Below, piece by piece: positions 1-52,016 of a DNA stretch of 52,016 nucleotides. Both the position numbers and the translations under genes were made by a program. Under the pieces are notes generated by a model. That model did not search any database. It saw nothing but the letters and a program-made list of their open reading frames with translations, and was not told the origin of the DNA. This stretch comes from Corallococcus carmarthensis (lineage in GTDB: Bacteria > Myxococcota > Myxococcia > Myxococcales > Myxococcaceae), in assembly GCF_003611695.1 (NCBI RefSeq), contig NZ_RAWE01000053.1, positions 1-52,016 on the forward strand. The letters run 5' to 3'. The first letter of the stretch is position 1, and each line of letters begins with the position of its first letter.

Positions 1-120
1 CCGCAGCCCCCCCAGGGCGGCGCCACCCACGACCAGTGGCAGGGCGCGCGCCTGTTGTGGAGCGGCCTGGTGTGCCTGCTCATCATCGGCGGAGCCGTCG
101 CCATCGAGCGATGCGGCTGA
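1..120 (+). CDS. C-terminal end of a small membrane protein (5' truncated by window)
   Basis: The first 40 codons read open in frame 1 and stop at TGA 118-120. The visible 39 residues hold a Pro/Gln/Gly-rich stretch followed by one hydrophobic segment (about LLWSGLVCLLIIGGAVAIE), consistent with a C-terminal transmembrane helix. The start lies outside the window and no family can be named. The next gene begins 87 bases downstream on the same strand with its own ribosome binding site. Confidence 0.5.
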   Translation, partial: PQPPQGGATHDQWQGARLLWSGLVCLLIIGGAVAIERCG

Positions 121-207
121 GCCCGCCCTAACTTCCTGTGGATCCGGCCCCGCGCGGTGCGGGCGGGGCCGGGCATCGCGACCCCATCACCTCCAGAGGC
201 GCCCCCC

Positions 208-2265
208 ATGCACGACGCCCACGCGTTCCTCCAAGCCCTCGCCACCGTCCTCTGTGTCGCGGCGGTCACCACGGTCCTCTTCCAACGCCTGCGCCAGCCA
301 GTGGTGCTGGGCTACATCCTCGCGGGCTTCATCATCGGGCCGCACGTGCCCATCCCGCTGGTGGCGGACGCGGGCATCGTGCACACGCTGTCGGAGCTGG
401 GCGTCATCCTGCTGATGTTCTCCCTGGGGCTGGAGTTCAGCCTGCGCCGGCTCTTCCAGGTGGGGCCCACGGCGGGGCTCACCGCCGTCATCCAGTGCAG
501 CGTGATGGTGTGGCTGGGCTTCATCACCGGCCGCGCCTTCGGCTGGACGATGCTGGAGAGCCTGTTCACCGGCTGCTGCATCGCCATCTCCAGCACCACC
601 ATCATCGCCAAGGCGTTCGACGAGCAGAACATCCGGGGCGCGCTGCGCAGCATCGTGGTGGGCATCCTCATCGTGGAGGACCTCATCGCCATCCTGCTGA
701 TGGCCATGCTCACCGCGGTGTCCACGGGCTCCGGCCTGTCCGCCGGGGACCTGGCGATCACCGTGGGCAAGCTGGCCGCGTTCCTCGTGGGGCTCGTCGC
801 CATTGGCCTGTTCGTCGTGCCCCGGGTGATGCGCTCCATCACGAAGCTCCAGCGGCCGGAGACGACGCTCGTCAGCAGCGTGGGCATCTGCTTCGCCATC
901 GCGCTGCTGGCGCAGTCGTTCGGCTACTCGGTGGCGCTGGGCGCGTTCCTCGCGGGCTCGCTGGTGGCGGAGTCTGGCGAAGGCAAGGAGATTGAACACC
1001 TGGTGCAGCCGGTGCGCGACCTGTTCGGCGCGGTGTTCTTCGTGTCGGTGGGCATGCTGATCGACCCGGCGCTCATCCGCGAGCACTGGGCGGCCATCGC
1101 GGTGCTCACCGGCGTGGTCATCGTGGGGAAGATCCTCAGCGTGTCGCTGGGCGCGTTCTTCACCGGCAACGGCACGCGCACGTCCGTGCAGGCGGGCCTG
1201 AGCCTGTCCCAGATTGGTGAGTTCTCCTTCATCATCGCGGGCCTGGGCCTGACCCTGAAGGCCACGGGCGCGTTCCTCTACCCGGTGGCGGTGGCCGTGT
1301 CCGCCATCACCACGCTGACGACGCCGTGGCTCATCCGCGCGTCCGGCCCCATCGCCAACTGGGTGGACCGCAAGCTGCCGGCGCCGTTGCAGACGTTCGC
1401 GTCGCTGTACGGCAGCTGGGTGGAGAACCTGCGCACGTCGCCGCGCCAGAAGACGGTGGGCGCGCGCGTGCGGCGCATGGCGCTGCTGATGCTGCTGGAC
1501 GCGGCGTTCGTCACCATCATCGTCATCGGCACGTCCGTGCTGCTGCCCCGCGTGACGGTGTTCATCGAGGAGCGCATGGGCTGGGGTGAGGCGCTGACGC
1601 CCACGGTCGTCATTGGCCTGGCCGTGGCGCTGGCCCTGCCCTTCTGCGTGGGCATCGTCCGGATGGGGCGCAGGCTGGGCGTCGTCCTGGCGGAGGGCGC
1701 GCTCCCGGCGGCCGCGAACGGCAAGGTGGACCTGGCGGCGGCGCCGCGCCGGATGCTGGTGGTGGCGCTCCAGCTGGCCAGCGTCTTCATGGTGAGCGTG
1801 CCGGTGGTGGCCATCACCCAGCCGTTCCTCCCCGGCGTGCCGGGCGCGGTGCTGCTGCTGGTGTCCCTGGCGGTGATGGGCTTCGCGTTCTGGAAGAGCG
1901 CCACGCACCTACAGGGGCACATGCGCGCGGGTGCGCAGGTCATCGTGGAGGCACTCGCGGCGCAGTCCCACGCGAAGGGGGAAGAGGACGAGCCGGCCAA
2001 GGACGTGCTGCACGGCGTGCGTCAATTGCTGCCCGGCATTGGCGAGCCGGAGTCGGTGGCGCTCGGCGAGTCCAGCGCGGCGGTGGGCCGCACGCTGGCG
2101 GAGCTCAACCTGCGCGGCATGACGGGGGCCACGGTGCTGGCCATCCGCCGGGGCGAAGCGGGTGTGCTGGTGCCCACCGCGCAGGAGGTGCTGCGCGCGG
2201 GCGACATCCTGGCGCTCGCGGGGACGCACGAGGCCATTGACGCCGCGAAGGGCGTGCTCGGCTGA
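208..2265 (+). CDS. CPA2-family monovalent cation/proton antiporter with C-terminal RCK_C (TrkA-C) domain
   Basis: Inner-membrane antiporter of the KefB/Na+-H+ exchanger (CPA2) family, expected to swap K+ or Na+ for protons. Residues ~1-395 carry the family's hydrophobic helices. Recognisable motifs are AISSTTIIAKAF, VEDLIAILLMAML, a FFVSVGMLIDP helix and SLSQIGEFSFIIAGLG. Unlike E. coli KefB/C there is no Rossmann RCK_N domain. Instead residues ~420-570 form a second membrane region, and only the last ~75 residues resemble an RCK_C ligand-binding domain (LGESSAAVGRTLAELNLRG). I chose ATG 208 over ATG 157 because AGAGG at 194-198 sits at good spacing and the protein then starts at the first helix (MHDAHAFLQ). 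Ion specificity cannot be told. The family is secure. Confidence 0.9.
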   Translation: MHDAHAFLQALATVLCVAAVTTVLFQRLRQPVVLGYILAGFIIGPHVPIPLVADAGIVHTLSELGVILLMFSLGLEFSLRRLFQVGPTAGLTAVIQCSVMVWLGFITGRAFGWTMLESLFTGCCIAISSTTIIAKAFDEQNIRGALRSIVVGILIVEDLIAILLMAMLTAVSTGSGLSAGDLAITVGKLAAFLVGLVAIGLFVVPRVMRSITKLQRPETTLVSSVGICFAIALLAQSFGYSVALGAFLAGSLVAESGEGKEIEHLVQPVRDLFGAVFFVSVGMLIDPALIREHWAAIAVLTGVVIVGKILSVSLGAFFTGNGTRTSVQAGLSLSQIGEFSFIIAGLGLTLKATGAFLYPVAVAVSAITTLTTPWLIRASGPIANWVDRKLPAPLQTFASLYGSWVENLRTSPRQKTVGARVRRMALLMLLDAAFVTIIVIGTSVLLPRVTVFIEERMGWGEALTPTVVIGLAVALALPFCVGIVRMGRRLGVVLAEGALPAAANGKVDLAAAPRRMLVVALQLASVFMVSVPVVAITQPFLPGVPGAVLLLVSLAVMGFAFWKSATHLQGHMRAGAQVIVEALAAQSHAKGEEDEPAKDVLHGVRQLLPGIGEPESVALGESSAAVGRTLAELNLRGMTGATVLAIRRGEAGVLVPTAQEVLRAGDILALAGTHEAIDAAKGVLG

Positions 2266-2349
2266 AGCGGGGCACCGGATGCAATGGGGGATGCGGCCGG
2301 CCGTAGGAAGGGCATGCCGCTCCCCTTCCGCGTCCCGGAGGTCTCCGCC

Positions 2350-2904
2350 ATGCGCCGCCCCTTCCTGCCCACGCTGCTCCTCGCCTGCTCAGTGGCCGTG
2401 CCTGCCCTGGCGGCGGAACCCGCGAAGACGCCGTCGAAAGCGCCCGCCAAGACCATCTGCGTCAACGTCAAGGACGGGAGCAAGGCGGTCCAGGGCACGA
2501 ACCTGGTCATCGAGCCCGGGGAGAAGATCCACGACGCGGTCGCGGTGGATGGCGACGTCATCGTGAAGAAGGGCGCGGTGGTGGACAACGACGTGGCCGC
2601 CGTCCGTGGCCGCGTCATCCTGGAGCCCGGCGCGCGGGTGAAGGGCGACGTGGTGTCCATCGGCGGTGAGGTGCGGGTGCCCGCGGGCGCCCACGTCGAC
2701 GGGAACGCGACGGCGCTGGGCGGCAAGCTCCGCCTGGACAAGAAGGAGGACGTGGGCGGCGAGCGGGTCGACTTCTCCCTGGTGTTCAACGGCGATGACC
2801 TGGTGAAGGAGTTCATCGGCAAGGCGCTCGACGAGGATGCCGGGAAGTGCCACATCCTCGATGACGACGATGACGATGAGGACGGCGACGACAAGGACGT
2901 CTGA
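2350..2904 (+). CDS. secreted polymer-forming/bactofilin-like repeat protein with acidic tail
   Basis: A 184-residue exported protein of unknown function. Residues 1-23 are a signal peptide (MRRPFLPTLLLACSVAVPALAA). Residues ~45-135 are short repeating hydrophobic/Gly steps (GDVIVKKGAVVDNDVAAVRG, GDVVSIGGEVRVPAG). These resemble the right-handed beta-helix of bactofilin or polymer-forming cytoskeletal proteins, but the protein is in the export path. The C-terminus ends in a near-pure Asp/Glu run (DDDDDDEDGDDKD), possibly a cation-binding tail. ATG 2350 is chosen because GGAGG at 2337-2341 precedes it and the signal peptide starts there; the frame is open from 2284. The gene converges on the isochorismatase-family gene with a 30-base gap. 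Confidence 0.75.
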   Translation: MRRPFLPTLLLACSVAVPALAAEPAKTPSKAPAKTICVNVKDGSKAVQGTNLVIEPGEKIHDAVAVDGDVIVKKGAVVDNDVAAVRGRVILEPGARVKGDVVSIGGEVRVPAGAHVDGNATALGGKLRLDKKEDVGGERVDFSLVFNGDDLVKEFIGKALDEDAGKCHILDDDDDDEDGDDKDV

Positions 2905-2934
2905 GGCGTCCGTCGTCGCGTCACGCGGCTCCCG

Positions 2935-3582
2935 TCACTTCCATTCTGGCGGGGGCCTGCGCGTGGCCCGACGGCGCGAACGGGGCGGCGGGTGCAGCTC
3001 GTCTCCCCGGAGGACGCGCACCCGGAGGAAGCGCTGGAGCTGATCCAGGGCCAGGTCGTGGTCCTTGTCGCTCTCCGCGCAGCAGCAGTCGCTGAGCACG
3101 GTGATCTTGTACTCGTGCATGTGCGCGTCGTGGGCGCTGAAGAAGACGCACAGGTTGGTGGCGATGCCCGCGAGCAGCAGCTTCTTCGTGCCCAGGTGCT
3201 CCAGCAGCGGCACCAGCGACGTGGCGAAGAAGGCCGAGTGCTTGGGCTTGAGGATGAAGTAGTCGTCCGGCTGGGGCCTGAGCGCGCGGGCGACCCGCTG
3301 GCCCCGGCTGTTCTTCCGGGTGCAGTGTTTGTAGACGTCCGTGAAGCTGCTGCGCCACAGGTCGAAGTTGTCGTTGACGTAGATGACCGGGACGCCCGCC
3401 TTGCGCATCCTCTGGGCGAAGGGGCCCAGGCGCTCCACCATGCGCAGCGCCCAGGGCAGGACGTTCTCCCCGCCGGGGAACTCCAGGTCGTTGATGACGT
3501 CGATGATGAGCAGCGCGGTGTCATGCCGCCGCGCATGCGGTGCGCGCGTCTGCTTCCGGACTGCCTGGCGCGGCTTCGCCAC
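2935..3582 (-). CDS. isochorismatase/nicotinamidase-family cysteine hydrolase
   Basis: A 215-residue cytoplasmic hydrolase of the isochorismatase-like fold, which includes nicotinamidase and N-carbamoylsarcosine amidase. The family's Asp-Lys-Cys catalytic triad is visible: Asp in LLIIDVINDLEF, Lys in ILKPKHSAFF, and Cys in GIATNLCVFFSAHDA. The cis-peptide region before the Cys also fits. The frame is open up to 3672, but a strong AAGGGGAGG site at 3588-3596 lies five bases before GTG 3580-3582 and decides that start. The Arg/Pro-rich C-terminal tail (about 20 residues) is dispensable-looking. The substrate cannot be assigned; an amide or isochorismate-like vinyl ether is expected from the family. 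Confidence 0.85.
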   Translation of the reverse strand: MAKPRQAVRKQTRAPHARRHDTALLIIDVINDLEFPGGENVLPWALRMVERLGPFAQRMRKAGVPVIYVNDNFDLWRSSFTDVYKHCTRKNSRGQRVARALRPQPDDYFILKPKHSAFFATSLVPLLEHLGTKKLLLAGIATNLCVFFSAHDAHMHEYKITVLSDCCCAESDKDHDLALDQLQRFLRVRVLRGDELHPPPRSRRRATRRPPPEWK

Positions 3583-3610
3583 GTCCACCTCCCCTTGGGT
3601 GAACGCTAAG

Positions 3611-3650
3611 CATCCCCGCGGCGGGAGGCGGAAGGCGGCGCGCGGGGATG
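3611..3650. repeat. 10-bp inverted repeat upstream of the isochorismatase-family gene
   Basis: CATCCCCGCG at 3611-3620 pairs perfectly with CGCGGGGATG at 3641-3650 across a 20-base loop. It lies in the 123-base gap between two minus-strand genes. It could be the terminator of the upstream gene, without a clear U-tract, or a structured leader of the downstream one. Confidence 0.4.
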
Positions 3651-3705
3651 TTCGCTGGACGCCAGCCACCATCGCCCAGGCAGGGGCGAGCCTGGCCGGG
3701 ACGTG

Positions 3706-5679
3706 TCATTTCCGGGCGCGGCGGGGCTTCCAGAGGAGCCCCGCGAGCAGCCACCAGCCCAGGACGCCTGGGAGCGCGGTGGCGCCAGCACTGCACCCGC
3801 CGGATTCATTCTCCATGGGATCCGGCATCGTGCTGCCGTCGTGCACGGTGCCCGCGTCCAGTCCGGTGCCCGCGTCCGAGTCGTCCCCTGCGTCCACCAG
3901 GGTTCCCGCGTCGTCGAGCGTTCCCGCATCCTCGGCCATCCCCGCGTCCACCGGGGCCCCTGCATCCTCGGCGGTTCCGGCATCCACCTCGCTCCCGGCG
4001 TCCCCAGCCATGCCTCCGTCACTGCCGGGTTCCTCCGGCACCTCGTCCTCCTCCGTGTGGGCCTGGACCGTCGCCGCCGGGAAGGCCTGCGTCGGAGTGA
4101 ACGTGAAGGAAGCGTGCTCGATCTCCGCATCCGCGTCCTGCGCCGCGCCCAGCGTCACGAACTGGGGAACGCTCCAGTTGTCGGTCGTGAAGCGAAGCGA
4201 GGCGCCCTCCACCACGGTCAGGTCTCCATTGCCGCCGTGCGCCTCCACCTTGACCCAGACGTCCACGGTGGGCGGCATGGCCAGGGAGACCAGGACCGTC
4301 TTCGTCTCTCCCTCGGGGATGGACAGCTCAAGGGGAGACACGACCACGGCCTGCTCGACCGGCACCGGGACGACCCGCAGGATGTAACCGTAATGGCTCA
4401 GGATATACAACGCACCGTCCGGCCCCTCCGTCACGTCGACGAAGCCCCCCCCCGCCTCATGGTTCACGATGAGGTCCTCCGTGGCCACGGAGCCATCCGC
4501 CGCGAACCTGATTCGATGAAGCATCCCGCGGAAGTCGGTGAAGAGGTAGTTGCCCAGGTAGCTCGCCGGGAAACGGGGCCCCTCGTAGAACATGCCTCCC
4601 ATGGAGAACTCCCCCTGCGGCCGTCGCGTGAGCTGGCCGCCGCCACTCACCGCATCGGGTTCCGGTTGATCCACGGTGAACGACGTCGAGGACGGATGTC
4701 CCGTGACGTAGAAGTCCCCGTTGAAGCTGGGGTCCTCCACGTCGGTGATCGTGAGCCGTGTCCCCTTTCGGTAGGAATAGGACTCCAGGTAGTCGTCCAT
4801 CATCGTGAAGGTCGCGACGCCGTTCTGCCGAACCGCCCCTGTCGGCGTAAACCAATACTCGTCAAAGACACCTGGCAGATACGCATACACCGGTGAGAGA
4901 TATCCCGCTGGCTGGTTGTTGTAGTACTGACCCCAGCCTGCATGATCGCCCGGACTGACGCTGAAGATTTGAAGGCCCGGAGGGCTTGAGGCATTGGCCC
5001 ACAGGCGCCCGGTTCCAGGCTGGAAGACCAGTCCGTAGAGATTGCAGAAGCCCCGCGACCAGGCGCTGTCCACGTTCGGCCCCGCCCCATCGTGGAAGGG
5101 GTTGTCGGTGGGCACGGAGCCATCCGGACGCACGCGGTGGATCTTGCCTTGCGGCCCCGTCAAGTCGTCCGCGGAACGCTCGGCGTTGAGGCTCCCCACC
5201 CCGAAGTACAGCATGCCATCAGGACCGAAGGTGAGCCCACCTCCGTCGTAGTCGAGCCTCCCCGCCTGGATCCCATCCACGAGGATGGTGCGGTCCACGC
5301 CCACGCCACCAACGTCGGTATACCGGAAGATCTGCAACCTGTAGCCCGGCATCGCCGCGAAGAAGTAGACGTAATGGTTGTTCGCGAAGCCGGGATCGAG
5401 GGCCATGCCCAACAGGCCTTCCTGGTAGGCTTGGTTGAACGACTCGGAAATGAATGGGGTGGGTTGCACCGCCCCGTTCACCACAACCAGGACTTTTCCA
5501 GACATCGTCGAGATGAACAGGCGGCCAGAGCCGTCCGGCACCCACGCCATCCGGGTGCCAGCCTCGATTTGCGAGGAATAAAGCCACTCCGTGGCCTCGA
5601 GGTCAGGAGCAGACTCACCCGCGTGGGCAGGAAGGGTTGTCAGCAAGGCGAGGGCAAGCCAGGGGGCCATTGGGCGCAT
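3706..5679 (-). CDS. secreted glucose/sorbosone-dehydrogenase-like beta-propeller with DAG linker and MYXO-CTERM-like tail
   Basis: A 657-residue exported protein. Residues 1-20 are a signal peptide (WLALALLTTLPAHA). Residues ~30-440 resemble the PQQ-dependent soluble glucose/aldose-sugar dehydrogenase propeller (EGLLGMALDPGF, GGGLTFGPDGMLYFGVGS). In this family the step before the GPDG strand usually reads HNGG with the catalytic His; here it is YDGG (Tyr144), so the activity may be altered or lost. Residues ~440-535 look like a Calx-beta-type domain. Residues 560-611 are a DAG-rich linker. The end (GGC at 627-629, a hydrophobic WWLLAGLL helix, then KPRRARK) fits a MYXO-CTERM sorting tail, predicting surface anchoring through Cys629. 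TTG 5688 is an alternative start; neither has a strong ribosome binding site. Confidence 0.8.
   Translation of the reverse strand: MRPMAPWLALALLTTLPAHAGESAPDLEATEWLYSSQIEAGTRMAWVPDGSGRLFISTMSGKVLVVVNGAVQPTPFISESFNQAYQEGLLGMALDPGFANNHYVYFFAAMPGYRLQIFRYTDVGGVGVDRTILVDGIQAGRLDYDGGGLTFGPDGMLYFGVGSLNAERSADDLTGPQGKIHRVRPDGSVPTDNPFHDGAGPNVDSAWSRGFCNLYGLVFQPGTGRLWANASSPPGLQIFSVSPGDHAGWGQYYNNQPAGYLSPVYAYLPGVFDEYWFTPTGAVRQNGVATFTMMDDYLESYSYRKGTRLTITDVEDPSFNGDFYVTGHPSSTSFTVDQPEPDAVSGGGQLTRRPQGEFSMGGMFYEGPRFPASYLGNYLFTDFRGMLHRIRFAADGSVATEDLIVNHEAGGGFVDVTEGPDGALYILSHYGYILRVVPVPVEQAVVVSPLELSIPEGETKTVLVSLAMPPTVDVWVKVEAHGGNGDLTVVEGASLRFTTDNWSVPQFVTLGAAQDADAEIEHASFTFTPTQAFPAATVQAHTEEDEVPEEPGSDGGMAGDAGSEVDAGTAEDAGAPVDAGMAEDAGTLDDAGTLVDAGDDSDAGTGLDAGTVHDGSTMPDPMENESGGCSAGATALPGVLGWWLLAGLLWKPRRARK
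3847..4002 (-). repeat. degenerate Asp-Ala-Gly codon repeat (linker)
   Basis: Encodes residues 560-611 of the sugar-dehydrogenase-like protein. DAG recurs nine times with spacings of five or six residues (DAGT, DAGS, DAGA and similar). The repeat is imperfect at the DNA level, unlike the near-identical array at 42816-43355. It is a presumed extended linker between the folded domain and the sorting tail. Confidence 0.75.
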
Positions 5680-5716
5680 GACTGGCAATCTAGCGCCAAT
5701 TCCTATCGGACTGTCA

Positions 5717-6757
5717 TTACTTCCAGGGTCCGGGCTTCACGCCCCAGATGCCCACCTTGCCGTCATCCATGCCCCAGCACACGAAGCGTCCGTCGGGAGA
5801 GAAGTTCGCGGTGCTGCCCTGCTGATCATCCAGATCGGAATAGGCGAAGAGCTGATAGCCCTCGTGGACGTCGACGACCATGAACGCGCTCGTGTCGGGG
5901 CTGACCGCCAGCAGGGAGCCGTCCCGGTTGAACTCCAGATGAAGGGCGACCGTTGCGGGGGCCTTCAGGACTCGTGCGGTGTCCAGGGTGGGCAGGGTCA
6001 GGAACAACAGTTCTCCGGCGGAGTTCGCGGCGACCAGGTGCGCGCCTGACGGCGTGAACGCCACGGACCAGGTCCGGCGTGCGTCGAGGGTCCGGGTCGA
6101 GATGCGCCTGCCGGTCCGCGCGTCCCAGAGGCGCAGGGCGGCGCGTGTGTCGGAGTCCTGCTGTTCCTCGGCCGCCCCCGCGGCGGCGAACGCGCCATCG
6201 GGTGAAAGCGCGCAGCCGTGGAACTGCCAGGGGTCTTCCTTCCTCCAGACGAGCCAGCGCCGCTCCAGGTCCCAGAGCATCACCCGGCCCACGCTCGCCA
6301 TGAGGAGCAGGCGCGTCCCGTCCGCGGATAGAGCTGCATGGGAGACGGAGCCGCCCGTCTCCACGGAGGACAGCAACTGGCCGTCAGCGACGGACCAGGT
6401 CTGGAGGGTGCCGCGCACCGTCACGGACAGCAGGCGCTGGGAATCCGGCAGGAACCACGCGGCCACGCAGCCGGTGACCGCGTGCGCGGCCAGCGGTTCC
6501 GATCCTTCCGCCTGCAGGTCCCACCAGCGCAAGGGCATCCCGCCCTGCTTCTGGACCGACAACAGGTAGCGCGACGACGCATCCCACCCCAGCCACTGCC
6601 ACCGCGAGTACGGCGACAGCTCCGCCTGCCCCAGCGTCCGCAGCAGGGACACGTGCCGGGCGGTGTCAGGCGTCAGCATCAAGGCGCGGCTCCAAGCGGG
6701 TTCAGCGGCGATCTGGGACTGATACCACTTGTCGTCTCCTTTGGCGCTTGCCTTCAT
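5717..6757 (-). CDS. WD40-repeat beta-propeller protein
   Basis: A roughly 346-residue protein made of seven recognisable WD40-type blades. Examples are ALSADGTRLLLMASVGRVMLWDLE, with hydrophobic-Asp-Gly turns such as LSPDGAF, FTPSGAH, FNRDGSL and FSPDGRF, each closing on LWD, TWS or IWG. A seven-blade propeller normally acts as a protein-interaction platform. No signal peptide is visible, so it is probably cytoplasmic. The start is uncertain. ATG 6757 leaves 53 bases to the divergent amidohydrolase gene, while ATG 6796 would leave only 14 and overlap that gene's ribosome binding site. Neither has a good Shine-Dalgarno match. Partner and role are unknown. Confidence 0.8.
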   Translation of the reverse strand: MKASAKGDDKWYQSQIAAEPAWSRALMLTPDTARHVSLLRTLGQAELSPYSRWQWLGWDASSRYLLSVQKQGGMPLRWWDLQAEGSEPLAAHAVTGCVAAWFLPDSQRLLSVTVRGTLQTWSVADGQLLSSVETGGSVSHAALSADGTRLLLMASVGRVMLWDLERRWLVWRKEDPWQFHGCALSPDGAFAAAGAAEEQQDSDTRAALRLWDARTGRRISTRTLDARRTWSVAFTPSGAHLVAANSAGELLFLTLPTLDTARVLKAPATVALHLEFNRDGSLLAVSPDTSAFMVVDVHEGYQLFAYSDLDDQQGSTANFSPDGRFVCWGMDDGKVGIWGVKPGPWK

Positions 6758-6798
6758 GAAGCAGGACGGCGCGTGCAGGGGCTGAGCACGGCGCATCC

Positions 6799-6803
6799 AG
6801 GAG
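6799..6803 (+). promoter_or_regulatory. ribosome binding site deciding a TTG start
   Basis: AGGAG lies seven bases before TTG 6811-6813, which opens directly into a signal peptide. It supports TTG initiation of the amidohydrolase gene. Confidence 0.6.
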
Positions 6804-6810
6804 CCACGCC

Positions 6811-8178
6811 TTGCCCTACCGTTCCCGACGGCTGTTGACGACTCTCATTGGCACGCTCCTCTTGTGGAGCCTTCCCCTTCCGTCATGGGGCCTGGAGCCC
6901 TCCGCGGAGAAGCCCGCACGCATCGCCCTGCGTGCCGCGAGGCTCTTCGATGGGAAGAGTGACAAGGTCCTGCCGGATGCGGTCGTGCTCATCGAAGGCT
7001 CGAGCATCCAGGCCGTGGGCACGGGCCTCGCCATCCCCCCGGGGACGCGGGTCTTGGACCTGGGCGACGTCACCCTGCTTCCCGGGCTCATTGACGCTCA
7101 CTCGCACCTGCTGCTGGATGTCGACCCGGAGCTCGGAGGCGACAGCATGCTCACCACCATCGGCCAGAGCAGCACCGCCGAGCGCGCGCTCCTGGGAGCG
7201 AAGCTGGGCCGTGAGATGCTCGAGGCGGGTGTCACGACGGTGCGCGACGTTGGCAACTCCGGGCTCAACGGGGACGTGGCGCTGCGCAACGCCATCCAAC
7301 GCGGATGGGTGCAGGGCCCGCGCATCTCCGCCTGCACCCGCGCACTCGCACCTCACGGCGGGCAGTTCACCACGCTTCAACCTCCGGCTCAGGCCCTCAT
7401 CGAACAGGAGTACGTCACCATCTCCGGCGTGGAGGAGGCCCGGCGCGCCGTGCGGCAGGCCATTTACGACGGTGCGGATTGCATCAAGGTCATCGTCGAC
7501 AATGGACACAACCTCCTCTCGCTGGAGGAGCTGAAGGTCATTGTCGAGGAGGCCCACCGGAAGAAGCGGCCGGTGGCGGCGCACACCACACTCGACGAGA
7601 GCATTCGCGCCGCGGTCCAGGCAGGCGTCGACTCCATCGAGCACGGCTACTCCCTCCCCGATGACGTGGTGGCGCCCATGGTCCGCAAGCGCATCTTCCT
7701 GGTGCCCACCGATAGCTGGGTGGAGGTATGCGACTCCTTCGATGCCAAGGCGGGCAACGCGGAACGCCAGCGCCAGATGAAGGAGCGCTGCAGGAGGAAC
7801 ATCACCCGGGCCAATGACCGCCTCCGCCGCGCGGCGGCCGCTGGCATTCGGGTTGCCGCCGGCTCGGACATGTACATCGTGATGCCAGGGCTGACGCGAG
7901 GGCAGGCCAGCGTGAAGGGGTTCGTCGCCTATGCCGCTGCGGGCCTCAAGCCCGTGGACATCCTGCGCGCAGCGACAATGAACGCGGCGGAGCTGCTGCG
8001 AATGCAGGACCGGATTGGCTCGCTCGAGCCGAACAAGCTCGCGGACCTGCTCGCGGTGGAGGGCGACCCGCTGAAGGACATCCACGCGCTGGAGCAGGTG
8101 CGGTTCGTGATGAAGGACGGACAGGTGGTCCTGGACGCCCCGGCCCAGAAGAAGCGGGTGGAGGAATCGACACGATAG
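6811..8178 (+). CDS. secreted metal-dependent amidohydrolase (imidazolonepropionase/Xaa-Pro dipeptidase-like)
   Basis: A 455-residue member of the amidohydrolase superfamily, exported by an N-terminal signal peptide (LLTTLIGTLLLWSLPLPSWG). Metal-binding signatures appear in the expected order: His97-x-His99 in LIDAHSHLLLD, Lys226 in DCIKVIVDNG (a likely carboxylated lysine bridging two metals), His258 in VAAHTT, His278 in SIEHGYSL and Asp353 in AAGSDMY. The small N- and C-terminal beta-sandwich is also present (VVLIEGSSIQAVG, and a LADLLAVEGDPLKDI end). This pattern matches the periplasmic imidazolonepropionase-like / Xaa-Pro dipeptidase branch. The substrate is probably a small peptide or cyclic amide, which is inference. 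It starts at TTG, 53 bases from the divergent WD40 gene. Confidence 0.88.
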   Translation: MPYRSRRLLTTLIGTLLLWSLPLPSWGLEPSAEKPARIALRAARLFDGKSDKVLPDAVVLIEGSSIQAVGTGLAIPPGTRVLDLGDVTLLPGLIDAHSHLLLDVDPELGGDSMLTTIGQSSTAERALLGAKLGREMLEAGVTTVRDVGNSGLNGDVALRNAIQRGWVQGPRISACTRALAPHGGQFTTLQPPAQALIEQEYVTISGVEEARRAVRQAIYDGADCIKVIVDNGHNLLSLEELKVIVEEAHRKKRPVAAHTTLDESIRAAVQAGVDSIEHGYSLPDDVVAPMVRKRIFLVPTDSWVEVCDSFDAKAGNAERQRQMKERCRRNITRANDRLRRAAAAGIRVAAGSDMYIVMPGLTRGQASVKGFVAYAAAGLKPVDILRAATMNAAELLRMQDRIGSLEPNKLADLLAVEGDPLKDIHALEQVRFVMKDGQVVLDAPAQKKRVEESTR

Positions 8179-8386
8179 AGGGGACTTCGGCCTGGGTGGG
8201 CTCCTGGAGCGCCCTCGAGGAGGTGCCTCGGGGGCCCACTCTAGACCGTTGGTACAATGGAGGGCCGTACGGACCCGCTTCGCACGCTGCGTCAAGGTGG
8301 GCCACGCGCAGGGGGGCTTGAGCCGGACCGAACCGGCGACCTAAGACGCGGCCTGCCCGACCCGGGATCCCTTTCCTAGGAACACC

Positions 8387-9055
8387 ATGTTCAAGAAGAT
8401 TGCCATTGGCGTCGTCGCCGCGCTCGTGCTGCTCGCCGGCTTCATCACCACCCGCCCCGATACCTACACCGTCACGCGCACCACCACCGTGGCGGGCACG
8501 CCCGACATCGCGTTCGGCCTGGTCAATGACTTCCACCAGTGGAACCAGTGGTCCCCTTGGGACAGCCTCGACCCGAACATGAAGCGGACCTTTGGCGGCG
8601 CGGAGTCGGGCGTTGGCGCCACCTATGGGTGGACGGGCAACAACGACGTGGGTGAGGGACGCATGACCATCGAGGAGGCCACCGCCAACGCGTCCGTCCG
8701 CATCAAGCTGGAGTTCATCAAGCCCTTCGCCGACACCAGCATCACCACCTTCACGTTCATGCCCGCCGCGGACGGCACCACCGTCAACTGGACCATGGCC
8801 GGTAACCACAACTTCATGAGCAAGGCGATGTGCCTCGTCATGGACATGGACCAGATGATCGGCAAGGACTTCGAGAAGGGCCTCGCGAGCATGAAGACCG
8901 CCGCCCAGGCCGAAGCCACGAAGCGCGCGGAGGCCGAAGCCGCCCGCAAGGTCGCCGAGGCCAAGGCCGCCGAGGAAGCCGCTGCCGCCGCCGCTGCTGC
9001 TGCCGCCGCTGCTGCTGCCGCCGCTGCTCCCGCCGTCGCCTCCCCCACCCCGTAG
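8387..9055 (+). CDS. membrane-anchored SRPBCC-family protein with Ala-rich C-terminus
   Basis: A 222-residue protein. Residues 1-22 are a single hydrophobic anchor or uncleaved signal (IAIGVVAALVLLAGFI). Residues ~30-165 match the SRPBCC/polyketide-cyclase-like helix-grip fold of small-ligand binding proteins (VAGTPDIAFGLVNDFHQWNQWSPW and the later GTTVNWTMAGNHNFMSKAM). Residues ~170-200 are an Ala/Glu/Lys/Arg helix (EATKRAEAEAARKVAEAKA) that runs into 17 consecutive alanines and PAVASPTP. The ligand is unknown. A 208-base leader precedes it with no gene, and a strong intrinsic terminator follows at 9082-9120, so it is probably a single-gene transcript. Confidence 0.82.
   Translation: MFKKIAIGVVAALVLLAGFITTRPDTYTVTRTTTVAGTPDIAFGLVNDFHQWNQWSPWDSLDPNMKRTFGGAESGVGATYGWTGNNDVGEGRMTIEEATANASVRIKLEFIKPFADTSITTFTFMPAADGTTVNWTMAGNHNFMSKAMCLVMDMDQMIGKDFEKGLASMKTAAQAEATKRAEAEAARKVAEAKAAEEAAAAAAAAAAAAAAAAAPAVASPTP
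8978..9028 (+). repeat. GCC/GCT trinucleotide run encoding poly-alanine
   Basis: Seventeen successive alanine codons alternate in short blocks of GCC and GCT, within the SRPBCC gene. It is prone to slippage, and length changes of whole codons would keep the frame. Confidence 0.85.
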
Positions 9056-9081
9056 TTCACGACCGCCACCTCGCGGCTCCC

Positions 9082-9120
9082 GGCCCCTCGCGCCTTCCTG
9101 GTTCGAGGGGCCTTCTTGTT
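9082..9120 (+). terminator. intrinsic terminator of the SRPBCC gene
   Basis: GGCCCCTCG at 9082-9090 pairs perfectly with CGAGGGGCC at 9104-9112, followed by TTCTTGTT. It sits 27 bases past the stop codon, between convergent genes. Confidence 0.85.
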
Positions 9121-9133
9121 CGCGGTGCCGCGA

Positions 9134-10813
9134 TCACAACCGCCAGGCTTGAGGCGCGGGCTCCCGCACCAGTCCGGGGCTTCTGCGATTGACCAACCGG
9201 CTGCGGGGATCCACCGCGACCTGCTGTACCTTCCACGGCAACCCCTCCACCATGAGCCCCACCGTCGCGGACTCCGGCTCCAGGCCGTATGAGACCGTGA
9301 CCCGCCGCCGCTGTTCCGGCGCCTCGCCCTGAAGCTCCAGCTCCACCTCGCAGGGATACGCCTTCCCGGTCTGCGTCCGCTGCGTCACGGTCAGCGTCAG
9401 CGCATCCGACTGGCTCCACTCGACCTGGAAGTAAGGCCAGTCCGGCTCCCCTTCCCCGTCCACCCAGGTATCGAAGTAGCGCTGGAGGTCCCTTCCCGAG
9501 GCGGCTTCAAGCGCCGTGCGCAGGTCCTCGATACTCCGGACGCCCGGCTCCGCCAGGAACGCCTGGAGCCCCGCGAGCACCTGGGCCCGTCCCAGCAGGG
9601 ACTCCAGTTGCACGAGGAGGATCATCGGACCCGTGCCGTAGATGTCATTGACGAAGGTGAGAAAGGGCGGCGCGGGGCTGTCTCGAGGACGCAGGTAATA
9701 GGAAGCCGTCCGCGCCAGCCGGTCCCAGTACGCCAGCGTCCAGGTGGCCTCTTCGCTCCGGTGCTCGTCTTCAAAGACATACGTGAGGTACTCCGCCACC
9801 GCTTCCTTCCACGGGAAGTCCCCCGCGCTCGCCAGGGTCGTCCGGTCGCCGGCCCACTGATGCACGATCTCGTGCATCAACGTGTGCAACGTCATGTTGG
9901 CGTAGGACCTGGGAAGCAATGGCAGGTTGTCGCGCAGGATGATGTTGGCGGGATGCTCCATTCCCAGCCACTCCGTGGGCCCGCTGGCGACACGCAGCTC
10001 GGGGCCATAGGGCAGTGGCCCGAAGCGGGCCGTCATCCACGCCAGGAAGTCCGCCACCGCGGCCGCGTCGATCGCCGGGCCCAGCAGGCCCCCCTGTGGC
10101 GCATACAGCTCCACGCGCCCCACGTCCGAATCCACCAGCCGCGTGCGCGTCCACGCCGGATGCGACGCGACCATGAAGGCCGAGTACGTGGGGGCTCGCG
10201 TGCCCAGCAGCTCACAACGCGTGTGCGTGTCATCCCGTCGCGACAGGCTCCCCGGGCACAGCACCACCTCGCCCGGCGCGTGCGTGATGTCGAAGGTGAA
10301 GTGCGCCAGCCTTCCGGGCGCAGGGTCACAGGGGCCGAAGAGGTCGCAGGACTCCACCCAGCCCAGCAGATACGTGAAGGGACGGCCCTGCGCATCCGGC
10401 CGGCGCGACAACCCCACCTGCGTGTACGGGGTCGTGGCCTCCGGGATGACCAACCGGCTGTCCACCCACAACGGCCCGTCCGGCGGCGTCGTGCCACAGA
10501 CCTCCACGCGCCCGTCCGCCACGCGCAGTCCTCCGGGAGGAGCCCCGCCCCACCGCACGTCCGTCACCTCCTCACGAGCCGGAAGGAACAGGCATCCCCG
10601 CGCGCCCGCTTCCACGCCCAACCACAACCGTGACGCCGCCTCCCGCGTCGTCAGGTCGAAAGCGAAGTCATAGCGGTCCACCGTGTACGCCAACAGGGGC
10701 CCACCCGCGTCCGGCGATTCCGGCGGTCCCAGGGGCGGCTCCCCGGACTCGCAGCCCGTCATGCCCAGGACGAACCACAGCGGCGCGAAGCGTCTGAGCA
10801 GAGATGAGAGCAC
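9134..10813 (-). CDS. M1-family (gluzincin) zinc metallopeptidase lipoprotein
   Basis: A 559-residue predicted zinc peptidase. Residues 1-21 form a lipoprotein signal (FVLGMTGC, Cys21), so it is probably tethered in the envelope. The catalytic site is classical: His314-Glu-Ile-Val-His318 followed by exactly 18 residues and Glu337 in KEAVAEYL. The upstream exopeptidase motif, usually GAMEN, appears as LGMEHP at 283-288, a variant in which the amino-terminus-recognising part is changed. The N-terminal ~230 residues form the beta-rich domain expected of M1 enzymes. At 559 residues it lacks the long C-terminal helical domain of full-size aminopeptidases. Aminopeptidase activity is likely but the altered GAMEN leaves it open. 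Confidence 0.87.
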   Translation of the reverse strand: MLSSLLRRFAPLWFVLGMTGCESGEPPLGPPESPDAGGPLLAYTVDRYDFAFDLTTREAASRLWLGVEAGARGCLFLPAREEVTDVRWGGAPPGGLRVADGRVEVCGTTPPDGPLWVDSRLVIPEATTPYTQVGLSRRPDAQGRPFTYLLGWVESCDLFGPCDPAPGRLAHFTFDITHAPGEVVLCPGSLSRRDDTHTRCELLGTRAPTYSAFMVASHPAWTRTRLVDSDVGRVELYAPQGGLLGPAIDAAAVADFLAWMTARFGPLPYGPELRVASGPTEWLGMEHPANIILRDNLPLLPRSYANMTLHTLMHEIVHQWAGDRTTLASAGDFPWKEAVAEYLTYVFEDEHRSEEATWTLAYWDRLARTASYYLRPRDSPAPPFLTFVNDIYGTGPMILLVQLESLLGRAQVLAGLQAFLAEPGVRSIEDLRTALEAASGRDLQRYFDTWVDGEGEPDWPYFQVEWSQSDALTLTVTQRTQTGKAYPCEVELELQGEAPEQRRRVTVSYGLEPESATVGLMVEGLPWKVQQVAVDPRSRLVNRRSPGLVREPAPQAWRL

Positions 10814-10853
10814 GGCCCGGATACGGCCCCAGACGCCCTCTTGGGTCGCCCCG

Positions 10854-10890
10854 CCAAAGAAAGAGGGGCGGCCAACGCTCCGGCCGCCCT
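10854..10890 (-). terminator. intrinsic terminator downstream of the GH3 gene
   Basis: Read on the minus strand, an eight-base GC stem (10882-10889 with 10866-10873, loop of eight) is followed by a CTCTTTCTTT tail. It lies 24 bases past the GH3 stop codon and marks the end of the glycan locus. Confidence 0.75.
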
Positions 10891-10913
10891 CCCCTCACCT
10901 CAAGCCTTCACGC

Positions 10914-13900
10914 CTACTTCGTGAAGGTGATGGGTCCCGACGACAGCGTGGTGTTGTTCGCGCCGTCCACCGCGCGGACGCGCCACGTGTGCGAGCCCGT
11001 GGACAGACCGTTCAGCGCCGTCTGCTCCGTGCCCACGCCGTACACCTCGAACTCCCACAGCGAGTAGCCGTACGCCGTCGCGCGCTGCACGCCGCGCATG
11101 CGCACGTAGCGGCCCACGCCAGCCACGGTCCAGTCGTCGATGCCGCCGTCGCCGGTGTCCACCGTCTTCAGCGCCACCCAGTTGGTGGAGCCGTCCAGCG
11201 ACGCCTCCAGCACGTAGCGGCGGCCGTATGCGGCCTCCCAGTTCAGCACGATGCGCTTGAGGGAGTAGATGGCCCCCAGGTCCACCGTGATGGAATCGGT
11301 GTCGCCCGTCGTCGCGGTGCCCACGCTGGACCACCGCGTCGTCAGGCTGCCGTCCACCGCGTCGTTCGCGCTGCCGAACTCCACGGACGAGGCGTAGGCG
11401 TTCTTGCCCCGCGCCAGGTTCGTGCCCGCCGCCACTGGCGTGCTGCGCAGGATGGAGGGGCTGCGGTCCGTGCCGTCCACGATGAGGACGTACTCCGCCA
11501 CGCCCGCGCCCACGTCCGTCGTCTGCTCCCAGATGAAGCGCGTGGACGTGCCCGGCACCGCCTGCCCGGCGGACGGCGACAACGCCGCGAAGGCCGCCGG
11601 CGGCGTCGTGTCGTTCAGCGTGAAGGTGAACGTCGCGGACTGCGTGACGCCGTTCGCCCAGTTGAACGCCTTCACGAACCAGGTGTGCACCCCGTTCGCC
11701 AGCTTCAGCCCGTCCAGCGGCGCCGACGGCGTCTTGGTGATGGCGACCGGCATCGCGCCACCGTCCAGATACACCTCGTAGCGCTGGATGCCCGTCTGCG
11801 CATCGCTGCTCGCGGTCCAGGTGAACGCCGGACGCGTGCCGGTGATCACCAGGTTGTTCGCCGGCGTCTGCAGGGTGAACGCCGCGGGCGGCGTCGCATC
11901 CGTCAGGCCGAAGCCCTGGATGCCGGAGCCGTACTGGTACAGCGGGTTGCCGTACGTGGGCGGCACAGGCTGGCCCGCCGCGATCTTCTGGCGGATGGCC
12001 GTGCGCTCCGCGTCCGTCGCGCCCAGGTCGTACGGCAGGTCCCACTTCTCCAGCTGGTTGTTCTCCACGTCCGTACCGATCTGGCTCATGGAGCGAGGCA
12101 GCTGCCACGGCGTCTTGCCGCGCGGCAGCACGTCACCGAACAGCACGTCCGCCACCGCGTAGCCGCCCATGTCGCCGGGGCGGTACGCCAGCATCAGCGC
12201 GCTGGAGATGGGGACCACGTTCGTCAGCACGTAGGGCCGGGGGCTGATCAACACCACCGTCGTGGGGATGCCCCGCGACTTGAAGCTGTTGATGACGCCG
12301 AACTGATCGCCCCACTTCGCGTCGTGGGCCGGACCAATCGGGTCACCCGGCAGGTACGGCTTCTCCTTGTCCCACTCCGTGCCATGCGTGAAGTAGCTCT
12401 CGCCCACCACCACGATGGCCGCGTCCGGCGTCACGCCCGCGGGGGCGTTGTCCTTGTAGACCGTGAGCCCCGCGGCCTCCGCGCGCGCCTTCACCGCCGC
12501 GTAGATGGTCGGGTCGCCGAACTCGTAGCCGTGGAAGTCCGAACGCCAGGTCACCATGCAGGACATGTCGTCCGCGCGGGGGCCCGCGATGACCAGCTTG
12601 CCGCCCGCCGGCAGGCGGATGGGCAGCGCGCCGTCATTCTTGAGCAGCGTCATGGCCTCCTGGGAGGCGCGGCGCACCGCCGCCTTGCTGTCCGCGGTGT
12701 GCCACTGGGACGTGCCCGCCGGGCCCTGCTTGTACGGGTCCTCGAAGATGCCCAGGCGGAACTTCAGGTCCAGGATGCGGCGCACGGAGTCGTTGATACG
12801 CGCGAGCGGAACCTCGCTCTCGAAGTTGGCCATCGCGGACGGCGTCGCGCCGCCCATCACGTCCGAGCCCGCCGTGGCGGACCGCACCCACGAACCCGAC
12901 GGCAGCCAGTCCGAGCAGATGACGCCGTCGTACTTCAGCTGGTTGCGCAGGTAGTTGAGGATGCCCGGGTTGTCACCCGCGCCGTAGCCCTCCGGCCCCA
13001 GCAGCCAGCTGCCCGCGTAGCCCGGCATGATGCCGCTGGTGCCCGCCTCGATGGCCGCGTGCCACGGACGCATGTGGTAGTGGATGGTGGTGCCGTCGTA
13101 GGTGATGCCCGCCTCACCGCCGGCGCCCTGGCCCGGCCAGTGCTTCGTCGTCACCCAGATGGAGGACGGGTTGACTTCCGGACCGCCCTGGAGGCCCGCG
13201 ACGAGCGCGCGGGTGATGCCCGCCGCCAGGTCCGCGTCCTCGCCGTTGCCTTCCTGGATGCGCGGATAGAGGACCTTGGTGTTCACCTCCGCCAGCGGCG
13301 ACAGCGTGCCGCGGCTGCCAATGGCCAGCTGTTCGCGGCGCTGGATGTCACCCATCTCATAGATGGTGTCCAGGTCGCGCGTGGCGGCCAGCGCCGGCTG
13401 CGTGGGCCAGCTCGTCTTGTAGCCGTGGATGGAGTCACCCGCGTCGATGTGCGGGATGCCCAGCCGCGTGGCCGCGGACGCCTTCTGGAACATGGGGATG
13501 TCCGTGGGCGACAGGGGCCCCATCTGGAAGCCGGCCTCCGGATAGATCTTGGCGTCGTAGAACATCTGGAGCGCCTTCTCGTGCAGCGTCATGCGGCCCA
13601 AGAGGTCGTTCACGCGCACGGAGATGGGGTTGTGCCAGTCCTCGTACGGCTCAATCGTCCCGTTCTTGTTCAGGTCGCGCGAACCGTTGACGATGTTCAC
13701 GCCGTCCGCCTGCGTCTCCACCACCGGCAGGTACACGCTGAAGTTGCCGATGTCCGAGCGCGACGTGGTGCCACCCGACAGCGTGGCCACGACGTACCAC
13801 TTGTACGTCCAGCGGTCCGGCAGGTCCTCCGTGAAGGTGAAGGACGTGCCCGTCTGCGACGCCACCTGCGTGTAGCGATCCAGCAGGTTGCCCGCCGCCA

Positions 13901-15419
13901 TCCAGTCGTAGTCGTTGCGGCTGAGGTTGACGTAGAGCTTGTAGTTCGTCGCGCCCGTCACGGTGGCCCACGACAGCGTGGGACGGCGGGTCGCGGTGAT
14001 CATCGCGTTGTTGGCCGGCGCGGACAGCCGGAACGCTCCGGCCACCGGCAGCGGCGCGGGCGCCACGTACGGGTCCGGGATGATGGTGGGGTCGCGCGGA
14101 TCCTGCGGGTTGCCACCACCGGTGGAATAGATCTCCACGTTCCAGTCAGCGCCCTGCACCGCCAGCGCCGTGACGGACTGGGCGCGCTGCTGCACGCCGT
14201 TGTAGTCCACCACCGCCAGGCGGATGTCCGTGTTGGGCGCCGTGGGGGAGAACTGGTTCTTCGACAGCGTCACCGTCGTGTTGGGCGGGAACGTGAGCTG
14301 GTAGGTGAACGGCCCGGGCGGGTTGCGCACGGACGGCGTGGTGTTGCCCTCCTCCGGCACCGGCGTCACCGACAGCGGCGCGGGCGACACGTTGATCTTC
14401 GCGTACGCCAGCTCCGGGAAGTTCAGCTTGATGGTCTGGTTCGTGGTCTGCGTGGGCGGCGGCGTGGTGCCACCGTTCTGGTAGACCTCGAAGGACCACA
14501 GCGAGTAACCGTAGGCCACCGTGCCGCGCTCCGTGCCGTGCATGCGGATGTAGCGGTACGTGCCGGAGACGGGAATCTCGCGGCGGCCCACGGCGCCGTT
14601 GGTCACCGTGTTGAGCGTGGTCCACGTGGTGTCGTTGTTGGAGCCGTCGATGGTGTACGTCTTCGCGTACGCCCCTTCCCACTCCAGCACCACCTTGCCC
14701 ACCACCTGGGAGGACCCCAGGTCCACGCGGATCCACTGCGGATCCACGCCCTGCACGGAGGCCCAGCGCGTGTTGATGTCGCCATCGAACGCCAGGTCCG
14801 CCCGCAGGCCCACGTAGTCCGCCTCCACGCTGGACGCGGTGGCCGGCTTGTTCTTCGCCAGGTCCGTGTTGGAGGGAGGCGGCGTGCCGCCCGTCTCATA
14901 GACGGCGAACTCCCACAGGGAGTAGCCATACGCGGGCAGCGCGCGCGTGACGCCCTGCATGCGGACGTAGCGGCCCGTGGTGCCGGCCGGCAGGGACAGG
15001 TCGTCCACCGCGCCGTCGCCGTTGGTCACCGTCAGCGCGTCGGTGAAGGTCGTGTTGTTGGTGGAGACCTGGATCTTGTAGGCCGTGGCGTACGCCGGCT
15101 CCCAGGTGAGCACCACGCGCGAAATCGTGCGCGTCTGGCCCAGGTCCACGGTGATCCATTCATTCGCCGTGAAGGCGCTGGCCCAGCGGGTGCCACCATC
15201 GCCATCCACCGCGTACTGGCCCAGGAATGGAACTTCGGCGGACGAGGTATAGGTGGTCTTGTTCAGCGCGACGTTCGTCTGCGCCCGGGCCTCGGAAGCG
15301 CCCAGGAGGGACACCACCATGAGCACCGCGGCGAAGGCCTGTAATAACCAGACACGCGGTGCTTCACGCAGACATGGGCTTACGCCCCTGCTTGACAATT
15401 GTGGCAAGGATTCAGACAT
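10914..15419 (-). CDS. giant secreted GH3 beta-glucosidase/exo-glucanase with three F5/8 type C domains
   Basis: A 1501-residue exported glycoside hydrolase. Residues 1-47 form a long signal peptide ending in EARAQ. Two discoidin (F5/8 type C, CBM32-like) domains follow at ~47-176 and ~186-315, each ending in YGYSLWEFAVY or YGYSLWSFEVY. Residues ~330-570 are beta-sandwich/fibronectin-like. A dockerin-like loop (DLNKNGTIEPYEDW) opens the GH3 catalytic region at ~580-1130. KHWPGQG lies near 759 and the nucleophile Asp837 in YDGVICSDWLPSG. The second GH3 domain contains AIVVVGE. Two more fibronectin-like domains and a third discoidin domain close the protein. ATG 15419 is chosen for AAGGAG at 15430-15435. 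It probably releases glucose from beta-glucan at or outside the cell surface. Confidence 0.9.
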   Translation of the reverse strand: MSESLPQLSSRGVSPCLREAPRVWLLQAFAAVLMVVSLLGASEARAQTNVALNKTTYTSSAEVPFLGQYAVDGDGGTRWASAFTANEWITVDLGQTRTISRVVLTWEPAYATAYKIQVSTNNTTFTDALTVTNGDGAVDDLSLPAGTTGRYVRMQGVTRALPAYGYSLWEFAVYETGGTPPPSNTDLAKNKPATASSVEADYVGLRADLAFDGDINTRWASVQGVDPQWIRVDLGSSQVVGKVVLEWEGAYAKTYTIDGSNNDTTWTTLNTVTNGAVGRREIPVSGTYRYIRMHGTERGTVAYGYSLWSFEVYQNGGTTPPPTQTTNQTIKLNFPELAYAKINVSPAPLSVTPVPEEGNTTPSVRNPPGPFTYQLTFPPNTTVTLSKNQFSPTAPNTDIRLAVVDYNGVQQRAQSVTALAVQGADWNVEIYSTGGGNPQDPRDPTIIPDPYVAPAPLPVAGAFRLSAPANNAMITATRRPTLSWATVTGATNYKLYVNLSRNDYDWMAAGNLLDRYTQVASQTGTSFTFTEDLPDRWTYKWYVVATLSGGTTSRSDIGNFSVYLPVVETQADGVNIVNGSRDLNKNGTIEPYEDWHNPISVRVNDLLGRMTLHEKALQMFYDAKIYPEAGFQMGPLSPTDIPMFQKASAATRLGIPHIDAGDSIHGYKTSWPTQPALAATRDLDTIYEMGDIQRREQLAIGSRGTLSPLAEVNTKVLYPRIQEGNGEDADLAAGITRALVAGLQGGPEVNPSSIWVTTKHWPGQGAGGEAGITYDGTTIHYHMRPWHAAIEAGTSGIMPGYAGSWLLGPEGYGAGDNPGILNYLRNQLKYDGVICSDWLPSGSWVRSATAGSDVMGGATPSAMANFESEVPLARINDSVRRILDLKFRLGIFEDPYKQGPAGTSQWHTADSKAAVRRASQEAMTLLKNDGALPIRLPAGGKLVIAGPRADDMSCMVTWRSDFHGYEFGDPTIYAAVKARAEAAGLTVYKDNAPAGVTPDAAIVVVGESYFTHGTEWDKEKPYLPGDPIGPAHDAKWGDQFGVINSFKSRGIPTTVVLISPRPYVLTNVVPISSALMLAYRPGDMGGYAVADVLFGDVLPRGKTPWQLPRSMSQIGTDVENNQLEKWDLPYDLGATDAERTAIRQKIAAGQPVPPTYGNPLYQYGSGIQGFGLTDATPPAAFTLQTPANNLVITGTRPAFTWTASSDAQTGIQRYEVYLDGGAMPVAITKTPSAPLDGLKLANGVHTWFVKAFNWANGVTQSATFTFTLNDTTPPAAFAALSPSAGQAVPGTSTRFIWEQTTDVGAGVAEYVLIVDGTDRSPSILRSTPVAAGTNLARGKNAYASSVEFGSANDAVDGSLTTRWSSVGTATTGDTDSITVDLGAIYSLKRIVLNWEAAYGRRYVLEASLDGSTNWVALKTVDTGDGGIDDWTVAGVGRYVRMRGVQRATAYGYSLWEFEVYGVGTEQTALNGLSTGSHTWRVRAVDGANNTTLSSGPITFTK

Positions 15420-15525
15420 TGGGGGACGACTCCTTGAGTAGGAACACCGAGGCACCTGCGTTCGCACGCACCGCCAGGACGCGCGGCGGACGCAAGGGAC
15501 TTCCCTGCTGGGGGACTGCCTCCCG

Positions 15526-15608
15526 GTCCTGAAGACACCGCACGCGGGGGCGTGACGGGGCTTCAGGACAAGGCTCGGGCGTTCCGGCTGTCACACGGCG
15601 ACAGCCGG
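15526..15608. other. two successive inverted repeats between the lipoprotein operon and the GH3 gene
   Basis: GTCCTGAAG at 15526-15534 pairs with CTTCAGGAC at 15561-15569, and CCGGCTGTC at 15584-15592 pairs with GACAGCCGG at 15600-15608. Both stems are nine perfect base pairs, in a 217-base gap between same-strand genes. There is no U-tract. They could attenuate read-through from the operon into GH3 or protect an RNA end. Confidence 0.5.
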
Positions 15609-15636
15609 CCCACCCTCCCTGGCACTGCGTTCCTGC

Positions 15637-16308
15637 CTAGTTCGCGGTGAAGTACAGGTTGTCGAGCAGGAGTGACTGACCGGTCGTTCCACCCTCGGCC
15701 GCGAAGGTGAACGGTGAAGAGACATCGTTGAGCTTCAGGCCCGCGGCGACGTAGTCCGCGACGGGGATGGCCAGGTGGTGCCACTCGCCATCGTTCGCCC
15801 AGCCGTACTTCGTGACGGCGAGCGGATTGCCCTTTTCGTTGGTGCTCGTGCCGCTGGTCATGCCGATCTTCACGTTGGCGAAGGCGGCGTCGGACGACTT
15901 CATGCTGACGTGGAGCGTCTTCCAGGCATCGAAGTTGTGCGTCTGCTTCCAGTGCACGCCGAAGCCCATCCACGGCTTGCCGTTCTGCACGATGCGGTCC
16001 GCGGACTTGCCCTCCACGTGGTCCGGGTCGGACTCCACGTAGACGGTGTTCTCGTAGAGGTAGAAGTTCGAGTCGACGTTATCGAGCACGATCTCCTCGG
16101 AGCGGCCCGCCTCGTAGAAGATGCCCACCATCAGGCGGCGCTGGCCGGCCTCGTAGGGGAACGGCCCCGGCAGGAGCTGCGGGTCCGGCTCCGTCCCGCC
16201 GTCGGGGTCCAGGTTGTCCGGCAGCTCCTGGCCGGTGTAGTCCGCCGGGCCCGGATCCGGGCGGCAGGCGGCGAGCAGCAGCAACAAACCCCACACAGGC
16301 TTCTTCAT
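15637..16308 (-). CDS. lipoprotein with carbohydrate-binding-like beta-sandwich domain
   Basis: A 223-residue lipoprotein (LLLLLAAC, Cys15). After a short Asp/Pro-rich linker, residues ~50-223 alternate short beta-strands and end in GQSLLLDNLYFTAN. That ending is characteristic of galactose-binding-like (CBM-type) jelly-roll domains, in which the final strands carry a Leu-Asp-Asn/Asp pattern. WKTLHVSMKS and WHHLAIPVADY are further fold-typical strands. A related ending (LVLFIDDIQWH) closes the lipoprotein that heads the locus at 29050-29832. The start overlaps the preceding gene's stop by four bases (ATGA). It probably binds glucan at the cell surface; this is a structural inference, not a sequence-family match. 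Confidence 0.7.
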   Translation of the reverse strand: MKKPVWGLLLLLAACRPDPGPADYTGQELPDNLDPDGGTEPDPQLLPGPFPYEAGQRRLMVGIFYEAGRSEEIVLDNVDSNFYLYENTVYVESDPDHVEGKSADRIVQNGKPWMGFGVHWKQTHNFDAWKTLHVSMKSSDAAFANVKIGMTSGTSTNEKGNPLAVTKYGWANDGEWHHLAIPVADYVAAGLKLNDVSSPFTFAAEGGTTGQSLLLDNLYFTAN

Positions 16309-16859
16309 GGCTTCACCGCCCGGTCCGCACCACTGGAGGTCTTCACCATCACCCAGCCGCCCGCCACGGTCCCGCCCAGCTCCACCACGCCCTTGTACGC
16401 GGGCGTCACCAGCTCATAGGCGATGGTGCCGGACGCGTCGTACGTCACCGCGTCCGGGAAGTTGTCGAGCACGGACTGGTAGGCCTTCACCGCCATCTCC
16501 CGCGTCTGCGGCAGGCTGGCCTGATCCGCCAGGCCCCGCTGGTAGACGGCGGCCAGGTTGAGGGCCACGTAGTACTGCGCTTCGCCGTACGGCCCGTTCG
16601 CGAGCACCGTGGCCCACGAGTAGTAGGCCGCCACCGGGTCCGCGCCGGACTGGATCTGCCACTTCGTCTCCGTGCCCACCCCTGACATCGCGAAGGGGTT
16701 GTTCGGATCGTCCAGCACGGAGGTGTTCGGGTAGATGCCCATGGCCGGGTCGGTGACCGTGAAGGTCATCCCGTCCAGCGGCTTGCCGTAGATGATGGTC
16801 GGGTCGTCGTAGCAGCCGGACAGCGCGGCCACGGCGGCCAGCAGGAAACCAGTCCTCAT
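16305..16859 (-). CDS. small lipoprotein, TPR-like helical region
   Basis: A 184-residue lipoprotein (MRTGFLLAAVAALSGC, Cys16). Residues ~65-130 look helical and repeat-like (PVAAYYSWATVLANGPYGEAQYY, then VYQRGL...AVKAYQSVLDNFPD), reminiscent of TPR hairpins. The ending is beta-rich (YKGVVELGGTVAGGWVMVK). I do not recognise the family. It lies 13 bases after the barrel-fusion gene and overlaps the next lipoprotein by four bases, so the three products may work together at the outer membrane. ATG 16859 is preferred to the upstream ATG 16892 because the lipoprotein signal begins there, with GAGGGA upstream. Confidence 0.7.
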   Translation of the reverse strand: MRTGFLLAAVAALSGCYDDPTIIYGKPLDGMTFTVTDPAMGIYPNTSVLDDPNNPFAMSGVGTETKWQIQSGADPVAAYYSWATVLANGPYGEAQYYVALNLAAVYQRGLADQASLPQTREMAVKAYQSVLDNFPDAVTYDASGTIAYELVTPAYKGVVELGGTVAGGWVMVKTSSGADRAVKP

Positions 16860-16872
16860 GTTGCGTGTTCCC

Positions 16873-19800
16873 TCAGAGAGAAAGGATGGCATACGCGCCC
16901 ACCTCGTACTCGCGACCCTTCAGGCCCTCGGTGATGCCCCGGTCGTTGAGGCCTTCCGAGTACTCATTCAGCATGCGCACCAGCCCGCGAAGGCCGAAGC
17001 GCGTGGACACCGCGCCCAGCACCGGCTTCTTCAACCCGTAGGACAGGTCCCCGCCCAACTGCACCGGGTAGGTGAGGTTGAAGACGCGGTGGTAGTCGTA
17101 CGGACCCCAGTCGTTGAAGCGCAGCTGCGCCGCGAACAGCAGCGTGTCGTAGAGCGCCGAGCCGTCCAGACCGAAGCGGTGGATCTGCCGGTTGTCTTCA
17201 CCGGAGGACTGGTTGCTGCCCACGAAGGCCGTGCCGTACAGGCGCAGCCGCTGGGTGGGGTTGCCCACCAGGCGCAGGGACGTCTCCCACTCATCGCGGG
17301 CCACCGGCGCGCTGCCGAAGGCGATGGTGCTGCCGTCCGCGAGGATGGCGATGCCCGCGTCGCGCGACGTGGGCTGGTGCCGGTAGACGATGTCCAGGCC
17401 CGCGGCGAACGGCGCGTCCTCGCGCATGTCGCGGTCCCACGACCAGAACCAGGTGCCCGGCGTCGGGTCGAAGGTGATGAGCAGCTCGCCGCCCAGCGTC
17501 TCGCGGTTGTCCAGCACGCTGAACGCGTCCGACAGCACGCTGCGGGGCCGCACGCCCGCGTAGTACATGCCGGAGTCCGGATCGAACGCGTCCGGGATGG
17601 TGGGGTTCGGCCCGACCAGCGGCCGCTGGTACAGGAGGTTCGGCGACACCTGGAGGACGCCGAACTGGAGCGCCGCGCCCAGCTGGCCCGCGTAGTGGTT
17701 GCCGCGGCCGCTCTCGCGCAGGCTCCAGCCGGTGATGATGTTGCCCTGCTCCGGTCCGCTGTCCGCGACGAGCCCGCGGATGGAGGACTGCACGAGCCAG
17801 CGCACCGGCCCCATGTCGTAGGTGAGCCGCGCCTTGGCGCCCAGCGTGTCCAGGAACTGCACCTTGTCCTGGAGCACGTCGTAGCCGCTGTTGAGGTAGC
17901 TGGGGGCGCCGTCCGGGGCGCTGCGCGTATAGGTGAACGTCTCGCCAATGCGCTGGGGCGCGGAGAGCAGGCCGCCCACGTCCAGCACCAGCTTGCCGGT
18001 GGCGTACTGGAAGTTGAGCGCCGTCCTGCGCGCGATGCGCTCGCGCACCACGGAGGCCGTGGAGGACGACGAGCCCTGCGCCAGGTCTTCCTGGTGCACC
18101 AGCGTGATGTTCACCGGGCCCACGTTGTTGCGGTACTTCGCCACCACGGAGGGGTTGGCGCCCCAGTACAGCTCCGGACCGATGGCGATCTTCAAGCCGT
18201 CGATGGCCTTCTTGCCGCTGAACACCACGCCGAAGGGCGCGTTGCCGTGGTAGATGTCCAGGTTCGGCCCGTAGTTGGCCTCGCGGTAGAGGTTGAAGAA
18301 GTCACCCTCCTCGCCCCAGTGGTAGTGGCCGGTGCGGTAGTAGCCTTCCAGCGCGAAGTCGGAGCGGTCGAACTTGAACTCCGCCTGGTACAGGGCGAAG
18401 CGCTCCAAGGCGGACTGCTCGCGCGCCGGGGCGCCCGGGCCCACCGGCACGTCGCCCGTGGTGGGCGTGACGGGCGTGCCGCGGTTCTCGTAGAACAGGT
18501 TGTTGAGCCGGTTCTGCGCCACGTTGCCCACGACGTTGAACGACGCGCGGCCGTACACGCCGCTCGCCGGCTGCAACGCCAGGTCGAAGAAGATGGACTC
18601 GGTGTGGTCCGCGGCGCTCTGGTTGGGCCGCACCGTCGCGATGCTGCCGCGCGACAGTGAGCTGTCCAGGAGCAGCCGCAGGTTGGACACCCGCACCGCG
18701 CTCAACTCCTCCGTGCGCGCCAGCGCCACCGACGACGTGTAGCCGCTGGTGAGCGCGGACGGACGGATGTTGGCGAAGAAGTCGCGGATGACGTCCGGAT
18801 TGGTGGTCGGCGCGTAGGGATCCAACCGGAACGCGGCCTGGAGGACGTAGTACGCGGTGCGCGGCTGGATGCCGCTGATGCCATTGGCGTCCGGCGGGCC
18901 CAGGGCCGCGATGCCGAACCACTCCTCGTTCATGTTGTTCTGACCGGGGACGAAGTCGGCCGCGTAGCCGCCGTTGGGCCACGTCGCGGTGGTGTCGTGG
19001 ATGGACAGGTTGGCTTCCTGGCCATGCTTCCACCAGCCGTCCACCCACTGGAACACGAAGCCGCCAATGGCGGTGCCGGACATCCCCTGGCCGTAGCCCT
19101 CCAGGTAGATCTGCTCCCACTGCGTGCGCAGGTACTCCGCCTGCGCCACGTGGTCCTCGCGGCCCGCGCGGGCGTCGTAGGCGTCCGCGCCGAACTCGGA
19201 GAAGAACACCGGCTTGTTGAGCTTGGCCTTCACCTCCGCGAACAGGTCGCGCGCGGTGGGGCCGCGGTAGACGTTCGTGCCCAGCACGTCCAGGTCCTGG
19301 CAGTGCTTGGCGATGAGGTCGATGTACTGGAGGTCGCCGTTGGCGATGGACACGGGGTGGCTCGTGTCGCGCTTCTTCACCGTGCGGGCGGCTTCGCCGT
19401 ACAGCGAATAGAGCGACTCCGCGCGAGCGGCGTCCTCGTGGCCCGGCAGGGCTTCGATTTCGAACGACGTCCAGTGCAGGCCGTAGTTGTTCTCGTTGCC
19501 CAGCAGCCACATCAGGACGCCGGGCACGTCCCGGTAGAGCTCCACCTTGTCGGCCAGCGCGCCGAGGATGGCCTTGCGGTGCTCCGGGTTCGAATAGTCG
19601 ATGTTGACGACCATGACCCCGTTCACCGGGTGGCCATAGCGTCCCATCAGCGGGTTGAGCATCGTGAAGATGCCGTAGTTCCGGTAGATGTACTCGACCC
19701 AGACGGGCGGGATGTCGTCGAACTGGCGGATGGCGTTGAAGCCCGCGTCGCGGAGCATCCCCATCTCTTTGGCCAGCACCTGCTTGATGAAGTCCTCCGG

Positions 19801-20187
19801 CTGCGTCCAGAGCGAGTACCGGTAGTTCTCACCGATGGGCGTGTAGCCCCAGTTCACGCCGTGGATGGGGAAGTCCTTCCCGTCCACCTGGAGCTTGAAG
19901 CCGCGCTCGTCGTGGATCACCCGCGTCACCGTCGTGCGCTTCGCGTCCGAAGGCACAACGGCCTGGCGCACCGGAGCATCCACCGGTGCCGAGGGCGCCA
20001 CGGGCGTGGCCGGAGCCTGTTGCTCGGGCGTCGCGGCACCCGGCACGGGCGCGGCGGCGTCCACGGGGCCCGCGGAGGGCGGCTGGGCGGTGGGGGGCGA
20101 CTGGACCGGAGCGCCCGCACCGGACACCTGGGCCAGGGCCTGGGTGCCGCACAACGCCAGACACGTCGTCAGGAAGAGCCTTTTCAA
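16873..20187 (-). CDS. glycoside hydrolase (GH2-like TIM barrel) fused to a predicted outer-membrane beta-barrel
   Basis: A 1104-residue protein combining an enzyme with an apparent outer-membrane barrel. Residues 1-20 are a signal peptide (LFLTTCLALCGTQALAQ) and 21-80 a Pro/Ala linker. Residues ~84-400 resemble the GH2/clan-A TIM barrel, with acid/base Glu232 in LLGNENNYG and nucleophile Glu331 in FFSEFGAD. From ~500 to the end the sequence shows alternating amphipathic strands, aromatic girdle residues and tight turns (GVYGRASFNVVG, RFALYQAEFKFDRS, HYAGQLGAALQFGVLQV) and closes on YEVGAYAILSL, typical of a beta-barrel C-terminal strand. TTG 20187 overlaps the GH1 stop (TTGA) and starts the signal peptide; the frame is open back to 20346. 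The barrel is inferred by reading, without prediction software. Confidence 0.82.
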   Translation of the reverse strand: MKRLFLTTCLALCGTQALAQVSGAGAPVQSPPTAQPPSAGPVDAAAPVPGAATPEQQAPATPVAPSAPVDAPVRQAVVPSDAKRTTVTRVIHDERGFKLQVDGKDFPIHGVNWGYTPIGENYRYSLWTQPEDFIKQVLAKEMGMLRDAGFNAIRQFDDIPPVWVEYIYRNYGIFTMLNPLMGRYGHPVNGVMVVNIDYSNPEHRKAILGALADKVELYRDVPGVLMWLLGNENNYGLHWTSFEIEALPGHEDAARAESLYSLYGEAARTVKKRDTSHPVSIANGDLQYIDLIAKHCQDLDVLGTNVYRGPTARDLFAEVKAKLNKPVFFSEFGADAYDARAGREDHVAQAEYLRTQWEQIYLEGYGQGMSGTAIGGFVFQWVDGWWKHGQEANLSIHDTTATWPNGGYAADFVPGQNNMNEEWFGIAALGPPDANGISGIQPRTAYYVLQAAFRLDPYAPTTNPDVIRDFFANIRPSALTSGYTSSVALARTEELSAVRVSNLRLLLDSSLSRGSIATVRPNQSAADHTESIFFDLALQPASGVYGRASFNVVGNVAQNRLNNLFYENRGTPVTPTTGDVPVGPGAPAREQSALERFALYQAEFKFDRSDFALEGYYRTGHYHWGEEGDFFNLYREANYGPNLDIYHGNAPFGVVFSGKKAIDGLKIAIGPELYWGANPSVVAKYRNNVGPVNITLVHQEDLAQGSSSSTASVVRERIARRTALNFQYATGKLVLDVGGLLSAPQRIGETFTYTRSAPDGAPSYLNSGYDVLQDKVQFLDTLGAKARLTYDMGPVRWLVQSSIRGLVADSGPEQGNIITGWSLRESGRGNHYAGQLGAALQFGVLQVSPNLLYQRPLVGPNPTIPDAFDPDSGMYYAGVRPRSVLSDAFSVLDNRETLGGELLITFDPTPGTWFWSWDRDMREDAPFAAGLDIVYRHQPTSRDAGIAILADGSTIAFGSAPVARDEWETSLRLVGNPTQRLRLYGTAFVGSNQSSGEDNRQIHRFGLDGSALYDTLLFAAQLRFNDWGPYDYHRVFNLTYPVQLGGDLSYGLKKPVLGAVSTRFGLRGLVRMLNEYSEGLNDRGITEGLKGREYEVGAYAILSL

Positions 20188-21554
20188 GCGGCCTGCTCCA
20201 CGTCCAGGCCGTTCTGGGCCACGACGTCGCGATAGAGATGGGCGCTGTCCTTCGGGATGCGCTGCTGGGTGGCGTAGTCCACCCACACCAGGCCGAAGCG
20301 CTTGGTGTACCCGTAGGCCCACTCGAAGTTGTCCAGCAGCGACCACGCGAAGTAACCCGCCAGCTTCACGCCCTGCGTGATGGCGTCACTGCACGCTTCC
20401 AGGTGCGAGCGCAGGTACTCCACGCGCTGCACGTCATGCACACGGCCGTCCGCGCCAGGCGCCGTGGAGTACGCGCAGCCGTTCTCCGTGATGTAGATGG
20501 GGCCCGGCTTGTATTCCTTCTCCAGGTGCACCAGCAGGCGCGTGAGGGAGGACGGGGCCACCTCCCAGTCCATGTCCGTCTTGTCCGGGCGCACGAACAC
20601 CGTGCGCGGCGCATTCTGCTCCTCGGGGATGCGGTTGCTGCGCAGGACGGCGCGCGAATAGAAGTTCACGCCCAGGAAGTCGGTGGGCTCGGCGATGGTC
20701 TTCAGGTCGCCGGCCTGGATGAAGTCCAGGTGCGAGGACGGGATGCGGCCCGCCTTCACGTGGTCCTCAATCACGTCCTGCGGGTAGCCCCGGCCGTAGA
20801 GCGGCTCCAGGAACCAGCGGTTGAAGCCGCCGTCGAAGTCGCGGGTCGCGTCCGCGTCCTCCGGGCTGGGCGACGCGGGCTCGCCCGGCGTGAGGTTGAG
20901 GGTGATGCCCACCTCCGCGCGCTGCACGTTGGCGCGGATCGCCTGCACCGACTTGCCGTGCGACAGCATCAGCGTGTGCGCCGCGGCCAGCATCTTGGAC
21001 CAATCCTTGTGGCCCGGCGCGTGCTCGCCATTGCCGTAGCCCAGGTAGCTGATGCACCAGGGCTCGTTGTGGGTGATCCACCGCTTCACGCGGTCACCCA
21101 GCGCGCGGCTGATGACATCCGCGTACTCCACGAAGGCGTCACCGGTGGCGCGCGCCGGCCAGCCGCCCTGGTCCTCCAGCACCTGCGGCAGGTCCCAGTG
21201 GTAGAGCGTGACGAAGGGCTCGATGCCCGCGCCCAGGAGCGAGTCCACCAGGCGCGAGTAGAAGTCCACGCCCGCGGCGTTCACCCGGCCGCGGCCCTCC
21301 GGGAGGATGCGCGGCCACGCGATGGAGAAGCGGTAGGACTTCAGCCCCATCCAGCGCATCAGTTCGATGTCCTCCGGCCAGCGGCGGTAGTGCTCACAGG
21401 CCACCGAGCCGTCGGACTTGTCTTGGATCTTCCCCGGGGTGGCGGCGAAGCGGTCCCAGATGGACTCGCCACGGCCGTCCACGCGGGTGGCGCCTTCGAT
21501 CTGATACGCGGAGGTGGCCACGCCCCAGAGGAAGTCAGGAGGAAACTGACGCAT
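20184..21554 (-). CDS. GH1 beta-glucosidase
   Basis: A 456-residue family 1 glycoside hydrolase, full length for the family and without a signal peptide, so cytoplasmic. Signatures are FLWGVATSAYQIEG at the N-terminus, acid/base Glu164 in THNEPWC, nucleophile Glu357 in YITENG, and the sugar-binding WSLLDNFEWAYGY segment near residue 400. It should cleave imported cello- or laminari-oligosaccharides, or other beta-glucosides, to glucose. ATG 21554 has AAAGGAG about nine bases upstream and overlaps the end of the ABC ATPase gene by 20 bases. The frame is open further upstream, but that part only reads the ATPase gene out of frame. Confidence 0.93.
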   Translation of the reverse strand: MRQFPPDFLWGVATSAYQIEGATRVDGRGESIWDRFAATPGKIQDKSDGSVACEHYRRWPEDIELMRWMGLKSYRFSIAWPRILPEGRGRVNAAGVDFYSRLVDSLLGAGIEPFVTLYHWDLPQVLEDQGGWPARATGDAFVEYADVISRALGDRVKRWITHNEPWCISYLGYGNGEHAPGHKDWSKMLAAAHTLMLSHGKSVQAIRANVQRAEVGITLNLTPGEPASPSPEDADATRDFDGGFNRWFLEPLYGRGYPQDVIEDHVKAGRIPSSHLDFIQAGDLKTIAEPTDFLGVNFYSRAVLRSNRIPEEQNAPRTVFVRPDKTDMDWEVAPSSLTRLLVHLEKEYKPGPIYITENGCAYSTAPGADGRVHDVQRVEYLRSHLEACSDAITQGVKLAGYFAWSLLDNFEWAYGYTKRFGLVWVDYATQQRIPKDSAHLYRDVVAQNGLDVEQAA

Positions 21555-22530
21555 CGGCGGTAACTCCTTTCGGAACTTCAAGGTGGCAGCGGACGAGGTG
21601 ATTCGCGGCCGGGAGGACGTCGGGAGGGGTAAGGGTGGAGCAGCGCGGCTCGGACACCGGGCAGCGCGGGGCGAAGGGACAACCCACGAGCGGCGGCGCC
21701 ACCGTGGTGGGGCGCACCGGCAGCGCGGCCTGGAGGAAGTCGGCCCCATCCGGCACCGCGGACAGGAGCAGCTTCGTGTACGGGTGGCGCGGCTGGCGCA
21801 GCACCTCATCCGCCCTGCCCGCCTCCACCACCGTGCCCGCGTAGAGCACGAGGATGCGGTCGGCCAGGTGGCGCGCGCTCGCCAGGTCGTGGGTGATGAA
21901 CAGGATGCCGATGCCGCGCTCCTGCGTCAGGCCGCGAAGCAATTGCAGCACGCCCTTGCGCGTGGACACGTCCAGCATGGAGGTGGGCTCGTCCGCGATG
22001 ATGACCTGCGGCTCCACCGCCAGCGCGCGCGCCACCGCCACGCGCTGACGCTGGCCGCCGGACAGCTCATGCGGGTAGCGCTTCGCGAAGGCCTCCGCGG
22101 GCGTCAGACCCACGGACTCCAGGAGCGACAACACCTTCGTGCGCAGGCCGGACTTCGGCACGCGGCCGTGGCGCACGAGCGGCCGCTCCAAGTGGTACGC
22201 CACCGTGTGCACGGGGTTGAGGGACGCGAACGGATCCTGGAACACCATCTGCACGCGGCCGCGGTAGTCGAGCGACGCCTGGGCGCTGCCATCCGCCAGC
22301 ACGTCGCGACCGGCGAGCCGCAGCTGGCCCGCGTCCGGCATGTCCAGCCGGGCCAGGAGCCGCGCCAGCGTGCTCTTGCCGCTGCCGGACTCGCCCACCA
22401 GCGCGACGATCTCCCCCGGCTGGAGGGAGAAGGACACGCCCTTGAGGATGGGCTTGCGCTCGCGGGAGAAGAAGCCGCCCGCCAGGTAGCTGCGGGTGAG
22501 CCCTTCCGCCTCCAGGAGGGGGGCGCTCAT
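21535..22530 (-). CDS. oligopeptide/oligosaccharide ABC transporter ATPase (DppF/OppF-type)
   Basis: A 331-residue ATPase subunit. Walker A is GESGSGKST at 46-54, the signature is ELSGGQRQR, Walker B is VIIADEPTS and the switch is ITHD. The C-terminal extension carries the Cys pattern (GCPFAPRCP...RC...RCHLE) found in Opp/Dpp ATPases. ATG 22530 overlaps the stop of the preceding permease-ATPase fusion (ATGA), indicating coupled translation. In this neighbourhood the substrate is more likely a beta-gluco-oligosaccharide than a peptide; several Opp-type systems of Thermotoga are known to carry sugars. Confidence 0.92.
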   Translation of the reverse strand: MSAPLLEAEGLTRSYLAGGFFSRERKPILKGVSFSLQPGEIVALVGESGSGKSTLARLLARLDMPDAGQLRLAGRDVLADGSAQASLDYRGRVQMVFQDPFASLNPVHTVAYHLERPLVRHGRVPKSGLRTKVLSLLESVGLTPAEAFAKRYPHELSGGQRQRVAVARALAVEPQVIIADEPTSMLDVSTRKGVLQLLRGLTQERGIGILFITHDLASARHLADRILVLYAGTVVEAGRADEVLRQPRHPYTKLLLSAVPDGADFLQAALPVRPTTVAPPLVGCPFAPRCPVSEPRCSTLTPPDVLPAANHLVRCHLEVPKGVTADASVSS

Positions 22531-24296
22531 CGGTGACCTCCGGGGATGGCCGCGACGCGCGTGGACGGCCGGGACACGGACAGCTCCGGCGTCTGCACCG
22601 GCTGGGCCGCGGGCGCCGCGTCCTTCGCGGACAGGTGCGGGAACGAGGACAACAAGAGCTGCGTGTACGGGTGGCGGGCCCCGGTGCGCAGGTTGGTGGA
22701 CGTGTCCACCTCCACCAGCTTGCCGCCCTGGAGCACGCCCACTCGGTCCGACAGCGCGAGCAGGAGCGGCAGGTCGTGCGTGATGAACAGCATGGCGAAG
22801 CCCAGCCGCTGCTTGAGCTCCACCATGCGCTGGAGCAGCTCCTTCTGCACCACGACGTCCAGCGCCGTGGTGGGCTCGTCCATGATGATCAGCCGGGGCT
22901 CCAGTGCGAGCGCCAGTGCGATGCCCACGCGCTGCCGCATGCCCCCGGAGAGCTGGTGCGGCCACGCCGTCACCAGGTCCGGCGACAGACCCACCATGCC
23001 CAGCAGCTCCCGCGCGCGGGCATAGGACGTGCCGCGCGACACGCGGCCGTGCGCCGCGAGCGTGTCGTGGAACTGCTCGCCCAGCGTGAGCACCGGGTTG
23101 AGCGCGCTCATGGCGCTCTGGAACACCATGGACACCTGGCGCCAGCGGAACGCGCGCAGGGCCGGGCCCTCCAGCGCGGTGACGTCCATGCCGTTGAAGA
23201 GGATGCGCCCCTGCGTGACGCGCGCGGAGGCAGGCAACAGGCCCAAGAGCGCGGAGCCGATGGTGGACTTGCCGCTGCCGGACTCACCCGCCAGGCCGAA
23301 CACCTCGCCGGGCGCCACGTCGAACGACACCGAGTCCACCACGCGGGAGGGGCCCTTCTCCGTCGCGTAGTCGATGCACAGGTCCTCCACGCGCAGGAGC
23401 ACGCCCGGCACCGGCCGCTCCAGGTGCGAGCGGGGGGCGGGGGTGGCGGGCAGCGGCGCGGCCTTGTGCACGCGCAGCGCGGGGTTGGTCATCTCGTCGA
23501 TGGCGGAGCTCACCAGCGTGAGCGCGAAGCCCACCAGCGCGATGCACATGCCCGTGGGGACGAAGATCCACCAGGAGCGCGTGAGCAGCGCCGCGTCGTT
23601 GCCGGCCCAGTAGAGGTTGGTGCCCCACGTCACCGCGCTCACGTCGCCCAGGCCCAGGAACTCCAGGCCCACCTGCGCGCCCACCGCGTAGAGCGTGTTC
23701 CCGATGAACGACGAGCCCAGGAGCGACGCCATGTTGGGGAGCAGCTCCCGCGACACGATGCGCGAGTGGCTCTCCCCCGTCACCACCGCCGCGGACACGA
23801 AGTCGCGCCCGCGCAACGCCAGCGACTCCGCGCGGAACACGCGCGCGTTCCACGCCCAGCCGGCCACCGTCAGCACCGCCACCATGCGCAGCGGGCCGGA
23901 CGGCAGGTACGCGCCCAGCACGATGGCCAGCGGCATGCCGGGAATCACCAGGAACACGTTCGTGGTGAGCGACAACACGTCGTCCACGCGGCGGCCCAGG
24001 TAGCCCGCGGTGACGCCCACCAGCGCGCCCACCAGCGTGACGAGCGCGCCCACGGCAAATCCCACCGCCAGCGTCTCTCGAGCGCCCACCACCGTCTGCG
24101 CGAGCACGTCCTGGCCCTGGCCGGTGGTGCCGAACCAGTGCGCCGCGCTGGGCGGCTGGTGCGGCCGGCCCACGAGGTCCGTGGGGTCCATCACGAAGAA
24201 GGGCCCCACCACCGCCAGCAGGAGGAAGAACACGAGCAGGCTGCCGCCCACCGCCGCCTTCCGGTGGCGGGAGAGCCTTCGCAGGAAGTCACGCAT
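22527..24296 (-). CDS. fused ABC transporter permease (DppC-type) and ATPase (DppD-type)
   Basis: A single 589-residue chain. Residues ~1-275 form a DppC-type permease with about six membrane segments and the EAA-loop region (SAAVVTGESHSRIVSRELLP at 168-187) that docks on the ATPase. A Pro/Ala linker at ~278-297 leads into an ATPase domain at ~298-560. Its Walker A is GESGSGKST at 337-345, signature QLSGGMRQR, Walker B LIIMDEPTT and switch ITHD. In most Opp/Dpp systems these are separate genes. The fusion reads through with no frame disturbance, so it looks genuine. ATG 24296 overlaps the preceding permease stop by eight bases. Confidence 0.93.
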   Translation of the reverse strand: MRDFLRRLSRHRKAAVGGSLLVFFLLLAVVGPFFVMDPTDLVGRPHQPPSAAHWFGTTGQGQDVLAQTVVGARETLAVGFAVGALVTLVGALVGVTAGYLGRRVDDVLSLTTNVFLVIPGMPLAIVLGAYLPSGPLRMVAVLTVAGWAWNARVFRAESLALRGRDFVSAAVVTGESHSRIVSRELLPNMASLLGSSFIGNTLYAVGAQVGLEFLGLGDVSAVTWGTNLYWAGNDAALLTRSWWIFVPTGMCIALVGFALTLVSSAIDEMTNPALRVHKAAPLPATPAPRSHLERPVPGVLLRVEDLCIDYATEKGPSRVVDSVSFDVAPGEVFGLAGESGSGKSTIGSALLGLLPASARVTQGRILFNGMDVTALEGPALRAFRWRQVSMVFQSAMSALNPVLTLGEQFHDTLAAHGRVSRGTSYARARELLGMVGLSPDLVTAWPHQLSGGMRQRVGIALALALEPRLIIMDEPTTALDVVVQKELLQRMVELKQRLGFAMLFITHDLPLLLALSDRVGVLQGGKLVEVDTSTNLRTGARHPYTQLLLSSFPHLSAKDAAPAAQPVQTPELSVSRPSTRVAAIPGGHR

Positions 24297-25272
24297 GGGC
24301 GCGGGTCCTCGGGTCCAACCAGAGGCAGATGAGGTCCACGGCGAAGTTCGCCGCGAGCACCGCCAGGGTGATGACCAGGAACAGCCCCTGCATCAGCGGG
24401 TAGTCCTGGTTGCGCACGGCGAGGATGAGCAGGTAGCCCGTGCCCGGATAGGAGAAGACGATCTCCGTGAGCAGCGAACCGGACAGCACGAAGCCCACCG
24501 CCATGCCGAAGCTGGTGACGTTGGGCAGGAGCGCGTTGCGAGCCGCGTAGCGCAGCATCACCTGCCGGGGCGGCAGGCCCCGCGCGTGCGCCAGCCGGAT
24601 GGAGTCCGTGCCCAGCGTGGCCACCATCGTGTTGCGCATGCCCAGCATCCACCCGCCCAGCGTGGCCACCACGATGGAGGACGCGGGCAGCACCGCGTGG
24701 CGCGCCACGTCCGCGGCGAACGCGAACGACAGCCCCGGCTCCATGTCGTGCCCGTACGCGTGGCGCAGCGGGAACCACCCCAGCACGAAGCCGAAGAGGT
24801 ACAGCGCCAGCATGGCCAGCCAGAAGTAGGGGAAGGCCCCCAGGAACGCGAGCGCCGGGGCCAGCCCCGAGTCCAGCCACCCGCCCCGGTTCCACGCGGC
24901 GAGCACGCCCAGGAACGACCCCACCACGAAGCTGATGATGACGGCCACGCCGGCCAGGGCCACCGTCCACATCAGGCCGGTGCCAATCACTTCCGTCACG
25001 CGCGCGGGGAAGTACGCGTAGGACATGCCCAGGTCGCCCTGCACCAGGTGCTTCAGGTAGGTGAAGTACTGGGCGTAGAGCGGCGCGTCCGTGAAGCCGA
25101 AGGCGGCCTTCAGCGCACCCATGGCCTCCGGCGCGACCTTGCCCTCGAAGCGCGCGAACATGGCCGCGGCCGGGTCGCCGGGAGCGAGGCGCGGGATGAT
25201 GAAGTTGAGCGTGAGCGAGGCCCACGCGGCGATGAGGTAGAAGCCCATTCGCCGGAGGATGTAGCGGCCCAT
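24289..25272 (-). CDS. ABC transporter permease (DppB/OppB-type)
   Basis: A 327-residue inner-membrane permease. The N-terminus YILRRMGFYLIAAWASLTLNF with the RLAPGDP motif is typical of DppB. Five or six further hydrophobic helices follow, with an EAA-like loop (TDSIRLAHARGLPPRQVM) and the conserved end LTEIVFSYPGTGYLL. It pairs with the DppC half of the next gene to form the pore. The start lies two bases after the solute-binding protein gene. Confidence 0.93.
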   Translation of the reverse strand: MGRYILRRMGFYLIAAWASLTLNFIIPRLAPGDPAAAMFARFEGKVAPEAMGALKAAFGFTDAPLYAQYFTYLKHLVQGDLGMSYAYFPARVTEVIGTGLMWTVALAGVAVIISFVVGSFLGVLAAWNRGGWLDSGLAPALAFLGAFPYFWLAMLALYLFGFVLGWFPLRHAYGHDMEPGLSFAFAADVARHAVLPASSIVVATLGGWMLGMRNTMVATLGTDSIRLAHARGLPPRQVMLRYAARNALLPNVTSFGMAVGFVLSGSLLTEIVFSYPGTGYLLILAVRNQDYPLMQGLFLVITLAVLAANFAVDLICLWLDPRTRAHA

Positions 25273-25274
25273 GG

Positions 25275-26918
25275 TCAGCGCTCCCTCGGGGACAGCTCCG
25301 TCAGCACCAGCAGGCTGTCGGGCTCCGCGTGCGGCGCGAGCCGCGCGTAGGGGTTCTGCTCGGTGGGGAAGCCCGTGAAGCGAAGGCTGTTGGACTCACC
25401 CCAGGACGGGTTGGGGAACAGCGGGATGGCGGGCGCGGTGGCGGAGAAGCGCTGCTGCACCTGGGACATCAGCGCGTGCTGCTCCTCCGGCGTGCCGGCG
25501 CGCTCGAAGCGCACGAGCAGCTCATCCGCCTGCGCATCGCCCATGCGGTGCCAGTTGGCCGCGGCCACCTCGCCCACCGGCCGCACGGTGCGTGGCGACA
25601 AGAGCCACTTGTAGAAGTTGTACGGCGTGGGCCCGTCCAGCGACCAGGAGATGGCCAGCTGGAACTCGCCCTTCTGCAGGCGCGTGAACCAGGTGCCGAA
25701 CTCGTACGTCTTGAGCGTCACGCCAATGCCCAGCTTGCGCAGGTCGCGGCCCACCACCTGCCCCGCCCGCACCCAGTCCGACCACCCGCTCACCACCTCC
25801 AGGTCCAGCGCGAAGGGCTGCCCGTCCTTCAGGCGCCGCAGGCCGTCCGCGCCGCGCGTGAGGCCCGCCTCGTCCAGCAACCGGTTCGCCGCGTCCAGGT
25901 CGTACTTCGTCCACGCATCCTTCGCGACCTGCGGATCCTTCCAGCCGGTGTACGCGTCGTTGAGGGCGGTGGCGTCCGCGGGGCGGGTGTAGCCATACAT
26001 GGCCACCTCCACCAGGCGGTCGCGGTCCAGCGCCATGCTCAGCGCCTTGCGCACGCGGACGTCATCCAGCGGCGGGCGCGTGGTGTTCGGGTAGAGGAAG
26101 ACGGTGCTGCCGTAGAGCGGGAACCAGCGCGCGTGGTGCGCGGGATCGCGCGACACGAAGGTGCGGTCCACCGCCGGCACGAAGTTGCCCGCCCAGTCCA
26201 CCTCCCCCTCCACCAGCGCCATGTTGGCCTGGTCGTTGGTGGGGAACGCCAGGAAGCGCAGCGCGGACACCGCGGGCTTGCCGGGCTGCCAGTAGTGCGG
26301 GTTCCTGCCCAGCTCGTAGACCTGGTTGCGGAACAGCGTCACCTGGGTGAAGGGCCCCGTGGCCACCGGCTCCGGGTTGGTGAACGTCACCGGGTCCGCG
26401 ACGTCCTTCCAGATGTGCCGGGGCACGATGATCTGGTGCGCCAGGTCGCTGAAGCCCGGCAGGTACACGCGCGAGAAGGTGAAGACGACGGCGCCCTTCC
26501 CTTCCGCCTTCACGTCCGTGAGGAAGCGCCACACGCCGCCCGCGTCCAGCGCCGGGTGCTGCTTGAGCAGGCCGAAGGTGAAGACGACGTCGTCGGCGCT
26601 GAAGGGCTTGCCGTCCGACCAGAGGACGCCGTCGCGCACGGTGAAGCGCAGCGTGAGCTGGTCCTCCGACCACGCGTGGCCGGTGGCGAGCCACGGCACC
26701 CACTTGCCCTGCGCGGAGCTGAAGATCTCCATGCACTCGTACACGCCCGCCCGGGTGGGCCAGCGCGCACCGGCGCCCGCGAACAGCGGGTTGAAGTTGC
26801 GCACCCACGCGCTCTGCTGCTCCACGGAGACGAACAGCACGCCCGGCGGCCGGGGGCGCGGCTCCGACGAGCACGCCACCAGCAGTGCCAGCGGCAGGAG
26901 CGCGCGGGCGAACCTCAC
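25275..26918 (-). CDS. extracellular solute-binding lipoprotein, family 5 (Opp/Dpp/sugar type)
   Basis: A 547-residue lipoprotein (RFARALLPLALLVACSS, Cys16), the receptor of the ABC importer. Family 5 features are present: LRFTVRDGVLWSDGKPFSADDVVFTF near residue 90 and LDDVRVRKALSMALDRDRLVEVA in the middle. GTG 26918 overlaps the stop of the GH16 gene (GTGA) and opens directly into the lipoprotein signal. The longer upstream frame to 27299 is GH16 read out of frame. Most family 5 proteins bind peptides, but those next to glucanases in Thermotoga bind cello- or laminari-oligosaccharides, which fits this locus better. Confidence 0.92.
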   Translation of the reverse strand: MRFARALLPLALLVACSSEPRPRPPGVLFVSVEQQSAWVRNFNPLFAGAGARWPTRAGVYECMEIFSSAQGKWVPWLATGHAWSEDQLTLRFTVRDGVLWSDGKPFSADDVVFTFGLLKQHPALDAGGVWRFLTDVKAEGKGAVVFTFSRVYLPGFSDLAHQIIVPRHIWKDVADPVTFTNPEPVATGPFTQVTLFRNQVYELGRNPHYWQPGKPAVSALRFLAFPTNDQANMALVEGEVDWAGNFVPAVDRTFVSRDPAHHARWFPLYGSTVFLYPNTTRPPLDDVRVRKALSMALDRDRLVEVAMYGYTRPADATALNDAYTGWKDPQVAKDAWTKYDLDAANRLLDEAGLTRGADGLRRLKDGQPFALDLEVVSGWSDWVRAGQVVGRDLRKLGIGVTLKTYEFGTWFTRLQKGEFQLAISWSLDGPTPYNFYKWLLSPRTVRPVGEVAAANWHRMGDAQADELLVRFERAGTPEEQHALMSQVQQRFSATAPAIPLFPNPSWGESNSLRFTGFPTEQNPYARLAPHAEPDSLLVLTELSPRER

Positions 26919-27778
26919 TGCGCGGCCCTTTCGTAGACGCGCACGTAGTCCACCTTCATCGTCTGCGGGAACACCGTCTTGGAGTCCGGCGGCCCCACGA
27001 ACGAGCCACCCACCGCGACGTTCAGGATGATGAAGTGCGGATGGTCGTAGACCCACTTCCTGCCGGCGGGCAGGCTCTTCGGGGTGACCTCGAAGAAGAC
27101 GGTGTCGTCCACGATGAAGCGCAGGAGCTCCGGCTCCCACTCCACCGCGTAGAGGTGGAAGTCCGCGGCGAGCGGCGGCCCGGAGACGGAGTGCTGGCGG
27201 CCGATGTTCCCGCCGCCGGAGTAGCCCGGCCCGTGCACCGCGCTGCTGACGATGGAGGGGATCTGCCCCTTGTGCTCCATGATGTCGATCTCGCCGCACT
27301 CCGGCCAGCCGACGGAGTCCACGTCCGCGCCCAGCAGCCAGAACGCCGGCCAGAGCCCCCGGCCCGTGGGCAGCTGGATGCGCGCCTCGACGCGGCCGTA
27401 GGCCTTGCTGTAGCGGTTCTTCGTCGTCAGGCGCGCGGACGTGTAGTCGTTGCCGCCGTAGCGCTCCTTGCGCGCGATGATGGCCAGGTGGCCTTCACCA
27501 TCCAGCTGCGCGTTCTCCGCCCGCGCGGTGTTGTATTCGAACTGGCCATTGCCCCACCCGTCCCCGCCCACGTCCGGGACCCAGCGCTCCTTCGAAGGCA
27601 GCGAGCCCGCGGGGCCGTCGAACTCGTCCTGCCAGACCACTTCCCACCCCGTGCCCGGCTGCTCCGTGATGGGCGTGGGTATCTCGTTTTGCTTGTTATC
27701 CAGACCTGCGGCCGGATCACACGAAGCCATTCCCAGGCCCGCGAGGGCCAGGGCGAGGACACGACGGCGCGAAGTCAT
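26915..27778 (-). CDS. GH16 beta-glucanase (laminarinase-type) lipoprotein
   Basis: A 287-residue endo-glucanase. Lipoprotein signal with Cys20 in ALALAGLGMASC, so cell-envelope anchored. The catalytic motif GEIDIMEH gives nucleophile Glu163, Asp165 and acid/base Glu168, the pattern with the extra Met typical of beta-1,3-glucanases (laminarinases) rather than lichenases. WQDEFDG, RVEARIQLPTGRGLWPAFWLLG and the ending MKVDYVRVYE are further GH16 landmarks. The start overlaps the ROK gene's stop (ATGA). It is the strongest single indicator that the locus targets a beta-1,3- or mixed-link glucan such as laminarin or fungal cell wall. Confidence 0.94.
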   Translation of the reverse strand: MTSRRRVLALALAGLGMASCDPAAGLDNKQNEIPTPITEQPGTGWEVVWQDEFDGPAGSLPSKERWVPDVGGDGWGNGQFEYNTARAENAQLDGEGHLAIIARKERYGGNDYTSARLTTKNRYSKAYGRVEARIQLPTGRGLWPAFWLLGADVDSVGWPECGEIDIMEHKGQIPSIVSSAVHGPGYSGGGNIGRQHSVSGPPLAADFHLYAVEWEPELLRFIVDDTVFFEVTPKSLPAGRKWVYDHPHFIILNVAVGGSFVGPPDSKTVFPQTMKVDYVRVYERAAQ

Positions 27779-29001
27779 GCGGTTCTCCCGACGTTCTGCG
27801 TGGGAAAGAGGGTTCGGTCGCGCAGCGCCGCCTGGAGCACCAGGGTGGCCGCGCCCACGGCGATGGCCCGCTCCCCGAGCGTCGACGTGACGATGCGCGT
27901 CTCCGCCATGGAGACAGACAGGGCGCGCTGCCGCACGGACGCGCGCAAGGGGTCGAGCAGCATCTCGCCCACGGAGGAGATCTCACCGCCCAGCACGATG
28001 ATGGCGGGGTTCAACAGGTTGAGCAGGCCGCCCACGGCGATGCCCAGATAGGCGCCCATGCCGTCGATGATCTGCTTCGCGGCGGCGTCGCCCGCGCGGG
28101 CGCCCTCCACCAGGTCCCGCACGGTGGGGCCCTTGCGGCCGCGCGTGCCCATCAGCTCGCGCGCGCGTTCGGTGAGCGCCGTGGAACCGATGAGGGTGAC
28201 GAGGCAGCCCCGCAGGCCGCAGACGCAGAGCGGCCCGTTGGAGTCCACCGGGATGTGGCCGATTTCACCGGCCGTTCCGCCGGCGCCTCGGTACACGTCG
28301 CCGTGGATGATGAGGCCGGCGCCGATACCGGTGGCCAGCTTGATGTACGTGAGGTCCTCGCCCGCGGAGCCGGCGCCCCAGAAGCACTCCGACAGCGCGC
28401 CGAGGTTCGCGTCGTTGTCCACGAACACCGGCATGTCGAAGGTGGTCTCGAACCACTCCTTCACGTCCACGTTCTTCCACGCGGGCAGGATGAGCGGGGA
28501 CATCTTTCCGGGCGAGGCCGGGTGCACGGGGCTGGGCACGGCCACCCCCATGCCGACCACGGAGCGGCGCGGGACGCGCTCGGCGTCCAGGCACTCCTGG
28601 ACGAGCTCCTTCGCCTTCTGCAGCGACCCTTCCGGATCTCCGCGCACCGCGTGGCTCGCCTTGCTCTGCGTGCGCACGCGACCGCGGAGGTCCGTGAGGA
28701 CGACGGTGACGTGGCTGGCGCCCAGTTCGACGCCCACCAGGCTGAAGGCCTCGTCACAGAAGCCGATGAGGGTGGGACGGCGGCCCCCGCGGGAGACCCC
28801 GGCGCCAATGCTGCGCACCAGGCCCGCCTGCTCCAGGTCCGCGACGATGGCGGAGACGGTCGACGGACTGAGCTCCGTGCGCCGGGCGATCTCCGCCCGG
28901 GAGATCTGACGCTCGCGCCAGATCATGTTCAGCAGCAGGCCGCTGTTCTGCGCGCGCATGCCCGCTGCATCGACCGTCAACACCGCCGTTCCCGCTCTCA
29001 T
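27775..29001 (-). CDS. ROK-family transcriptional regulator
   Basis: A 408-residue sugar-responsive repressor-type protein. Residues ~15-75 form a winged helix-turn-helix (ISRAEIARRTELSPSTVSAIVADLEQAGLV). Residues 85-390 form the ROK sugar-kinase fold with VDNDANLGALSE, ATGIGAGLI, GGTAGEIGH (Glu246, His249) and the zinc motif Cys259-x-Cys261...Cys266 (CVCGLRGC). The Glu that often follows the last Cys is absent. It is the second gene of the run, 48 bases after the lipoprotein gene, and its stop overlaps the GH16 start. It probably represses the operon until glucose or a gluco-oligosaccharide binds. Confidence 0.92.
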   Translation of the reverse strand: MRAGTAVLTVDAAGMRAQNSGLLLNMIWRERQISRAEIARRTELSPSTVSAIVADLEQAGLVRSIGAGVSRGGRRPTLIGFCDEAFSLVGVELGASHVTVVLTDLRGRVRTQSKASHAVRGDPEGSLQKAKELVQECLDAERVPRRSVVGMGVAVPSPVHPASPGKMSPLILPAWKNVDVKEWFETTFDMPVFVDNDANLGALSECFWGAGSAGEDLTYIKLATGIGAGLIIHGDVYRGAGGTAGEIGHIPVDSNGPLCVCGLRGCLVTLIGSTALTERARELMGTRGRKGPTVRDLVEGARAGDAAAKQIIDGMGAYLGIAVGGLLNLLNPAIIVLGGEISSVGEMLLDPLRASVRQRALSVSMAETRIVTSTLGERAIAVGAATLVLQAALRDRTLFPTQNVGRTA

Positions 29002-29049
29002 CGTCCGCTCACGTTCCGTTGTTGGCGCGCCTGGCGCTCGAGGTGGTGA

Positions 29050-29832
29050 TCAATGCCACTGGATGTCGTCGATGAAGAGCACAAGCGGCTTGACGTCCAG
29101 CCCGCCCGCCGACCAGCCGAAGCCCGCACCGACCTCGGTGTAGCGGACCTTGCTGATGTCCAGCGTGTACTGCTTGGGCTCGTTGGTCAGCGTGACGTTG
29201 ATCTTCTTCGTGAAGCCATCCTTGCTGGCGTCGCCGTAGCCCACGAAGAAGTCAACGACCTCGCCGCCGGACTCGCCCCAGGCGTAGAAGGTCACGGACT
29301 TCGCGCCGTCCGGCACCAGGAAGCCGGGGCGCGGGTCGTCCGCCCAGGCGCCCTCCGGGAACTGCCAGAAGACGCCGGCCCAGGCGTCGTCCTTCTTGGT
29401 GGCGGTGAACTTGTGGCAGTTGCCCAGGCCCGCGCCCGGACGGGGCGTGTGGCAGATGGGCTCGTCCACCAGGCCGCCCTGCCCGCCTCCGCCCGCGCCC
29501 ATGTAGCCGCTGGCCGCCCAGGTGCCGTCCACCGCCAGGGGCAGCGTCGTCTGCGTGCCCGCGTCCACGCCGGCGTCGGTGTTCGTGCCCGCGTCGGTGT
29601 TCGTGCCGGCGTCGGTGTTCGTGCCCGCGTCGGTGTTCGTCCCGGCGTCGGTGCCCGCGTCGGTGTTCGTCCCAGCGTCGGTGTTCGAGCCCGCGTCGGT
29701 CTTGGTGCCGGCGTCGGTCTGGTTGCTGGGGTTGGGGTTCTCCTCCTCGGGGTCACAGGCGCCAATGAGCCCCGCGACCGCGAAAACTCCGGCGGCCGCC
29801 CACGTCCACGCGAAACGCTTGTTGCGAAGCAT
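29050..29832 (-). CDS. TDAG-linker lipoprotein with carbohydrate-binding-like domain
   Basis: A 260-residue lipoprotein. Signal peptide with Cys26 in VAGLIGAC, then an (N/T)TDAGT repeat linker at residues 39-93. A beta-rich domain follows at ~95-260: DGAKSVTFYAWGESGGEVVDFFVGYGD, then a YTLDISKV strand and the final LVLFIDDIQWH. The closing strands resemble galactose-binding-like CBMs. It is probably a surface glucan-binding protein held away from the membrane by the linker. A strong AGGAGG lies six bases before ATG 29832. It is the first gene of the locus, with a candidate operator 33 bases upstream. Confidence 0.8.
   Translation of the reverse strand: MLRNKRFAWTWAAAGVFAVAGLIGACDPEEENPNPSNQTDAGTKTDAGSNTDAGTNTDAGTDAGTNTDAGTNTDAGTNTDAGTNTDAGVDAGTQTTLPLAVDGTWAASGYMGAGGGGQGGLVDEPICHTPRPGAGLGNCHKFTATKKDDAWAGVFWQFPEGAWADDPRPGFLVPDGAKSVTFYAWGESGGEVVDFFVGYGDASKDGFTKKINVTLTNEPKQYTLDISKVRYTEVGAGFGWSAGGLDVKPLVLFIDDIQWH
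29554..29718 (-). repeat. TDAG codon repeat (18-base unit)
   Basis: Encodes residues 39-93 of the lipoprotein as repeats of TDAGTN with one shortened unit. The plus strand shows recurring GTGTTCGTGCCCGCGTCG-like units. It is a shorter relative of the array at 42816-43355. Confidence 0.85.
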
Positions 29833-29864
29833 GAAACCCCTCCTGGTTGTCTTGCTGGGATGAC

Positions 29865-29885
29865 TTCGTTCTTACGTCGAACAAA
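29865..29885. promoter_or_regulatory. candidate operator: imperfect inverted repeat upstream of the glycan operon
   Basis: TTCGTTC at 29865-29871 and GAACAAA at 29879-29885 form a 7-7-7 inverted repeat with one mismatch. It lies in a short AT-rich patch 33 bases before the first ATG of the locus. The position suits repression by the ROK protein encoded one gene downstream. No clear -35/-10 pair is visible around it. Confidence 0.4.
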
Positions 29886-29926
29886 TCAAAGGCTGCTGGA
29901 AGTCGCCGCCCGCATGCCGCGCCGCG

Positions 29927-30145
29927 TCACCTACGCCGACGTACGCCAGAGGAGAATCCGCCGTCTCCTGCCGCCCGGGCTCCTGCTGCCTGGAGCCGTC
30001 CCGAGTCCCCGCCCAGCACGAACACATGCGAGTTCGTTCGATTGACGAAGAAATACCAGCCCCCTTTACCCATTTGCAAGCAGCCGAGAACGCGCTCCGC
30101 GCCGTAAATCGGTTGATGCAGTGCGCCGTACCCTGCTCCGGCCAA
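29927..30145 (-). pseudogene. possible gene remnant
   Basis: A short minus-strand frame reads protein-like in its middle (GYGALHQPIYG, GGWYFFVNRTN, HVFVLGGDSGRL) but has only a TTG start, no ribosome binding site and an Arg-rich end. It could be the degraded end of a lost gene or chance coding. Confidence 0.2.
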
Positions 30146-30269
30146 GCAGAAGCCACGGGAGGTCCGTGACCTTCCGGCGCAGCGCTGACGTGGAGATGGG
30201 TGGAACCGCCTGCTCCGGGTAGCCGCACCGCGCCAGGATGCGCGGGAGCCGACCTCAAGTCAGGGAGGC

Positions 30270-30296
30270 CCTGGAGCTGCCGTACACAGCTCCAGG
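30270..30296 (-). terminator. 10-bp hairpin after the RHS operon
   Basis: CCTGGAGCTG at 30270-30279 pairs perfectly with CAGCTCCAGG at 30287-30296 around a seven-base loop. It lies about 60 bases past the last gene of the RHS operon. There is no U-tract, so the terminator role is tentative. Confidence 0.4.
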
Positions 30297-30355
30297 AGCG
30301 CGCCTGCACCAACACGACCATCTACTGCTGATGGACGAGCTGGCTGATTTCCGTC

Positions 30356-30811
30356 TCAGCGACGAGTGCACGGCACGTCGCACGCACCATTCTGGCAACG
30401 AGCGCACGTCACCTGGCCTGATGCCTTGCACGCATCGAGAACGCTCTGAAGTATCGCCCCAGTCCACTCTTCCGCCTGCTGGTAATCCGCCTCACTCGCG
30501 CCAGGTGGCAGGGTCGTTGCGACGACCAGCAAGGTGGGCCCAAGCCCCTGATGCTGCTGAATCATCGTGGATCCCTGATGGACCATCGATGGCCCTTCCA
30601 CTTCCGATATCAGCACCAGCTGCCTGTCCAACCTGCCGGTGCTCCGCAATCGGATCCTGCGCAATCCATCATTGACACATGACTCACCCACTGCCGCCGT
30701 GAGGCGTGCCATGTGATCCACCGATGGATCATGCTTCTTCCCGGGCAGCCAAGAACAAGCCCACAAGGCTGAAGCAGCAGCCAGGGGGACGAAGAGAAGA
30801 GAAGGCTTCAT
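30356..30811 (-). CDS. small lipoprotein downstream of the RHS toxin-like gene (candidate immunity protein)
   Basis: A 151-residue lipoprotein (LFVPLAAASALWAC, Cys19) of no family I recognise. The body contains LDRQLVLISEVEGPSM and TLLVVATTLPPGASEADYQQAEEWTGAILQSVLDAC, and the end is Cys-rich (CARCQNGACDVPC), suggesting disulfides outside the cytoplasm. Its start lies only three bases after the stop of the RHS gene. In polymorphic toxin loci that position belongs to the cognate immunity gene, and an exported lipoprotein would protect against a toxin acting in the envelope. The immunity role is inferred from position alone. Confidence 0.65.
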   Translation of the reverse strand: MKPSLLFVPLAAASALWACSWLPGKKHDPSVDHMARLTAAVGESCVNDGLRRIRLRSTGRLDRQLVLISEVEGPSMVHQGSTMIQQHQGLGPTLLVVATTLPPGASEADYQQAEEWTGAILQSVLDACKASGQVTCARCQNGACDVPCTRR

Positions 30812-30814
30812 GGT

Positions 30815-33800
30815 TCACTTTGAACTCTGCGTCGGAAAAGGAGTCGGTGGGTTTTGATTCGGGCCCCACTCAAGAGGGTTCAGCTGGGAGTGCGTTCCAG
30901 TAAAGAACTGCGAAAGTCCCTGGAACATCAAATGCAACGGGAAGTACTGGTCTCCCAGGATGTCCGACTGAAGGATATGAGCCTCTTCGTGAGCACGGTT
31001 TTTGGTGTCACGTCCATAGCAGACGACTCGCCCAAACGTGGTGTCGTAACCACGGCTCACCTGGGTCGGGTGATTCACCACTTGAATGTATGGGCCAGCC
31101 ATTGGCGCCCACTGGACGCTGATGTTCGCACCACTGAACGCCCCGTATCCAACTCCATATACAAGACCAACGAAATTCTGCACGTTGAAGATCGGATCCT
31201 TTCCAGTCGGGTCGGTCACACCGATCGGATTGTTCACCGCATATGCGTACGCAGGCAGTGCAGCCGGGCCCTTCGCCAGCATCGGCTCAGGCTGTAGGTA
31301 CCGCCCCACGCTCGGGTCGTAGTAACGGTTCCAATTTTCGAAGAGGTCCGTCTCCGCGTCGTAGTAGTGGCCCGCGAAGCGCAGTGGCGTCCAGAAGGGC
31401 TGAGCGCCCGTCTGGTAGCGCTGGTACTCGTAGCTCTCCATCGCCGCCCCGGTGGACATATTCGGTCCGGAGCTGTCGGGCGGGCCCGCGAAAATGCTCA
31501 CGCCCAGCCCATCGACGGGCAGCGAGAACCAGGGGGTTATGACCTGGTCCATCTCCGGGTCCTGATAGCTCACCGTCTGAGGATCCAAGGGGTCATTCCT
31601 GAAGACCGTCACTTCGTCTTGACCATCATGGATGTCGACGAACAGGAGCCGGGCGCGCGCGCGCACCTGGACATTGCTGTTCTCCGCGGGCTGCCGGAAG
31701 CCTGAGAAGATCTCTCCATCGTTATCCGCGTAAGGAATCGCGGAACTGTCCGCCGTAGAAAGCCGGTTGACGTGGCCAAAGGGTTGATAGTCCGCTGCGC
31801 CCGCCACCAACCCGTCACCGTTCAACATCAGAACCGGCTTGCCCACGATGTCCGTCACGGGAAAGTAGACGCCGCACGCCGCAGGCTCGCCGTCACGCCT
31901 GCAATCCGCGGTCGAGTCAGGCTCCCGGACGTTCTGCGTCGCATCCAATCTGCCCCGGACAATCATCAACGGGCGTCCTCCGAGCCAGACGTAGTCATCC
32001 ACCACGCGGAAGTTTCCCTGAGTCAGCTGGCTGACCTCATTCCAGCCCTGGTCCACCAGGAGCTGGTTGCCAGTCCCATGAAAGTACTCATCCCGCTGAT
32101 TAAACGGGTTGACCTTGGCGCGTCGGCGGCCCAGGGCATCGTAGAAGTAGTTGTACGTCATGCCGTTGACCCGTACGGCACGGAAGACGGACTCTCTCGC
32201 CGACCCCTGCCCTTGCGGCGCATTGAAGGGCGCATAGCGGAACTCGAGCAGGTTGGCGGGCTGCCCCGACGCGTAGTGGCCAAGCTCCTTGCTCACGGCG
32301 CGACCATCCGCGTCGTAGGTGAAGTTCACCACTTTCGACTGTCCGAAGTACTGCGGGTAGGGTGGCGTCACAGACAGCAGCAGGTCCGCACGGCTCCCTG
32401 TCTCATATGCATGCGCGAAAGACGGCATGCTGCTGGAATCAGCATACTGAACGCGGTTGCCGCGACGATCATAGGCAAAATCATGCAGCTCAAAGGCACC
32501 ACCCGTCGCATACGCATTGCCCGTGGGCCTTGCCGCGGACGTCAACCGCAGGGTCCGGTCATAAGCATACAGCTCCGTCCTGGGCGTCGTCGCCCCCAGA
32601 AGACACGTGTCCGCCCGCACGACCTGATCCGCGTTCCATGTATAGGTGCGTTTGTAGATGCCACCATCGTTGAACGTGCTGCCCGGATTGAAGTCGTCCC
32701 GGTACACGCGCAGGGAGCGCAACCGCCCCGTCAGATCCGAGTTCGTGGCGGACGGGAAGGCCACCGAACAGTGGGTGGGGGCCTGCGTGCCATCATCCCC
32801 CAGAGCATACTCCACAGCGACCGGGCGTGATTGAGCGGGCAAAGGGTTGAGCTGATAGCCCCGCAGACCGCCGAACGGCTCCCAGGCCACCTTGCTCACC
32901 AGTCGTTTGGTTTGCGGACCGGAGCTCGTGAAGAGGGTCACGTCGATGGCCGCGACCCGATGTGCATTCGCATGCGTGCCATACACATAGGCAATCGTTC
33001 GCCCATACGGATATTGGACCTCCTCCAACCGGCCAAGCGAGTCGTAGGTGTACCGCGTCTCAAGCTCCGGTGTGCACCCCACCTCGCCCTGCCGCTGCCT
33101 CAGTTCCGACTCCACTCGCCCCAGTACGTCGTAGCGGTACCAGGTCCGGCCCAGCGAGTCGTCGCGGTACCGCAAACCGCCCTCGGAGTGCATCACGGCA
33201 CTGCCACAGCCCGACGGCACCGTCCCGTCCGCGTCATAGCCGAACTGGTAGAGCATCTCACTGGCAGGCGTGGTGCCGCTGCTCCTGCGCTTCGCGTTCA
33301 GGGGCCGGCTCAGGATGTCGTAGCTGTACTCCAGCCACTCGTTCGCCAACCGCATGGCCTCCGTCTGCTTCACGAGCAGGTTGCCGCGCGCATCGAAGGC
33401 CTGGAGCACCGGCCCGGTGGCATGCGGAAGCTGGGTCTGAACAAGGTTTCCAAAGTCGTCGTACTGATACGAGGCCAGCAGACCACAGCCCGCGACCGCG
33501 CTGGCACAGCCCGCACGAACGGCGTTCACATTGCCCTGGGCATCGTAGGCGAGCGTCGTGTGCTGTTCGACACCTCCGGACAGATACTCGGAGACGCGGT
33601 TGATGCGGTCCGCCGAGTCGTACCCCATCTGGGTGCAAAGCGCGGAGAGGGTCGTATCCGGATTGCGGCAGAAGTCAGGGGCGGCGTTGAAGGGCCGGCC
33701 GGTCGCGATCAGATTGCTATTGAGGTCGAAGCCGCTGACGGCGGCGAAACTTCCCGTCCCCACACCCTGCCGGGCGTAGGTGGGGCGCGCTTGGGGGTCC

Positions 33801-36800
33801 GGATGATGCGTCGACTGGGTCCGGAGTTCTTCGACGCCATTGCGGCGGGAACGCCGCTCCTCGGTCTTCAACGCACCATTGGGCCAGTAGGTCCTGACCG
33901 ACTTTTCGCTCCAGTCCACTCCAAACTCATCATCCGCCACGGCCATCCACTGGAGTTGGGTTGTCTTCTGCCCGCCCTGGCATCCCGCTCCAGCAGTTCC
34001 CGTCCGATAGCAGTAGACCGTCCAGACTCCGTCAGCCTCCTGTACCGCACGCACCTGAGCTCCGTCGTAGCGCAGGGTCGTCGACAGCCCCTCGCCCGTT
34101 GCGCTCAAGAGGCGTCCGCCCTGGTACGTCATCATCATCATGCCGCCCTGAGGGGTGACGATCTTGGTCGCGACGCCGCGTGCGTCGTAATCCCGGTATT
34201 CGGTCGTAAGCGGTGCCGAGGCACAGGTGTCCGACGCACCCTGATGAGCGGTGTAACGCGACATCTTCCAGAGGCGTCCCGCATTGTTACTGCGCTCCAC
34301 CGAGGGCGGCCCATAGTAGCGATACTGGGTGATGGGGTAGTCAGAGCCCGAGCAGCCCGTTGCCTCCGGGCCGCTCACGAGACATGGGCCCCGCACCTCC
34401 TTCAGCACCGTGCCGCCCGTGTCGCTCTCTCCAGAGCACTTGAGGTGGTTGTAATAGAAGATGCCGACATGACGGGCCACGGGGCTTGACCACGTGCCGG
34501 TCCCATCGTTGAACGTCTGGGTAAAGCCGGAGCGGATGACGGATTTTACGAACTGAGTCGCCGTGTCGTAGATGGTCCGCGTGACAACCTGGCCATTCGG
34601 TTGCAAGACGGAGGGCATGGTGTCCGTGGAGAACTCAACGGGCTTCCAGGGGTTGGGAGTCGCCCCCGAAGGGAAGCTGGCGAGCACCTGGGTCGTCGTT
34701 CCGCCCGTAACGCCACCGTTGCCGTTGTAATCCTGACCGTAACTCCAGGACGCCTGCAACACAGGCCCAGGCACGGCGGGAACGGAGCCCGTGCCCGCCG
34801 GAGCAAAGGCCTTCTGGGTGACGTCGTAACGCCCGAGCTTATTCCGGACAGAGCTCATGTAGAGCGTGCCATCCGCAGGCGTCGCGTACCCATAGTTGAT
34901 GTCGCCGGACGCGAAACTCATGCAGTTGCCCGTGCCGGGCAGACAGGTGTCCTGGATAGAGGACAGGATCGCGTACGGGGCATAGGTCGTATTGCTTGGG
35001 AAGAACTTCCGGCGGTACTGGACGGTGCTGCCCGCGGAATCACCAGACGAAGCGGTCATGGGTTCTGCGGCGGGAGGGACGCAGTTGGGTCCGCCCCCCA
35101 TGGATGCCGGACCGTCACAGTTTCCGGAGCCCGCGCTCATGGCCATGCTGGTGGTTGTGCCCGTGCTGACCGACGCCACCTTGCCAGCTTGGTACTGGTG
35201 TCCCGTCAGGACCGACTGATTGACCGTGACCTTCCAGGTCGTGGAGGTGGCGGTGGTCGCGGTGGTGTCCTCGTAGGTGATGCTGTCCCCTGTCTCAGGG
35301 TAGTCCACTCCCGAGAGAAGCCCTGACGTCTCGATGGTTGTCGAAGGAAGAGTGGGATAGCGATACGTCGCGACCAGAACTTCTTCCGCTTGGAGGACCG
35401 AGTTGGACGAATTGGGATTCTTGCGCAAATACAGTTTGTCGAGGACGCACTCCGTGCCTGGAGTCGCGAAGAAACCACTCGAGACACCACGGTAGGCCAG
35501 ACGCAGCTTGGCGCCCTCCTCCGTCGTCACCGTCGACAAGTAGGGGACACCGTTGCCCAAGCCGCTCTGTCCCGGGCAAGGGAAGCTCACTCCATTCTGG
35601 ACAAAATCAGGAGGCGCGGCGTATTGAAGTGTGAGACGGACGCGCGGGGTTCCTGTCAAACGCTCCTCTTCGATTCGCGACAGAAAATACCGGCTCACCA
35701 CATTTCCGCTTTTCCAGCCGGCTTCATAGACGAATCGTCCCTCGCCTGGCTTGATGAGCACGAAAGCGCCAGCGCCCGTACGGTAGAGGCTGGCGTTGGA
35801 CCACCGGCTGGTCTTTCGCGGCGTCGCGAAACAGCCAACCCCCGCGGGATTGCAGGCCGCGAACTCCAGCACCTCCCCTTCCGTGTCACGCACCGCCCAG
35901 GTGCTGACTCCTGGCACCGTCCCCTTGATGTAGACGAAGCTGTAGAGGGTGTGCCACCAACGGAGAGAGCTGGGACGGGTCGGGCTGGAGCCGAAAGGTT
36001 TCGGAACATAGGGCTCCGAGCTGCTGCCCAGCATGGACTGGTAGGACCAGAAGTTATCGGTGGAGACGTACTTCCGGACGAAGTTCAGGCCCCCCAGTTC
36101 ACCGTAAAGGCCTACGTCCACCGCACTGAAGCGCGTGGTCAGGTCCTTCAAGTTGACGCGGGGCAGGGACATGGAGGAGACACCGGCCCCTGCCACTGGC
36201 GCAACCGTCCCTTCGCAGACATTGTCTTTCTTGGGCTCGGGCCGCCTTACGGGCTTGGAACCATCCCCTCCGCCTCCTCCGCCACCACCTCCGCCGCCAC
36301 CGCGCCCCGGGTAGTAACCACCTGGGTGCCGCCCGGGAGGAGGCATGGTCAACGTGAAGCCTGGCAAATACGTGCGATCCTCCTTCGGAGGGCATGTCGC
36401 GACCGGGGGGTTTGTCGCTGTGCCGCCCCCAGGGCGAGGGTCGACGACCTCCGATTCAACGGTTGGGCATTGCGGTTCCATGCTTGCGCTGACGCCTGAA
36501 CCCGGCGTGCCGAAGCCACCCTGTGCATAGCCACACACGCTCCCAGCCGCGCAATACGCGCCAGCGAGCGTGCGCGCCCCGGTGGTGATGTTGATCTCCG
36601 GCTTGATACCGGCGCACGTGTTGCCACAGGCATTGCTGTCATCGCAGGAGGCACCAGGCGTGCACTCGAAGTTGAGGGTACTGGACATGGAGCAGTGCAT
36701 CTCGCCCGCGACGTAGCCCTCCGAACTGCAGGACTTGCTGGACACGCAGCACTGGAAGTTCCCTCCAGCCTGACTCCCCCCCAGGCCAAAGAGCGGGGCC

Positions 36801-37294
36801 TTGAGACACCCATTCGGGCCGCTGCACGAGCTCTGGGAATCCCCAGAGCCCAGGCAGTAGCCGACGTTCAGCCCGTCCCCGCACCCACAGGTCCAGCGCA
36901 CGTACTGGCCCGACCTGAGCTCGCAGTAATCGAACGTGGCATTGTCCGCGCAGCCCTCGTCCGCCATGCCATCCCGGTCGTCGTCGCATCCGTTGCCACA
37001 GGCATCTATCGATTGGGCAGAAGGGGGCTGGCAGGGTCCCAGGTTCTCACCGTCCAAACACACCGCCGTACCGCCAGCGCCACACAGGGCACATGCCTGG
37101 GGCTGGTTGTGGGCGACACATTCGCCCCACTCCCCCACGTCTCCTGGCGGCGCCGAGCACTGCTTGAAGCCCTTGCACCCCCCACTCATGGTGCATGAGG
37201 TGGTCTCACCGAAGGAGCAGGTGGGAGCTGCCTCCGCCCTTTCCCAGGTAACCAGGCAAAGGACACACAACAACATCCGGACAGACAAAGGCAT
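30815..37294 (-). CDS. large exported RHS/YD-repeat protein with HExxH C-terminal domain
   Basis: A 2159-residue RHS-family protein. Signal peptide at 1-22 (MLLCVLCLVTWERAEA). Residues ~23-280 are Cys-rich with EGF-like spacing, followed by a poly-Gly linker near 345. YD repeats extend over ~900-1800 (YDARGVATKI, YDSLGRLEEVQYPYGRTIAYVYG, YDALGRRRAKV). The core end motif RYLQPEPML...AYAYAVNNPIGVTDPTG stops at residue 2031. The remaining 128 residues are the variable tip. They have two hydrophobic stretches and HEEAH at 2102-2106 followed by ILQSDILGDQYFP, an HExxH pattern suggesting a zinc peptidase-like toxin. ATG 37294 has GGAG six bases upstream and starts the signal peptide. Base composition looks less GC-rich than its neighbours, suggesting transfer. 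Confidence 0.88.
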   Translation of the reverse strand: MPLSVRMLLCVLCLVTWERAEAAPTCSFGETTSCTMSGGCKGFKQCSAPPGDVGEWGECVAHNQPQACALCGAGGTAVCLDGENLGPCQPPSAQSIDACGNGCDDDRDGMADEGCADNATFDYCELRSGQYVRWTCGCGDGLNVGYCLGSGDSQSSCSGPNGCLKAPLFGLGGSQAGGNFQCCVSSKSCSSEGYVAGEMHCSMSSTLNFECTPGASCDDSNACGNTCAGIKPEINITTGARTLAGAYCAAGSVCGYAQGGFGTPGSGVSASMEPQCPTVESEVVDPRPGGGTATNPPVATCPPKEDRTYLPGFTLTMPPPGRHPGGYYPGRGGGGGGGGGGGGDGSKPVRRPEPKKDNVCEGTVAPVAGAGVSSMSLPRVNLKDLTTRFSAVDVGLYGELGGLNFVRKYVSTDNFWSYQSMLGSSSEPYVPKPFGSSPTRPSSLRWWHTLYSFVYIKGTVPGVSTWAVRDTEGEVLEFAACNPAGVGCFATPRKTSRWSNASLYRTGAGAFVLIKPGEGRFVYEAGWKSGNVVSRYFLSRIEEERLTGTPRVRLTLQYAAPPDFVQNGVSFPCPGQSGLGNGVPYLSTVTTEEGAKLRLAYRGVSSGFFATPGTECVLDKLYLRKNPNSSNSVLQAEEVLVATYRYPTLPSTTIETSGLLSGVDYPETGDSITYEDTTATTATSTTWKVTVNQSVLTGHQYQAGKVASVSTGTTTSMAMSAGSGNCDGPASMGGGPNCVPPAAEPMTASSGDSAGSTVQYRRKFFPSNTTYAPYAILSSIQDTCLPGTGNCMSFASGDINYGYATPADGTLYMSSVRNKLGRYDVTQKAFAPAGTGSVPAVPGPVLQASWSYGQDYNGNGGVTGGTTTQVLASFPSGATPNPWKPVEFSTDTMPSVLQPNGQVVTRTIYDTATQFVKSVIRSGFTQTFNDGTGTWSSPVARHVGIFYYNHLKCSGESDTGGTVLKEVRGPCLVSGPEATGCSGSDYPITQYRYYGPPSVERSNNAGRLWKMSRYTAHQGASDTCASAPLTTEYRDYDARGVATKIVTPQGGMMMMTYQGGRLLSATGEGLSTTLRYDGAQVRAVQEADGVWTVYCYRTGTAGAGCQGGQKTTQLQWMAVADDEFGVDWSEKSVRTYWPNGALKTEERRSRRNGVEELRTQSTHHPDPQARPTYARQGVGTGSFAAVSGFDLNSNLIATGRPFNAAPDFCRNPDTTLSALCTQMGYDSADRINRVSEYLSGGVEQHTTLAYDAQGNVNAVRAGCASAVAGCGLLASYQYDDFGNLVQTQLPHATGPVLQAFDARGNLLVKQTEAMRLANEWLEYSYDILSRPLNAKRRSSGTTPASEMLYQFGYDADGTVPSGCGSAVMHSEGGLRYRDDSLGRTWYRYDVLGRVESELRQRQGEVGCTPELETRYTYDSLGRLEEVQYPYGRTIAYVYGTHANAHRVAAIDVTLFTSSGPQTKRLVSKVAWEPFGGLRGYQLNPLPAQSRPVAVEYALGDDGTQAPTHCSVAFPSATNSDLTGRLRSLRVYRDDFNPGSTFNDGGIYKRTYTWNADQVVRADTCLLGATTPRTELYAYDRTLRLTSAARPTGNAYATGGAFELHDFAYDRRGNRVQYADSSSMPSFAHAYETGSRADLLLSVTPPYPQYFGQSKVVNFTYDADGRAVSKELGHYASGQPANLLEFRYAPFNAPQGQGSARESVFRAVRVNGMTYNYFYDALGRRRAKVNPFNQRDEYFHGTGNQLLVDQGWNEVSQLTQGNFRVVDDYVWLGGRPLMIVRGRLDATQNVREPDSTADCRRDGEPAACGVYFPVTDIVGKPVLMLNGDGLVAGAADYQPFGHVNRLSTADSSAIPYADNDGEIFSGFRQPAENSNVQVRARARLLFVDIHDGQDEVTVFRNDPLDPQTVSYQDPEMDQVITPWFSLPVDGLGVSIFAGPPDSSGPNMSTGAAMESYEYQRYQTGAQPFWTPLRFAGHYYDAETDLFENWNRYYDPSVGRYLQPEPMLAKGPAALPAYAYAVNNPIGVTDPTGKDPIFNVQNFVGLVYGVGYGAFSGANISVQWAPMAGPYIQVVNHPTQVSRGYDTTFGRVVCYGRDTKNRAHEEAHILQSDILGDQYFPLHLMFQGLSQFFTGTHSQLNPLEWGPNQNPPTPFPTQSSK

Positions 37295-37335
37295 CGCCGT
37301 CTCCGACGGAGAAGAATGCTTGATGGAAAAAGGGC

Positions 37336-37722
37336 TCAGCCGCGGGATGGCGCCACGGCGCCCTTCCACTCCGCGGGGGGGACACAGACGCCGGCACGGG
37401 CCCCAGGATGCGCCCGCGAGCACTTCCACTGTGCCGGGCATCTGACTTCGCCCGCGCACGACTGGCTGCAGAAATACCCCTCATCAGGCAAGGCCCCTGT
37501 GTGCAGACAGAGACCGGACTTGCACCCGGAGGCACCGAACTTCGTGCAGTCCTCGCCGACCTCCATCGAGGCGGACTCAGCCAGCGCCGTGCGGTGCTCG
37601 GCCAGGACAGGCGAGGGATCGGAGGTGGGGGCCGGCTGCTCCGAGGAACACGCCAGCACGCCTGCCATGAGTCCACCCAGAAGCCATGGGGACAGAGGCC
37701 ACACACACCCAAGAGATTTCAA
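37336..37722 (-). CDS. Cys-rich lipoprotein
   Basis: A 128-residue lipoprotein (LLGGLMAGVLACSS) with a compact Cys-rich domain: C..FGASGCKSGLC...YFCSQSC...RCPAQWKCS...GVC. The spacing is typical of small secreted disulfide domains in myxobacteria. It starts at TTG 37722 with GGGAAGG upstream. It ends 41 bases before the RHS gene, so the two are probably co-transcribed. Its role is unknown; an accessory factor for display of the RHS protein is possible. Confidence 0.7.
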   Translation of the reverse strand: MKSLGCVWPLSPWLLGGLMAGVLACSSEQPAPTSDPSPVLAEHRTALAESASMEVGEDCTKFGASGCKSGLCLHTGALPDEGYFCSQSCAGEVRCPAQWKCSRAHPGARAGVCVPPAEWKGAVAPSRG

Positions 37723-37797
37723 GACGCCTTCCCGGTCGATGACAAACCTGGGGCGTCAATGATTGAACTGTCCCCCAGTCAACATGGCGGCATAGAT

Positions 37798-37829
37798 TGC
37801 CAATGACCTTCATGTCAAGGTCATGGGCA
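37798..37829. repeat. 12-bp imperfect inverted repeat
   Basis: TGCCAATGACCTT (37798-37810) and AAGGTCATGGGCA (37817-37829) pair across a six-base loop with a single mismatch. It lies between the response regulator gene end and the RHS operon. There is no U-tract. It could be a terminator of the regulator gene or an operator for the RHS operon. Confidence 0.45.
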
Positions 37830-37853
37830 GTCGCCCTCAATGCCTGACACACC

Positions 37854-38228
37854 TCAGTGCGTCAGCGACGGCGCGCCGATGATGCGGTGGACCACGGCGA
37901 GGAGCTGATCGATGTCGAAGGGCTTGGGCAGGAAGCCCGCGCACGGCAGGTGCTGCCAGAACTCCGGCGGGCTGGCGCTCATCATCACCACCGGGACGTC
38001 GCGCAGGAGCGGGTCCTTCTGCATGGACTCCAGCACGCCCGGCCCGTTGAGCACCGGCATCATGTAGTCGAGCAGCACCATCGCCGGACGCTCCTGCCCC
38101 ATCCGGTCCAGGGCCTCGCGGCCATTGAGCGCGGTGACGGTGCGGTAGCCTTCATCGGACAAGAGGTCGCGAACGGCCTCCACGATGCCGAACTCGTCGT
38201 CGACGATGAGGACGGGCCCCATGGTCAC
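37854..38228 (-). CDS. single-domain response regulator (CheY-like receiver)
   Basis: A 124-residue stand-alone receiver domain. The acidic pocket Asp10/Asp11 (LIVDDE), phosphoacceptor Asp54 (VLLDYMMP), switch Ser84 (MMSAS) and Lys102 (LPKPF) are all present. There is no output domain. It starts at GTG 38228 overlapping the KaiC gene's stop (GTGA), or at ATG 38222. The coupling suggests it receives or passes a signal to or from the KaiC-like ATPase, an arrangement seen with KaiC relatives in other bacteria. Confidence 0.92.
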   Translation of the reverse strand: MTMGPVLIVDDEFGIVEAVRDLLSDEGYRTVTALNGREALDRMGQERPAMVLLDYMMPVLNGPGVLESMQKDPLLRDVPVVMMSASPPEFWQHLPCAGFLPKPFDIDQLLAVVHRIIGAPSLTH

Positions 38229-39793
38229 GTGCCTCGGCGCTTGCGGACGTTCCGGCGCGGCTTCGACGGGGTGGCCCTGGCGGTGGACGAGGTGCCCGCG
38301 CGCGGCTTGCGGCGCGGCTTCGACATGGGGGTCGCCTCCGGAGTCCGCGTGCGCGCGAGCCCCGTCATCAACATCTGCCCTTCCGCCAGGGGCTTGCCCA
38401 CCTTGATCCCCTGGCCGGTGATCTCCAGCTCACGCAGGGCGGCATCGTAGTCGCTGTTGCGCACCTTGAGCACCGCGACGAAGCGGCGCAGCCCGGAGTG
38501 CAGCTCCACCAGGCGCAGGAACAGGATGTTCTCCGCCACCATGGAGATGCCCTTGAGCGGGAACTTCACCTCCGGCCCGAAGGCGGAGGTGGCTTCCGCG
38601 GTGTAGACGAGCGTCACCTCGCGCACGCGGCATTCATTGACGAGCGCCGCCAGGAAGCGGGCCACCCGCGCCTGGCGCGTGGAGGCACGGCGGAGCGCTT
38701 CGTAGCCGTCCAGGAAGAGGCGGCGCACCCGGCCGCTGCGGACGATGGTCAGCAGCTCCGTGCCCAGCTTGTCGAGCATGTTCTCCGTGGGCGGCCGGAA
38801 GCTCACCTCCAGGTCCCCGCGCTCCATCAGGGGCTGCAGGTGCAAGGCCACGCCCGCCGCCTGCGCGAGCATCCGCTCCGGCGCGTCGTAGAAGGCGAAG
38901 TAGTGGCCGCGCTCCCCCTGGCGCGCACCTTCCGCCAGGAAGCTCAGGCCCAGCAGCGTCTTGCCGCTGCCCGGAGGCCCCAGGAGGATGGTGGTGGAGC
39001 CCGCGGGCACACCGCCCTTGAGCATCGTGTCCAGGCCGGTCACGCCGAAGCCGTCGCGCTCGCTCTTCCCCGCCCCGGGCACCAGGTTGCCGTCCACCAT
39101 CGATTCCAGGCGGGGGTAGACGGTGAGCCCGTCGCCGGTGATTTCAAAGCCGTGCTGCCCCATCTTGTACGCGCTGCCCCGGAACTTGCGCACGCTCAGC
39201 TCGCGCAGGGTGCGTACGCCGAAGGTGCGCTGCTGGAGCACCAGCAGGCCGTCCACCATGGTGTGCTCCGCGCGAAGGCCCTTCTCGCCCCCGGTGGTGA
39301 GCACGATCGTGGTGCAGCCGATGAGGCCCGTCACGACCTGGAGGCCGTGGATGAACTTCTTGAGCGCCTGCCGCGACGGCGCCAGCTCCTCCGCCGCCAG
39401 CAGCCCGTCCAGCACGAGCAGCGAGGCCTTGTGCGACTTGATCTCCTTGCGCACCAGCTCCGCGAGCGCTTCCAACCCGCCCTGCTCCAGGATGGTGAAG
39501 GCGCTCAGGTAGCTGATCTTCCCGGGCACGCAGGCCGGGTCGAAGAACGACAGCGTCTGCAGGTTGCTCACCAGCTCCGTGTGCGACTCGGCCAGGAGCG
39601 TGAGGTAGAGGACCTGGTGGCCCTGGGCCGCCTGATGGAAGCAGATCTGGTTGGCGAGGATGGTCTTGCCCGCCCCCGGCAGGCCCAGGACCATGTACAT
39701 GCGTCCCCTGCGCAGGCCTCCGCACAGCACGGTGTCCATGCCGGGAATGCCGGTGGACAGCCGCTGCTCTTCACGTGGACCGCCCGGGGACAT
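38225..39793 (-). CDS. double-domain KaiC-like RecA-superfamily ATPase
   Basis: A 522-residue ATPase with two KaiC domains in tandem. Walker A motifs lie at 37-44 (GLPGAGKT) and 272-279 (GPPGSGKT). Each domain opens with the typical STGIPGMDTVL...GG or VTGLDTMLKGG pattern. The C-terminal ~50 residues are strongly basic (KPRRKPRAG, KPRRNVRKRR), unlike cyanobacterial KaiC. There is no KaiA or KaiB nearby, so a circadian role is not implied. KaiC relatives elsewhere act in stress signalling with response regulators, and such a gene overlaps this one by four bases. Confidence 0.9.
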   Translation of the reverse strand: MSPGGPREEQRLSTGIPGMDTVLCGGLRRGRMYMVLGLPGAGKTILANQICFHQAAQGHQVLYLTLLAESHTELVSNLQTLSFFDPACVPGKISYLSAFTILEQGGLEALAELVRKEIKSHKASLLVLDGLLAAEELAPSRQALKKFIHGLQVVTGLIGCTTIVLTTGGEKGLRAEHTMVDGLLVLQQRTFGVRTLRELSVRKFRGSAYKMGQHGFEITGDGLTVYPRLESMVDGNLVPGAGKSERDGFGVTGLDTMLKGGVPAGSTTILLGPPGSGKTLLGLSFLAEGARQGERGHYFAFYDAPERMLAQAAGVALHLQPLMERGDLEVSFRPPTENMLDKLGTELLTIVRSGRVRRLFLDGYEALRRASTRQARVARFLAALVNECRVREVTLVYTAEATSAFGPEVKFPLKGISMVAENILFLRLVELHSGLRRFVAVLKVRNSDYDAALRELEITGQGIKVGKPLAEGQMLMTGLARTRTPEATPMSKPRRKPRAGTSSTARATPSKPRRNVRKRRGT

Positions 39794-39946
39794 CGCACGC
39801 TTCCTTCCTGGGCGCCGCGCGCCAAGCCGGGCCGTGTAGGACGGACCCGGGGTGACTCCATAGTCCAGACAATCCTGGAGGGATCAACAATCTGGGACGC
39901 GTGCGTTCCTGGACAACACCCTGCGCTGCCCTGGTCCGTTGGCTGC

Positions 39947-40726
39947 TCAGCGGCCGGCGGGGGTTTCCGCCTCCGGGAGGGGGCCCGCGCTCCCCGTCAG
40001 CGGCTTGAGCGTCGCGCGCAGGGCCAAGATCTGGTCGCGCGCCTGGGTCTTGAGCGTCTCCACGTCGTCCATCGTCATCCCCTTCGTGGAGATGGGTGTG
40101 CCCACCGTCACCAGCCCGCGCGACGTGGCGAAGCGCCACGAGTGCTTGGGCAGCGCGAGCCGCGTGCCGCTCACCGCCAGGGGCAGCACGTCCGCCTGCA
40201 TCTCGATGGCGAGCCGGAAGGCGCCGTCCTTGAACGGCAGCAGCTCATCCGTCTTGGAGCGCGTGCCCTCCGGGAAGATCATCACCGGCATCCCCTTGAG
40301 CATCCACTGCTTGCAGCGCGCCATGGCACCGGTGGCCGAGTCGCGGTCGCCGCGCTCCACCGGGACGTCGCCCGCGATGCTCATCATCCAGCCCACCACG
40401 GGCACCTTGAAGAGGCTCCTCTTGCCCAGCCACTTCATCTCCCACGGCAGGTAGGAGATGAGGAAGCAATCCGCGTTGGACTCGTGGTTGCTCACCACCA
40501 CCGTGTTGGCGGCCACGCGGTCCGGCACCGGGCCGTGCACGCCGAAGCGCCAGAAGGGCGTGAGCTTCGCGGCGGTGACGCCCACCAGGCGGAAGCAGCG
40601 GCCCACCACGTACTTGCGCTTGTCGAACAGGAACGTGGTGATGAGCAGCGCGAGCTGGACGAAGAAGCCCACCAGGGCCACGAGGCCCACCTCGACCCAG
40701 GTCCAGATGGAGAGCAGTGCGTTCAT
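39947..40726 (-). CDS. plsC: 1-acyl-sn-glycerol-3-phosphate acyltransferase (PlsC-type)
   Basis: A 259-residue membrane-associated acyltransferase making phosphatidic acid from lysophosphatidate. The catalytic HX4D motif is His81...Asp86 (NHESNAD), and the glycerophosphate-binding motif is FPEGTRS at 151-157. The N-terminal hydrophobic segment (LVALVGFFVQLALLITTFL) anchors it to the inner membrane. It lies 28 bases after the exonuclease III gene on the same strand. The family is clear; the exact acceptor (phospholipid or another lipid) is not. Confidence 0.88.
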   Translation of the reverse strand: MNALLSIWTWVEVGLVALVGFFVQLALLITTFLFDKRKYVVGRCFRLVGVTAAKLTPFWRFGVHGPVPDRVAANTVVVSNHESNADCFLISYLPWEMKWLGKRSLFKVPVVGWMMSIAGDVPVERGDRDSATGAMARCKQWMLKGMPVMIFPEGTRSKTDELLPFKDGAFRLAIEMQADVLPLAVSGTRLALPKHSWRFATSRGLVTVGTPISTKGMTMDDVETLKTQARDQILALRATLKPLTGSAGPLPEAETPAGR

Positions 40727-40754
40727 GAGGGGTATGCCTTGGGCATGAGTGGGT

Positions 40755-41540
40755 TCAGGTAAGGACCGAGGGATCCAGGTCCACGCTCACGGGGCAGTGA
40801 TCCGACCCGTGGACATCCGGATGCACGGCGGCCTTGCGCACGTAGCCGAGCGCCGCCGGGGTGGCCAACACGTAGTCGATGCGCCAGCCGATGTTCTTCT
40901 CGCGCACGCCGGCGCGCTGGCTCCACCAGGAGTAGTGACCGCCCGCGGAGTTGAAGTGGCGGAAGGTGTCCACCCAGCCCGCGCGGATCCACCGGTCGAA
41001 CTCCTCGCGCTCCTCCGGGCGGAAGCCGCTCGTCTCGCGGTTCTCGCGCGGGCGCGCCAGGTCGATGTCCCGGTGGGCGGTGTTGAAGTCGCCCATCACC
41101 AGGACGCGCTCACGGTCGCGCAGCGGCTTCTCCAGGCGCGCGAAGAGGCGGCGGTAGAAGTCCAGCTTGAAGGGGATGCGGGAGAGGTCCCGGTCCTTCC
41201 CGTTGCCGTTGGGGAAGTAGCCGTTGACGACGGTCAGCTTGCCGAAGCGGGCGAACTGGAGGCGGCCCTCCGCGTCCAGCTCCGGCGCGTCCAGGGTGGT
41301 GGTGAGCTCTTCCGGTTCGTGGCGGCTGAAGAGGCCCACGCCGCTGTAACCGGGGCGCTCCGCGGCCACGAAGTGGGTCTTCCAACGGCGGGGGGCACGA
41401 ACCTCCGCGGGGAGCTGCTCCACGCGGGCGCGCACCTCCTGCAGCCCCACGATGTCCGCCCGGGCCTTGGACAGCCACGGGAGGAAGCCCTTGCGGTGGA
41501 TGGAGCGCAGACCGTTGACGTTCCAGGAGACGACTCGCAC
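40755..41540 (-). CDS. xthA: exodeoxyribonuclease III
   Basis: A 261-residue DNA repair enzyme (AP endonuclease and 3'-5' exonuclease). Hallmarks are VVSWNVNGLRS at the N-terminus, VGLQEV (metal Glu), GYFPNG, VLVMGDFNTAH, RIDYVLAT and the terminal GSDHCPV with the catalytic Asp-His. GTG 41540 gives the family's usual length and start (VRVVSWN). The frame is open to 41615, but the extra residues run into the hairpin at 41577-41608. Confidence 0.92.
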   Translation of the reverse strand: MRVVSWNVNGLRSIHRKGFLPWLSKARADIVGLQEVRARVEQLPAEVRAPRRWKTHFVAAERPGYSGVGLFSRHEPEELTTTLDAPELDAEGRLQFARFGKLTVVNGYFPNGNGKDRDLSRIPFKLDFYRRLFARLEKPLRDRERVLVMGDFNTAHRDIDLARPRENRETSGFRPEEREEFDRWIRAGWVDTFRHFNSAGGHYSWWSQRAGVREKNIGWRIDYVLATPAALGYVRKAAVHPDVHGSDHCPVSVDLDPSVLT

Positions 41541-41576
41541 GCCCCCGCTTATGGCGAAAGCGCGCGGGTATTTCCA

Positions 41577-41608
41577 GCCCCCACCGTTCCTGGAGGGACG
41601 GTGGGGGC
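41577..41608 (-). terminator. 11-bp perfect hairpin after the TDAG lipoprotein gene
   Basis: GCCCCCACCGT at 41577-41587 pairs with ACGGTGGGGGC at 41598-41608 around a ten-base loop. It lies 22 bases past the stop of the gene at 41631-43547. The U-tract is missing, yet stem strength and position favour a terminator. Confidence 0.6.
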
Positions 41609-41630
41609 CGGTCATTCACTGCTCAGTGCG

Positions 41631-43547
41631 TCAAGGGACTTCCGTGCCGCTCGCCTTGTTCTGCGGGCCGCGCGTGGTGCGGATGATGAAGTCCGCGCTG
41701 TTCACGTTGGTGTCGTAGCTGTTGCCCTTCGCCGCGTCCGCGCCGCTGCCTTCCATGGTCGCGGCCGACGCGCCGGCGTTGGCCTTGCGCTCGTAGCTGC
41801 CGGCGGTGGCAGGAGCCCCGCTGACGGGGCTGTTGCCTTCGGCGGCGTTCGCCGTGCCGCCGAAGCCCAGCGTGTCCACCGCGTTGGTGTCGCCCGGGGT
41901 GGTGCCCATCGCAGCGGGGCCGATGCGGACATGGCCCGCGGTGGCGCTCATGGCGAAGACCGTGCCCCAGCTGCTGTCGGCGGTGACGGTGCCCGCGTAG
42001 CCGCTGGAGGTCAGCAGGTAGAAGCCGTGGGCCGCGATGCGCGCGGTGGAAGGCAGCGTGTAGGTGCCGGAGTAGGAGGGGCCGGTGGCGCTCTTGTACT
42101 GGAGCTTCCAGCCACCGATGTTCACCTCCGCGTTCGTCGGATTGTAGAGCTCCACGAACTCATCGCCCGCACCGGCCGGGCCCCCACCGGCGACCTCGCT
42201 GATGACGACGTGGTTCGTCGTGGGGCCGGCGGTGACCTGCGCCTGGGCGGACACGGACTGGCCGTTGAGCGTGGCCACGATGGTGCCCGTCGAACCGGAC
42301 GCGCCCGCGGTGAAGGTGAACTTCGCGGAGATTTCGTTGGCCGGCACCGTCACGGTGGCCGGCACGGTGCCCACGTTGCCCGTGGTGGACAGCGCCACGG
42401 TCGTGGCCGCCGCGGCCGGGATGTCCAGCGTCACGGTGACGTTCGCCGTCTGACCGGCGGACAGGGACACCGTCTCCGGGGACAGGTACGCCAGCGAGGC
42501 CGCCTCGGTCGCACCGAGCACGCGCACCGTGGCGGTGCGCGAGTCCCCACCCAGCGTGGCCGTCAGCGTCGCCTTGGCCGAACCCGCCGCCTCGTCCGCC
42601 GTCACGACCACCGGCGCCGAGCGCGAACCCGCCGGCACCGTCACCTGGCCGCCATTGGCCACGACCACCGAGGGGCTGGACGAGGAGACCTGGACCACGA
42701 CAGCCGTGGTGGCCTCGGCGCTCAGCGTGACCTCGAGCGGCTCCGGAATCGTCTCACCCGTGGTGCCCGAGCGCGCGAAGACCGCGGCCGGCTCCAGCGC
42801 GCTGAGCGTCACCGCGGTGCCCGCGTCAGTGCCCGTGCCCGCGTCGGTACCCGTGCCCGCGTCCGGAGCCGGGCCCGCGTCGATGGCGCCGCCGTCCGTC
42901 TCCGTGCCCGCGTCGGTACCCGTGCCCGCGTCCGTCTCCGTGCCCGCGTCGGTGCCCGTGCCCGCGTCAGTACCCGTGCCCGCGTCGGTGCCCGTGCCCG
43001 CGTCCGTCTCCGTGCCCGCGTCGGTGCCCGTGCCCGCGTCAGTACCCGTGCCCGCGTCAGTACCCGTGCCCGCGTCAGTGCCCGTGCCCGCGTCAGTGCC
43101 CGTGCCCGCGTCAGTGCCGGTGCCCGCGTCAGTGCCAGTGCCCGCGTCAGTCCCCGTGCCCGCGTCGACCGTGCCGGCGTCCGTCTCGGTGCCCGCGTCA
43201 GTCGTCGTGCCGGCGTCGGTCTCCGTGCCCGCGTCGATGGTGCCCGCGTCCGTCTCAGTACCGGCGTCCGTCTCAGTACCGGCGTCCGTCTCAGTACCGG
43301 CGTCCGTCTCCGTGCCCGCGTCAGTGCCCGCGTCGGTGTTGGTGCCCGCGTCGGTCGTGGGCGTGGTCACCTGACAGCTGTTGTTGCAGCGATCGCCTTC
43401 CGTGCGATTGCCGTCGTCGCACGCTTCGCCGCTCTCGATGATGCCGTTGCCGCAGACAGGGTTCTTGTCGTCATCACCACCGCACGCCGACAACACCAAC
43501 AGCACCGCTGATAAAGGGACCAGCAGGTGCCGGGAAGACCAGGACAT
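41631..43547 (-). CDS. TDAG-repeat lipoprotein with Myxococcus Cys-rich repeat and lamin-tail domain
   Basis: A 638-residue surface lipoprotein (LVLSAC, Cys22). Residues ~30-60 form one Cys-rich DUF4215-type repeat ([16 protein letters not shown]...CNNSC). Residues 65-244 are about 30 copies of DAG in six-residue units. Residues ~245-420 look like Ig-like domains with Ala/Thr/Val-rich strands. Residues ~430-620 match a lamin-tail domain ([33 protein letters not shown]), often found in secreted nucleases and surface proteins. ATG 43547 has GGAG six bases upstream. The function is unknown; adhesion or surface presentation is plausible. It is probably monocistronic, with a hairpin after the stop. 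Confidence 0.85.
42816..43355 (-). repeat. long tandem array of 18-base units encoding [12 protein letters not shown]
   Basis: Encodes residues 65-244 of the lipoprotein. The plus strand repeats GTGCCCGCGTCAGTGCCC with small changes; several neighbouring copies are identical. All units are multiples of three, so copy-number changes keep the frame. Confidence 0.92.
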
Positions 43548-43707
43548 GGAGACTCCGTGTTGAGTACTGAGCCCCCCTGCAAACCACAAAATTACAGGCC
43601 GACGCAAACGCCGCCCGGTGACTTCTGGCTCACACCATGGGAACCCGCCAGGTCACCGATTTCTCAGGACCTGACAGCACGGGTGGGTCACCAGAACCGC
43701 CGCGGTT

Positions 43708-44670
43708 TCAGCGTGGAGTCACGGGGGTTTGCGTGGAGGTCGAAGCCTCCAATCCATGAGCATCCAGGAAGCCCCGAACGCGCTGCGCGATCTCCGTCCC
43801 GGCCTCCAGAAGCCCCGCGTGGCCGGCGTCATCCACCTGGAGCCAGTCGGCCTGGGGCAGCGCGCGGTGCAGCCGCTGCACTTCCGACAGGGGCACGAGG
43901 ACGTCATCGGTCGCGGCGATGATCAGCACGGGCACCCGGATGGACGGCAGGACGTCCCAGGCGTGGCCCTCCGTGAGGCCTCGCAGCGTGCGCCAATAGG
44001 CCTGCGCGCTCATGTGGTAGAGCGCATCCAGGAACTCGGCGATGTCCTCTCGCGGAGCCCGGGCCCGCAGCGCGCCCACGGCCCGGGCCAGCGGATCCGC
44101 CAGCGGGCTGGCGATGAAGGCCTTCACCGCGGGAGCCACCACCGGCACCCAGGGCGTTCCGGCGGCCAGGACCCCCTTCGCGGCGGACAGCGCGGCGCGG
44201 GAGCTCCAGCGCGGATCCGCCGAACCCGGCACGCCCGCCGTCCCCGCGATGAGCGTCATGGACGGCACCAGGTCCGGGCGCCGGCGATACAGCTCCAGCA
44301 GGATGCGCACGCCCATGGAGAAGGCGATGTGGTGCGGTGGCCGGCCGTCGCCGCGTGCCATGGCCGCCTCGGTGACGCGCTCCAGGTCGTCCACGTGCAC
44401 CTGCACGCGGTAGTCCCCGTCGCGCGACTCCTCGCTCATGCCGTGCCCGCGGTAGTCCCAGTGCACCACGCGGTGGTCCTGCTCCAGGTCCGCGACGAGG
44501 TGACGCCAGAAGTTCTCCGACGTGCCGATGCCGTTGGTCAGCAGCACCGTGGGGCGGCCCGCGAGCAGCGCGTCGCGGCCTTCCTCCGGCATGCCCGAGC
44601 TGTGGGTGTGGACCGCCACCCGGGTGCCATCCGGGGCGGAGACGAGGTGCGTGGCGCGGAGATAGGGCAT
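43708..44670 (-). CDS. alpha/beta-fold hydrolase
   Basis: A 320-residue cytoplasmic hydrolase. The oxyanion region is LLTNGIGTSENFW, nucleophile Ser118 sits in IAFSMG (a variant of GxSxG with Ala at the first Gly), acid Asp255/256 in AATDDVLVP, and His284 in DDAGHAGLL. WDYRGHGMSEES is the typical pre-nucleophile strand. A lid-like helical insert lies at ~150-235. ATG 44670 is chosen as the start of homology; the open frame continues to 44784 with low-complexity codons only. It diverges from the PhyH gene with 113 bases between starts. The substrate is unknown. Confidence 0.87.
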   Translation of the reverse strand: MPYLRATHLVSAPDGTRVAVHTHSSGMPEEGRDALLAGRPTVLLTNGIGTSENFWRHLVADLEQDHRVVHWDYRGHGMSEESRDGDYRVQVHVDDLERVTEAAMARGDGRPPHHIAFSMGVRILLELYRRRPDLVPSMTLIAGTAGVPGSADPRWSSRAALSAAKGVLAAGTPWVPVVAPAVKAFIASPLADPLARAVGALRARAPREDIAEFLDALYHMSAQAYWRTLRGLTEGHAWDVLPSIRVPVLIIAATDDVLVPLSEVQRLHRALPQADWLQVDDAGHAGLLEAGTEIAQRVRGFLDAHGLEASTSTQTPVTPR

Positions 44671-44783
44671 CCACGCCCACCATGCGGCCGGGCAGGCACG
44701 GGCGCAAGGGCGGACGGCCCCTCCCGCGGGCGCGCCCTCCCCCGCCCGCACGACCGGGCTGGACGCGCACGGGCCTCCACGCA

Positions 44784-45593
44784 ATGGTGCAACGGATGCT
44801 CAGCGTGGAGGCGGAAGGGTTGGACGTGGCGGCCGTGCTCGCCCACTACGAGGCGCACGGCTTCGCGCACCTGGGCCGCGTGCTGGACGACGCGGGCGTG
44901 GAGGCCCTGCGCGAGCGGGCGGACGACCTGATGCTCGGCCGCGTGGTGTATCCGGGGATGTTCTTCCAGCCGGATGCCACCACCGGACGCTACGAGGACG
45001 CGCCGCTGGGGCTGGGCTGGCAGGGGCCGTCCCTGGAGTACCGCAAGCTGGAGAAGCTGGAGAAGGATCCGCGCTTCCTCGCGTGGCTGGAGAACCCGCT
45101 GTTCGAGCGGATCACCCGCGCGCGCATCCCCGGCGACATCGTCCTGTACCGCGCCATCCTCTTCCACAAGGGGCCCGCGGGCGGCAGCAACCTGCCCTTC
45201 CACCAGGACGGCGGAAAGCTGTGGGGCCTCACGCGAGAGCCGGACCTCCAAATCTGGACCGCGCTGGACGACGCGCCGGAGGGCGGCGGCTGTCTGGAGG
45301 TCATCCCCGGCAGCCACCGCGCCGGACTGGTGACGGCGCTGGGTGGCGTGATTCCCCCGGACCGCGTGGAGGCGGCGGACGTGGAGGCCCACGTGGTGTC
45401 CCTGCCGGTGCGGGCCGGGGAGGCGCTGCTCGTGCACAACCACGTCTGGCACCGCTCCGGACGCGGCAGGCCCGGCCAGCGGCGGCGCGCGTTCTCCGCC
45501 TGCTACATGAGCGCGGACACCACCTGCGTGCGCAAGAAGAAGGCCCCGCGCGTCTTTCCTCCGGTGTTCCGCCACCCGGTGCGCGGCGGCTGA
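44784..45593 (+). CDS. phytanoyl-CoA dioxygenase-family (PhyH) Fe(II)/2-oxoglutarate oxygenase
   Basis: A 269-residue oxygenase. N-terminal HYEAHGFAHLGRVLDDAGVEALR is typical of PhyH proteins. The metal triad begins with His140-x-Asp142 in LPFHQDGG, and the distal His is His220 or His223 in VHNHVWHRSG. GGGCLEVIPGSHRAG is the conserved strand before it. It should couple 2-oxoglutarate and oxygen to hydroxylate an unknown substrate. Start choice is uncertain between ATG 44784 and ATG 44796; neither has a good ribosome binding site. Twenty bases separate it from the WbqC-family gene, suggesting a two-gene unit. Confidence 0.88.
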   Translation: MVQRMLSVEAEGLDVAAVLAHYEAHGFAHLGRVLDDAGVEALRERADDLMLGRVVYPGMFFQPDATTGRYEDAPLGLGWQGPSLEYRKLEKLEKDPRFLAWLENPLFERITRARIPGDIVLYRAILFHKGPAGGSNLPFHQDGGKLWGLTREPDLQIWTALDDAPEGGGCLEVIPGSHRAGLVTALGGVIPPDRVEAADVEAHVVSLPVRAGEALLVHNHVWHRSGRGRPGQRRRAFSACYMSADTTCVRKKKAPRVFPPVFRHPVRGG

Positions 45594-46401
45594 AAGGCCC
45601 TATCATCCGGGGCGTGTCCGGACACCCTGGAGTCCTCGTCGCCGAGCAGCCCCACTACCTGCCGTGGGTGGACTTCTACGAGCAGGTGGCGCGCGCCGGC
45701 ACGCTGGTGGTGCTGGATGACGTGCAGTGGCTCCGGCGGGGCTGGCAGCGCCGCACGCGCGTCGCCCTGCCCCACGGCGTGCCCACGCCGCCCCCGTCCG
45801 AACCGGGCTTCCAGTGGCTGTCCATCCCGCTGGAGGATCCGCACCGCGACACGCGCATCCGCGACCTGGCGGTGGACTCAAGCCAGCCCTGGGCGCGCAA
45901 GCACCTGCAGGCGCTGGTGACGCTCTACGGAGGCAGGCCCCACTTCCGCGCGCAGGTGCTGCCGCTGCTGGAGCCCTTCTACGACACCGCCGCGCGTGAG
46001 TCCGGACCGGGGTCGCTCTTGCGCGTGCTGCTGTCCAGCATGGCGCTGTTCCATGCACCGCTGGGCCTCACGCCGAACCTGGTGTGTTCGTCCACGCTGG
46101 AGCGCCGGGGCGAGGACAAGACGCAGCGGCTGGTGGAGTACTGCCTCCAGACGGGCGCGCACACGTACTACTCGGGGACGGGCTCCACGGTGTACCTGAA
46201 GCCCGAGCGCTTCCGCGAGGTGGACGTGCGCCTCTTGTGGCAGCGCTTCCGTCACCCGGACTACGCGCAGGGACGCGAGGGGCGCTTCGTGACGGGGCTG
46301 TCCATCGTCGACGTGCTGGCCAACGTGCCCGTGGAGACGGTGCGCACGTGGCTCCAGCCGTCGCCGTGGGGGCCGTTCGCGGGGGACGGCCCCCAGCCGC
46401 T

Positions 46402-48318
<1,917 letters not shown>

Positions 48319-48384
48319 CACGGCTCCGGCGGAGGGGGAGGTCACTCTACCCCACCGTCGTGTCAGCGGTGTTAACTTCGGGCC

Positions 48385-50046
48385 ATGAGCTTCTTCCAGG
48401 CGCCCCCCGGTCTAGGCAACCAGTACGACGACGACGCGTTCCTGCAGGGCTACCTCGCACGTACCCTGCCGGAGGAAATGTTCCGCTCACTCCAGGATGA
48501 CTTTCGCGAGCTGGGGGAGCTGGGAGGCAAGTACTTCTTCGAGTTCCAGCAGCGCGACCGGCTGAACGAGCCCGTCCTCACGCAGTGGAGCCCGTGGGGT
48601 CAGCGCATCGACCACATCGAGGTGTCGCCGCTGTGGAAGGAAGCGGAGGCGCTGACGGCGAAGAAGGGCCTGGTCGCGGTGGCGTACGAGCAGAAGAATG
48701 GCGCGCTCAGCCGCGTGCACCAGTTCGCGCTGAACTACCTGGTGCAGCCGTCGCTGGACGTCTATTCGTGTCCGCTGGCGATGACGGACGGCGCGGCGCG
48801 GTCGCTCCTGTCCCTGGGCAACCAGGCGCTCATCGACCACGCCCTGCCCCGCCTGACGTCGCGCGATCCGGCGACGTTCTGGACGTCGGGCCAGTGGATG
48901 ACGGAGCGCACGGGCGGCTCGGACGTGGGGCTGACGCTGACGGAGGCGCGGCAGTCCCCCGAGGGCTGGCGGCTGCACGGCACGAAGTGGTTCACGTCCG
49001 CGACGACGGCGCAGATGGCGCTGACGCTGGCGCGGCCCACGGGCAATGGCCCCGGCGGCAAGGGTCTGGCCCTCTTCTTCGTGGAGACGCGGGACGCGAA
49101 GGGCCAGCTCAATGGCATCCAGATCAACCGGCTGAAGGACAAGTTCGGGACGCGCAAGGTGCCCACGGCGGAGTTGACGCTGGACGGGACGCTGGCGGTG
49201 CCGGTGGCGGGGCTGACGGACGGCATCCGCAACATGGCGATGATGCTGAACGTGACGCGCACCTGGAACGCGATGGGCGCGACGTGGAGCATGCGCCGCG
49301 CGCTGGCGCTGGCGCACGATTACGCGAAGCGCCGGGTGCAGTTCGGCGCGCCGCTGTCGGAGAAGCCGCTGCACGTGGACACGCTGGCGGGGCTGGAGGC
49401 GGAGTTCCAGGCGGGCTTCCTGCTGGCGTTCCGCGGTGTGGAGCTGCTGGGCAAGCTGGAGACGCGCACGGCGACGGAGCAGGAGCAGTTGCTGCAGCGG
49501 CTGGTGACGCCGCTGGCGAAGCTGACCACGGGCCGGCAGGTGGTGCACATCACGTCGGAGGTGACGGAGTCCTTCGGCGGCGCGGGCTACGTGGAGGACA
49601 CGGGCCTGCCGCGCATCCAGGCCGACGCGCAGGTGCTGTCCATCTGGGAGGGCACGACGAACGTGCTGTCGCTGGATTCGCTGCGCGCGCTGGCGAAGGA
49701 AGGCACGCTGGAGGCGTTCTTCCACGAGGTGGAGGGCCGGCTGTCGAAGGTGTCGGACGCGGGCCTGCGGCCGTGCGTGCAGACGGCGCACGACGCGCTG
49801 GAGCACGCGCGGGCCTGGGTGTCCGGCGCGATGGCGAACCCCACCACGATGGAGGCCGGGGCGCGGCGCTTCTCGCTGACGCTGGGACGCACGCTGGAGC
49901 TGGCGCTCTTGAGCGAGCACGCGCAGTGGTGCCTGGAGCACGGGCACGGGCCGCGCAGCCGGGCGGCGGCGCGCCGGTTCCGGCAGAACGGCGTGGACCT
50001 CATCAAGGACGAAATCGACCTGGATGATTCGCGGCTCCTGGGCTGA
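48385..50046 (+). CDS. acyl-CoA dehydrogenase-family flavoprotein, AidB-like
   Basis: A 553-residue flavoenzyme of the acyl-CoA dehydrogenase superfamily, AidB branch. Signatures are PLAMTDGAARSLL in the N-terminal helical domain, TERTGGSDVGLT (flavin-binding strand), FFVETRD, RLKDKFGTRKVPTAELTLDG and ESFGGAGYVEDTGLPRIQADAQV...WEGTTNVLSLD. E. coli AidB is induced by alkylating agents and binds DNA. Here the C-terminus is only mildly basic, so a lipid or CoA substrate is equally possible. The gene diverges from the ATPase gene with 66 bases between starts and is followed 51 bases later by a PhyH dioxygenase. Confidence 0.9.
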   Translation: MSFFQAPPGLGNQYDDDAFLQGYLARTLPEEMFRSLQDDFRELGELGGKYFFEFQQRDRLNEPVLTQWSPWGQRIDHIEVSPLWKEAEALTAKKGLVAVAYEQKNGALSRVHQFALNYLVQPSLDVYSCPLAMTDGAARSLLSLGNQALIDHALPRLTSRDPATFWTSGQWMTERTGGSDVGLTLTEARQSPEGWRLHGTKWFTSATTAQMALTLARPTGNGPGGKGLALFFVETRDAKGQLNGIQINRLKDKFGTRKVPTAELTLDGTLAVPVAGLTDGIRNMAMMLNVTRTWNAMGATWSMRRALALAHDYAKRRVQFGAPLSEKPLHVDTLAGLEAEFQAGFLLAFRGVELLGKLETRTATEQEQLLQRLVTPLAKLTTGRQVVHITSEVTESFGGAGYVEDTGLPRIQADAQVLSIWEGTTNVLSLDSLRALAKEGTLEAFFHEVEGRLSKVSDAGLRPCVQTAHDALEHARAWVSGAMANPTTMEAGARRFSLTLGRTLELALLSEHAQWCLEHGHGPRSRAAARRFRQNGVDLIKDEIDLDDSRLLG

Positions 50047-50097
50047 AGCCTCGCGACAGGTGCATGTGGCTGGCGCCCCCGTTAAGAAGCGGGCGCC

Positions 50098-50841
50098 ATG
50101 TCCGTCCTGAGTCCCGAGCAGAGCCAGCGCTTCGCCACCGATGGGTATCTCGTCCTGCCGTCCTTCGTGGAGAGCGGGACGTGTGAGCGGATGCGGGCCG
50201 TCATCCAGGAGCAGCTCGCGTCCGGTGACGGCCCGGTGGAGTACGAGGCCGACGTGGCCTACCCGGGTTCCCCGGCGAGCCTGACGGATGAAGGCGGCCG
50301 GACGGTGCGGCGGTTGTTGAAGGCCCATGGACGCTCGCCCCTGTTCGCGGCGTGGTTCGACGACGCGCGGATGGCGGAGGCGCTGGGGCAGTTGCTGGAC
50401 GGGCCGGTGGTGCAGGCGCGGGCGCATCACAACTGCGTGATGACGAAGCAGCCGCGCTTCTCCTCGGACACGGGATGGCACCAGGACGTGCGCTACTGGT
50501 CCTTCACGAAGCCGGAGCTGATCTCCACCTGGTTGGCATTGGGCACGGAGACGCCGGAGAACGGCGGACTGAAGGTGCTGCCCGGAACGCACCGGATGAA
50601 GTTCGAGCCGGAGCGCTACGACGCGAAGCTGTTCCTGCGGCCGGAGCTTCCGGAGAACGCGGCGCTCATGGATGGCGCGAAGTACGTGCGGCTGTCCCCC
50701 GGGGACGTGCTGCTCTTCCACGCGCGGCTGTTCCACGCGGCGAGCCGGAACCACACGACGGACACGAAGTACTCCGTGGTGGCCACGTACCGCAGGACGG
50801 ACAACCAGCCCGTCACGGGCTCACGTTCCGCGAGGGATTGA
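50098..50841 (+). CDS. phytanoyl-CoA dioxygenase-family (PhyH) oxygenase
   Basis: A 247-residue Fe(II)/2-oxoglutarate oxygenase. Metal ligands are His128-x-Asp130 in WHQDVRYW and the distal His208 or His213 in LLFHARLFHAASRN, whose Arg217 probably binds 2-oxoglutarate. GGLKVLPGTHRM is the usual strand motif. It belongs to a different subgroup from the PhyH gene at 44784, with little similarity outside the motifs. It lies 51 bases after the AidB-like gene on the same strand, which hints at a shared lipid pathway, though that is speculation. Confidence 0.9.
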   Translation: MSVLSPEQSQRFATDGYLVLPSFVESGTCERMRAVIQEQLASGDGPVEYEADVAYPGSPASLTDEGGRTVRRLLKAHGRSPLFAAWFDDARMAEALGQLLDGPVVQARAHHNCVMTKQPRFSSDTGWHQDVRYWSFTKPELISTWLALGTETPENGGLKVLPGTHRMKFEPERYDAKLFLRPELPENAALMDGAKYVRLSPGDVLLFHARLFHAASRNHTTDTKYSVVATYRRTDNQPVTGSRSARD

Positions 50842-50855
50842 GGGCTGTATTTGAA

Positions 50856-50899
50856 AAGGAATGAGGATGCCGCGTCCGGACAAAGAAAGACGCGGCATC
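50856..50899 (-). terminator. 11-bp perfect hairpin between convergent genes
   Basis: GATGCCGCGTC at 50866-50876 pairs with GACGCGGCATC at 50889-50899. Read on the minus strand it is followed by CTCATTCCTTTTC, a usable U-rich tail, so it mainly serves the histone-like gene. The stem may also stop the PhyH transcript. Confidence 0.7.
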
Positions 50900-50912
50900 A
50901 GGTCCGACGGAA

Positions 50913-51668
50913 CTACTTCGCGGCCTGCGTGAGGGCGTCTTCCACGTAGCGGACGCCCTTCGCGGTGATGGCCTTGCCCTTCTTGGTGTCCTGGGCGTAG
51001 CCCGCGTGCAGGCGCAGGGCCTTGGCGGCGTTCGGGGCGGCGTACGTCACGCCCAGGCCGCTCCAGAAGCGCGACGTCGTTCCGGACGTCACTTCCACGT
51101 CCAGCGCCTTCGCCAGGTACAGCGGGATCAGCGACCGCAGGAGCTGGTCCTTCTCCTTGCCGGCGGTGACCAGGTCCTTCTGGCGCGCGTGGCTCCGCAG
51201 CGCGGCTTCCAGCACCGACACCGCGTCCTCGCTCGCGGTCCCGGACGTGGCCGCCTTCTTCGCGGCGGGCGCCTTCTTCGCGGCGCTCTTCTTGCGCGCG
51301 GGCGCGGCCTTCTTCGCGGCCGGGGCCTTCTTCGCGGCGCTCTTCTTGCCCGCGGCCTTCTTCGCCTTGGGCGCCGTCTTGCGGCGGGCTGCCTGAGCCA
51401 GTTCCATACGCCCCTCGAAGGGAATCTCCACCACCGTCGCGTCCACCTGGCGCTCCGGCATCGCGTTGCGCAGAGACTCGATCACCTCATGCACGGACGC
51501 GCGCGGAGGCTCCGAGTGCACCGGGCGGGAGACGCGGGTCTGCTGCGGCTCGCTCACGGGCGGCTTGCCCTGCGCGTAGTACCGCACCCAATCGCTCGCC
51601 TCCTCCACCACTTCCGACAGGCCTACGCGATCGAGCAGCGACCCCAACCACCGAAGACTGTTGCGCAC
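50913..51668 (-). CDS. histone H1-like Lys/Ala-rich protein
   Basis: A 251-residue protein with a eukaryote histone H1-like central segment. Residues 95-140 are repeats of KKA, KKS and AAKKAPAAKK, a typical DNA-binding low-complexity tail. Residues 1-90 contain a helical start (SLRWLGSLLDRVGLSEVVEEASDWVRYYAQG) and a short folded part (VHEVIESLRNAMPERQVDATVVEIPFEGRMELAQ). Residues 145-251 look folded and helical (VLEAALRSHARQKDLVTAGKEKDQLLRSLIPLYLAKAL). GTG 51668 has GGGAGG nine bases upstream. It is probably a nucleoid-associated or DNA-bound regulator. Confidence 0.82.
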   Translation of the reverse strand: MRNSLRWLGSLLDRVGLSEVVEEASDWVRYYAQGKPPVSEPQQTRVSRPVHSEPPRASVHEVIESLRNAMPERQVDATVVEIPFEGRMELAQAARRKTAPKAKKAAGKKSAAKKAPAAKKAAPARKKSAAKKAPAAKKAATSGTASEDAVSVLEAALRSHARQKDLVTAGKEKDQLLRSLIPLYLAKALDVEVTSGTTSRFWSGLGVTYAAPNAAKALRLHAGYAQDTKKGKAITAKGVRYVEDALTQAAK

Positions 51669-51724
51669 TTGGAGAACCCTCCCGTTCTGATCCACGCTAC
51701 TACACTCCGGACAGACGCAACCTA

Positions 51725-51738
51725 TATCGCTAGCAATA
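51725..51738. promoter_or_regulatory. near-palindrome upstream of the histone-like gene
   Basis: TATCGCTAGCAATA is a 14-base palindrome with one mismatched pair, centred on GCTAGC, in an AT-richer patch about 57 bases before the GTG start. It is a candidate operator or part of the promoter; no protein can be assigned. Confidence 0.35.
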
Positions 51739-51829
51739 CGGGTTGTTCCATGCCCCCGTGGGTCTTCTAAACCCTGTACCCGCGGATCACAGGAACAGAC
51801 GTGCAGATGTAGCGCGATGTTCCTCCGCT

Positions 51830-52016
51830 TCACTGACGCACGGACACCACGCTGCGCGTCTTCACGTTCGTCACCTTCCCCGAGCGCTCCAGCATCCCCT
51901 CCCCCACGAGGAACAGCGCGCCGTGGATCTCCTGCCTGCACCGCGCATACACGTCCGAGGGCACCACCAGGTTCGCGATCCCCGTCTCGTCCTCCAACGA
52001 GATGAAGCAGATCCCC
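51830..52016 (-). CDS. C-terminal end of a DnaE2-type (error-prone) DNA polymerase III alpha subunit, truncated by window
   Basis: The last 61 codons before TGA 51830-51832 read ICFISLEDETGIANLVVPSD..., then LFLVGEGMLERSGKVTNVK. This matches the OB-fold domain at the end of DnaE2-type polymerases (pattern FxxLEDETGxxNxVV). The protein should take part in damage-induced mutagenesis. The rest lies beyond the right edge. The ending SVVSVRQ is short compared with relatives that extend further, so the family is clearer than the exact subtype. Confidence 0.75.
   Translation of the reverse strand, partial: GICFISLEDETGIANLVVPSDVYARCRQEIHGALFLVGEGMLERSGKVTNVKTRSVVSVRQ

Follow-up and report, generated by a model that had tools for sequence, protein, structure and literature searches.

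A metallopeptidase-like Rhs tip and its adjacent lipoprotein gene in Corallococcus carmarthensis: a candidate envelope-acting toxin-immunity pair

The signal-peptide Rhs proteins Rhs4 and Rhs5 of Myxococcus xanthus serve T6SS-independent kin discrimination, and the 2023 review that describes them states that display and toxin delivery by such myxobacterial proteins need further studies (PMC10433427). A 52,016-nt stretch of Corallococcus carmarthensis DNA (contig NZ_RAWE01000053.1, here called the window) holds an Rhs gene whose C-terminal tip carries an HExxH motif and is followed at once by a lipoprotein gene. What would this tip do, in which compartment would it act, and is the lipoprotein its immunity protein?

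The Rhs protein and its delivery type

All features described here lie on the minus strand. The Rhs polymorphic toxin gene (30815..37294), identified as an ORF with profile matches, encodes 2159 amino acids. Its N-terminus, MPLSVRMLLCVLCLVTWERAEA followed by A, was judged by eye to be a Sec-type signal-like start without a lipobox (aa 1-23, 37226..37294). Signal-like starts were found in 21 of the 30 related loci that were listed; in the rest the N-terminus was outside or not evident. Inspection of the translation showed a Cys-rich region next (about aa 24-300, limits approximate, 36395..37225), and 34 Cys were counted within the first 400 residues of the Rhs open frame, which begins 62 residues ahead of the Rhs start. 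Profile matches placed the Rhs shell at 31202..36214 (about aa 361-2031, with an approximate left limit). RHS repeats of PF05593 scored 42.9 bits against the Pfam cut-off of 22, and the Rhs-associated core TIGR03696 (aa 1967-2031) scored 63.5 bits against the NCBIfam cut-off of 32.5, while PF03527 stayed at 15.3 bits, below its Pfam cut-off of 27.9. The core ends in DPTG (aa 2028-2031). Upstream of the Rhs gene lies U, a Cys-rich lipoprotein gene of 128 aa (37336..37722) with a lipobox VLA/C by eye, which is a conserved partner of the shell.

No PAAR domain was found in the Rhs protein at E<=1 in the Pfam and NCBIfam scans. T6SS delivery as a PAAR-Rhs protein was rejected because of this absence. 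With more than 1500 residues, a signal-like start by eye and no PAAR match, the protein has the features of the surface-type myxobacterial Rhs proteins; its RHS repeats, its core ending near DPxG, its conserved shell and its exchangeable tip are those of an Rhs polymorphic toxin. The sequence-only reading of this DNA had placed the end of the RHS core at DPTG, with a 128-residue tip bearing HEEAH behind it, and had described a Sec signal peptide and a Cys-rich N-terminus in place of PAAR. Both descriptions agree with the coordinates, the TIGR03696 match, the by-eye start and the Cys count.

Surface display of the protein, a putative delivery route, would agree with what is published on Rhs proteins with signal peptides. 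Rhs4 and Rhs5 are likewise very large, with a signal sequence and a C-terminal toxin (PMC10433427); compared by description, they are about 4000 aa long and belong to Mx-alpha prophages, whereas the window protein is shorter and occupies a fixed chromosomal site. Bacterial teneurin-like proteins, which occur in Myxococcota, likewise join a surface-type YD-shell to a toxin CTD with a downstream immunity gene (PMC13018210). Those of Gram-negative bacteria are predicted SPII lipoproteins, whereas the window protein, again compared by description, has no lipobox by eye. The SitBAI system of Myxococcus, which uses outer-membrane exchange, has the same order of accessory gene, toxin and immunity gene (PMC5562445). 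There, the toxin SitA is itself a lipoprotein, while SitB carries a type I signal; in the window, the upstream partner is a lipoprotein whereas the toxin lacks a lipobox. A SitA-type identity was rejected on this by-eye absence of a lipobox from the toxin.

The HExxH tip

The variable tip of 128 aa (30818..31201) was assigned as metallopeptidase-like from alignments of relatives and an AlphaFold model. Besides two hydrophobic stretches it contains HEEAH (aa 2102-2106, 30977..30991), and HExxH is conserved in those aligned relatives that extend across the motif. The Glu of a downstream NPLExGP (aa 2142, 30869..30871) is, by its conservation, a candidate third zinc ligand: it is invariant in one alignment (A7) and nearly invariant in another (A9), in which the H, E, H, Q and Glu columns all reach at least 90% and give the signature HExxHxxQ-E. 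In a further alignment (A8), a lone membrane protein has no Glu aligned to this position. HExxH arose in 0.3% of shuffles of the window tip, and it was present in 17 of 78 related tips (window tip included) against a shuffled mean of 0.25; chance occurrence was thus ruled out.

Neither the tip nor the downstream lipoprotein matched a model at E<=1 in Pfam, NCBIfam or PADLOC. The window tip had no Pfam match even at E 10, the zincin-like Rhs toxin models included. PDB sequence searches gave nothing meaningful, with no VgrG2b chain among the matches at E<=10. A likeness was seen to the PVC-metallopeptidase family (DUF4157, eCIS_core, PF13699), which has the HExxHxxQ-E signature in common with the tip. 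In profile comparison, the tip family resembled PF13699 over the strand and helix bearing the motif (p 0.0004, probability 35.5), while the control comparison, between two other HExxH tips, reached p 0.029 over 10 columns. Against single sequences, PF13699 matched 2 of 11 tip family members weakly (best E 0.18) and the window tip not at all, and one tip relative reached 12.2 bits, below the Pfam gathering cut-off of 22.

An AlphaFold model of the tip from 11 rows had a pLDDT of 85 and placed HExxH on a helix. Foldseek with this model found nothing in the PDB below E 0.8; DPP III and aminopeptidase N recurred among the best 50 matches, not significantly, and VgrG2b was absent among the fold matches listed. 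The best VIA match had a Z of 2.4, to a phage polymerase. In a viral fold library only two matches stood out (E 0.013 and 0.056), the latter to a fold named 'Vgr2b binding protein' (TM 0.55). A VIA match to the zinc peptidase 3c37 (Z 2.3) was set aside; it came from an earlier model of 6 rows, which at a pLDDT of 63 was too weak. Since no solved structure matches the model, the zincin fold is proposed from the motif and the weak profile similarity. Taken from sequence and model, the tip is most likely a small zinc metallopeptidase of gluzincin-like type, with HExxHxxQ followed further on by a Glu; it would bind zinc and be active.

Zhang et al. 2012 (PMC3482391) describe small HExxH domains behind RHS repeats in zincin-like Rhs toxins, Tox-MPTase1-5 among them. 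As the table of that paper reads, these have no assigned immunity, whereas the window tip is coupled to a lipoprotein. The tip family appears new to the model libraries searched (Pfam, NCBIfam and PADLOC), and the locus fits a kind of kin-fighting system already known in bacteria.

Coupling of the tip to the downstream lipoprotein

The gene behind the tip (30356..30811) encodes a candidate immunity protein of 151 aa, recognized from its ORF, its lipobox motif and its coupling to the tip. Its ATG starts 3 bp past the Rhs stop, and the protein has a lipobox ALWA/C (motif only) and seven Cys, the lipobox Cys included, in agreement with the Cys-rich lipoprotein gene three bases on that had been described from the sequence.

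The module lies between a response regulator gene on the left (37854..38228) and, on the right, a lipoprotein gene with TDAG repeats (29050..29832), the latter assigned by ORF and site comparison. This site is present in 16 of 16 genus genomes, the window's own included, and is occupied by the module in 4 of them. In these four, the Rhs shell and the upstream lipoprotein are kept, and the other three have different tips and downstream genes. Identity between the window's allele and the three others at this site is 62-73% in the DPTG block and 8-25% beyond it; two of the three (G059 and G070) have one tip type in common. Tip and downstream gene thus change together at the site across three alleles, the coupled variation that the sequence-only reading had proposed as a check. 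The downstream lipoprotein is also kept without an intact toxin in two more genomes: in G069 the toxin is decayed and the lipoprotein retained, and in G058 the toxin is absent and the retained copy frameshifted. At this site, G065 (E 1.8e-18) and G071 (E 3e-8) retain relatives of downstream genes from other loci.

Tip relatives with HExxHxxQ...E were found in seven Rhs loci, counting the window and remnants, and on five phage contigs. The Rhs carriers include another Rhs shell (G120) and Rhs proteins from two MAGs, one of Archangium and one of Verrucomicrobiia. A clean lipobox protein is encoded next in 11 of these 12 loci. The partner in G120 was counted as doubtful: it offers a single usable start, 44 residues ahead of the hydrophobic stretch, which leaves its lipobox-like stretch behind this extension. 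A tip kept without a lipoprotein, which would have spoken against the pairing, was accordingly not seen, G120 being doubtful. A 13th match is the lone membrane protein (G108, L051), which is not a tip and has no adjoining lipoprotein; the domain is therefore also used outside toxin pairs.

The clean lipobox partners are of at least two unrelated types. For the downstream proteins of G051, G136 and G120, homology to the window lipoprotein could not be shown by BLAST or by comparing profiles; those of G051 and G136 were for this reason counted as lipobox proteins only. The lipoprotein of G055 matched the window's weakly (E about 1e-4, composition correction off).

Partners were also compared across related Rhs loci. 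By a rule that was written after the listing of loci had been inspected, and that takes the best-scoring frame, not always the likely gene, the next gene was exported or membrane-bound after 14 of 17 HExxH tips and 21 of 61 others (p=0.0007). By tip cluster the counts were 12/15 and 16/47 (p=0.003), and without the window locus p was 0.0013, or 0.005 by cluster. Lipoproteins alone were not clearly enriched by locus (4/17 after HExxH tips, 4/61 after others, p=0.06), with 4/15 and 2/47 by cluster (p=0.03).

A probable contact weapon, its alternatives and its distribution

Taking sequence, model and analogy together, we consider the locus probably a contact weapon, with an envelope-acting gluzincin-like tip and a periplasm-facing lipoprotein as immunity. 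The Rhs protein would be Sec-exported as a surface-type weapon, with the tip as an exchangeable toxin cassette on the conserved shell. After contact, the tip may leave the Rhs cage, freed near DPTG, and cleave at least one envelope protein in the neighbour's periplasm. The downstream lipoprotein, predicted to be exported, seated in a membrane and facing the periplasm, may bind and block the tip so that kin survive; its coupling to the tip and its export signal were observed, and the binding is what we infer. The envelope-acting toxin-immunity pair of the sequence-only reading gains support from the lipobox pairing and from the higher share of exported or membrane partners that HExxH tips have.

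A close functional parallel is VgrG2b with PA0261 (Tpe-Tpi, T6SS), in which a periplasmic gluzincin likewise has HExxH and a downstream Glu, as described in PMC6899460. PA0261 is an exported, Cys-containing immunity protein from the downstream gene, with predicted lipoproteins in Enterobacteriaceae according to the same source; the lipoproteins are likened by description. The ALWA/C lipobox (by motif only) would make the window's partner exported as well. VgrG2b is carried on a VgrG spike, whereas the window tip is carried on a signal-peptide Rhs protein.

The signature itself admits another role. HExxHxxQ-E is that of the PVC-metallopeptidases, most versions of which are described as releasing peptidases (PMC3482391), and the tip profile is weakly similar to eCIS_core; the tip might therefore process the Rhs protein or its partner, with the lipoprotein as anchor or substrate. 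We regard this as unlikely: the tip sits at the extreme C-terminus, in a slot that holds unrelated tips in same-site alleles, the lipoprotein varies with the tip and not with the shell, and C-terminal PVC-metallopeptidase versions are given in the same paper as likely toxins too. Myxobacterial SitA toxins travel by way of the envelope into the cytoplasm, where they act as nucleases (PMC10047993), and a tip toxic in the recipient's cytoplasm, with the lipoprotein blocking entry or incidental, would follow that precedent. The clean lipobox proteins next to 11 of 12 tips, of at least two unrelated types, and the exported or membrane partners of HExxH tips as a class make this improbable. One M. 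xanthus rhs gene influences predation and motility (PMC10433427), but the wholesale swap of tip and next gene and the orphan downstream-type genes at the site form a toxin-immunity pattern, and we give very little credence to an Rhs protein that is mainly an adhesin or a motility or predation factor with a non-killing surface module. The contact weapon, if its tip is a periplasmic protease, would bring a further mode of killing alongside the nuclease toxins reported for SitA (PMC10047993).

The phage copies suggest that virions may use the same cassette. Viral contigs scanned with the window tip alone gave nothing, nor did plasmid proteins searched with the window tip, the Verrucomicrobiia tip and the phage relative, or a phage collection queried with the phage relative only. 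PADLOC had no matches, and neither had PHROGs, queried without the window lipoprotein. Around the module, Rfam gave no match and no sigma-70-type promoter, the type searched for, was found. It is conceivable, though we hold it rather doubtful, that one mobile cassette of envelope metallopeptidase and protective lipoprotein travels on two vehicles. These would be phage particles, with the domain in the structural operon and one or two lipoprotein genes following it, and surface Rhs proteins of myxobacteria and Verrucomicrobia; the myxobacterial Rhs protein would then need a dedicated upstream lipoprotein for display or delivery.

The locus separates a shell-linked lipoprotein partner from a tip-linked protease-lipoprotein cassette, which makes it a clean test object. 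U, the second lipoprotein gene of the system, was absent from the sequence-only reading. It is present in 58 of 145 genomes, and 76 of its 92 copies immediately precede an Rhs shell match; from this co-occurrence, U and the shell probably form a conserved delivery unit.

Module architecture and alleles at its site

The module occupies a single chromosomal interval of a 10.8 Mb genome, and its three genes and both flanking genes are all on the minus strand. Downstream of a response regulator gene lie U, which encodes a 128-aa Cys-rich lipoprotein (37336-37722), the Rhs gene encoding 2159 aa (30815-37294) and a gene for a 151-aa lipoprotein (30356-30811) that starts 3 bp past the Rhs stop. The other flank is a lipoprotein gene with TDAG repeats (29050-29832), unrelated to the 151-aa lipoprotein; long TDAG repeats were also seen in a second lipoprotein gene near the module (41631-43607). 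The Rhs protein begins with a signal-like stretch that has no lipobox, followed by a Cys-rich region, RHS repeats and the Rhs-associated core, which ends at DPTG, and a 128-aa C-terminal tip with HEEAH. No match to a PAAR domain was found in this protein. On sequence, the locus is soundly read as a predicted polymorphic Rhs toxin with its tip coupled to a lipoprotein and with a conserved upstream lipoprotein partner. The general kind is already known; the tip of this one had no match in the model libraries searched.

All 16 genomes of the genus, own included, have a recognisable counterpart of this site, bounded by the response regulator and TDAG lipoprotein genes. The module is complete in four of them, namely the window, G059, G062 and, divided between two contigs, G070. 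In the latter three, U is 58-83% and the Rhs protein 61-79% identical to the window counterpart. Compared per 60 residues, the DPTG-containing block is 72-73% (G059, G070) or 62% (G062) identical to that of the window, and identity beyond it is 8-25%. All three tips differ from the window tip, those of G059 and G070 being of one common type, and the downstream gene differs as well. Its product is a membrane protein in both G059 and G070 and most likely also in G062 (111 aa, overlapping the stop by 28 bases), where the coding score favoured a 74-aa frame instead. The sequence-only reading had proposed a candidate envelope-acting toxin-immunity pair, to be checked by coupled variation of tip and downstream gene. 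This variation is borne out by the same-site alleles, in which tip and next gene differ and U and the Rhs shell, the part before the tip, are kept; the finding is sound, and the proposed pairing withstands the check as far as sequence goes.

In G069 all that remains of the Rhs gene is its 3′ part from aa 1441, broken into three fragments that lie in different frames, and the downstream lipoprotein is intact and 64% identical to that of the window. Repeats elsewhere in the G069 locus gave additional short matches. No Rhs match was found at the sites of G058, G065 and G071. G058 has a frameshifted lipoprotein, G065 a membrane protein homologous to the G059/G070 downstream protein (E 1.8e-18), and G071 a small anchored protein akin to the one encoded after the Rhs gene of a different locus, L031 (E 3e-8). 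A toxin lost while its downstream neighbour persists is the pattern expected of toxin and immunity. At the Rhs-free site of G064 the interval measures 1243 bp and contains an unexplained frame of 281 aa (L131, about 9800-11043); in the remaining seven genomes it is 391-448 bp.

The tip family and its partners

A search of 145 genomes of the order with the single tip gave matches in 5, and a three-row profile, scoring up to 21 places per genome, gave them in at least 7 of 195 genomes of the phylum, own included in both; further matches came from one Verrucomicrobiia MAG and five viral contigs. Seven Rhs loci carry the family: the window, G069 (broken), G120, G051 (an Archangium MAG), G055 and G136 (both remnants) and the Verrucomicrobiia MAG. 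The Rhs match of G120 is confined to the C-terminal part (37%), and its tip is 45% identical. A lipobox ORF, with the lipobox at normal distance from the ATG, is next in 11 of the 12 tip loci (seven Rhs, five phage); in G120 the next ORF has a doubtful lipobox-like stretch after a 44-residue extension. For scale, among 78 related Rhs loci an automatic lipobox rule flags the gene after the tip in 8. These lipoproteins are of at least two unrelated types (BLAST, composition correction off, small set). The window type occurs in the own genome, G069, weakly in G055 and, by tblastn, in G058; the second is found in the phages and the Verrucomicrobiia MAG, whose copy has matches in five of the seven phage copies (E 9e-6 to 8e-10). 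Neither type is matched by the proteins of G051, G136 and G120. The exception is a lone membrane protein of G108 with HEKVHVLQ (L051:1300-2013; HEKVHVLQARILGPLYLP), a protein that is no Rhs tip and is followed by a regulator-like gene; it is possibly a cellular cousin of the tip outside the toxin setting.

HExxH appears in 0.3% of shuffled versions of the window tip, and in 17 of 78 related Rhs tips versus a shuffled mean of 0.25 and maximum of 4 (2000 rounds). The 78 tips were 3′ ends from part of at least 95 Rhs shell matches (E≤1e-60, no more than three places per genome being scored), excluding L081, whose end is beyond the contig, and duplicates L116-L118. A single rule that looks for a lipobox, a signal or membrane segments, composed after the locus list had been inspected, was applied to the frame with the best score, not always the correct one. 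By this rule the next gene is exported or membrane-bound after 14 of 17 HExxH tips versus 21 of 61 other tips (Fisher p 0.0007), or 12 of 15 versus 16 of 47 with one representative per tip cluster (p 0.003). Without the window locus these values are p 0.0013 and, by cluster, 0.005. For lipoproteins alone the counts are 4/17 versus 4/61 (p 0.06) and, by cluster, 4/15 versus 2/47 (p 0.03). Two of the three HExxH misses, L029 and L108, bear signals by eye. This is an enrichment and not a law, because many partners of non-HExxH tips are also exported. In L078, L079, L080, L082 and L083, related Rhs proteins with similar ends are followed by a frame of >600 aa, with a lipobox-like start in some copies by eye.

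Relation of the tip to known metallopeptidases

In an 11-row alignment the near-invariant positions include HExxH, a Gln three residues further, G and Y, and N..E.GP. They agree with the HExxHxxQ-E signature given for PVC-metallopeptidase, whose C-terminal versions are regarded as likely also toxins in an excerpt of PMC3482391; the domain is equated with DUF4157 in an excerpt of PMC8213781. The tip profile aligned with three eCIS_core domains of the own genome over 39 columns (p 0.0004, probability 35.5%), and a control profile pair of other HExxH tips over 10 columns (p 0.029). The window tip had no Pfam eCIS_core/DUF4157 match and one relative scored 12.2 bits versus a cut-off of 22; the tip is therefore not assigned to this family. 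The own genome also encodes a 545-aa protein (L135:283-1920, G000:C222) with a divergent eCIS_core/DUF4157 domain (GNTIYIP...HESAHVWQ) C-terminal to an Ala/Val-rich region.

A second AlphaFold model of the tip was confident (pLDDT 85, pTM 0.76), with a predicted fold of a helix, two hairpins and a long helix starting at HExxH. No solved structure matched it. Two viral models stand out, A0A3T0IEK8 (TM 0.67, E 0.013) and A0A8S5V2D1 (TM 0.55, E 0.056), the third-best having E 0.85; A0A8S5V2D1 is from a crAss-like virus and is recorded as 'Vgr2b binding protein'. VgrG2b is described in the part of PMC6899460 available as a gluzincin that has a Glu as its third ligand and is toxic in the periplasm; many orthologues are classed there as DUF4157, and its immunity proteins are exported and have partly conserved Cys, those of Enterobacteriaceae being predicted lipoproteins. 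On the evidence, the window tip and lipoprotein may work like VgrG2b and its immunity protein, a likeness that does not by itself establish membership.

Upstream lipoprotein, delivery and phage copies

Among 145 genomes of the order, 58 have U homologues, at least 92 copies in all (E≤1e-6, up to 29 places per genome being scored). Of the 92 copies listed, 76 immediately precede an Rhs shell match, and U is upstream of 77 of the 95 shell matches listed. U is kept with the shell while tip and downstream gene change, which hints that it may take part in displaying or delivering the toxin. The gene order, with U first, then toxin and candidate immunity gene, is like that of SitBAI; there, however, the toxin itself is a lipoprotein, and the signal of SitB is of type I (PMC5562445, in part). 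The literature passages covered contain no description of U, which is not proof of novelty. Small T6SS-linked Rhs proteins are distinguished from large ones with signal peptides, likely on the cell surface, and two of the large ones in M. xanthus act in kin discrimination independently of T6SS (both from a portion of PMC10433427). By its sequence the window protein fits the large class. Of 30 related loci listed, 21 show a signal-like start; in the others the N-terminus was outside the locus or not evident.

In five phage contigs the tip domain is a free ORF with one or two lipoprotein genes after it (L054:769-1942, L055:3319-5934, L056:4641-5865, L057:630-2086 and L058:2-857), adjoining structural genes (portal, capsid-like, by eye). 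A preceding ORF in L055 has similar first 24 residues and has its own lipoprotein-like ORF, an arrangement that looks like an effector-lipoprotein array. The N-terminal leader of one phage HExxH protein (L054:769-1494) resembles those of ORFs L056:8118-8819 and L055:8076-8705 (BLAST E 4e-9, tiny set, filters off), and may act as a signal by which ejected proteins are packaged. One leader-bearing ORF resembles a lytic transglycosylase by eye.
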